DNA of 32,745 nt from assembly GCA_905339165.1 (NCBI GenBank), contig CAJPFH010000026.1, positions 95,471 through 128,215 on the forward strand, read 5' to 3'. Positions 1-32,745 of this stretch are shown one piece after another. The notes beneath the pieces are model-generated. The model worked only from the letters and a program-made list of their open reading frames with translations. It was not told the DNA's origin and did not search any database. This DNA comes from Flavobacteriales bacterium (GTDB taxonomy: Bacteria > Bacteroidota > Bacteroidia > Flavobacteriales_E > Vicingaceae). Position 1 is the first letter of the stretch, and every line of letters starts with the position of its first letter. Both the position numbers and the translations under genes were made by a program.

Positions 1-24
1 TTTAACAATCAAAGTTTGGAAGTA

Positions 25-1581
25 ATGAAAAAATATTTCTTTTTAATTAGTGTTTCATTATGCCTTATAAAGGTAAATGCTCAAGTAGTGTTTACTAGTT
101 CAAATCTTCCAATTGTGGTAATAAACACAAACAATCAAACAATAGTTGATGAACCTAGAATTATATGTGACATGGGGATTATATGGAATGGCCCGGGCAT
201 TACAAACAATATTACTGATCCATACAACAATTACAACGGTAAAATAGCCATAGAAATACGAGGATCTACTTCGCAACAATACCCTAAAAAGAGTTATGGC
301 TTTGAAACCGTAGATAATTCAGGAAATAAAAAAAATGTTTCTCTGTTAACCATGCCAAAAGAAAACGATTGGATATTGTATGGTGCATACCCTGACAAAA
401 CATTAATGAGAAATGAAATTACGTATGATTTATTCAGAAAAATGCAACCTTGGTCACCTCGGTTTGTATATTGCGAACTTGTAATTAACGGCCAGTACAA
501 AGGGGTATATTCCCTTATGGAAAAAATTAAAAGAGATTATAACAGGGTAAACATTGCAAAGTTAGATAGTAACGGAAATATTAGTGGGGGGTATATTATT
601 AAAATAGATAAACTAACTGGAGGAAGCAGTACAACTTGGACATCACCTTATCAAACCAAATTAAAATTTTTATACCACGATCCGGAGTATGCCGAACTCA
701 ATACCAATGAGCGTAATTACATAAAAAATTATGTTACCAATTTTGAAAATGCAGTGTACGGTCCAAATTTTAAAGACTCAGTTCAAGGCTATAGAGCATT
801 TATAAACACAGGCTCTTTTATAGATTTTATGTTGATGCAGGAATTAGGAAGAACAGTTGATGGTTATCGTTCTAGTAGTTTTATGTATAAAGATAATGAT
901 AGTAAAGGAGGAAAGTTAACCTGCGGTCCTATGTGGGATTTTAATCTATCGTACGGAAATGCCGATTATTGTAGTGCATTCGATACAACTGGTTGGCAAT
1001 ACAATTTTGCAAATGTATGCCCATCGTTCTCTACAGAACCACCCGAATGGTGGGAACGACTGCTAGAGGATACCTCTTTTGCGAATGAGGTACAATGCCG
1101 ATGGCAGTTTTTGCGAAGTACAATTTTAAAAACAACATACGTAAACAATTGGATAGATTCCGTAGCGATACTCCTAGACGATGCTCAACAACGTAATTTT
1201 GTTCAGTGGCCCATATTAGGTGTTTATGTAAACTGGAATTACTTTGTGGGCAATACATATAAGGAAGAAATTAATTATCTAAAATGGTGGTTTCAATCTA
1301 GGTCGGAATACATGGATTATTATTTACCCGGTAATTGCGTATTACCCAACTCAACATCTGCAATAAAAAATAATAAGAATCCATTGTCGGTATTTCCTAA
1401 TCCCACCTCTGGCTTACTATTTACCAATATTACTCCCCAATCAGAAGTTAGAATTTATAGTATAGACGGAAAACATGTGCCATTCAAAAGGCAGGGTAAC
1501 ACTATCAACATCTCAGATTTAGACGATGGATATTACGTCTTAGTGGTAGAAAGTAAAGTTTTTAAGATTATAAAACAATAA
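25..1581 (+). CDS. Secreted CotH-like kinase family protein with T9SS sorting domain
   Basis: Probable exported CotH-fold protein of 518 aa. I chose the ATG at 25, which gives a clean signal peptide (MKKYFFLISV, ending VNAQ at about residue 20); a TTG nine bases upstream is in frame but unneeded. CotH hallmarks in order are GSTSQQYPKKSYGF (about 80-93), LMRNEITYDLF (127-137), GVYSLMEKIKRDYNR, and the acidic GPMWDFNLSYG motif (about 301-311), whose Asp305 matches the conserved metal-binding WDFD-type position. The last ~67 residues (from about 452, VFPNPTSG ... GYYVLVV ... KIIKQ) form a type A T9SS sorting domain, so the protein should cross the outer membrane and be released or anchored at the surface. 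CotH of Bacillus is an atypical kinase of spore-coat proteins; the Bacteroidota substrate is unknown. The upstream promoter lies outside the window. Family call is strong; kinase activity is inferred. Confidence 0.88.
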   Translation: MKKYFFLISVSLCLIKVNAQVVFTSSNLPIVVINTNNQTIVDEPRIICDMGIIWNGPGITNNITDPYNNYNGKIAIEIRGSTSQQYPKKSYGFETVDNSGNKKNVSLLTMPKENDWILYGAYPDKTLMRNEITYDLFRKMQPWSPRFVYCELVINGQYKGVYSLMEKIKRDYNRVNIAKLDSNGNISGGYIIKIDKLTGGSSTTWTSPYQTKLKFLYHDPEYAELNTNERNYIKNYVTNFENAVYGPNFKDSVQGYRAFINTGSFIDFMLMQELGRTVDGYRSSSFMYKDNDSKGGKLTCGPMWDFNLSYGNADYCSAFDTTGWQYNFANVCPSFSTEPPEWWERLLEDTSFANEVQCRWQFLRSTILKTTYVNNWIDSVAILLDDAQQRNFVQWPILGVYVNWNYFVGNTYKEEINYLKWWFQSRSEYMDYYLPGNCVLPNSTSAIKNNKNPLSVFPNPTSGLLFTNITPQSEVRIYSIDGKHVPFKRQGNTINISDLDDGYYVLVVESKVFKIIKQ

Positions 1582-1637
1582 AATCAAGTTCTCTAACTAG
1601 TTACTTTTTAATACTTTTACCTTTTAATTTAATCATT

Positions 1638-4600
1638 CTGATAAAAACAACTAATATATTTCTTTTATTCTTATTGCCTATATTCATTGTAGGGCAAGAT
1701 ATGCGTTTTACTTCCGTAGAAGGTACGCAAAGTGTAATCAACACTATGTTGGAAGATAATATGGGATATATTTGGGCCGGAACCCAAGATGGCTTATACC
1801 GATACGATGGATATGAGTTTAAAACATTTAAGCGAATACCGAATGATACCAATTCTTTATCCGATAATTTTATTTGGTGTTTACACCAGTCAAATAATGG
1901 ACTCATATGGGTGGGTACAAATGGAGGAGGTTTAAATTATTATAATCCTATAACCAATAAGTTTTTTCGTTTTGCCTCTAAATCAGATAACGATGTGCTG
2001 ACTAGCGGAATCATAAAGTGCATTACCGAAGATAAGAGTGGTAATTTATATCTAGGAACAGAAAGTGGATTATATATATATAATCATACATCAAAAAAAA
2101 CAGAACATTATACAGAAGGCAGTAATGGCTTAAAAAACAACAGAGTTTTTAGTGTTTTAATAGATATAGAAAACAACGTGTGGGTAGGTACATTCGGAGG
2201 AGGCTTACATCTTTTCCAAAAAGAAACCAAAAAGTTTATACAATATTTAGATGTGCTGCCTTCCGGAAATCTTTTAAAAGAAGAGTCCGTTTTTATTCGC
2301 TCACTGTTTCAAGATAAATTTGGTAATTTATGGGTAGGCACTGGAGGTGCCGGTTTACAGCAGTTTAATATTAAATCGCGTAAATTCAATGAATTCGTAG
2401 ATCCGGGAAGCGGAAAAGCCGTTGGGATTTATCATATTAACCAAAGTGAGGACGATAGGTTATGGATAGCCTCTATGGACGGACTATTTATTTACGATTT
2501 TGCAACCAAAGAATTTACCCATTACTACCACGAAGAAGATAATCCTTATTCTTTATCCAATAACAGAATCCGTTTTGTTTTAATAGGTAAAAATAATATT
2601 AACTGGATTGGTACAGATGGAATGGGAATTAACGTATATAAAAAACTTAGCAACCAATTTAAGCACTATACTAAAAATAACAGAGACTCATTACCCTTGG
2701 TTGGCAATGAAGTAATGGCATTTTGCGAAGATTCAGAAGAAAATATTTGGATAGCAACACTTGATGGAATAAGCGTTTGCGATAAAAACAAAAAGGTAAT
2801 AAAAAATTACAGACTCAATGAAAATAAAATACACGACCGTATTTTAAGCCTACATGTAGATAGAGAAGGATTGATATGGATAGGTTCATGGGGAGGAGGA
2901 ATAAACTTTTATAACCCTGAAACCGAAGAATTCTCTAAACCCTTCAATACAGAAAACCCAATAAATAATACAAGTATTATGGGGAATACCATATTAGATA
3001 TAGAAGAAGACAATTATAATAACATTTGGATAGCAACTCTAGACGGATTAAGTGTTTACAACAAGAACGAGCAAAAGTTTATAAATTACACTACGCTAGA
3101 TGGATTAACATCAAACTCTATAAATTGTATATATTATGATAGCTTAAAAAACACACTTTGGATAGGAACCAACAATGGGGTAAATATCTTCGATATTCAC
3201 AAAAGAGTGGTTACCGAAAAAATTCAATCTAAAGGTAAAGAGGGAGAACTGAGTAATAACACAATTTACTCGATTAATAAAGATTCCAAGGGTTTTTTCT
3301 GGATAGCATCAGGAAATGGATTAAATAAATACGACACACAGTCTAAATCTGTCGTTTCATTTTATGAAAAAGATGGAATGTCAAGCGATATGATATTTTC
3401 TGTTATAGAGGATAATGAGGATAATTTGTGGCTTACATCTGGAAACGGCTTAATTAAGTTTTCTCCTCGAAACCTTGGTAAAGATGAAAATCTCTTTAAA
3501 AACTATTTACCCGTAGATGGGATACAAGACAAGGAGTTTAACCAAGGGGCATACTATAAATGTAATGATGGGGAAATTCTAATTGGAGGGGTGAATGGGT
3601 ACAATGCTTTTTACCCTTTACAAATTAAAACCAATACCAATCCACCCAAAGTATATCTTACCTCGTTTAAAATATTTGAAAAAGAAGTAGCATTAGATAC
3701 AAACATTGCCTTTAAAAAACACCTCGAACTCAGTTATCAGGATAAGTTCTTTTCTTTTGAGTTTGTTGCACTCGATTATTTATTTCCTTCCAAAAATTTA
3801 TATAGCTATAAATTAGAAGGATTAGATGACGAATGGTCACCTCCGTCTAACAGAAGGTTTGTGAGTTACAGTAATTTACCCGGAGGAAATTACGTGTTCA
3901 GAGTGAGAGCATGCAATAACGATGGGTTTTGGAATAACGAAGGAACAGCAATTTATATTAAAATAATTCCACCGTTTTGGAAAACCAATCTGTTTTATGC
4001 CACCTGCATTTTAATCCTTATACTAAGTGTAGTAGTATATAACCGTCTTAGAACACAAAAAATTAAAAAAGAGAAAAAAATACTGGAACAAAAAGTAAAG
4101 GAGCGAACCCGAGAACTAGCAGAAAAAAACAGAGATATACTGAGCAGCATACAGTATGCCAAAAGAATTCAGGAAGCCATTTTACCCCCTTTAGAACAGA
4201 TTTATCAACATTTTCCTAAATCTTTTATACTCTATAAACCTAAAGATATAGTAAGCGGAGATTTTTACTGGTTTGCAGAGAAGAGTGGTAAAAAAATTAT
4301 TGCCGCAGTTGATTGTACAGGACATGGAGTGCCCGGGGCTTTTATGAGTATGATTGGGCATAATATACTTAACCAGATTGTAATAGAAAATGCAGTAATC
4401 GATGCCGCAGAAATACTTAATTTGTTGAATAAGGCAATTATAACATCTCTTAAACAAGAAGGCGGTAACAAACAAGAAACAAGAGACGGAATGGACGTGG
4501 CTCTTTGCGTAATAGATACCTTAGACGGAAAGGTGCAGTTTTCCGGAGCTTACAGGCCACTTTATATTCTCAGAAAAAATAAACTCGAAAAAATTGAGGG

Positions 4601-4892
4601 AAATAAATTTCCTATTGGTGGACTTAAAACGGTAGAGGATAAAACATTCTCATCGGTTACAGTGAAACTGAACGAAGGAGAAACAATTTACATGTTTTCG
4701 GATGGCTATGCCGACCAGTTTGGAGGTGCAGAAGGTAAAAAATTCATGGTAAAGCGATTTAGAGATGTTTTGCTAGAAATTTCAGATTTAAGCATGAAAG
4801 GGCAACAACGCAAATTAGATGAGCTTTTTAATAAATGGAAAGGGAATTATGAACAGGTGGATGATATTTTAATAATTGGCATAAAATTTTAA
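1638..4892 (+). CDS. Propeller/Y_Y_Y receptor with SpoIIE-type PP2C phosphatase output (SiaA-like)
   Basis: Transmembrane sensor phosphatase, about 1084 aa. An N-terminal signal sequence (IKTTNIFLLFLLPIFIVGQ) is followed by roughly 13 two-component-regulator propeller repeats of the type 'lWiGT..GGlnvy' (to about residue 660), a Y_Y_Y domain (about 712-775, YSYKLEGLDDEWSP), one membrane helix (about 785-804), a coiled coil with KVKERTRELAEKNRDI, and a cytoplasmic SpoIIE/PP2C domain. Phosphatase metal motifs are intact: GDFYWF (Asp875), VDCTGHGVPGAFM (Asp892), DGMDVA, and FSDGYADQFGG (Asp1022). It should dephosphorylate a phosphoprotein in response to a periplasmic ligand; the SiaC-type protein downstream is the obvious candidate. 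The start is odd: there is no ATG upstream of the signal sequence, and the first in-frame ATG (1701) would remove it. I placed the start at CTG 1638; ATT 1635, ATA 1641 or TTG 1674 are alternatives. Confidence 0.87.
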   Translation: MIKTTNIFLLFLLPIFIVGQDMRFTSVEGTQSVINTMLEDNMGYIWAGTQDGLYRYDGYEFKTFKRIPNDTNSLSDNFIWCLHQSNNGLIWVGTNGGGLNYYNPITNKFFRFASKSDNDVLTSGIIKCITEDKSGNLYLGTESGLYIYNHTSKKTEHYTEGSNGLKNNRVFSVLIDIENNVWVGTFGGGLHLFQKETKKFIQYLDVLPSGNLLKEESVFIRSLFQDKFGNLWVGTGGAGLQQFNIKSRKFNEFVDPGSGKAVGIYHINQSEDDRLWIASMDGLFIYDFATKEFTHYYHEEDNPYSLSNNRIRFVLIGKNNINWIGTDGMGINVYKKLSNQFKHYTKNNRDSLPLVGNEVMAFCEDSEENIWIATLDGISVCDKNKKVIKNYRLNENKIHDRILSLHVDREGLIWIGSWGGGINFYNPETEEFSKPFNTENPINNTSIMGNTILDIEEDNYNNIWIATLDGLSVYNKNEQKFINYTTLDGLTSNSINCIYYDSLKNTLWIGTNNGVNIFDIHKRVVTEKIQSKGKEGELSNNTIYSINKDSKGFFWIASGNGLNKYDTQSKSVVSFYEKDGMSSDMIFSVIEDNEDNLWLTSGNGLIKFSPRNLGKDENLFKNYLPVDGIQDKEFNQGAYYKCNDGEILIGGVNGYNAFYPLQIKTNTNPPKVYLTSFKIFEKEVALDTNIAFKKHLELSYQDKFFSFEFVALDYLFPSKNLYSYKLEGLDDEWSPPSNRRFVSYSNLPGGNYVFRVRACNNDGFWNNEGTAIYIKIIPPFWKTNLFYATCILILILSVVVYNRLRTQKIKKEKKILEQKVKERTRELAEKNRDILSSIQYAKRIQEAILPPLEQIYQHFPKSFILYKPKDIVSGDFYWFAEKSGKKIIAAVDCTGHGVPGAFMSMIGHNILNQIVIENAVIDAAEILNLLNKAIITSLKQEGGNKQETRDGMDVALCVIDTLDGKVQFSGAYRPLYILRKNKLEKIEGNKFPIGGLKTVEDKTFSSVTVKLNEGETIYMFSDGYADQFGGAEGKKFMVKRFRDVLLEISDLSMKGQQRKLDELFNKWKGNYEQVDDILIIGIKF

Positions 4893-4909
4893 AAAAAATA
4901 CTACATTTG
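4876..4909 (+). promoter_or_regulatory. Candidate Bacteroidota promoter for the 4933 lipoprotein gene
   Basis: TACATTTG at 4902-4909 fits the Bacteroidota -7 consensus TAnnTTTG and ends 23 nt before the ATG. A TTG at 4876-4878 lies 23 nt upstream, slightly farther than the usual ~19-21 nt for a -33 element, and falls inside the end of the phosphatase gene. It suggests the lipoprotein can be transcribed separately from the phosphatase. Confidence 0.45.
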
Positions 4910-4932
4910 TTTTCGTATAAAAAATTAACCTT

Positions 4933-5754
4933 ATGAAAAAACTTATTTACTTATCCGTTTTGGTTTTAGTTTCAACTACAATATGCATCACTTCATGTAA
5001 AAAAGCTGAAGTAGATACCGAAACACAAACAGCGGTAGATAACAGTATTGCTGATAATATGTACTCTCAGGTTTTTCCGAGTACTCACAGAATTGTAATA
5101 GCAGATAATGGTGTTAAACCAGGTTCCGTTAACCGTATTGCCGGTACAGATACTTTAACATCTTGTGCTGTAATATCTGATGTTTCAACATTCGGAACAT
5201 TTCCTTTTACCTTTACCATTGACTATGGTGCAGGTTGTACCGATCCTCACGATGCCCGATTCAGAAAAGGGAAATTAAAAATCTCTCTCGATAATTATTG
5301 GAATCAAGTGGGATCAACTTTAACTATTACCTTTGATGAGTTTTATGACAGTAACATTAAGTTAAAAGGGAAAATAGTAGTAAAACACGATGCTCTTGGA
5401 CAATACACAGTATCCGTAGTAGATGGTATTTGTGAAACCGAAAAATGGAATATAAAATATGCATCTTCTCATACCTTTAAGTGGTTACAAGGTTTTGATA
5501 CAGAAGCAGACGTAACAGACGATATTGTTGAAGTATCAGGAAATTCAAATGGCGTAAATAGAAAAGACTTAGCCTTTACATCAAAAATTACATCTCCTCT
5601 AATAAAAGCAATGAACTGCAAATGGGTTCAAAAAGGAAAAATTGAACTAACTCCCGAAGGAAAATCTGCAAGAACATTAGATTTTGGCGATGGAAAATGC
5701 GACAACAAAGCAAAAATTACCGTAAACGGAAATACCTACGATTTCGAAATGTAA
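4933..5754 (+). CDS. Putative lipoprotein of unknown function
   Basis: A 273-aa protein with a lipoprotein signal: MKKLIYLSVL, hydrophobic stretch, then a lipobox ITSC with Cys22 followed by KK. The mature part is beta-rich and has paired cysteines (TSCAV, GAGCTD, GICETE, MNCKW, GKCDN). It ends with a conserved-looking tail, LDFGDGKCDNKAKITVNG, that I associate with uncharacterised Bacteroidota lipoproteins; I cannot assign a function. It sits 40 nt after the phosphatase gene and 68 nt before the SiaB-type kinase, with its own candidate promoter. Its position makes a periplasmic partner of the propeller receptor conceivable, but nothing in the sequence proves it. Confidence 0.75.
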   Translation: MKKLIYLSVLVLVSTTICITSCKKAEVDTETQTAVDNSIADNMYSQVFPSTHRIVIADNGVKPGSVNRIAGTDTLTSCAVISDVSTFGTFPFTFTIDYGAGCTDPHDARFRKGKLKISLDNYWNQVGSTLTITFDEFYDSNIKLKGKIVVKHDALGQYTVSVVDGICETEKWNIKYASSHTFKWLQGFDTEADVTDDIVEVSGNSNGVNRKDLAFTSKITSPLIKAMNCKWVQKGKIELTPEGKSARTLDFGDGKCDNKAKITVNGNTYDFEM

Positions 5755-5772
5755 TTTTTTTTCGATAAAAAG

Positions 5773-5802
5773 TTGCATAATAAAGACAAATTAATACCTT
5801 TG
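5773..5802 (+). promoter_or_regulatory. Bacteroidota-type promoter for the siaB-siaC pair
   Basis: TTG at 5773-5775 and TACCTTTG at 5795-5802 are separated by 19 nt, a good match to the Bacteroidota sigma consensus (-33 TTG, -7 TAnnTTTG). The -7 element ends 20 nt before the kinase ATG. This is the best-formed promoter in the window. It implies the kinase/phosphoprotein pair is expressed independently of the phosphatase. Confidence 0.65.
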
Positions 5803-5822
5803 GACGGTAGAGTAGATCTTAA

Positions 5823-6392
5823 ATGATAAGAAACAACTTAATGGATTTGGATATTTTTGACTTTTACGACAAAATGGAAAAAAACAATATCATGCTCTCT
5901 TTTAAAGGTGATATTACTTCCGAGTTGTTAACCTCCATTCTTCAAATTATGGAATCCAAAATGGACACCATGGAAGAATCTCCTAAAATAAAGAAAAAGG
6001 TATATAATATTTTAGTTGAATGTTTACAAAATCTTTATCATCACATTGATGAAAATCCCATTGCATCTGCCAACGGAGAAAAAGACAAAACAGCCATTTT
6101 CATGATAGTGAAGGAAGGAGATAAGTATTCTATCATTACTGGAAATTACATGTATAACGACAGTGTTTCCTTGATGAAAGGACGTTTAGAAAAAATAAAT
6201 GCAATGAGTAAAGATGAACTGAAAGAATATTATAAAGAAGTATTAAATAATGGCGAGATGTCTGAAAAAGGCGGGGGAGGTCTAGGAATGATTGATATAG
6301 CTAGAAAATCAGGAAAGCCTTTAGAATTTCAATTTCATCCGGTAGATTCAAAACATTCTTTTTTTAGTTTAAACATAAATATAGCTCAGTAA
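5823..6392 (+). CDS. siaB: SiaB-family protein kinase (DUF6272)
   Basis: A 189-aa cytoplasmic protein with a GHKL/HATPase-like pattern: an N-box-like helix VYNILVECLQNLYHH (60-74, with Glu66 and Asn70) and a glycine-rich ATP-lid segment GGGGLGMIDIARKSG (about 150-164). It matches the SiaB family as I know it: small anti-sigma-kinase-like proteins that phosphorylate SiaC. Length and the GGLGMIDIA motif fit well. The ATG at 5823 is taken; an internal ATG at 5841 is possible. It is followed 32 nt later by a SiaC homologue, so the two are almost certainly cotranscribed. The upstream SpoIIE-type phosphatase would be the opposing activity. The symbol reflects family membership; function is inferred from Pseudomonas. 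Confidence 0.85.
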   Translation: MIRNNLMDLDIFDFYDKMEKNNIMLSFKGDITSELLTSILQIMESKMDTMEESPKIKKKVYNILVECLQNLYHHIDENPIASANGEKDKTAIFMIVKEGDKYSIITGNYMYNDSVSLMKGRLEKINAMSKDELKEYYKEVLNNGEMSEKGGGGLGMIDIARKSGKPLEFQFHPVDSKHSFFSLNINIAQ

Positions 6393-6424
6393 TTTCGGTA
6401 TAACTCATAGATAGGAAATAAATT

Positions 6425-6808
6425 ATGGAACACTTAAACATTGAAGGAACACCCAAAACACCAACAATCAAATTTGATGTAGTTAAAGGTGAGTTGTTAA
6501 TTAGAGGAAGGTCTATCCCTGAAAACTCAATTGAATTTTATAAGCCTTTAGTAGATATGCTTGAGGCATATACCTCTAAGCCATTAAGTAACACGAAGGT
6601 TGATGTACAATTAGAATATTTCAATACGAGTTCTTCTAAGTGTATTTTAGACATTTTTAAAAGATTAGAGGTGTTAAATTCAAACGGAAGTAATGTGATA
6701 ATAAATTGGCATTACGAGGAAGATGATGAGGATATGCTTGAGGCAGGAGAGGATTATCAGGCAATTATCAGTGTTCCCTTTAAAATGATTCAAATCAATG
6801 AGGAATAA
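6425..6808 (+). CDS. siaC: SiaC-family regulatory phosphoprotein (DUF1987)
   Basis: A 127-aa protein matching DUF1987/SiaC: N-terminal EGTPKTPTIKFD, the RGRSIPENSIEFYKPL segment, and the signature YFNTSSSKCILDIF. By hand count the NTSS threonine is Thr68, the same residue number I recall as the phosphorylated Thr of Pseudomonas aeruginosa SiaC. The fold resembles an anti-sigma-factor antagonist (STAS-like), consistent with partner switching. The kinase gene lies directly upstream and the gene ends at a strong bidirectional terminator. In Pseudomonas unphosphorylated SiaC binds and stimulates the diguanylate cyclase SiaD; no GGDEF gene is present here, so the target is unknown. Confidence 0.87.
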   Translation: MEHLNIEGTPKTPTIKFDVVKGELLIRGRSIPENSIEFYKPLVDMLEAYTSKPLSNTKVDVQLEYFNTSSSKCILDIFKRLEVLNSNGSNVIINWHYEEDDEDMLEAGEDYQAIISVPFKMIQINEE

Positions 6809-6814
6809 TTCTTC

Positions 6815-6873
6815 AAATAGAAACTTAATAAAAAAAGCCCTTTAAAAGGGCTTTTTTTATTAAGTTTCTATTT
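6815..6873. terminator. Long palindromic bidirectional terminator
   Basis: A perfect inverted repeat with 29-nt arms (6815-6843 and 6845-6873) around a single central A. The core is AAAAAAAGCCCTTT / AAAGGGCTTTTTTT, so either strand yields a hairpin followed by a U-run. It serves converging siaC (+) and the metallo-beta-lactamase gene (-). The right arm overlaps the last codons and stop of the minus-strand gene. Confidence 0.9.
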
Positions 6874-7621
6874 CTAAGTTGTCAAACGAAAGAAAAATAT
6901 TTTCCGGAAGTTCATTTTCTACTTCGTTATGCATACCCATTAAATGACTAATATGTGTTAAATAGGTCTTTTCCGGTTTTATTTCTTCGGCTAACTCTAA
7001 AGCTTCGGAAAGGGTAAGGTGAGAGATGTGTTTTTCTTTTCGAAGTGCATTGAGTATTAAAATTCTACTTCCTTTTATTTTTTCTATCTCATTGTTAGGA
7101 ATTTTTTTTGCATCGGTAATATACGTTACATCTTCAAACCTAAAACCTAATACAGGAAGTTTATAATGCAATACTTCAATAGGTGTAAAATGAATCCCGT
7201 CTATTGAAAATGGCTGATTAGATATGGTGTGTAACTTTAGCTCCGGAATTCCGGGGTAACCTTCACCCGAAAATACATAATAAAAATCTCTTTTTATAGC
7301 GTCTTGTACCCTTTGTGTGGCATAGATATCCATTGGAAGCCCGGTTTGGTAATTAAATGCTCTTACATCATCTAAGCCGGCAATATGGTCTTTGTGTTCG
7401 TGTGTAAATAGTACAGCATCTAATTTTTGAGTGTTACTTTTAAGCATTTGATAGCGAAAATCTGGCCCTGTATCTATTACAAAAGTTTTGTCTTTAATTT
7501 CTATTTTTATAGAGGTGCGGGTACGCTTATTTCTTGGATCGGTTGATTTACACACTTTACAGTTACAGGCTATTACGGGAACTCCTTGTGATGTGCCTGT
7601 GCCAAGAAATGTAATTTTCAT
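6860..7621 (-). CDS. PhnP-like metallo-beta-lactamase fold hydrolase
   Basis: A 253-aa protein starting MKITFLGTGTSQGVPV, typical of the RNase Z/PhnP branch of the metallo-beta-lactamase superfamily. The metal motif is FTHEHKDHIAG (His74, His76, Asp78, His79), with VIDTGPDFR before it and later histidines in YLTHISHLMG. Cysteines at 19, 21 and 24 (ACNCKVC) resemble the structural zinc site of PhnP, a phosphoribosyl cyclic phosphodiesterase. No phn genes are nearby, so phosphonate metabolism is not implied; a general phosphodiesterase is more likely. Its ATG overlaps the stop of the upstream cysteine desulfurase by four bases (ATGA), so translation is probably coupled. The stop lies inside the palindromic terminator. 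Confidence 0.82.
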   Translation of the reverse strand: MKITFLGTGTSQGVPVIACNCKVCKSTDPRNKRTRTSIKIEIKDKTFVIDTGPDFRYQMLKSNTQKLDAVLFTHEHKDHIAGLDDVRAFNYQTGLPMDIYATQRVQDAIKRDFYYVFSGEGYPGIPELKLHTISNQPFSIDGIHFTPIEVLHYKLPVLGFRFEDVTYITDAKKIPNNEIEKIKGSRILILNALRKEKHISHLTLSEALELAEEIKPEKTYLTHISHLMGMHNEVENELPENIFLSFDNLEIET

Positions 7622-8748
7622 TGAATGGAATAAAATTCTTTGATTTTGTTTACTGTGTAATCAATTTCCTCCTTTGTATTATACCTGCTAAATGAGAAAC
7701 GAATGGAGGGGCGTTTAGAATCATTGTGAATTGCACGAATAACATGCGATTCCACATTGCTCCCAGATGAACAAGCACTACCTCCGGAAGCCGAAATCCC
7801 CTCTATATCGAGTTTATATAAGAACATTTCGTTTATCTCGCTGCTCGGGAAACGTACGCTTAGAACGGTATATATAGAAGACCCTTTTGCATCGCCATTA
7901 AACTCTACTCCGGGTATATTTTTTTCAAGTTCTTCTATCATATATTTTTTTAAACCACCAATATATTTCTGATGTTCGGATAAACATTGGTATGCTATTT
8001 CAAAGGCTTTTGCCATTCCTACAATTCCGTATATGTTTTCTGTACCGGCACGCATATTTCTTTCTTGGGCTCCACCTGTAATTTGTGGATTAATTTTTAA
8101 ATCGGAGTTAATATAAATAAATCCAACCCCCTTGGGTCCGTGAAATTTGTGTGCTGAGCATGCCAAAAAATGTATTTTTATTGCCTTCATATCAAATGCA
8201 TAATGCCCCATGGTTTGCACTGTGTCTGAGTGAAAAAAGGCATTATACTTTTGACATAATTCCGAAACTTTTTTTAGAGGCAAAAGGGTACCTATTTCGT
8301 TGTTGGCATGCATCAGAGAAACTAAGCAAAGGGTGTTTGTTTTCAGAAGTTCTTCTAGTTGGACTAAGTCAATTTGCCCGAGAGAGTTTACATTTAGCCA
8401 CTTAATTGAAAGGTTAAGTTCTTTTGCTATTTCTTCGGCTGTGTGAGAAACGGCATGGTGTTCTATAGGAGATGTAATGATGGTTCTTATTCCTAAATTT
8501 TTAATTGCAGATCGGAATACTAAGTTATCAGCTTCGGTACCTCCCGAAGTAAAAAATATTTCAGAAGGGTGAGCATGAATCAATGAGGCTATTTGTTTTC
8601 TTGATTTTTCAATTAAGGCTCTAGCCTGTCTTCCATGTAAATGAACCGATGATGGGTTGCCGTAGATGTTTTCCATTACGGGAAGCATTGCTTGTATTAC
8701 TTCAGGGGCAAGTGGGGTGGTTGCTGCGTTATCTAAATAAACTCTCAT
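7618..8748 (-). CDS. Cysteine desulfurase (NifS/IscS family)
   Basis: A 376-aa PLP-dependent enzyme that removes sulfur from L-cysteine for Fe-S cluster or thio-cofactor synthesis. Seen: MRVYLDNAATTPLAPEV at the N-terminus, SGGTEADN, HANNEIGT, PLP lysine Lys201 in SAHKFHGPKGVGF, the GGAQERNMRAGTEN segment, and the active-site cysteine Cys326 in SGGSACSSGS. Length is usual for the family. The loop spacing (SACSSG) suggests the NifS/IscS class rather than SufS. No iscU or suf genes are adjacent; the partner is a metallo-beta-lactamase protein overlapping by 4 nt. The 65-nt gap to glmM upstream shows no clear promoter motif. Confidence 0.92.
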   Translation of the reverse strand: MRVYLDNAATTPLAPEVIQAMLPVMENIYGNPSSVHLHGRQARALIEKSRKQIASLIHAHPSEIFFTSGGTEADNLVFRSAIKNLGIRTIITSPIEHHAVSHTAEEIAKELNLSIKWLNVNSLGQIDLVQLEELLKTNTLCLVSLMHANNEIGTLLPLKKVSELCQKYNAFFHSDTVQTMGHYAFDMKAIKIHFLACSAHKFHGPKGVGFIYINSDLKINPQITGGAQERNMRAGTENIYGIVGMAKAFEIAYQCLSEHQKYIGGLKKYMIEELEKNIPGVEFNGDAKGSSIYTVLSVRFPSSEINEMFLYKLDIEGISASGGSACSSGSNVESHVIRAIHNDSKRPSIRFSFSRYNTKEEIDYTVNKIKEFYSIQ

Positions 8749-8813
8749 TGATGCCGCGAAAATATGCTTTTTATTTATTAAGAAATAAAAATATATGAAA
8801 CATTATTATAGGG

Positions 8814-10232
8814 CTATGTATTGGAGTTTAAACGAATAATTTCTTTAATATCGGTTATTATTTTATCGGCCAAATTATTAGCCGTAGCCATACTGGTACT
8901 TTCGGCATAAATACGTATTATGGGTTCAGTGTTTGATGTTCTGAGGTGTATCCATTCGTTATCAAATTCAATTTTTACGCCATCTATAGTATTTACGGGT
9001 TGTTTGGAGTATTTTTCTTTTATTTTGTGGAGTATGTTGGTTACATTCATTCCATCGGTTAATTCAATTTTATTTTTAGAAATGTAATAGTTCGGATACT
9101 TAGCTCTTAAAGAGGAACAACATTTCGTACAATGGCCATCACTGAATGTTGCCAGATGAGATAAAAATAAGGCTATGCCTACCATCGCATCACGACCATA
9201 GTGTAGTTCTGGGTATATAACTCCTCCGTTTCCTTCGCCACCAATTACGGCATTAGTTTCTTTCATTTTCTCTACTACATTCACTTCGCCTACAGCCGAT
9301 ACATTGTATCTTTGCCCTGCTTTTTCTGTAATATCCCGGAGAGCCTTTGTTGAAGATAAATTGGAAACGGTATTACCTGGAGTGTGTTGTAAAACATAAT
9401 CGGCTACGGCTACCAACGTGTATTCTTCTCCAAACATTTCTCCATCTTCGCAAACAATGGCTAATCGGTCTACGTCTGGATCTACAACAATACCAAGGTG
9501 AGCATTCTGTTTTGCCACGGCTTTAGAAATTTCTATCAGATTCTCAGGAAGAGGCTCCGGATTATGAGCAAAATTTCCATTTGGATTACAGTTTAATTCA
9601 ATTATATTTTTTACTCCTAAAGCTCTTAGTAAGGCTGGAACATATATGCCCCCGGTAGAATTAACAGCATCTACTACAATAGTAAAATCTTTTTTAGCAA
9701 TAGCCTTTGGGTTAACTAGGGGTAAAGCGAGTATTTTTTGAATGTGTTTTTCTAAGTAAGAATTATTTTCGGTGTAATTCCCAAGAAAATTAATTTCGGC
9801 AAACTCAAATTCTTCTTTTTCGGCCATTCTCAATACTTCAGCACCATCGCTGGCTGAAATAAATTCGCCTTGTTGGTTCAGCAATTTAAGGGCATTCCAT
9901 TGTTTTGGGTTGTGGCTGGCGGTAATGATTATGCCTCCGTTTGCTTTTTCTTCTGTAACGGCCACTTCTACAGTGGGAGTAGTTGATAATCCTAAATCAA
10001 CCACATCTATTCCTAACAGTTGAAGGGTACTTATTACGAGTTGATTTACTATGGAACCCGAAATTCTGGCATCTCGACCAACTACTACCTTTGTTTTTTG
10101 TTGATTATTTTTTTGCAAAAGCCAATAACCGAAGGCTGCTGTAAACTTGGCAATGTCGATAGGTGTAAAGGCTTCTCCTGCTTTACCTCCTATGGTTCCT
10201 CTAATTCCGGAGATTGATTTGATGAGTGTCAC
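8814..10232 (-). CDS. glmM: Phosphoglucosamine mutase
   Basis: A 472-aa member of the alpha-D-phosphohexomutase family, probably making glucosamine-1-phosphate for peptidoglycan and LPS. Motifs in order: SISGIRGTIGG at the N-terminus; the phosphoserine loop TASHNPKQWNALK (catalytic Ser106); the metal loop DPDVDRLAI; the sugar-specificity loop GGEGNGGVI followed by HYGRDA; and the phosphate-binding loop RTSNTEPIIRIYAES. The N-terminus and GEGNGG are the form common in Bacteroidota GlmM; a phosphomannomutase role cannot be excluded. It lies 19 nt after rsmE, with a candidate -7 element that uses the rsmE stop codon. Confidence 0.85.
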   Translation of the reverse strand: MTLIKSISGIRGTIGGKAGEAFTPIDIAKFTAAFGYWLLQKNNQQKTKVVVGRDARISGSIVNQLVISTLQLLGIDVVDLGLSTTPTVEVAVTEEKANGGIIITASHNPKQWNALKLLNQQGEFISASDGAEVLRMAEKEEFEFAEINFLGNYTENNSYLEKHIQKILALPLVNPKAIAKKDFTIVVDAVNSTGGIYVPALLRALGVKNIIELNCNPNGNFAHNPEPLPENLIEISKAVAKQNAHLGIVVDPDVDRLAIVCEDGEMFGEEYTLVAVADYVLQHTPGNTVSNLSSTKALRDITEKAGQRYNVSAVGEVNVVEKMKETNAVIGGEGNGGVIYPELHYGRDAMVGIALFLSHLATFSDGHCTKCCSSLRAKYPNYYISKNKIELTDGMNVTNILHKIKEKYSKQPVNTIDGVKIEFDNEWIHLRTSNTEPIIRIYAESTSMATANNLADKIITDIKEIIRLNSNT

Positions 10233-10246
10233 AATATTTTTTTTTA

Positions 10247-10254
10247 CAAAGTTA
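10247..10254 (-). promoter_or_regulatory. Candidate -7 element for glmM overlapping the rsmE stop codon
   Basis: On the minus strand TAACTTTG matches TAnnTTTG, and its TAA is the stop codon of rsmE. It ends 14 nt before the glmM ATG. No TTG is seen at the expected -33 position, so support is only from the -7 match and its placement. Confidence 0.4.
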
Positions 10255-10941
10255 GTTTAATAAATTATAGATTGCGCAGACATATAATCCGGCTGTTTCA
10301 GTTCTTAATCGCTCAGAGCCTAAACTAACAGAAGTATAGTTTAATTGAGAAGCAAGATGTATTTCATCCGTTGAAAAATCTCCTTCCGGACCAATTAAAA
10401 TCAGATTTTCTTCGAGAGTTATTGTTGCTTTTAGGTGAGGTAATGGTTTGGAGTAGCAGTGGGCTATAAATTTGTGTTTTTCTGTACTTTGAGTTACGAA
10501 TGTTTTAAATTCAGTTAATGGACTTAGTAATGGGAATATAGTTTTATGAGATTGTTTACATGCGGAGATTATAATCTTTTCAATACGTTCCATATTTATT
10601 TTTTTTCTTTCGGAATGTTTGCAAAGTATAAAAGATATTTTATGTATTCCTATTTCACAACTCTTTTCTACAAACCATTCAATTCTTTCAATATTTTTTG
10701 TGGGTGCTATGGCTATGTGCAGTCGGTTGTTGGGAGGGGTATGGATTACTTCTTCCAATATGTTGAGTTCGGTACAGCCTTTAGTCGTAGAAAGAATAAC
10801 AGCTCTCACAAGTTTTCCTTTGCCGTCTGTAACATATACCTCATCTTTAGGTAGTTTTCTTAAGATGGCAATGTGTTTACTCTCGTCTTTACTCAGAGAA
10901 AAAATGTTTTCCGACAAATTGGGGTGAAAAAAATAGTGCAT
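10252..10941 (-). CDS. rsmE: 16S rRNA (uracil-1498-N3)-methyltransferase
   Basis: A 229-aa SPOUT methyltransferase that methylates U1498 of 16S rRNA. N-terminal PUA-like part: MHYFFHP, KDESKHIAILRK and YVTDGKGKLVRA. C-terminal trefoil-knot motifs: LIGPEGDFSTDEI and SLGSERLRTETAGLYV, both diagnostic for RsmE. Length is slightly short of the usual ~240 aa but complete. It starts 8 nt after a strong hairpin that ends the upstream gene, and runs into glmM 19 nt later. Confidence 0.93.
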   Translation of the reverse strand: MHYFFHPNLSENIFSLSKDESKHIAILRKLPKDEVYVTDGKGKLVRAVILSTTKGCTELNILEEVIHTPPNNRLHIAIAPTKNIERIEWFVEKSCEIGIHKISFILCKHSERKKINMERIEKIIISACKQSHKTIFPLLSPLTEFKTFVTQSTEKHKFIAHCYSKPLPHLKATITLEENLILIGPEGDFSTDEIHLASQLNYTSVSLGSERLRTETAGLYVCAIYNLLN

Positions 10942-10949
10942 AGGGTAGA

Positions 10950-10989
10950 AAACAAGAAAGGGAACAATGTATTGTTCCCTTTCTTGTTT
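10950..10989 (-). terminator. 19-bp stem hairpin after the repeat-protein gene
   Basis: Perfect inverted repeat: arms 10950-10968 and 10971-10989 with a 2-nt centre. It begins 12 nt after the stop of the minus-strand 11-mer repeat protein. On that strand it is followed by only a short T-run broken by C, so it may be a leaky terminator or an RNA-stabilising hairpin. It ends 8 nt before the rsmE ATG. Confidence 0.65.
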
Positions 10990-11001
10990 ATTTAGAAAGT
11001 T

Positions 11002-11475
11002 CTATTTAGGTTTAACAGTAGGTGAGGGGCTTGCTTTTATCCCTTCTTCGTTTATCACGCGTTGATTACTTCCTCCTTTGCCACCGCTGGGAGCTAAACC
11101 TGCAGGTTGAGTTGGTGACCCCAAATCTAAGTTTAAACCGTTCTTTTTGGGTTTTGCAGGAGCTGCCTCATTTTTTATTTCGGCCGGAGCTTCTTTTACT
11201 TCGTTTTTAATTTCTTTTGCATCGGAATTAACCTCCTTGGTATCTGATTTTACTTCTTCTTTTACAGATTTTGTGTTTGATTTTGCATCATTACTTGCAT
11301 CTTTTACATTTGTTTTTACATCAGATTTAGTGTCTTTTGTTTCTGTTTTCACTTCCTTCACACCTGTTTTTACATTTTCTTTACTTTCTTTTACATTGTT
11401 TACCTGAGCTGTAACAGAAAAAGAGAGAAAAGCAAGAAGGAAGAAACTTACCGTTTTAATAATACTTTTTTTCAT
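11002..11475 (-). CDS. Exported Lys/Glu-rich protein with 11-residue LEA-like repeats
   Basis: A 157-aa protein with a signal peptide (MKKSIIKTVSFFLLAF, cleavage after VTAQ, about residue 24). Residues of about 30-100 are low-complexity and fall into successive 11-residue units such as KTETKDTKSDV, KTNVKDASNDA, KSNTKSVKEEV and KSDTKEVNSDA, with Lys at positions 1 and 5 and Val/Ala at 11. This period is typical of group 3 LEA or apolipoprotein-like amphipathic helices. The C-terminus is Pro/Gly-rich (SPTQPAGLAPSGGKGG). No enzyme motif is visible. A periplasmic protective or structural role is only an analogy. It lies 47 nt downstream of pckA on the same strand and ends at a hairpin. Confidence 0.75.
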   Translation of the reverse strand: MKKSIIKTVSFFLLAFLSFSVTAQVNNVKESKENVKTGVKEVKTETKDTKSDVKTNVKDASNDAKSNTKSVKEEVKSDTKEVNSDAKEIKNEVKEAPAEIKNEAAPAKPKKNGLNLDLGSPTQPAGLAPSGGKGGSNQRVINEEGIKASPSPTVKPK

Positions 11476-11522
11476 ATTTTTTGATTTAGTTTTTTTTGAA
11501 TGAGCAATAAATGTACCAAAAA

Positions 11523-13136
11523 TTATGCACTTACTCCCACTTTGGGAGCTGCAGCCCGTATTTCTTCGTTTGCAAATTGCGTGTATTTCTCGAAATTCTT
11601 AATAAATTTCTCAGCTAAATCAGATGCCTTAGCATCGTATAAAGCCTTATCACTCCACGTGTTTCTTGGGTTTAAAATTTCAGAAGGTACATTTGGGCAA
11701 GTTTTTGGCATTTGTAAACCGAAAACGGAATGCGATTCATAATCTACCTGATTTAACTCTCCATTCATAGCAGCAGTAATCATAGCCCGAGTGTAGCTTA
11801 GTTTAATTCTCGATCCGGTTCCGTAAGCTCCACCAGACCATCCTGTATTAATCATCCAAACACTCACATTATTTTTTTCTAATTTCTCGCCCAACATTTC
11901 GGCATATTTGGTGGGATGTAGGGGTAAAAAAGGAGCTCCAAAGCAGGCTGAAAAAGTAGTTTGAGGCTCTGTAACCCCTGCTTCTGTACCGGCTACCTTG
12001 GCAGTATAACCGGAAATAAATTGATACATAGCTTGCCCCTTGGTTAGCTTGGATATTGGAGGCAGCACCCCGAATGCATCAGCAGTTAAGAAAAAAATAT
12101 GGGTAGGAATATTTCCAACTGAAGGATTGGCTATGTTTTCTACGTGATAAATAGGATAACTTACCCGAGTATTCTCGGTTTTAGTTTTATCAGCATAATC
12201 TACTTCGGTTGTACCTTCTATGAAATTAATATTTTCCAAAAGTGCACCAAATTTAATGGCGTCAAAAATTTGAGGCTCTTTTTCTCTTGATAAATCAATA
12301 CATTTAGCATAGCAGCCCCCTTCAAAGTTAAATACAGATTTGTCAGACCAACCATGTTCATCGTCTCCAATTAACTTACGATTGGGATCTGATGATAAGG
12401 TTGTTTTTCCTGTACCCGAGAGTCCAAAAAACACAGCCGTATCGTTATTATTACCAATATTGGCCGAACAGTGCATTGATAATACATTTTTTTGGTGAGG
12501 AAGAATAAAGTTTAGAACGGAAAAAATTCCTTTTTTTATTTCTCCGGTGTAACCAGAACCACCGATTAAAATTATTTTTTTTGTAAAATTTAGTATAGCA
12601 AAATTGTGTTGCCTTGTTCCATCTATTTTTGGATCTGCTTTAAATCCTGGGGCAGCAACAATCAACCAATCGGTTTCAAAATTTTCAATTTCACTTTTAT
12701 CGGGTCTCAAGAACATGTTGTATGCAAACAAGTTTCCCCAGGGGGTTTCGTTTATGGTTCTTACATTAAGTCTATATTGAGAGTCTGCACATACATAAGA
12801 ATCTCTCACGTAAACTTCTTTGCCGGAAAGATATGCTGTAACGCGATGATATAATGCGTCAAATTTTTCTGGTTCAAAGGGTATGTTTACATCTCCCCAC
12901 CAAACACTATCCTTTGTTAACTCATCTTTAACAATAAATTTATCTTTTGGCGAACGTCCCGTAAATTCTCCTGTATCGATAGCCAGTGCACCTGTACTTG
13001 AGAGAACACCTTCTCCTCGTATTATAGTGTCTTCTATCAATTCAGATGGGCTTAAGTTCCAGTAGGCGGCAGCCACATTGCCTAATCCATATTTTTCTAA
13101 GTTTGCTTTTTTTGATTTAATGCCGAATTCGTTCAT
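11523..13136 (-). CDS. pckA: Phosphoenolpyruvate carboxykinase (ATP)
   Basis: A 537-aa ATP-dependent PEP carboxykinase, converting oxaloacetate and ATP to PEP in gluconeogenesis. Family motifs: TGEFTGRSPKDKFIV near the N-terminus, VRDSYVCADSQYRLNVR, the kinase-1a P-loop GLSGTGKTTLSSD (Lys244), the metal-binding LIGDDEHGWSD, and INTGWSGGAYGTGSRIKLSYTRAM. Length is as expected for the ATP class (~540). The ATG at 13136 has a leader of about 60-70 nt, with a candidate -7 element at 13213-13206. Confidence 0.96.
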   Translation of the reverse strand: MNEFGIKSKKANLEKYGLGNVAAAYWNLSPSELIEDTIIRGEGVLSSTGALAIDTGEFTGRSPKDKFIVKDELTKDSVWWGDVNIPFEPEKFDALYHRVTAYLSGKEVYVRDSYVCADSQYRLNVRTINETPWGNLFAYNMFLRPDKSEIENFETDWLIVAAPGFKADPKIDGTRQHNFAILNFTKKIILIGGSGYTGEIKKGIFSVLNFILPHQKNVLSMHCSANIGNNNDTAVFFGLSGTGKTTLSSDPNRKLIGDDEHGWSDKSVFNFEGGCYAKCIDLSREKEPQIFDAIKFGALLENINFIEGTTEVDYADKTKTENTRVSYPIYHVENIANPSVGNIPTHIFFLTADAFGVLPPISKLTKGQAMYQFISGYTAKVAGTEAGVTEPQTTFSACFGAPFLPLHPTKYAEMLGEKLEKNNVSVWMINTGWSGGAYGTGSRIKLSYTRAMITAAMNGELNQVDYESHSVFGLQMPKTCPNVPSEILNPRNTWSDKALYDAKASDLAEKFIKNFEKYTQFANEEIRAAAPKVGVSA

Positions 13137-13205
13137 AATCGTTTTTTTTGTTTAACAAAACATTGGTTTCATGTTGTAGTAACACAAATCAACTTATTTA
13201 GGCTT

Positions 13206-13213
13206 CAAAGTTA
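13206..13213 (-). promoter_or_regulatory. Candidate -7 element for pckA
   Basis: Minus-strand TAACTTTG fits TAnnTTTG and lies 69 nt before the pckA ATG in the gap between pckA and the upstream hypothetical gene. No convincing -33 TTG is seen. Confidence 0.4.
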
Positions 13214-13246
13214 GGAATTTTAAAAAAAAACACTGAAAATAAAATA

Positions 13247-13687
13247 CTACCTTTTATGAACACATTCGTTTTCTTCTTTAATAGTAACATGCTGATAGTT
13301 AGATAATAACTTTTTTGTTTGGTTGATAAAATCTGAAATAATGGATTGATTTACGTTCGTAAAACTTATACAATAATCAATTTCACCCTCTCTTCCCCAG
13401 TATATTTTTTCCTCACCTATATTATTTAGTTTGTTTTTCATCAAAAAATCAGTTAAGAATGATTCAAATTTTTCTAATGCTTCTGTATTTATTCCTTCCC
13501 CTATACTATAAAACGATATAAACAGGGGATATTTAGGACTCTCTACCTCCTCAGTTACATTCGTTGAGGGTTTTTCTGTAATGCTTGTATTTTCTTTTAC
13601 ATTCATTGTTTTAGAATTTTTACAGTGGATATGAAGGGGTATAATAAAAAGAACAATTGCTGTTCTTAAGTAAGACAATACAAGCAT
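13247..13687 (-). CDS. Small hypothetical protein with N-terminal membrane segment
   Basis: A protein of 146 aa from the ATG at 13687; a TTG nine bases upstream is in frame but less likely. The N-terminus MLVLSYLRTAIVLFIIPLHIHC is one hydrophobic helix ending in a cysteine. The lipobox is poor (HIHC), so either a signal anchor or a non-standard lipoprotein signal is possible. Next comes a Ser/Thr/Glu-rich linker, then a small folded domain of about 95 residues (PLFISFYSIGEGINTEALEKF ... IYWGREGEIDYCISF). I do not recognise the family. It is divergent from rho across a 200-nt gap, with a -7-like element right at its start. Confidence 0.6.
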   Translation of the reverse strand: MLVLSYLRTAIVLFIIPLHIHCKNSKTMNVKENTSITEKPSTNVTEEVESPKYPLFISFYSIGEGINTEALEKFESFLTDFLMKNKLNNIGEEKIYWGREGEIDYCISFTNVNQSIISDFINQTKKLLSNYQHVTIKEENECVHKR

Positions 13688-13693
13688 AGATTT

Positions 13694-13701
13694 CAAAATT
13701 A
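13694..13701 (-). promoter_or_regulatory. Candidate -7 element just upstream of the 13687 start
   Basis: Minus-strand TAATTTTG fits TAnnTTTG and ends 6 nt before the ATG at 13687, which would give a leaderless or very short-leader transcript. If real, it argues against the upstream TTG start, which lies within the element. Confidence 0.35.
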
Positions 13702-13805
13702 AAAGATTATTAGGGTTTAAAAATATGAAGTTATCTGAAGAAAAAACAAAAAAAAAGCAAAAAACGTATTTTCAAAATAAATTATAGTACTATTGCAGTA
13801 CGTTT

Positions 13806-13829
13806 AGTTGTACATCGGTCTGTGCAACT
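13806..13829 (+). promoter_or_regulatory. Hairpin in the rho leader
   Basis: AGTTGTACA (13806-13814) pairs with TGTGCAACT (13821-13829): nine base pairs including one G-U, with a 6-nt loop. It lies 71 nt upstream of the rho ATG in a roughly 200-nt gap that otherwise holds no gene. Rho is autoregulated in other bacteria, so a role in leader control is possible; this is inference only. Confidence 0.35.
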
Positions 13830-13900
13830 TCTTTCGAAAACAAATCTTTTACCCTATCTTTTTACAACAATTATAGTTTAATTATTTTAAAAATCCATGT

Positions 13901-15643
13901 ATGAATAAGGCTTCTGAGTTTGATAAATTATCGTTTGAAGAGTTAGTTGAAATTGCCAAAACAAAAGGTATAGAGAATTGTACTGAATTAGATAGAGTTC
14001 ATCTCATAGAAAGGCTTTTACAAGAAAAAACTCTTGTTTCAGAAGAAAACTCTTCTTCAGAAGAATTTGATGGTAAGCCTAAAAGAAAACGGGTTGATAA
14101 AAAAATAGAGAAAGTGTCGTACGATCCTAAAGTGGCAAAAAAAGAAAATGCCGGAAAAAATAAAAAAACAGATACTACAGAAAAACGCGATATTTTTAGT
14201 CATACAGAAAATTCCAGCGAAACAGATAATATTCCAGACGCTGTTTCAGCGTTTTCTGAAACACAAGAAAGTTTTCCGTCCGACTCACTATTACCGAATC
14301 ATCCGGTTAACACTTCGGAAGAGTTAATCCAAGATTATACAGAAGAGAATAAGGAAGAGTCGGAGGTTGATGAAATTTTTTTAAATCCTTCAACATTACC
14401 AGTTTTGCCTATTTCCGAAACGGAATTCCCTATTAAAAAAGAGGAAGCAATAGTATTTTCCCCTTCGGCCGATAAACCTGAAATAAATAAACCTTTTGAA
14501 AGAAAGCCTAGGGTTGAATATAATTTTGATGGCATAGTAATAACCGAAGGCGTTTTGGAAATTATGCCGGATGGATATGGCTTTTTAAGATCTTCAGATT
14601 ATAATTACATGAATTCACCCGATGACGTGTACATTTCGCAGTCGCAAATTAAATTATTTGGATTGAAAACAGGAGATAGTATTAGAGGCTCCGTACGCCC
14701 ACCCCGTGAAGGTGAAAAATATTTTCCACTTATTAAGATAGATAAAATTAATAATAGAAATCCCGATTATGTTAGAGACAGAGTGCCCTTTGACTTTTTA
14801 ACTCCTTTGTTCCCTAACGAAAAATTTAATTTAACAGGTCATCCGCAATCTAGCCTTTCTATGAGGGTTATGGATTTATTTACTCCTATAGGGAAAGGAC
14901 AAAGAGGTTTAATCGTATCTCAGCCCAAAACAGGAAAAACTACTTTGCTTAAAGAAGTGGCCAATGCAATAGCGTACAATCACCCTGAATGTTATTTAAT
15001 TATTCTTTTGGTAGATGAACGTCCTGAAGAGGTAACCGATATGGCTCGAAGCGTAAGAGCCGAAGTGGTAGCTTCTACGTTTGATGAGCCTGCCGAAAAA
15101 CATGTTAAGCTAGCTAATATTGTTTTAGAGAAAGCAAAGCGTATGGTAGAGTGCGGGCACGATGTGGTAATTTTATTAGATTCTATTACTCGTTTGGCAA
15201 GGGCCTATAATACCGTGCAACCTGCTTCCGGAAAAGTTCTATCGGGCGGTGTAGATGCGAATGCGCTGCATAAGCCGAAACGTTTTTTTGGTTCGGCCAG
15301 AAAAATTGAAAACGGAGGTTCTTTAACAATCCTTTCTACCGCATTAACAGAAACCGGTTCAAAAATGGATGAGGTAATTTTTGAAGAATTTAAAGGTACC
15401 GGTAATATGGAATTACAATTAGAACGTAAACTTTCAAATCGTAGAATTTACCCGGCTATTGACATTATTGCCTCAAGCACTCGCAGAGAAGATTTATTGT
15501 TATCCAAAGAGGTGGTTCAAAAAATGTGGATACTCAGAAATTACATTGCTGATATGAATCCTGTGGAAGCGATGGAATTTTTGCTGGATAGAATGTCGAA
15601 AACAAAAGATAATTACGAGTTTTTGGCTTCGATGAACGGCTAA
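13901..15643 (+). CDS. rho: Transcription termination factor Rho with long acidic insert
   Basis: A 580-aa Rho, against about 420 in E. coli. Order: N-terminal helical SAP-like domain ([17 protein letters not shown]); a hydrophilic, Ser/Glu/Lys-rich insert of about 150 residues (about 45-200) with no fold motifs; the cold-shock RNA-binding domain ([20 protein letters not shown]); then the RecA-like ATPase with P-loop [11 protein letters not shown] (Lys346), Walker [17 protein letters not shown], the Q-loop region [27 protein letters not shown], and ARR-type [10 protein letters not shown]. Long inserts at this place are known in Bacteroidota Rho and can be intrinsically disordered. The ATG at 13901 is chosen. 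A three-codon ATG-TAT-GAA-TAA reading frame at 13897-13908 overlaps it. Confidence 0.96.
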
Positions 15644-15649
15644 AGAAAA

Positions 15650-17941
15650 CTATTCAAAAACTTTTAAATTTTCCAGTTCTTCCAAATAGGTACGTTTGTT
15701 ATTTACAAAAACCAGTATAAAAGCGTCTGTTATACCTTGCTGAATCATTTTCTTTTTAAGAGCATTTGCCTCATTAAAAGTTTGCAGAGAACCTACTGTA
15801 AAGCGGGTTATGCCATCTTCCAATATCTGTTTGTCTATTTTACCTACCTTATTTGCTAAAGAATAATCGAAATTCTGAGCGAATTTATAAGCAGCAATTT
15901 GTACTTTATAAACCAAACCTGCAGCCGATTTATCACCATATCGTTCAGCAAATTTTTCCATAAAATTCAAATCAGATTTGTCGTTTTCTTTTATTAAAGG
16001 AAGTTGTTTATTATCAGCCAATAATTTTTTAAGGTGGTGGTTTTTAAACAACCGAAGTCGGAAGGAGCCATCTTGTTCAGTTATGGTTTCGCTAATAAAA
16101 ATATTACTGGCAGGCAGGCCGTTTAACAATACTTTGCCGGAAAGAAACATATTGCTGTCTATTTTAAGAAAAGGGTCGTTTTCATCTATTTCAATAAGAT
16201 ATTTTTTTTCCGGGTTCAAGTATGTAAATTCGAAGAATCCATTTTCATTGGTACGTTTTTTTGCAATCAGCACACTATCGTTGTTATAAAGCATAATCAT
16301 AATATTGTTTGCGGCTACCAAGGGATTTTCTTTGTAGTACACATTACCGGAAATGGTTATGGTTTTACTTCTTAGTTTAATATCTTTTACTATTTCCTGA
16401 TACTCGGTGGTAGTACTTAGGTCTATGGTTTCAATATGAGTGGGCATTCCTTCTACTTCATACATGATGATGTAATACAGTCCAACGGGTAGATTTACTT
16501 TATATTCTCCTGTTTTAACGTTATTACTAAGATTAGCAAAAATAAATTCTGAATTAGCTGTTTTTACACGAATTTTGCATGGAACAATACTATCATCGAG
16601 AGTTACAACGCCTTTTACTAAAACCACCACTTCTGGCGTAACAATATTTTTTACGTTGAGTGCATAAATATCTTGTCCGCCCATTCCATCTTTCCGAGCT
16701 GAAGAATAATATCCTTTTTCGCCATCGCCCGAAACCACAAAATAAACGTCATCACCTGTAGTATTTACCGGATAACCTAAATTACGAGGGGTGGTCCAAA
16801 TTCCTTCGGGCGAAAGTTTGGTTTCAAAAATATCGTATCCCCCCATAGATTTTTCTCCGTTTGAACTAAAAAAAAGGGTTCTTCCATCAGGATGCAAAAA
16901 ACAACCATCTTCATCGTATTTAGAATTAATGGCAGGACCAAGGTTTACGGGTTCTTGCCAAAAGCCGTTTTCATCGAGGCTTGTTTTCCAAATATCTTTT
17001 CCTCCTAATCCTCCACCGCGTTCGCTAGAAAAATAAATCGTACTACGGTCGGGGCTGTAGGTGGCACTGCCTTCCCATTCTTCGGAGTTAAAAGCCATAC
17101 GTTCCGGATACGTCCATGTTTCGCCTTCCAACGTTGTTGAAAAAATATCGCCCCAATGATTGTCGGAATCTATGTAGTACAAAAGGGTTTGCCCATCGGG
17201 GGTAACAGATACGGTGGCTTCGTGGTGTTTAGTGTTTATAGAAAGTGATACGGGTTCTATCCATGCTTCATTTTCAACATGGCTCATATAAATATCTTCG
17301 AAATATTTTCCGGTTTTACTGGGCCTGAAAAATTCATCTTGTAATCCGCCAATGCTTTTTTCTCCACGGTAGGTAAAGAACATGGTTTTTTGGTCGGAGG
17401 TTATTATGGGGCTATATTCGTGCCCTTTTGAATTGACAGGGCTTCCTAAATTAGAAATGGTAACCACTATTGGCGAAGCTGTAAATTCTTTGGCATTATT
17501 GGCTTGTGTAATGCGTAACGGAATTTCTTTTTTTAAGAGATCATCCGTTTTTTTATTATTTAAGGCTTCTGTAAAAAAGCGAATACCTTCATCAAATTTA
17601 TAGTTTAGGCAATACGCTCTACCTAGGTAATAATTTATGTTAGGGGTAGATGCTTTCTTTTGCTTCACTTCCTCAAGTAACTCGATAGATTTTTCAGTTT
17701 CATCGGTTTTATATAAATAGCAAATCCCTGCTTTAAGTTTATATTCTATTACTTTAGGGTATTTTTCGGCAAGAGCTAAATAAAGGGGTAGAGCATCTAA
17801 ATAACTTTCATTCTTATAAAATTCTTCGGCATTTGTGTAATAGGTTTCTATCCCATCACCGGTTTGTTCTTTTTTTTGTGCCGATGCACTGAAAATAAAT
17901 GTGAATATGATTACGAGAACAAAAAGAAACTGTTTTTTCAT
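15650..17941 (-). CDS. TPR/PD40 propeller/SPOR envelope protein (PorE-like architecture)
   Basis: A 763-aa exported protein: signal peptide ending SASAQ (22), TPR-like helices (about 29-150, AEEFYKNESYLDALPLYLAL), then about five PD40/WD40-like blades (about 165-425, e.g. SATYSPDRSTIYFSSERGGG and LHPDGRTLFFSSNGEKSMGG). Two Ig-like carboxypeptidase-regulatory-type domains follow (about 433-625), then a C-terminal SPOR-like domain (from about 673, YKVQIAAYKF ... FTVGSLQTFNEANALKKKM). TPR, propeller and regulatory domain recall T9SS component PorE, which ends in an OmpA domain. Here a SPOR fold, also a peptidoglycan-binding type, takes that place. A periplasmic, cell-wall-tethered role is likely. 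The gene converges on rho with a 6-nt gap and lies 23 nt after hutI on the same strand. Confidence 0.82.
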   Translation of the reverse strand: MKKQFLFVLVIIFTFIFSASAQKKEQTGDGIETYYTNAEEFYKNESYLDALPLYLALAEKYPKVIEYKLKAGICYLYKTDETEKSIELLEEVKQKKASTPNINYYLGRAYCLNYKFDEGIRFFTEALNNKKTDDLLKKEIPLRITQANNAKEFTASPIVVTISNLGSPVNSKGHEYSPIITSDQKTMFFTYRGEKSIGGLQDEFFRPSKTGKYFEDIYMSHVENEAWIEPVSLSINTKHHEATVSVTPDGQTLLYYIDSDNHWGDIFSTTLEGETWTYPERMAFNSEEWEGSATYSPDRSTIYFSSERGGGLGGKDIWKTSLDENGFWQEPVNLGPAINSKYDEDGCFLHPDGRTLFFSSNGEKSMGGYDIFETKLSPEGIWTTPRNLGYPVNTTGDDVYFVVSGDGEKGYYSSARKDGMGGQDIYALNVKNIVTPEVVVLVKGVVTLDDSIVPCKIRVKTANSEFIFANLSNNVKTGEYKVNLPVGLYYIIMYEVEGMPTHIETIDLSTTTEYQEIVKDIKLRSKTITISGNVYYKENPLVAANNIMIMLYNNDSVLIAKKRTNENGFFEFTYLNPEKKYLIEIDENDPFLKIDSNMFLSGKVLLNGLPASNIFISETITEQDGSFRLRLFKNHHLKKLLADNKQLPLIKENDKSDLNFMEKFAERYGDKSAAGLVYKVQIAAYKFAQNFDYSLANKVGKIDKQILEDGITRFTVGSLQTFNEANALKKKMIQQGITDAFILVFVNNKRTYLEELENLKVFE

Positions 17942-17964
17942 GTTTTAATTTTGTGAGGGCTAAT

Positions 17965-19215
17965 TTACGAATTTAGTATTTTTCCATTAAGTATTATTGT
18001 CTCAATGTTGTTTTCGGTAAAGGCATAGGGTAGGTAAGCTAATGAAAAAAGAGGTTTAGTGATAAAAAGGTTTGCCTTTTTTCCAATGGTAATACTTCCG
18101 GTTTCATTTTCGGTGTTCATGGCATAGGCTCCATTAAGAGTGGCTGCGTTAATAGCTTGTTCGGGGGTAAGTTTCATTTTTATACAAGCTAAAGAGATAA
18201 CAAAAGGCATACTTCCGCTAGGCGATGAACCGGGATTGTAATCGGTAGCTAAGGCAAAAGGTATATTGTTATGTAATAAATTTTGTGCGGGAGCGTAAGG
18301 AATACCTATAAAAAAGGAACAGGAGGGAAGTAAACAGGGAATTGTGTTTGCATTTTTTAGTACTTCGTAATCTTTCTCATGCATTACCTCTAAATGATCT
18401 GCAGAAAGGGCATTTTCTTTAACAGCGACTTGAATACCTCCGTTGCTAGAAAATTGGTTTACATGAATCTTTGCTCTTAATCCGGCTTCGTTTCCGGAAA
18501 AAATTATTTCTCTTGTTTCTTTGGGAGTAAAATAATTCCTTTCACAAAACACGTCAATAAAATCGGCCAAACATTCTTCTTTAACCAGAGGAATAAGGAT
18601 ATCGGTTATTAATTTAATATAAGCTTTTCGGTTATTTTTGTATTCAATAGGAATAGCATGTGCCGCTAAAAGAGTAGCCTTTACCGTAATAGGCGATTGT
18701 TCTTTAATTCTTTTTATTACTCTTAGCATTTTAAGTTCCGAATCTACATCTAAACCATAACCACTTTTAATTTCTACGGCTCCTGTGCCTGTTTTTATTA
18801 TTTCATTGATTCGTTGCATAGCCGATTCAAAGAGTTCTTGTTCACTGGCAACTCTTAGCTTGTAAGCAGAGTTTAATATTCCGCCCCCTTTTTCGGCTAT
18901 CTGTTCATAGCTTAAACCTTTTATTCTGTCTTCGAATTCATTTTCGCGAGAAGATGCGTATACTAAGTGGGTATGCGAATCGCAAAATGAGGGAAAAACA
19001 AATTTTCCTTCGGCATCTATTACGGTTAAATCAGTCCAGTCTGTAATTCCTGTCCATTCATCCATTGTTCCATAACCAGCAATAATTCCGTTTTCTATGG
19101 CAAGCCATGCATTTTGAATAGATGGCAAATAGGCCATTTCTGTAGCAGCTAAGCGGGTAATACCTACTTCTCGTACCTGAAAAAGTTCTTTAATATTTTT
19201 AATCAGTATTTTCAT
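17965..19215 (-). CDS. hutI: Imidazolonepropionase
   Basis: A 416-aa amidohydrolase that opens 4-imidazolone-5-propanoate in histidine degradation. Motifs: CDSHTHLVYASSRENEFEDR (metal His-x-His), IAEKGGGILNSA, GTGAVEIKSGYGLD, LLAAHAIP, KIHVNQFSSNGGIQ, SADHLE, and ATDYNPGSSPSGSMP with the catalytic Asp. All are HutI-specific. No hutH, hutU or hutF is nearby, so the pathway is dispersed. Its 5' end is divergent from aroC across 76 nt with candidate -7 elements for both. Confidence 0.95.
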   Translation of the reverse strand: MKILIKNIKELFQVREVGITRLAATEMAYLPSIQNAWLAIENGIIAGYGTMDEWTGITDWTDLTVIDAEGKFVFPSFCDSHTHLVYASSRENEFEDRIKGLSYEQIAEKGGGILNSAYKLRVASEQELFESAMQRINEIIKTGTGAVEIKSGYGLDVDSELKMLRVIKRIKEQSPITVKATLLAAHAIPIEYKNNRKAYIKLITDILIPLVKEECLADFIDVFCERNYFTPKETREIIFSGNEAGLRAKIHVNQFSSNGGIQVAVKENALSADHLEVMHEKDYEVLKNANTIPCLLPSCSFFIGIPYAPAQNLLHNNIPFALATDYNPGSSPSGSMPFVISLACIKMKLTPEQAINAATLNGAYAMNTENETGSITIGKKANLFITKPLFSLAYLPYAFTENNIETIILNGKILNS

Positions 19216-19253
19216 TCATCTAATTTAAAACTAAAAGTAAGCACATCTTTTTA

Positions 19254-19261
19254 CAAAAATA
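19254..19261 (-). promoter_or_regulatory. Candidate -7 element for hutI
   Basis: Minus-strand TATTTTTG fits TAnnTTTG, 38 nt before the hutI ATG within the divergent 76-nt hutI-aroC gap. No -33 TTG is visible at usual spacing; A/T richness makes a chance match plausible. Confidence 0.3.
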
Positions 19262-19279
19262 GTTTAAATGTTTATTCTT

Positions 19280-19287
19280 TAACTTTG
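19280..19287 (+). promoter_or_regulatory. Candidate -7 element for aroC, nearly leaderless
   Basis: TAACTTTG fits TAnnTTTG and ends only 4 nt before the aroC ATG at 19292. Transcription from here would begin at or near the start codon, giving a leaderless mRNA. Confidence 0.4.
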
Positions 19288-19291
19288 CGGT

Positions 19292-20374
19292 ATGGCAGGA
19301 AACAGTTTTGGAACGCTTTTTAAACTTACCACTTTTGGCGAATCGCATGGCGAAGCCATAGGGGGCATTATAGATGGATGCCCCTCCGGACTGGAAATAA
19401 ATGAATCTTTTATTCAGGCTGAATTAGATAAAAGGCGGCCTGGCCAATCGGCATTGGTTTCTCAGCGAAAGGAAAACGATAAGGTGCATTTTATATCGGG
19501 TATTTACGAAGGAAAAACGACAGGAACTCCTATCGCATTTATAATTTATAATGTAAACAAAAAGTCGGACGATTATGCTCATTTAAAAGATACTTTTCGG
19601 CCATCACATGCCGACTATACCTATTTTAAAAAGTATGACATCTACGATTTTAGAGGAGGAGGAAGGGCTTCGGCCAGAGAAACGGCCTGTAGAGTGGTAG
19701 GCGGAGCCATAGCAAAATTATTACTTAGAAAATACAAAATAAAAATTCATGCCTATGTTTCTAGCGTAGGAAATATTGAACTGTTGACCGATTACAAAAA
19801 GTTAAATGTAGAGAACACATTTAAAAACCCGGTACATTGCCCCGATATAGAAGTGGCTGCCGAAATGGAGAAATTCATAAAAAAAATAAAAAAACAGGGA
19901 GATACGGTAGGAGGAAAAGTATCGTGTTTTATAACCAATATGCCGGTTGGATTAGGTGAGCCTGTTTTCGATAAGCTACATGCCGATTTAGGTAAGGCCA
20001 TGCTTAGCATAAATGCAGTAAAAGGATTCGAATTTGGTAGCGGATTTTCTGCTCCCTCTATGTTGGGCTCAGTTCATAATGATATTTTTATTGTAGAAAA
20101 AAATAAAAAAATAAGAACAAGAACAAACTTTTCGGGAGGAATTCAAGGAGGAATTTCTAACGGAGAAGATATTTTTTTTAATGTAGCCTTTAAACCGGTG
20201 GCTAGCATTATGCAAGAGCAACAAAGCGTTAATAAAAATACCGAAATAGTAAAATTTAAAATAAAAGGAAGGCACGATCCCTGTGTGGTGCCTAGAGCAG
20301 TTGTAATTGTAGAAGCAATGGCCGCTTTAGTGATTGCTGACCATTTACTTAGAGCCAAATCAATAAATTTATAA
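19292..20374 (+). CDS. aroC: Chorismate synthase
   Basis: A 360-aa enzyme of the shikimate pathway, converting EPSP to chorismate with reduced FMN. Diagnostic motifs: [19 protein letters not shown] near the N-terminus, [34 protein letters not shown] (family signature), [26 protein letters not shown], and [20 protein letters not shown] at the C-terminus. Length is typical. It is divergent from hutI and not in an aro cluster. Confidence 0.97.
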
Positions 20375-20440
20375 TTTCAATTTATTAATTTAGGCGAATC
20401 AATAGCAATATAGAAATAGTCGTTTTAAAAATACATTCCA

Positions 20441-22021
20441 ATGAAAAATTATTTTACCCTCTTTACTACATTAAGTTTGGTATTATTAACATCTAAATTA
20501 TTTTCTCAGGCTCCTGCAGTTGAGTGGAATTATATTTATGGGGGTAGCAATTTCGATAATGGCACCTGCGTATTGCAGAACAAACTAAATGATAAATTAG
20601 TGGTATTTGGACTTTCCCATTCCAATAATGGAGAAGTTTCTGGTAATCACTCTTCTTTTTCCGATTACTGGATTTTTAATTTAACCTACACAGGTTCTTT
20701 CGATGCACAAAAGTGTATTGGAGGTAGTAACTACGATGATGGTAAGCATATTTTACAAACTTCCGATGGAGGCTACTTGCTAACAGGTTCAGCAGGTTCT
20801 TCAAACGGGCACGCCACATCGAACTACGGAAGCTATGATTTTTGGTTAGTTAAAACCGATGCTAATTTTAATATTCTGTGGCAAAAAAATTACGGGGGGA
20901 CTAGTTTCGATGTAGCTTATCAGGCTGCAGAAACAAACGATGGAGGTTTTGTGGTAGTTGGTACCACCTATTCTTCAAATAACGATGTTACTAACAACAA
21001 AGGGTTTAGCGATTTTTGGATTGTAAAAGTTAACGCTTCAGGAGTGTTGCAGTGGCAAAAAAACTACGGAGGAACCGATGAAGAAGAGGCGTATTCAGTA
21101 ACCATACTCAAAGATAACCGTATTGTGGTAGCAGGCTATACAAAATCTTTAGATGGGGATATTACCAGTCCTAAGGGAAACCAAGATGCATGGGTTTTAT
21201 TACTCACATCAACCGGTAATCTCGTTTGGCAAAAAACATTAGGAGGTACTTCTACCGATATTGCAACATCGGTTATTCAAACATTCGATAATAATATATT
21301 GGTATTATGCGAAACGGGTTCGGTAACCGGAGACGTAAATAATAATCACGGAGGAAGCGATTTTTGGCTGGTAAAATTAGATTTACTGGGAAATATTATT
21401 TGGAAGAAAACATACGGAGGAAACCAAATGGAAAAACCCGGAAATGTAATTGAATGTTCTGATAGCGGTTTGGTTATGGTAGGGAGAACGAACTCCGATA
21501 ACAACGGAGATGTTGGTACAAACACCGGATTATACGATACATGGATTGTGAAAACAGATACAGCCGGTGCCATTGTTTGGCAACATACATTGGGAGGAAC
21601 CTTGAATGATAACGGATTGTGGGTTTACGAAACATCCGATTTTGGATACATCATTGCCGGTAATAGCGAATCGAGTGATGGCATAGTAAACGGAACCAAC
21701 AAAGGATTGGCTGATGTGTGGGTAATTAAATTGCAAGGAAAAATACCCTTAGAACCCGGAATGATTATTGAAACAACCAATCAAATTGAATTTACTGTTT
21801 TTCCAAATCCATCTTCTCATTCCATAACCATTTCGTCTTCCTTATATGGTAAAGAAGTTCAATTGAAAATAACAGATGTGTTGGGTAAAGAAATAGTTTT
21901 TAAGAATTTCGATTCCTCTATTTTAAAAATAAATACCGAAAATTTTAACAATGGAATTTACCTTGTATCTATTATAGAGAAAGGGAACATCATAAAGTCA
22001 GAAAAATTTGTAAAACAGTAA
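20441..22021 (+). CDS. Secreted seven-repeat beta-propeller-like protein with T9SS domain
   Basis: A 526-aa protein: signal peptide ending SKLFSQ (23), then seven copies of a repeat of about 55-60 residues. Each begins with a strand ending in GG (WNYIYGG, AQKCIGG, WQKNYGG twice, WQKTLGG, WKKTYGG, WQHTLGG). Each continues with DGGyivvG.t.S..GDv and ends in DFWIVK-like strands. Seven repeats suggest a closed seven-bladed propeller. The last ~79 residues (from about 448, FTVFPNPSSHSITI ... NGIYLVSIIEKG) are a type A T9SS sorting domain. No catalytic motif is seen; binding or adhesion is a guess. No clear promoter was found in the 66 nt after aroC. Confidence 0.8.
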   Translation: MKNYFTLFTTLSLVLLTSKLFSQAPAVEWNYIYGGSNFDNGTCVLQNKLNDKLVVFGLSHSNNGEVSGNHSSFSDYWIFNLTYTGSFDAQKCIGGSNYDDGKHILQTSDGGYLLTGSAGSSNGHATSNYGSYDFWLVKTDANFNILWQKNYGGTSFDVAYQAAETNDGGFVVVGTTYSSNNDVTNNKGFSDFWIVKVNASGVLQWQKNYGGTDEEEAYSVTILKDNRIVVAGYTKSLDGDITSPKGNQDAWVLLLTSTGNLVWQKTLGGTSTDIATSVIQTFDNNILVLCETGSVTGDVNNNHGGSDFWLVKLDLLGNIIWKKTYGGNQMEKPGNVIECSDSGLVMVGRTNSDNNGDVGTNTGLYDTWIVKTDTAGAIVWQHTLGGTLNDNGLWVYETSDFGYIIAGNSESSDGIVNGTNKGLADVWVIKLQGKIPLEPGMIIETTNQIEFTVFPNPSSHSITISSSLYGKEVQLKITDVLGKEIVFKNFDSSILKINTENFNNGIYLVSIIEKGNIIKSEKFVKQ

Positions 22022-22071
22022 TCGCATTTTTTGGCATACGAATTGAATTGGAATTGTAAAATTCAACGGCC

Positions 22072-22614
22072 ATGAAAAAAATAATTCCTTTTAGCTTACT
22101 GATTATTACTTCAATACTTTTAACATCGTGCGTTACGGTGGTTAACAACACTCCCGGCAGACCTGGCCGAGATGGAAGAGCATTTTTTGGAATCAATTAC
22201 CAGTATCGTGCACCTTACAGCTATTGGGATAATAATCCGGCTATTCCCAACAATCCAATATTAGGAAATTATTTCCCAACCGCCCCGGGTATATACCAAT
22301 TCGAATATTTTGTAAACCCCTACGAATACTGGTATGGAACATACGAAATAGCCATTAATTTAGGTGGACCCGGTGGACCACACGGTGAACCCGGATTTGA
22401 CGGAATGGATACATACCTAATGCTATTTTGCGATCCCAACGGTTTTTATACCCATTTTAACCAGTACCGAACTTCGGGAAGTTATGATGAAGCTAATTCT
22501 ACCGTTGTGATTGAACGAGTAGAGGAGGGTTATAAATATAAAATTACCATGCAAAAAGCAACGCGTGAAAAACGTAGCAGCCACACTCCCAAATTAATTT
22601 CTACATCTAACTAA
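22072..22614 (+). CDS. Putative lipoprotein with collagen-like Gly-x-y stretches
   Basis: A 180-aa protein with a lipoprotein signal (MKKIIPFSLL, lipobox LTSC, Cys20). The mature region has two short collagen-like runs: PGRPGRDGR right after the lipid site and GGPGGPHGEPGFDGMD in the middle. Between them is a Tyr/Pro/Asn-rich stretch (YQYRAPYSYWDNNPAIP). The C-terminal part looks beta-rich and ends in a basic tail. The family is unknown to me. It follows the T9SS propeller gene by 50 nt on the same strand and could be cotranscribed. Confidence 0.7.
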   Translation: MKKIIPFSLLIITSILLTSCVTVVNNTPGRPGRDGRAFFGINYQYRAPYSYWDNNPAIPNNPILGNYFPTAPGIYQFEYFVNPYEYWYGTYEIAINLGGPGGPHGEPGFDGMDTYLMLFCDPNGFYTHFNQYRTSGSYDEANSTVVIERVEEGYKYKITMQKATREKRSSHTPKLISTSN

Positions 22615-22642
22615 AAAGAATAAAAAACTGTTAATAATTCAA

Positions 22643-22674
22643 TTGGTACTTCCCAATACCCTTCCTTACCTTTG
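22643..22674 (+). promoter_or_regulatory. Bacteroidota-type promoter for purL
   Basis: TTG at 22643-22645 and TACCTTTG at 22667-22674, 21 nt apart, match the -33/-7 consensus. The -7 element ends 15 nt before the ATG at 22690 and overlaps the alternative TTG start at 22672, which supports the ATG. Confidence 0.55.
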
Positions 22675-22689
22675 CACTTTTTAAAAGGT

Positions 22690-24948
22690 ATGGGAAAAAC
22701 AATACAAAAAGAAGCTATCTCGGTTGATACAGCTATTAAACTAGGGTTATTATCCGAAGAGTTCGAGAAAATTAAAGAAATACTTGGCCGCACACCCAAT
22801 TTTGTAGAAGTAAGTATATATTCTGCCATGTGGAGCGAACATTGTTCGTATAAAAATTCCATCACTTGGTTAAAAAAACTTCCGAAAGACGGTCCTCATA
22901 TGCTTGCCAAAGCCGGAGAAGAAAATGCAGGATTGGTAGATATTGGCGATGGCTTAGGTTGCGCCTTTAAAATTGAATCACACAATCATCCTTCGGCTAT
23001 TGAACCTTATCAGGGAGCTGCAACAGGAGTGGGAGGAATAAACCGCGACATTTTTACCATGGGAGCCCGTCCGGTGGCTCAATTAAATTCTCTCCGTTTC
23101 GGAAATATTACAAACGAACACGCTAGATGGCATTTACGAGGAGTAGTAAAAGGAATTGGAGACTATGGCAATGCCTTTGGAATTCCTGTTCTTGGAGGAG
23201 AAGTTTTTTTTGATGAATGCTATACCACCAACCCTTTGGTAAATGCCATGAGTGTGGGAATTATTGATTCCAAAAAAATGATTAGTGCCACTTCGCATGG
23301 AGTAGGCAACCCTGTTTTTATTGTAGGTTCTGCCACAGGTAAAGATGGAATACATGGAGCATCATTTGCCTCTAAAGATATTTCCGAAACGTCAATGGAC
23401 GATTTGCCGGCCGTGCAAGTAGGAGACCCCTTTCAGGAAAAATTATTACTCGAAGCAAGTTTAGAAATTGCCGATACCGATGCCATCATTGGAATGCAGG
23501 ATATGGGGGCGGCAGGAATCATTTGCTCAACTTCCGAAATGAGTGCCAAAGGAAAACACGGAATGAAAATTTGGCTCGATAGAGTTCCTGTAAGGCAGCA
23601 AAATATGCAGGCATGGGAGATTCTACTTTCAGAATCGCAAGAAAGAATGTTGGTTGTAGTTAAAAAGGGAAAAGAAAAAATAGTACAAGATATTTTTGAT
23701 AAGTGGGATTTGAATTGTGTGCAAATAGGTGAAGTTACCAAAGGCAATGAACTTGAATTTTTTATGAATAATGAGTTAGTGGCTTCCGTGCCTGCCGAGT
23801 CATTGGTGCTTGGCGGTGGAGCTCCCGTTTACGAGAGAACCTATTCAGAACCTGCCTATTTCAAAGAGAATAAAAAATTTAGAATTGATTCTATTTCTAT
23901 TCCAAATGACTTGAAAGCGGTTGCCGATTTCTTAACAACCCACCCTAATATCGCTTCAAAAAAATGGGTTACAGAACAATATGATACCATGGTAGGAACC
24001 GTAAATATGAGTACCAACAAACCTGCCGATGCGGGTATTGTTAATTTAAAAGGATTAAATAAAGCACTTGCCGTTACGGTAGATTGTAATGCCCGCTACG
24101 TTTATGCCGACCCCGAAGAAGGTTGTGCTATTGCCGTTGCTGAAGCGGCTCGAAATATTACCTGTGCAGGAGGAGAACCCTCGGCAATTACCAACTGTTT
24201 AAATTTTGGAAACCCCTATAACCCGGAAGTATATTGGCAATTTGTAAGTGCTATTAAAGGCATGAGCAAAGCTTGTGAAAAATTCAAAACACCTGTTACA
24301 GGGGGAAATGTTAGTTTCTACAACCAATCGGCCAGCGTTGGCAAAGAAGGAGGAAATGTAAGCAATGCGGTTTTTCCGACTCCCACTATAGGAATGATAG
24401 GAATTATTCCTGATAAGAAATACATTACTTCGTTGGCTTTCAAAAAGCCCGGACATTTAATTTATCTCTTAGGAGAATCAGTAAATGATATTTCGTCTTC
24501 CGAATATTTGTATTCCTGGCATAAAGTAAAACAATCGCCTGCCCCTTATTTTAATTTGGAAAAAGAATGGAAAGTACAAACAGCTTTAAAAGAATTAATT
24601 CAGCAAGGGTTTATAGTTTCAGCCCACGATTGTTCAGATGGAGGCTTGTATATTACCTTAATAGAATCGGCTATGCCATATCATTTAGGGTTTAGTATAG
24701 ATATAGATAGTGATGTAAGAGAAGATGCCTTTTTATTTGGTGAGGCTCAAAGCAGAGTGGTAGTGTCTGTATCGCCCGAAAAAGTAGATGACTTCTTAGA
24801 CTTGATAGAAGAAAAGTTAAATATAGATTACTATTTACTGGGAGAGGTAGTAAAAGGCGATATTATTATTGATGGCAAAAAATGGCACAAAATAGCAGAG
24901 GTGAAAGAAATGTACAATAATGCTCTTGCCCAATATATGAACGAGTAG
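22690..24948 (+). CDS. purL: Phosphoribosylformylglycinamidine synthase, PurL subunit
   Basis: A 752-aa small-type PurL (FGAM synthetase large subunit) of purine biosynthesis, converting FGAR, ATP and glutamine-derived ammonia to FGAM. The start ATG at 22690 ([11 protein letters not shown]) is preferred over TTG 22672, which lies in the promoter. Motifs: [56 protein letters not shown], and the second-half repeat [16 protein letters not shown] with TGGNVSFYN. Lacking its own glutaminase domain, it needs separate PurQ and PurS proteins, which are not in this window. It converges on bshB1 with a 12-nt gap. Confidence 0.95.
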
Positions 24949-24960
24949 AAGTTTGTCTGT

Positions 24961-25683
24961 TTAAAGTAAATCCATTATATTATCAATGCCTATCAGGCGG
25001 TTTGCACAAAAGCCTTCGGCATAAGCAAAGTTAGCGTCTCGACCTAGTGTGGCCATTTTGGTTAAAATTAATTGGTAAAATTCTTTTGATGAAATAGGGG
25101 TTTCGGGTTCTTTAGAATTGGGGTTATAAAATTGCGATTCAAAAGCTTCAATGGCTTGCATTTTTTTATCGATGTATTTACTTACATCTATAATAAAATC
25201 GGGCTTAATATATCGGTCTTGAATATAGTGATACACTGCTTTAGGTCTCCATATTTCCTGTTTATTTCCATCAATAAAAGTTTCGATTTTTGCCAAACCA
25301 CTGTAATAACAAGCATCGGCCACCAATGCGGCTGCACGGCCATGATCGGGGTGTCTGTCGGAAATGGCATTAGCGAGTACTACAGAGGGCTTGTATTTTC
25401 GGATAAATTGTATCAATTCTTTTTGGTGCGTTTCATCGTTTTTAAAAAAGCCATCGGTAAAATTTGCATTTTCTCTAAAAGAAACCCCTAGTATTTTTGC
25501 GGCTTTTTGAGCTTCTTTCATGCGTATTTCGGCATTGCCTCGGGTACCTAATTCACCACAGGTTAAATCTAAAATACCCACTTTAAAACCCATATTCAAA
25601 TGTTTAAGAAGAGTTCCGGAACAACTTAGTTCTACGTCATCAGGGTGTACGCCAATAGCTAAAATATCTACTTTCATTTTCAA
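24961..25683 (-). CDS. bshB1: Bacillithiol biosynthesis deacetylase BshB1
   Basis: A 240-aa zinc-dependent LmbE/PIG-L family deacetylase that removes acetyl from GlcNAc-malate in bacillithiol synthesis. Signature: IGVHPDDVELSCSGTL (His13, Asp15, Asp16), CGELGTRGNAEIRMKEA, and DRHPDHGRAA (His111, His114). BshB1-specific features are TDGFF, the WRPKAVYHYIQDRYIKPDFIIDVS segment and YAEGF. It is the last gene of a three-gene minus-strand operon, 18 nt after the dihydroorotase-like gene. Bacillithiol is known in many Bacteroidota; bshA and bshC are not in view. Confidence 0.93.
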   Translation of the reverse strand: MKMKVDILAIGVHPDDVELSCSGTLLKHLNMGFKVGILDLTCGELGTRGNAEIRMKEAQKAAKILGVSFRENANFTDGFFKNDETHQKELIQFIRKYKPSVVLANAISDRHPDHGRAAALVADACYYSGLAKIETFIDGNKQEIWRPKAVYHYIQDRYIKPDFIIDVSKYIDKKMQAIEAFESQFYNPNSKEPETPISSKEFYQLILTKMATLGRDANFAYAEGFCANRLIGIDNIMDLL

Positions 25684-25701
25684 GGGAGGGTTAAGCGGGT
25701 A

Positions 25702-26970
25702 TTAGTTTTCTATCCATTGTTTTTTGTTGTAAATTCCCAATACTTTACCCGTAAAGGATTGGCCAATAAATGGAGTATTTTTAGATTTGGAAACAATATC
25801 ATTTTCCGAAAAAATCCAATTCTCATTGGTATCAAAAACGGTAAGGTTTGCTTCTTCTCCTTCTTTTATGCAGGGAATAGGTTGTTTTAGAATTTTTCGG
25901 GGATTGAAGCAGAATAAATCAACGAGTTGTTGAACCGAAATCTCATTTCTAAGAATGGTATTGGCTATGGCAAAGGAAGTTTGAAGGTTGATGATGCCGT
26001 AAGCAGCCAAATCGAACTCACATTTTTTATTTTCGATGTGTTGAGGTTCGTGGTCAGAAACCAACACATCAATGATATTTTCTTTAATGGCTTTAATAAA
26101 GGCTTTAATTTCTTTTTGGGTTTTAAGAGGGGGCTGTACCTTGTAGTAACTGTCGAATGTTTTTAATTCTTCATCGGTAAGTAATAAGTGATAGGTGCTA
26201 AGTCCGCAAGATATAGGAAGGGATTTGCTTTTTGCGATTTTAATCATTTGAAGAGCATGTACTGATGATATTTGCATAAAGTGTAAAGGACTTTCGCAAT
26301 ATTCGGCAAGGTAAATATCTCGGTTTACAATAATATCTTCGGCTACCGAGGGAATGCCTTTCAATCCAAGCAGGGTGGAGGTTTTTCCTTCATTTACATT
26401 TCCGGTTGTTGCCACCTCTTTGCAAAGCGGAAAATCCATAATCAGTGAGCCAAAAGGTTTTGCGTAGAGCATGGCACGCATCAGTAATCCGGCATTAGTG
26501 CTTTTTTTTGCATCGCAGAAAGCGGCAGCACCGGCAAGGTGCATATCGTACATTTCGGAAATGTTTTCGCCTTTCATTCCTGCACTTAAAGCACCAATAG
26601 GTAAAATATCTACTGCATTTTCTTTTGCGTTTTTAATCAGGTAATCTACGCCCGATTTGTTGTCGCATACGGGCAATGTATCGGGTAGTATCGCTACTGC
26701 AGTAAATCCGCCTCTGGCAGCGGCATGCAAACCAGTCTCTAAATCTTCTTTGTATTCAAAACCAGGGTCGCAGAATTTAGCTTGCATATCAATCCAGCCT
26801 GGAGAGATGTGTGTATTTTTAGACTTGCATTCTTTTATGTTTAACGGAACTTGAATGTTTTTTGCAATTTGCTCTATACGTCCGTTTTTGATTAAAATAT
26901 CTGCCGTTTTATTGTGGTGAGGGGAGTGAATATCGATCACTTTGGCGTTTCGGATAATTAGATTCATCAT
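25702..26970 (-). CDS. Dihydroorotase-like protein with degenerate metal site
   Basis: A 422-aa protein clearly of the class I dihydroorotase family: GFEYKEDLETGLHAAARGGFTAVA, LGLKGIPSVAEDIIVNRD and LVSDHEP. The metal-binding motif expected as DxHxHxRDPG reads DMQAKFCDPG (61-70), so both histidines and the arginine are lost. The usual HAED-type histidine region reads IMDFPLCKE, and the LHxxHxS histidine is Gln233 (LHFMQISS). Asp306 remains. It is therefore probably non-catalytic, like the PyrC-prime proteins that assemble with aspartate transcarbamoylase, or has a new role. Its start overlaps the BatA-type stop by one base (TAATG), and bshB1 follows. Confidence 0.87.
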   Translation of the reverse strand: MMNLIIRNAKVIDIHSPHHNKTADILIKNGRIEQIAKNIQVPLNIKECKSKNTHISPGWIDMQAKFCDPGFEYKEDLETGLHAAARGGFTAVAILPDTLPVCDNKSGVDYLIKNAKENAVDILPIGALSAGMKGENISEMYDMHLAGAAAFCDAKKSTNAGLLMRAMLYAKPFGSLIMDFPLCKEVATTGNVNEGKTSTLLGLKGIPSVAEDIIVNRDIYLAEYCESPLHFMQISSVHALQMIKIAKSKSLPISCGLSTYHLLLTDEELKTFDSYYKVQPPLKTQKEIKAFIKAIKENIIDVLVSDHEPQHIENKKCEFDLAAYGIINLQTSFAIANTILRNEISVQQLVDLFCFNPRKILKQPIPCIKEGEEANLTVFDTNENWIFSENDIVSKSKNTPFIGQSFTGKVLGIYNKKQWIEN

Positions 26971-29006
26971 TATTTCCAGAATTTAAGAAGTGCTATTTCT
27001 ATGCTTATAAATACAAGTGCTAAAATAATACAAAGTTTCCAAAGGCGAAGGCCTTTGTTTTTTTCGGCAATAAATTTTGTTACATTGGCGGTGGTGGGTT
27101 CTACAAGAGAAACATTTTTAAATAAATACTTTTGGATTATTTCGTTTAATTCGCCCGAGGTGTAAGCGCGAGTATCCGATTCGTTTCGGTTGAAATTAAA
27201 AGCGATGGAAGCTATGGTGTCGGTTTCGTTAATTACTCCGTAAAAACCGGCATTGGTTATGTGGTTGTGGGTTTGCAGCATTTCGGAAAATCCTCGCTTA
27301 ACAATACCGGGTATGAGTTGCTTTCCATTTCCTTCAATTACCACTGGTTTTTCAGAATGAGAAGTGTGATTTATTTCTATTAGTGAGTTATTACCTATCG
27401 TATAAAAGAGAGGAGGGGTTTGTACACTGTTTAAAGCTAAATTGTAAAGTGTTGGAACAAATATAGCGTGCGATGAAAAGTTGGTACAGCGTAGGTTTAA
27501 TGGTGAAGAACAAATAAATAAACTGCCTTTATTACATTTTTGTTCTACCAAAAAATCGCTGCCGTTGTTTAATTTCAAAATATCTTCAGTAGAGGATTGA
27601 ATAAAGCGGTTGATGGGGTAGTGTTTGTTTACTAAAGGTAAATCGATTTGAGTTGGAGTTTTTTCAAAGACATTTGAAAATATACGATGTTTGGTATTTA
27701 AGGCATTCACTTTTCGTTGAGTGCTATCGGCAGGTAGTAAGCGAACACTCTTCAGTAAGGCAAGAAAATTGTTATAGCTTTCCAAATCGGCTTTTTCAGA
27801 CGGAAATACTAACAAGTACCCACCTTGTTCTTCAACAAATCTTTTTAGTTCGGTGCTTAAACCACTCGATATTTTTTCTATATCGTATAGAATGATTAAG
27901 CCTTGCTTTCCTAGGGTAGAATAATCGATGTTTTTTTCGTTTTGCGATGTAAAAGCAATAGAACTATCTTGAGTAAACAATGCATTAATAAATTTATTTT
28001 CTTCTTTACCGTAAATAGCCATTACCGGAATATTCTTATTAATGTGGTAGGTAAAATAAAACGAGTCGTCAAAAACAACAGGGTAATCATTGATAGACAC
28101 TATGCCTTTTGTATGTCCTGTCTTTTTGTTATTATAAACCAGTGGCACGAGGGTTTCGTTTTCGGCTTCTACGGAAAAACTAGCAGGGGCAATGGTTTGG
28201 TGGTTTAAAGTAAGTTTAAGAGGAACATCTTCTACGATTTTGCCCGATTGGTTTATAATTTTCACCCATAGTTTTTCGGGTTGAAAAAGGCTTCTCACAG
28301 GCGATTCAAACCAAACGCTATCTATATATACATTCGCATGGGTGTGGCTTTCTACCGGAACAAGGGTGTAAGAAATGGCTGTATCGGGTTTAATATTGGC
28401 CATATTGCTGGTTGTTTTCTGAAAATCGGAAATGAGAAAAATTTGTTTTGAACCGGCCAAACTGTTTTTCAGCAAATCGTTCTGGCGAGAAATAACTTCC
28501 GAAATATTTTTAACTATAGGAGAAATACTTACTTCTTCCAACATTTGCAAAAACTCTTCTTTGCTAAGCAAACGTTGATGCTTGGCTTCAAATTGATTGG
28601 TAAGCAGTTGGAATTTATCGGAGTGGCCATAGGCTTTAATAATTTCCGATGCTTTGATTTTGGCATCGGCAAGCAAGCTTCCGTTTTCATTCAGGGCTTC
28701 CATGCTAAACGAATTGTCAATGTATATACTTACCGCATTTTCGCCTGTAGTTAGTAACTTATTTTTAAAAGGAATATAAGGTTGGGCAAAGGCAAATACC
28801 AAGAACGAAATAAATAAAATGCGACTGATTAATACCAACAAGTGTTTAAGTTTGTTAATAGATTTGGTTTGCTGTTTTACATCTTTTAGAAACCTTACAT
28901 TGCTAAAATAAATAACCTTATGTCTGCGAAAGGAAAAAAGATGAACAATAATGGGAATAAGAATAAGAAAAAGGGCAAAGAGAAAATAGGGATAGACGAA
29001 TTTCAT
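26970..29006 (-). CDS. BatA/VWA-type membrane protein
   Basis: A 678-aa membrane protein. The N-terminus MKFVYPYFLFALFLILIPII ... SFRRHKVIYFSNVRFL is the BatA (aerotolerance regulator N-terminal) module, with helices at about 6-24 and 57-76. A degenerate von Willebrand A domain follows, with an intact MIDAS start DNSFS (Asp97, Ser99, Ser101). A large periplasmic-type beta region comes next, then a C-terminal helix (LCIILALVFISIEIALL) ending in KFWK. Bacteroidota commonly carry this type outside the classical batABCDE operon; its function is unknown. It is the first gene of the operon with the dihydroorotase-like gene and bshB1. Confidence 0.85.
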   Translation of the reverse strand: MKFVYPYFLFALFLILIPIIVHLFSFRRHKVIYFSNVRFLKDVKQQTKSINKLKHLLVLISRILFISFLVFAFAQPYIPFKNKLLTTGENAVSIYIDNSFSMEALNENGSLLADAKIKASEIIKAYGHSDKFQLLTNQFEAKHQRLLSKEEFLQMLEEVSISPIVKNISEVISRQNDLLKNSLAGSKQIFLISDFQKTTSNMANIKPDTAISYTLVPVESHTHANVYIDSVWFESPVRSLFQPEKLWVKIINQSGKIVEDVPLKLTLNHQTIAPASFSVEAENETLVPLVYNNKKTGHTKGIVSINDYPVVFDDSFYFTYHINKNIPVMAIYGKEENKFINALFTQDSSIAFTSQNEKNIDYSTLGKQGLIILYDIEKISSGLSTELKRFVEEQGGYLLVFPSEKADLESYNNFLALLKSVRLLPADSTQRKVNALNTKHRIFSNVFEKTPTQIDLPLVNKHYPINRFIQSSTEDILKLNNGSDFLVEQKCNKGSLFICSSPLNLRCTNFSSHAIFVPTLYNLALNSVQTPPLFYTIGNNSLIEINHTSHSEKPVVIEGNGKQLIPGIVKRGFSEMLQTHNHITNAGFYGVINETDTIASIAFNFNRNESDTRAYTSGELNEIIQKYLFKNVSLVEPTTANVTKFIAEKNKGLRLWKLCIILALVFISIEIALLKFWK

Positions 29007-29013
29007 TCAGTAA

Positions 29014-29021
29014 CAAAGTTA
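29014..29021 (-). promoter_or_regulatory. Candidate -7 element for the BatA operon
   Basis: Minus-strand TAACTTTG fits TAnnTTTG and ends 7 nt before the ATG at 29006. A second match, TAAATTTG, lies at 29040-29033. Neither has a clear -33 TTG; one of them probably drives the three-gene operon. Confidence 0.4.
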
Positions 29022-29058
29022 TAGAAATTAATCAAATTTATTTATGACACAGGAACAC

Positions 29059-30435
29059 TTAGTGAACATTGGTTTTTGCAATAAGCAGGTTTCCTAAATC
29101 ATCTAAATCTATTCCATCAAAATTTCCGGAAGTCATTAGTAAGAACACCGTATTTTTTTTTGGTGCGGTAAGCAGTGTGTTTTTTAGTTCTGCCGAGTTG
29201 GTAAATACTTGCAAGGTATTGCTTTCAAAGGCTTTTTTTACCTGCTCTTTGCTTATGGGGGGCAGTTTTTTATGTTCGATGGTGTGTGGGTTGTAATAGA
29301 CGAATGCCATATCGGCATCATTCATAGTGTGTTGATATTGATTTAGAAAAGTAGGATTTAAACTACTAAATGTATGAAGCTCCATACAGGCAATTAAATT
29401 TCTGTGGGGGTATTGTTCTTTAACGGCTGCAACGGTCGCTTTTAGTTTGGAGGGTGAGTGTGCAAAATCTTTATAAACGGCTGTAGTTTCATTTTTGCTA
29501 ATTAATTCGAGCCGTTTAGAGGCTCCTTTAAAAGAGCTTATGGCAGAATAAAAATCGAAGGGATGTATTCCCAATTCAAGACATATTTGCATAGTACCCT
29601 CTATGTTTTGCAGATTATGTTTACCGAAAATTTCAAGTGCTGTTTTTTTATTTTCGTGTAGAAGATAAGTGATACCGTTATTTATTTCGTAGGCAGGGGT
29701 AGAGTATGGTAATAGTTTAAGAGAGTCGGAGTGGCTTTTTTCATGAGCCAGTTTTTGCAACACTTCATCTTCTTTGTAATACACAAGAGTTCCGTTTTTC
29801 TCAATAGTTTCAATGAAGAGTTTAAACTGTTCTACGTATATTTCAAAAGTTGGAAAAACATTAATATGGTCCCATGCTATGCCACTTAGCAATGCAATGT
29901 GTGGTTTGTATAAATGAAATTTTGGTCTGCGGTCTATGGGTGATGATAGATACTCATCACCTTCTAACACAATAAGAGGCGCCTCGCTTAGTTGCACCAT
30001 GGTATCAAATCCTTGCAACTGGGCACCCACCATAAAATCGAAAGAGATATTGCAATGTGTTAAAACATGAATAAGCATAGAGGTAATGGTGGTTTTGCCA
30101 TGGCTACCCCCAATAACAATACGTGTTTTGTTTTTCGATTGTTCAAAAATATATTCGGGGTACGAAAAAATACGAAGTCCAAGTTGTTGAGCTTTTAACA
30201 ATTCGGGGTTATCGCTGCGTGCATGCATCCCTAGTATCACTGCCTCAATGGAGGAATTTAATTTTTCGGGAAACCAGCCATATTCAGAGGGAAGTAACCC
30301 ATGTTGTTGCAAGCGGGTTTTTGAAGGTTCAAAAATTTCGTCATCGGAACCGGTAACTTCATATCCTTTTTTATGTAGTGCAATGGCTAAGTTGTGCATA
30401 GCACTGCCGCCAATAGCTATAAAATGTATTCGCAT
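29059..30435 (-). CDS. mpl: UDP-MurNAc:tripeptide ligase Mpl-type Mur ligase
   Basis: A 458-aa Mur ligase matching Mpl, which reattaches recycled L-Ala-D-Glu-mDAP tripeptide to UDP-MurNAc; E. coli Mpl is of about the same length. Seen: MRIHFIAIGGSAMHNLAIAL, GSDDEIFEPSKTRL, ILGMHARSDNPEL, the ATP-binding GGSHGKTTITSML (109-121), LEGDEYLSSPIDRRPKFHLY, AWDHINVFP, and YKDFAHSPSKLKATVAAVK. The N-terminal MHNLA and GDEYLSSPID favour Mpl over MurC. It is divergent from a metallo-beta-lactamase gene across about 130 nt. No adjacent recycling genes are present. Confidence 0.83.
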   Translation of the reverse strand: MRIHFIAIGGSAMHNLAIALHKKGYEVTGSDDEIFEPSKTRLQQHGLLPSEYGWFPEKLNSSIEAVILGMHARSDNPELLKAQQLGLRIFSYPEYIFEQSKNKTRIVIGGSHGKTTITSMLIHVLTHCNISFDFMVGAQLQGFDTMVQLSEAPLIVLEGDEYLSSPIDRRPKFHLYKPHIALLSGIAWDHINVFPTFEIYVEQFKLFIETIEKNGTLVYYKEDEVLQKLAHEKSHSDSLKLLPYSTPAYEINNGITYLLHENKKTALEIFGKHNLQNIEGTMQICLELGIHPFDFYSAISSFKGASKRLELISKNETTAVYKDFAHSPSKLKATVAAVKEQYPHRNLIACMELHTFSSLNPTFLNQYQHTMNDADMAFVYYNPHTIEHKKLPPISKEQVKKAFESNTLQVFTNSAELKNTLLTAPKKNTVFLLMTSGNFDGIDLDDLGNLLIAKTNVH

Positions 30436-30564
30436 TAACTTTTTTCAACAAGTGTAAGCAATAAGCTTCCATTATTTATTGTTAGGTAGCACTACTTTTA
30501 AACAATGTTTTGTAAACAGAAAAAATTTAAAACAGTAATGTATTTTTACAAAAAAAAAACAGCA

Positions 30565-31404
30565 ATGAAATTATATGTTATAAATACCGGATATTTTAAG
30601 TTAGATGGGGGAGCGATGTTTGGAGTAGTACCCAAAACCATTTGGCAAAAAACGAACCCTGCCGATGAAAATAATATGTGCAATTGGGCAATGCGTTGCC
30701 TGCTTATAGAAGACGGAAAAAGATTAATACTGATTGATAACGGCATAGGCGAAAAACAAGAGGATAAGTTTTTTTCTCATTATTATTTACACGGAACCGA
30801 CACTCTGCAAAAATCATTGGCAAAATACGGTTTTACACCAAATGATATTACCGATGTATTTCTTACACACCTGCATTTCGACCATTGCGGAGGAGGAATA
30901 AAATGGAATAAAGACCACACCCGGTTTGAGGCCACTTTTCCGAATGCGGTTTATTGGACCAATAAAGCCCACTGGAAATGGGCCACCGAGCCTAATGCCC
31001 GCGAAAAGGCTTCGTTTCTTAAAGAAAATATTTTACCCATGCAGGAATTGGGAATTTTAAAGTTTACCGATACAGAAACTTCACCTCTTAAAAACTACAT
31101 TACCGTTAACGGACATACCGATGCTATGATGCTTCCCATATTGGAATACCAACAAAGAAAAATTATTTTTTGTGCCGATTTACTGCCATCGGTAGGCCAT
31201 ATTCCTTTGCCATACGTAATGGGATACGATACCCGTCCGCTCTTAACCTTAGAAGAAAAAGAAAATTTTTTAAAGAAAGCAGTTGAAGAAAAATATGTTT
31301 TATTTTTTGAACACGATTCGGTAAACGAGTGCTGTACGCTCACACATACCGAAAAAGGGATAAGAGCCGATAGCACATTTTCTTTTACAGAATATTTCGG
31401 GTAA
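30565..31404 (+). CDS. Metallo-beta-lactamase fold hydrolase
   Basis: About 279 aa from ATG 30565 (MKLYVINTGYFKLDGGAMFG). Upstream in-frame ATGs at 30505 and 30538 add a lysine-rich, unlikely extension. The metal motif is LTHLHFDHCGGG (His102, His104, Asp106, His107), with further ligands in GHTDAMM, CADLLPS and FEHDS. The GGAMFGVVPKTIW start resembles the lactonase/YtnP-like branch of MBL hydrolases. The substrate is unknown; quorum-quenching activity cannot be claimed. No clear promoter was seen in the gap to mpl. Its stop codon forms part of the -7 element of the next gene. Confidence 0.85.
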   Translation: MKLYVINTGYFKLDGGAMFGVVPKTIWQKTNPADENNMCNWAMRCLLIEDGKRLILIDNGIGEKQEDKFFSHYYLHGTDTLQKSLAKYGFTPNDITDVFLTHLHFDHCGGGIKWNKDHTRFEATFPNAVYWTNKAHWKWATEPNAREKASFLKENILPMQELGILKFTDTETSPLKNYITVNGHTDAMMLPILEYQQRKIIFCADLLPSVGHIPLPYVMGYDTRPLLTLEEKENFLKKAVEEKYVLFFEHDSVNECCTLTHTEKGIRADSTFSFTEYFG

Positions 31405-31409
31405 CTTTG
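31402..31409 (+). promoter_or_regulatory. Candidate -7 element for the DUF4476 gene overlapping a stop codon
   Basis: TAACTTTG fits TAnnTTTG; its TAA is the stop codon of the preceding metallo-beta-lactamase gene. It ends 46 nt before the ATG at 31456. No -33 TTG is visible. Confidence 0.4.
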
Positions 31410-31455
31410 GTATACTTATTGAAAAACAAACAGCAATAAATTAAAAAAACATATT

Positions 31456-32388
31456 ATGAAAAAAATACTACTATCGCTTATTGCCATTATAGCAACAGGA
31501 ATAACATGGGCACAAACATCGAATCTTATTTTTTTTACCGAAGGAGGAGAGCGATTTAAACTTATTCTAAATGGGATTCAACAAAATGTGGAATCACAAA
31601 CCAATGTAAAGGTTACCGATTTAAGTCCGGGAGCATGGAAGGTAAAAGTTCTTTTTGACGATGCTCAGCTTCAACCCGTAGACAAAACCATTTACATGGA
31701 ACCCGCAATGGAATATACCGCTAATGTAAAACAAAACAATAAAGGGGTATATGTAGTTCGTTTATTAAATCAGGTGCCCATTGCTCAGGCACTTCCTCCT
31801 GTCCAAAATCAGCAGGTTATTGTGTACCATACTTCGCCACCGCAAGCTACCTCGGTTACTGTTACCGAAACCACCACCTCGCATACCACCACAAACGATA
31901 ATGTAAATGTAAATGCAGGGGTAGGAGGGGTTGGCATTAGTATGAATGTAAATATAAACGATGGCACAGGTAAAACTTCTTCTCAAACCACTACGACTAC
32001 CACATCATATTCTTCTACAACCGTGGTTCAGCCAACACAACCCGTACAGCAGGTGTATGCCATGCCCGGATACAATGGGCCGGTGGGTTGCCCTATGCCT
32101 ATGGCTCCGGCTGATTTTTCGGCTGCCAAACAAAGCATTAGTCAAAAAAGTTTTAACGATAGTAAACTAACCATGGCCAAGCAAATTACCCAAAGTAACT
32201 GCCTTACAGCCGAACAGGTAAGAGAATTAACGTTGCTGCTCGATTTTGAAGAAAGTAAACTCGATTATACAAAATTTGCATATGACTACACCTATGATAT
32301 TGGAAATTATTTTAAGGTAAATGATGCTTTCGATTTTGAAATGAGTATTGAAGAACTTAATCAGCATATTGCCGGCAGAAAGAGATAA
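31456..32388 (+). CDS. Exported DUF4476 domain protein
   Basis: A 310-aa protein: signal peptide (MKKILLSLIA, ending TWAQ at 20); a beta-rich N-terminal domain (FFTEGGERFKLILNGIQQN ... VKVLFDD, to about 105); a Thr/Ser/Val/Asn-rich low-complexity linker (about 120-215, e.g. VTETTTSHTTTNDNVNVN); and a C-terminal helical DUF4476 domain of about 90 residues (ADFSAAKQSISQKSFNDSKL, TMAKQITQSNCLTAEQVREL, FAYDYTYD). DUF4476 proteins are frequent in Bacteroidota and have no known function. A strong terminator follows. Confidence 0.85.
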   Translation: MKKILLSLIAIIATGITWAQTSNLIFFTEGGERFKLILNGIQQNVESQTNVKVTDLSPGAWKVKVLFDDAQLQPVDKTIYMEPAMEYTANVKQNNKGVYVVRLLNQVPIAQALPPVQNQQVIVYHTSPPQATSVTVTETTTSHTTTNDNVNVNAGVGGVGISMNVNINDGTGKTSSQTTTTTTSYSSTTVVQPTQPVQQVYAMPGYNGPVGCPMPMAPADFSAAKQSISQKSFNDSKLTMAKQITQSNCLTAEQVRELTLLLDFEESKLDYTKFAYDYTYDIGNYFKVNDAFDFEMSIEELNQHIAGRKR

Positions 32389-32408
32389 AACAATTTTTAA
32401 ATTCTAAT

Positions 32409-32439
32409 AAAAAAGGCAGCAAATTTTGCAGCCTTTTTT
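32409..32439. terminator. Bidirectional rho-independent terminator
   Basis: AAAAAAGGC (32409-32417) pairs with GCCTTTTTT (32431-32439), then an A/A mismatch, then GCAAA with TTTGC around a single T. A- and T-runs flank both sides, so it can stop the DUF4476 gene (+) and the converging T9SS-tail gene (-). Confidence 0.85.
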
Positions 32440-32462
32440 TTATGGGTTCTATTTATTGTGGT

Positions 32463-32745
32463 TTATTTCTCCACCAGCATTTTTTTGGTATCTATTATTT
32501 TTCCATCTACCACAATGCTGTATTGGTAAATACCTTGTGATAAGTTGGCGGCATATACTTTTAACTGTCCGTGTCCAGTTTGGTTTATATCTACGGTTTT
32601 AATAATACGCCCCTGCATATCGGTAAAAATAAGTTGGGCGTAGTTGGGCATCGGCAGCGGTGTTGCCGTTGTTTACAATATCCACATTACGCTTGGGCAC
32701 AAGAATATTTACCCCAATGCTGCGTTTGATAGCATTATTAAAATC
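32463..32745 (-). pseudogene. C-terminal T9SS sorting domain of a truncated or frameshifted gene
   Basis: The minus strand from 32666 to 32463 encodes a typical T9SS type A C-terminus: AQLIFTDMQGRIIKTVDI, then LSQGIYQYSIVVDGKII, ending KKMLVEK. Such tails are never free-standing, and the frame meets a stop at 32675-32673. Upstream, a neighbouring frame (…KRSIGVNILVPKRN, DIVNNGNTA) is open to the window edge, so the body of the protein probably shifts frame around 32640-32680. This may be a real frameshift or an assembly error; the gene is also cut by the window. The form ending in IDTKKMLVEK recalls tails of surface proteins with fibre or S74-peptidase-like parts, but the body cannot be seen. 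Confidence 0.65.

Follow-up and report, generated by a model that had tools for sequence, protein, structure and literature searches.

A probable SiaA/SiaB/SiaC-type switch that would connect an envelope sensor to a non-cyclase output in a Flavobacteriales genome

A cluster of four genes in the genome of a Flavobacteriales bacterium probably encodes a phosphorylation switch of the SiaA/SiaB/SiaC type, in which an envelope sensor would form one input to a larger network and the output would be a non-cyclase protein, for which a TerB-ABC-2 transporter is the leading candidate. The cluster lies in a 32,745-nucleotide stretch of DNA that was analyzed as a whole (the window), on contig C26 of a 3.16-Mb, 100% complete genome; the closest named relative among the compared genomes is a Flavobacteriales MAG (L037). 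On the + strand, the gene of the receptor phosphatase is followed by a lipoprotein gene, siaB, siaC and a terminator-like hairpin. The features are as follows:

1638–4892, + strand: receptor phosphatase, SiaA-like (Pfam/NCBIfam, AlphaFold, Foldseek, phmmer)
4876–4909, + strand: Bacteroidota-type promoter match (TTG - N23 - TACATTTG), 5′ of the lipoprotein gene and overlapping the 3′ end of the phosphatase gene
4933–5754, + strand: conserved lipoprotein (SCKK lipobox, alignment, AlphaFold)
5773–5802, + strand: Bacteroidota-type promoter match (TTG - N19 - TACCTTTG), 5′ of siaB
5823–6392, + strand: SiaB-family protein kinase (NF038262, 6kko match)
6425–6808, + strand: SiaC regulatory phosphoprotein, predicted phosphosite Thr68 (PF09345, 6kko/6kkp/7e6g matches)
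6821–6867, either strand: bidirectional terminator-like hairpin after siaC

The original prediction had placed a propeller/Y_Y_Y/transmembrane/SpoIIE phosphatase, a SiaB-type kinase and a SiaC-type protein with Thr68 on one strand, and this description was borne out by the domain matches and the structural model. Its gene set was incomplete, because the lipoprotein gene that lies between the phosphatase gene and siaB in the conserved cluster had been overlooked.

The receptor phosphatase is composed of a signal peptide, a periplasmic part with two Reg_prop propellers and a Y_Y_Y domain, one transmembrane helix, a signalling helix and a SpoIIE/PP2C domain. Eleven Reg_prop repeats were detected, Pfam placed Y_Y_Y at residues 701–764 and SpoIIE at residues 873–1071, and in the AlphaFold model (mean pLDDT, 82) the transmembrane helix begins at approximately residue 772, with helices continuing to residue 836. 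Translation starts at a non-ATG codon whose position is uncertain, either CTG at 1638, the start given in the original prediction, or ATT at 1635, both of which yield the signal peptide LIKTTNIFLLFLLPIFIVGQD; the start called by the program, TTG at 1674, is too short, since it truncates the signal peptide and the open frame continues upstream. When the periplasmic half of the model was compared using Foldseek, it matched the heparin sensor BT4663 (4a2m; E = 1.9e-59; TM score, 0.83 on the target), in agreement with the earlier claim that a propeller of the glycan-sensor kind is carried by the phosphatase. The Bacteroides hybrid two-component systems BT4663, BT3049 and BT4673 share the periplasmic double propeller, Y_Y_Y domain and transmembrane helix. 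Their output consists of a histidine kinase, a receiver and an AraC domain, whereas in the window protein the domain after the propeller is SpoIIE, a PP2C phosphatase, in place of a histidine kinase, receiver and DNA-binding domain. The cytoplasmic half superposed on the SiaA PP2C domain (6k4e; TM score, 0.88 on the target), and SiaA was the sole PDB sequence match of this half (phmmer, 2e-37). Against the SiaA equivalog NF038263 the protein scored 206 bits, over its C-terminal part only and below the curated cut-off of 700. The stretches that hold the metal-binding and active-site residues (GDFYW, DCTGHG, SDGYADQ and DD) showed little or no variation among 24 homologues, so the protein is a membrane-bound, SiaA-type PP2C phosphatase with intact metal-binding residues.

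The kinase scored 175.6 bits against NF038262 (cut-off, 85) and matched SiaB in the SiaB–SiaC crystal structure 6kko (E = 1e-14); it carries Glu66 and Asn70 in the motif VECLQN and a GGGGLGM ATP loop. SiaC scored 145 bits against PF09345 (cut-off, 24.5) and matched the SiaC structures 6kko, 6kkp and 7e6g (E = 5e-20). Its residue 68 is a phosphorylatable threonine at the start of helix 2, within YFNTSSSK, and is conserved. The kinase gene stands beside siaC, as expected of a SiaABC switch, and siaB was found immediately 5′ of siaC in 79 of 80 loci, the remaining locus ending at a contig edge. The cluster thus resembles Pseudomonas aeruginosa SiaABCD (PMC7647112, PMC8457831) in its SpoIIE/PP2C phosphatase, the PP2C half of which superposes on SiaA, in its SiaB kinase encoded directly 5′ of siaC, and in SiaC Thr68 within NTSS. 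It differs in having a double propeller with Y_Y_Y where SiaA has an input with HAMP, an additional conserved lipoprotein, no SiaD/GGDEF protein, and many phosphatases per genome. SiaC is STAS-like by structure (PMC8457831), and the logic of PP2C phosphatase, kinase and STAS-like phosphoprotein is that of RsbU/RsbW/RsbV and SpoIIE/SpoIIAB/SpoIIAA, whereas SiaB and SiaC constitute families of their own. The RsbU/RsbW/RsbV switch is defined by its control of an alternative sigma factor. No literature on SiaC/DUF1987 in Bacteroidota was found; the other “SiaC” matches in the phylum concerned an unrelated sialidase.

By homology to these systems, we propose the following course of events. An extracellular or envelope polymer would be sensed in the periplasm by the double propeller and the Y_Y_Y domain, probably together with the lipoprotein, and the signal would pass through the transmembrane and signalling helices to adjust the activity of the PP2C domain in the cytoplasm. 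SiaC would be phosphorylated at Thr68 by SiaB and dephosphorylated by the PP2C domain, a chemistry demonstrated solely in Pseudomonas. Unphosphorylated SiaC would then bind and switch an output protein. Many SpoIIE receptors would act on few SiaC proteins, the system in the window being one such input.

The place of the lipoprotein in this scheme was deduced from its distribution. The usual gene order across siaC loci is phosphatase, lipoprotein, siaB, siaC, and a lipoprotein homologue was encoded directly 5′ of siaB in 36 of 80 siaC loci. Of the 59 loci whose upstream DNA spans 5 kb or more, 25 had both the lipoprotein and the phosphatase, two had the lipoprotein alone, two had the phosphatase alone and 30 had neither. 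Because the lipoprotein follows the phosphatase in these counts, it is probably part of the sensor. It is not an exclusive partner of siaBC, since 93 of the 119 class genomes, SiaC-negative ones among them, encode a member of the family.

The association of the phosphatase with siaBC was assessed in the same 59 loci, which were those among 80 related siaC loci with sufficient upstream DNA. In 27 of them, at least one of the five genes preceding siaC encodes a SpoIIE protein, as compared with 2 of 299 background genes (binomial P for at least 26, approximately 4e-23). A second collection, of 113 loci taken from the class genomes and including siaC paralogues, showed SpoIIE within four genes in 34 cases, where approximately 7% was expected. 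These background rates rule out chance, and the linkage on which the original prediction depended is therefore real.

The promoter matches bear on how the cluster is transcribed. The promoter consensus in Bacteroidota is TTG ... TAnnTTTG. The element TAnnTTTG preceded the lipoprotein gene at 26 of the 34 loci (shuffled sequences gave a mean of 3.6) and siaB at 58 of the 75 (mean for shuffled sequences, 9.8), and 46 of the latter carried the full motif (shuffled, 1.0). The signal 5′ of siaC was weak (13 of 79 loci, with 6.4 expected), and the gap between siaB and siaC had a median of 12.5 nt. The predicted promoter before siaB suggests that siaB and siaC form a unit served by a separate promoter and that the four genes form a cluster rather than one simple operon.

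The strongest competitor to a dedicated pairing, to which we assign a chance somewhat short of even, is that SiaB and SiaC serve as a shared hub, the neighboring phosphatase being just one of many that would dephosphorylate SiaC or its paralogues and owing its position to inherited gene order. The source genome encodes 27 SpoIIE phosphatases, five SiaC proteins and two SiaB proteins, one of the last being a SiaB–SiaB fusion that adjoins a second SiaC and a second phosphatase. Compared with SiaA, the SpoIIE domains of this genome scored 112–172 bits, and 25 of the 26 scored domains were similarly SiaA-like; as nearly all of them are about equally close to SiaA, the linked phosphatase need not be the only or the main one. 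The promoter of siaBC and the lack of a phosphatase within five genes upstream at about half of the siaBC loci point in the same direction. On the other side, the two phosphatases linked to siaBC ranked first (on C6) and third (in the window) of 26 in similarity to SiaA. Moreover, the linkage survives where the flanking genes differ and recurs with other phosphatase architectures, such as a different propeller in locus L071 (28% identity) and proteins of other sizes elsewhere. The gene numbers argue for a many-to-few network and make a one-receptor, one-switch pathway unlikely; the single dedicated pathway of the original prediction is not supported, given these numbers, the nearly uniform SiaA-likeness of the 27 phosphatases and the siaBC promoter.

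A survey of 119 genomes of the class, of the kind that the original prediction had proposed, extended this picture. SiaC and SiaB shared one distribution, occurring in the identical 71 genomes, and GGDEF was found in one genome of the 119. The median number of SpoIIE proteins was 14 in SiaC-positive genomes, whereas individual SiaC-negative genomes had 0–3, and all 63 genomes with at least four SpoIIE proteins were SiaC-positive. SpoIIE number rose with SiaC number (rho = 0.64), and family averages were at least 3.8 in the 30 all-positive families and at most 2.3 in the 23 all-negative families; up to about 24 candidates were scored per genome, above which the candidate number entered the rank statistics and the family comparison, the medians and the cut at four being unaffected. 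Because related genomes do not count as independent observations, more weight belongs to the contrasts between families and within them. Taken together, the shared distribution of SiaC and SiaB, the SpoIIE numbers and the rarity of GGDEF make SiaC look like a hub that is fed by many phosphatases and has a non-GGDEF output. In many Bacteroidia genomes, SpoIIE-type receptors number in the tens and have no assigned pathway; that their number tracks SiaB and SiaC, and not GGDEF, points to one candidate substrate for all of them and to an output that can be tested. Such a system would be a mode of signalling parallel to two-component systems that uses Ser/Thr phosphorylation, and SiaC would not be confined to the control of c-di-GMP. 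As a tentative generalization, which we regard as possible rather than probable, tens of envelope sensor phosphatases throughout Bacteroidia would act on few SiaC proteins and, through these, on TerB-ABC-2 (in some lineages on stalk-bearing membrane proteins), not on c-di-GMP.

With respect to the output, a profile search that detected its positive controls found no GGDEF domain in the source genome, which indicates that the output here is not a diguanylate cyclase of the SiaD type and agrees with the non-GGDEF target claimed at the outset. The most likely candidate in the source organism is a TerB-ABC-2 transporter of approximately 1030 aa, usually accompanied by proteins of 141–144 aa and about 300 aa. 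Besides a methyltransferase gene and a ZIP-like gene, which belong to the ancestral gene order, the transporter gene was the most frequent non-Sia neighbor of siaC. It was present in 64 of 71 SiaC-positive genomes versus 2 of 48 SiaC-negative genomes and, within three mixed families, in all seven SiaC-positive genomes versus none of four SiaC-negative ones. The transporter gene adjoins primary as well as duplicated siaC genes, its duplicate copies lying beside siaC paralogues on the same strand. In the source genome it is located on contig C28, away from siaC. Since part of its adjacency to siaC elsewhere represents one inherited gene order, the co-occurrence is the stronger argument. A SiaD-like stalk motif was absent from the TerB-ABC protein.

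In other lineages, the role of output may fall to tail-anchored coiled-coil proteins whose stalk resembles the SiaC-binding one of SiaD. In a second genome set, small coiled-coil proteins with a transmembrane helix were encoded directly 3′ of siaC at eight loci. Their helix is similar to the stalk through which SiaD binds SiaC; the stalk residues of SiaD that contact SiaC are Ser82, Asp83 and Gln86 (PMC8457831). In reciprocal searches of a small database, a profile built from the Bacteroidota stalk proteins alone placed the stalks of proteobacterial SiaD immediately below the members of its own family (E = 5e-7 to 2e-5; first unrelated match, 0.02), and the reverse profile behaved likewise. 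The NCBIfam SiaD model matched residues 23–77 of a stalk protein (E = 0.005). Strong matches in the class were confined to SiaC-positive genomes, and stalk proteins are present in G037, G075 and G105, three genomes from a single family, none of which has the TerB-ABC transporter; in Azospirillum, the same stalk is shared by SiaD and a histidine kinase whose gene lies between siaC and siaD. That Bacteroidia SiaC acts through such proteins instead of the transporter is nevertheless unlikely, given that convincing scores were obtained in just eight genomes, the source genome not among them, and that the Bacteroidota-only profile missed SiaD when run against the PDB set.

Slightly less likely still is that the propeller protein is mainly a PorZ-like envelope or secretion-linked sensor under the control of the lipoprotein or of a surface polymer, with a phosphatase whose target is not SiaC. 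A weak similarity to PorZ and the co-occurrence of the lipoprotein with the phosphatase rather than with siaBC are consistent with this reading, but the fold agrees far more closely with BT4663 than with PorZ, the PP2C domain resembles SiaA, and the neighboring genes are siaBC. The classical SiaABCD arrangement, in which SiaC would control c-di-GMP through a diverged diguanylate cyclase encoded elsewhere in the genome, is highly improbable: SiaD is the sole known SiaC target (PMC8457831, PMC7647112), but no GGDEF match was obtained in the complete source genome or in 118 of the 119 class genomes, and a search of the source genome for a SiaD-like stalk found none.

The AlphaFold model of the lipoprotein is all-beta (pLDDT, 84). 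Foldseek returned no significant match for it, and in a second structure comparison the best Z score, 8.8, was to unrelated barrels. The other two copies in the source genome sit among unrelated genes. The surface-export signal of lipoproteins is C-X-K-(D/E)2 (PMC5080379); the CKKAE of the window copy fits it less well than the CKKEE of some homologues, which is close to this signal.

Further features of interest lie in the window, elsewhere in its genome and in the compared loci, as follows.

Window 16-1581, directly upstream of the phosphatase gene: protein bearing a CotH kinase domain and a T9SS sorting domain
Contig C6 of the window's genome (G000), 86559-88582 (= locus L120, 7653-11116): second Sia set, in which a SpoIIE phosphatase gene converges on siaC and a SiaB-SiaB fusion gene
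Contig C107 of the same genome, locus L119, 9832-10254: SiaC paralogue with NIASSK
Locus L187, 3689-9320 (likewise in L173 and L192): operon phosphatase-siaB-siaC-siaB-siaC-coiled-coil-coiled-coil
Locus L257, 5414-6349, Azospirillum lipoferum plasmid: histidine kinase gene between siaC and siaD

Double SiaB fusions comparable to that on C6 were found again in other genomes of the class. The SiaC paralogue, encoded immediately 3′ of a LytS/LytTR-like two-component pair, lacks Thr68, because NIASSK stands where NTSSSK is usual; the protein could be permanently held unphosphorylated.

In each of the three tandem operons, the Gln-Asn normally present in the putative ATP-binding helix is missing from the first SiaB, and this leading copy may be degenerate. 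The Azospirillum kinase has a SiaC-binding stalk like that of SiaD; SiaC may control a kinase in addition to a cyclase.

One 5.5-Mb class genome (G094), with 8 SiaC and 7 SiaB, contained 89 SpoIIE candidates (24 of them scored); its receptor phosphatases may have undergone an extreme expansion. Among the compared loci, the CotH-kinase-domain gene adjoins the phosphatase gene elsewhere only in L037, a near-identical relative.
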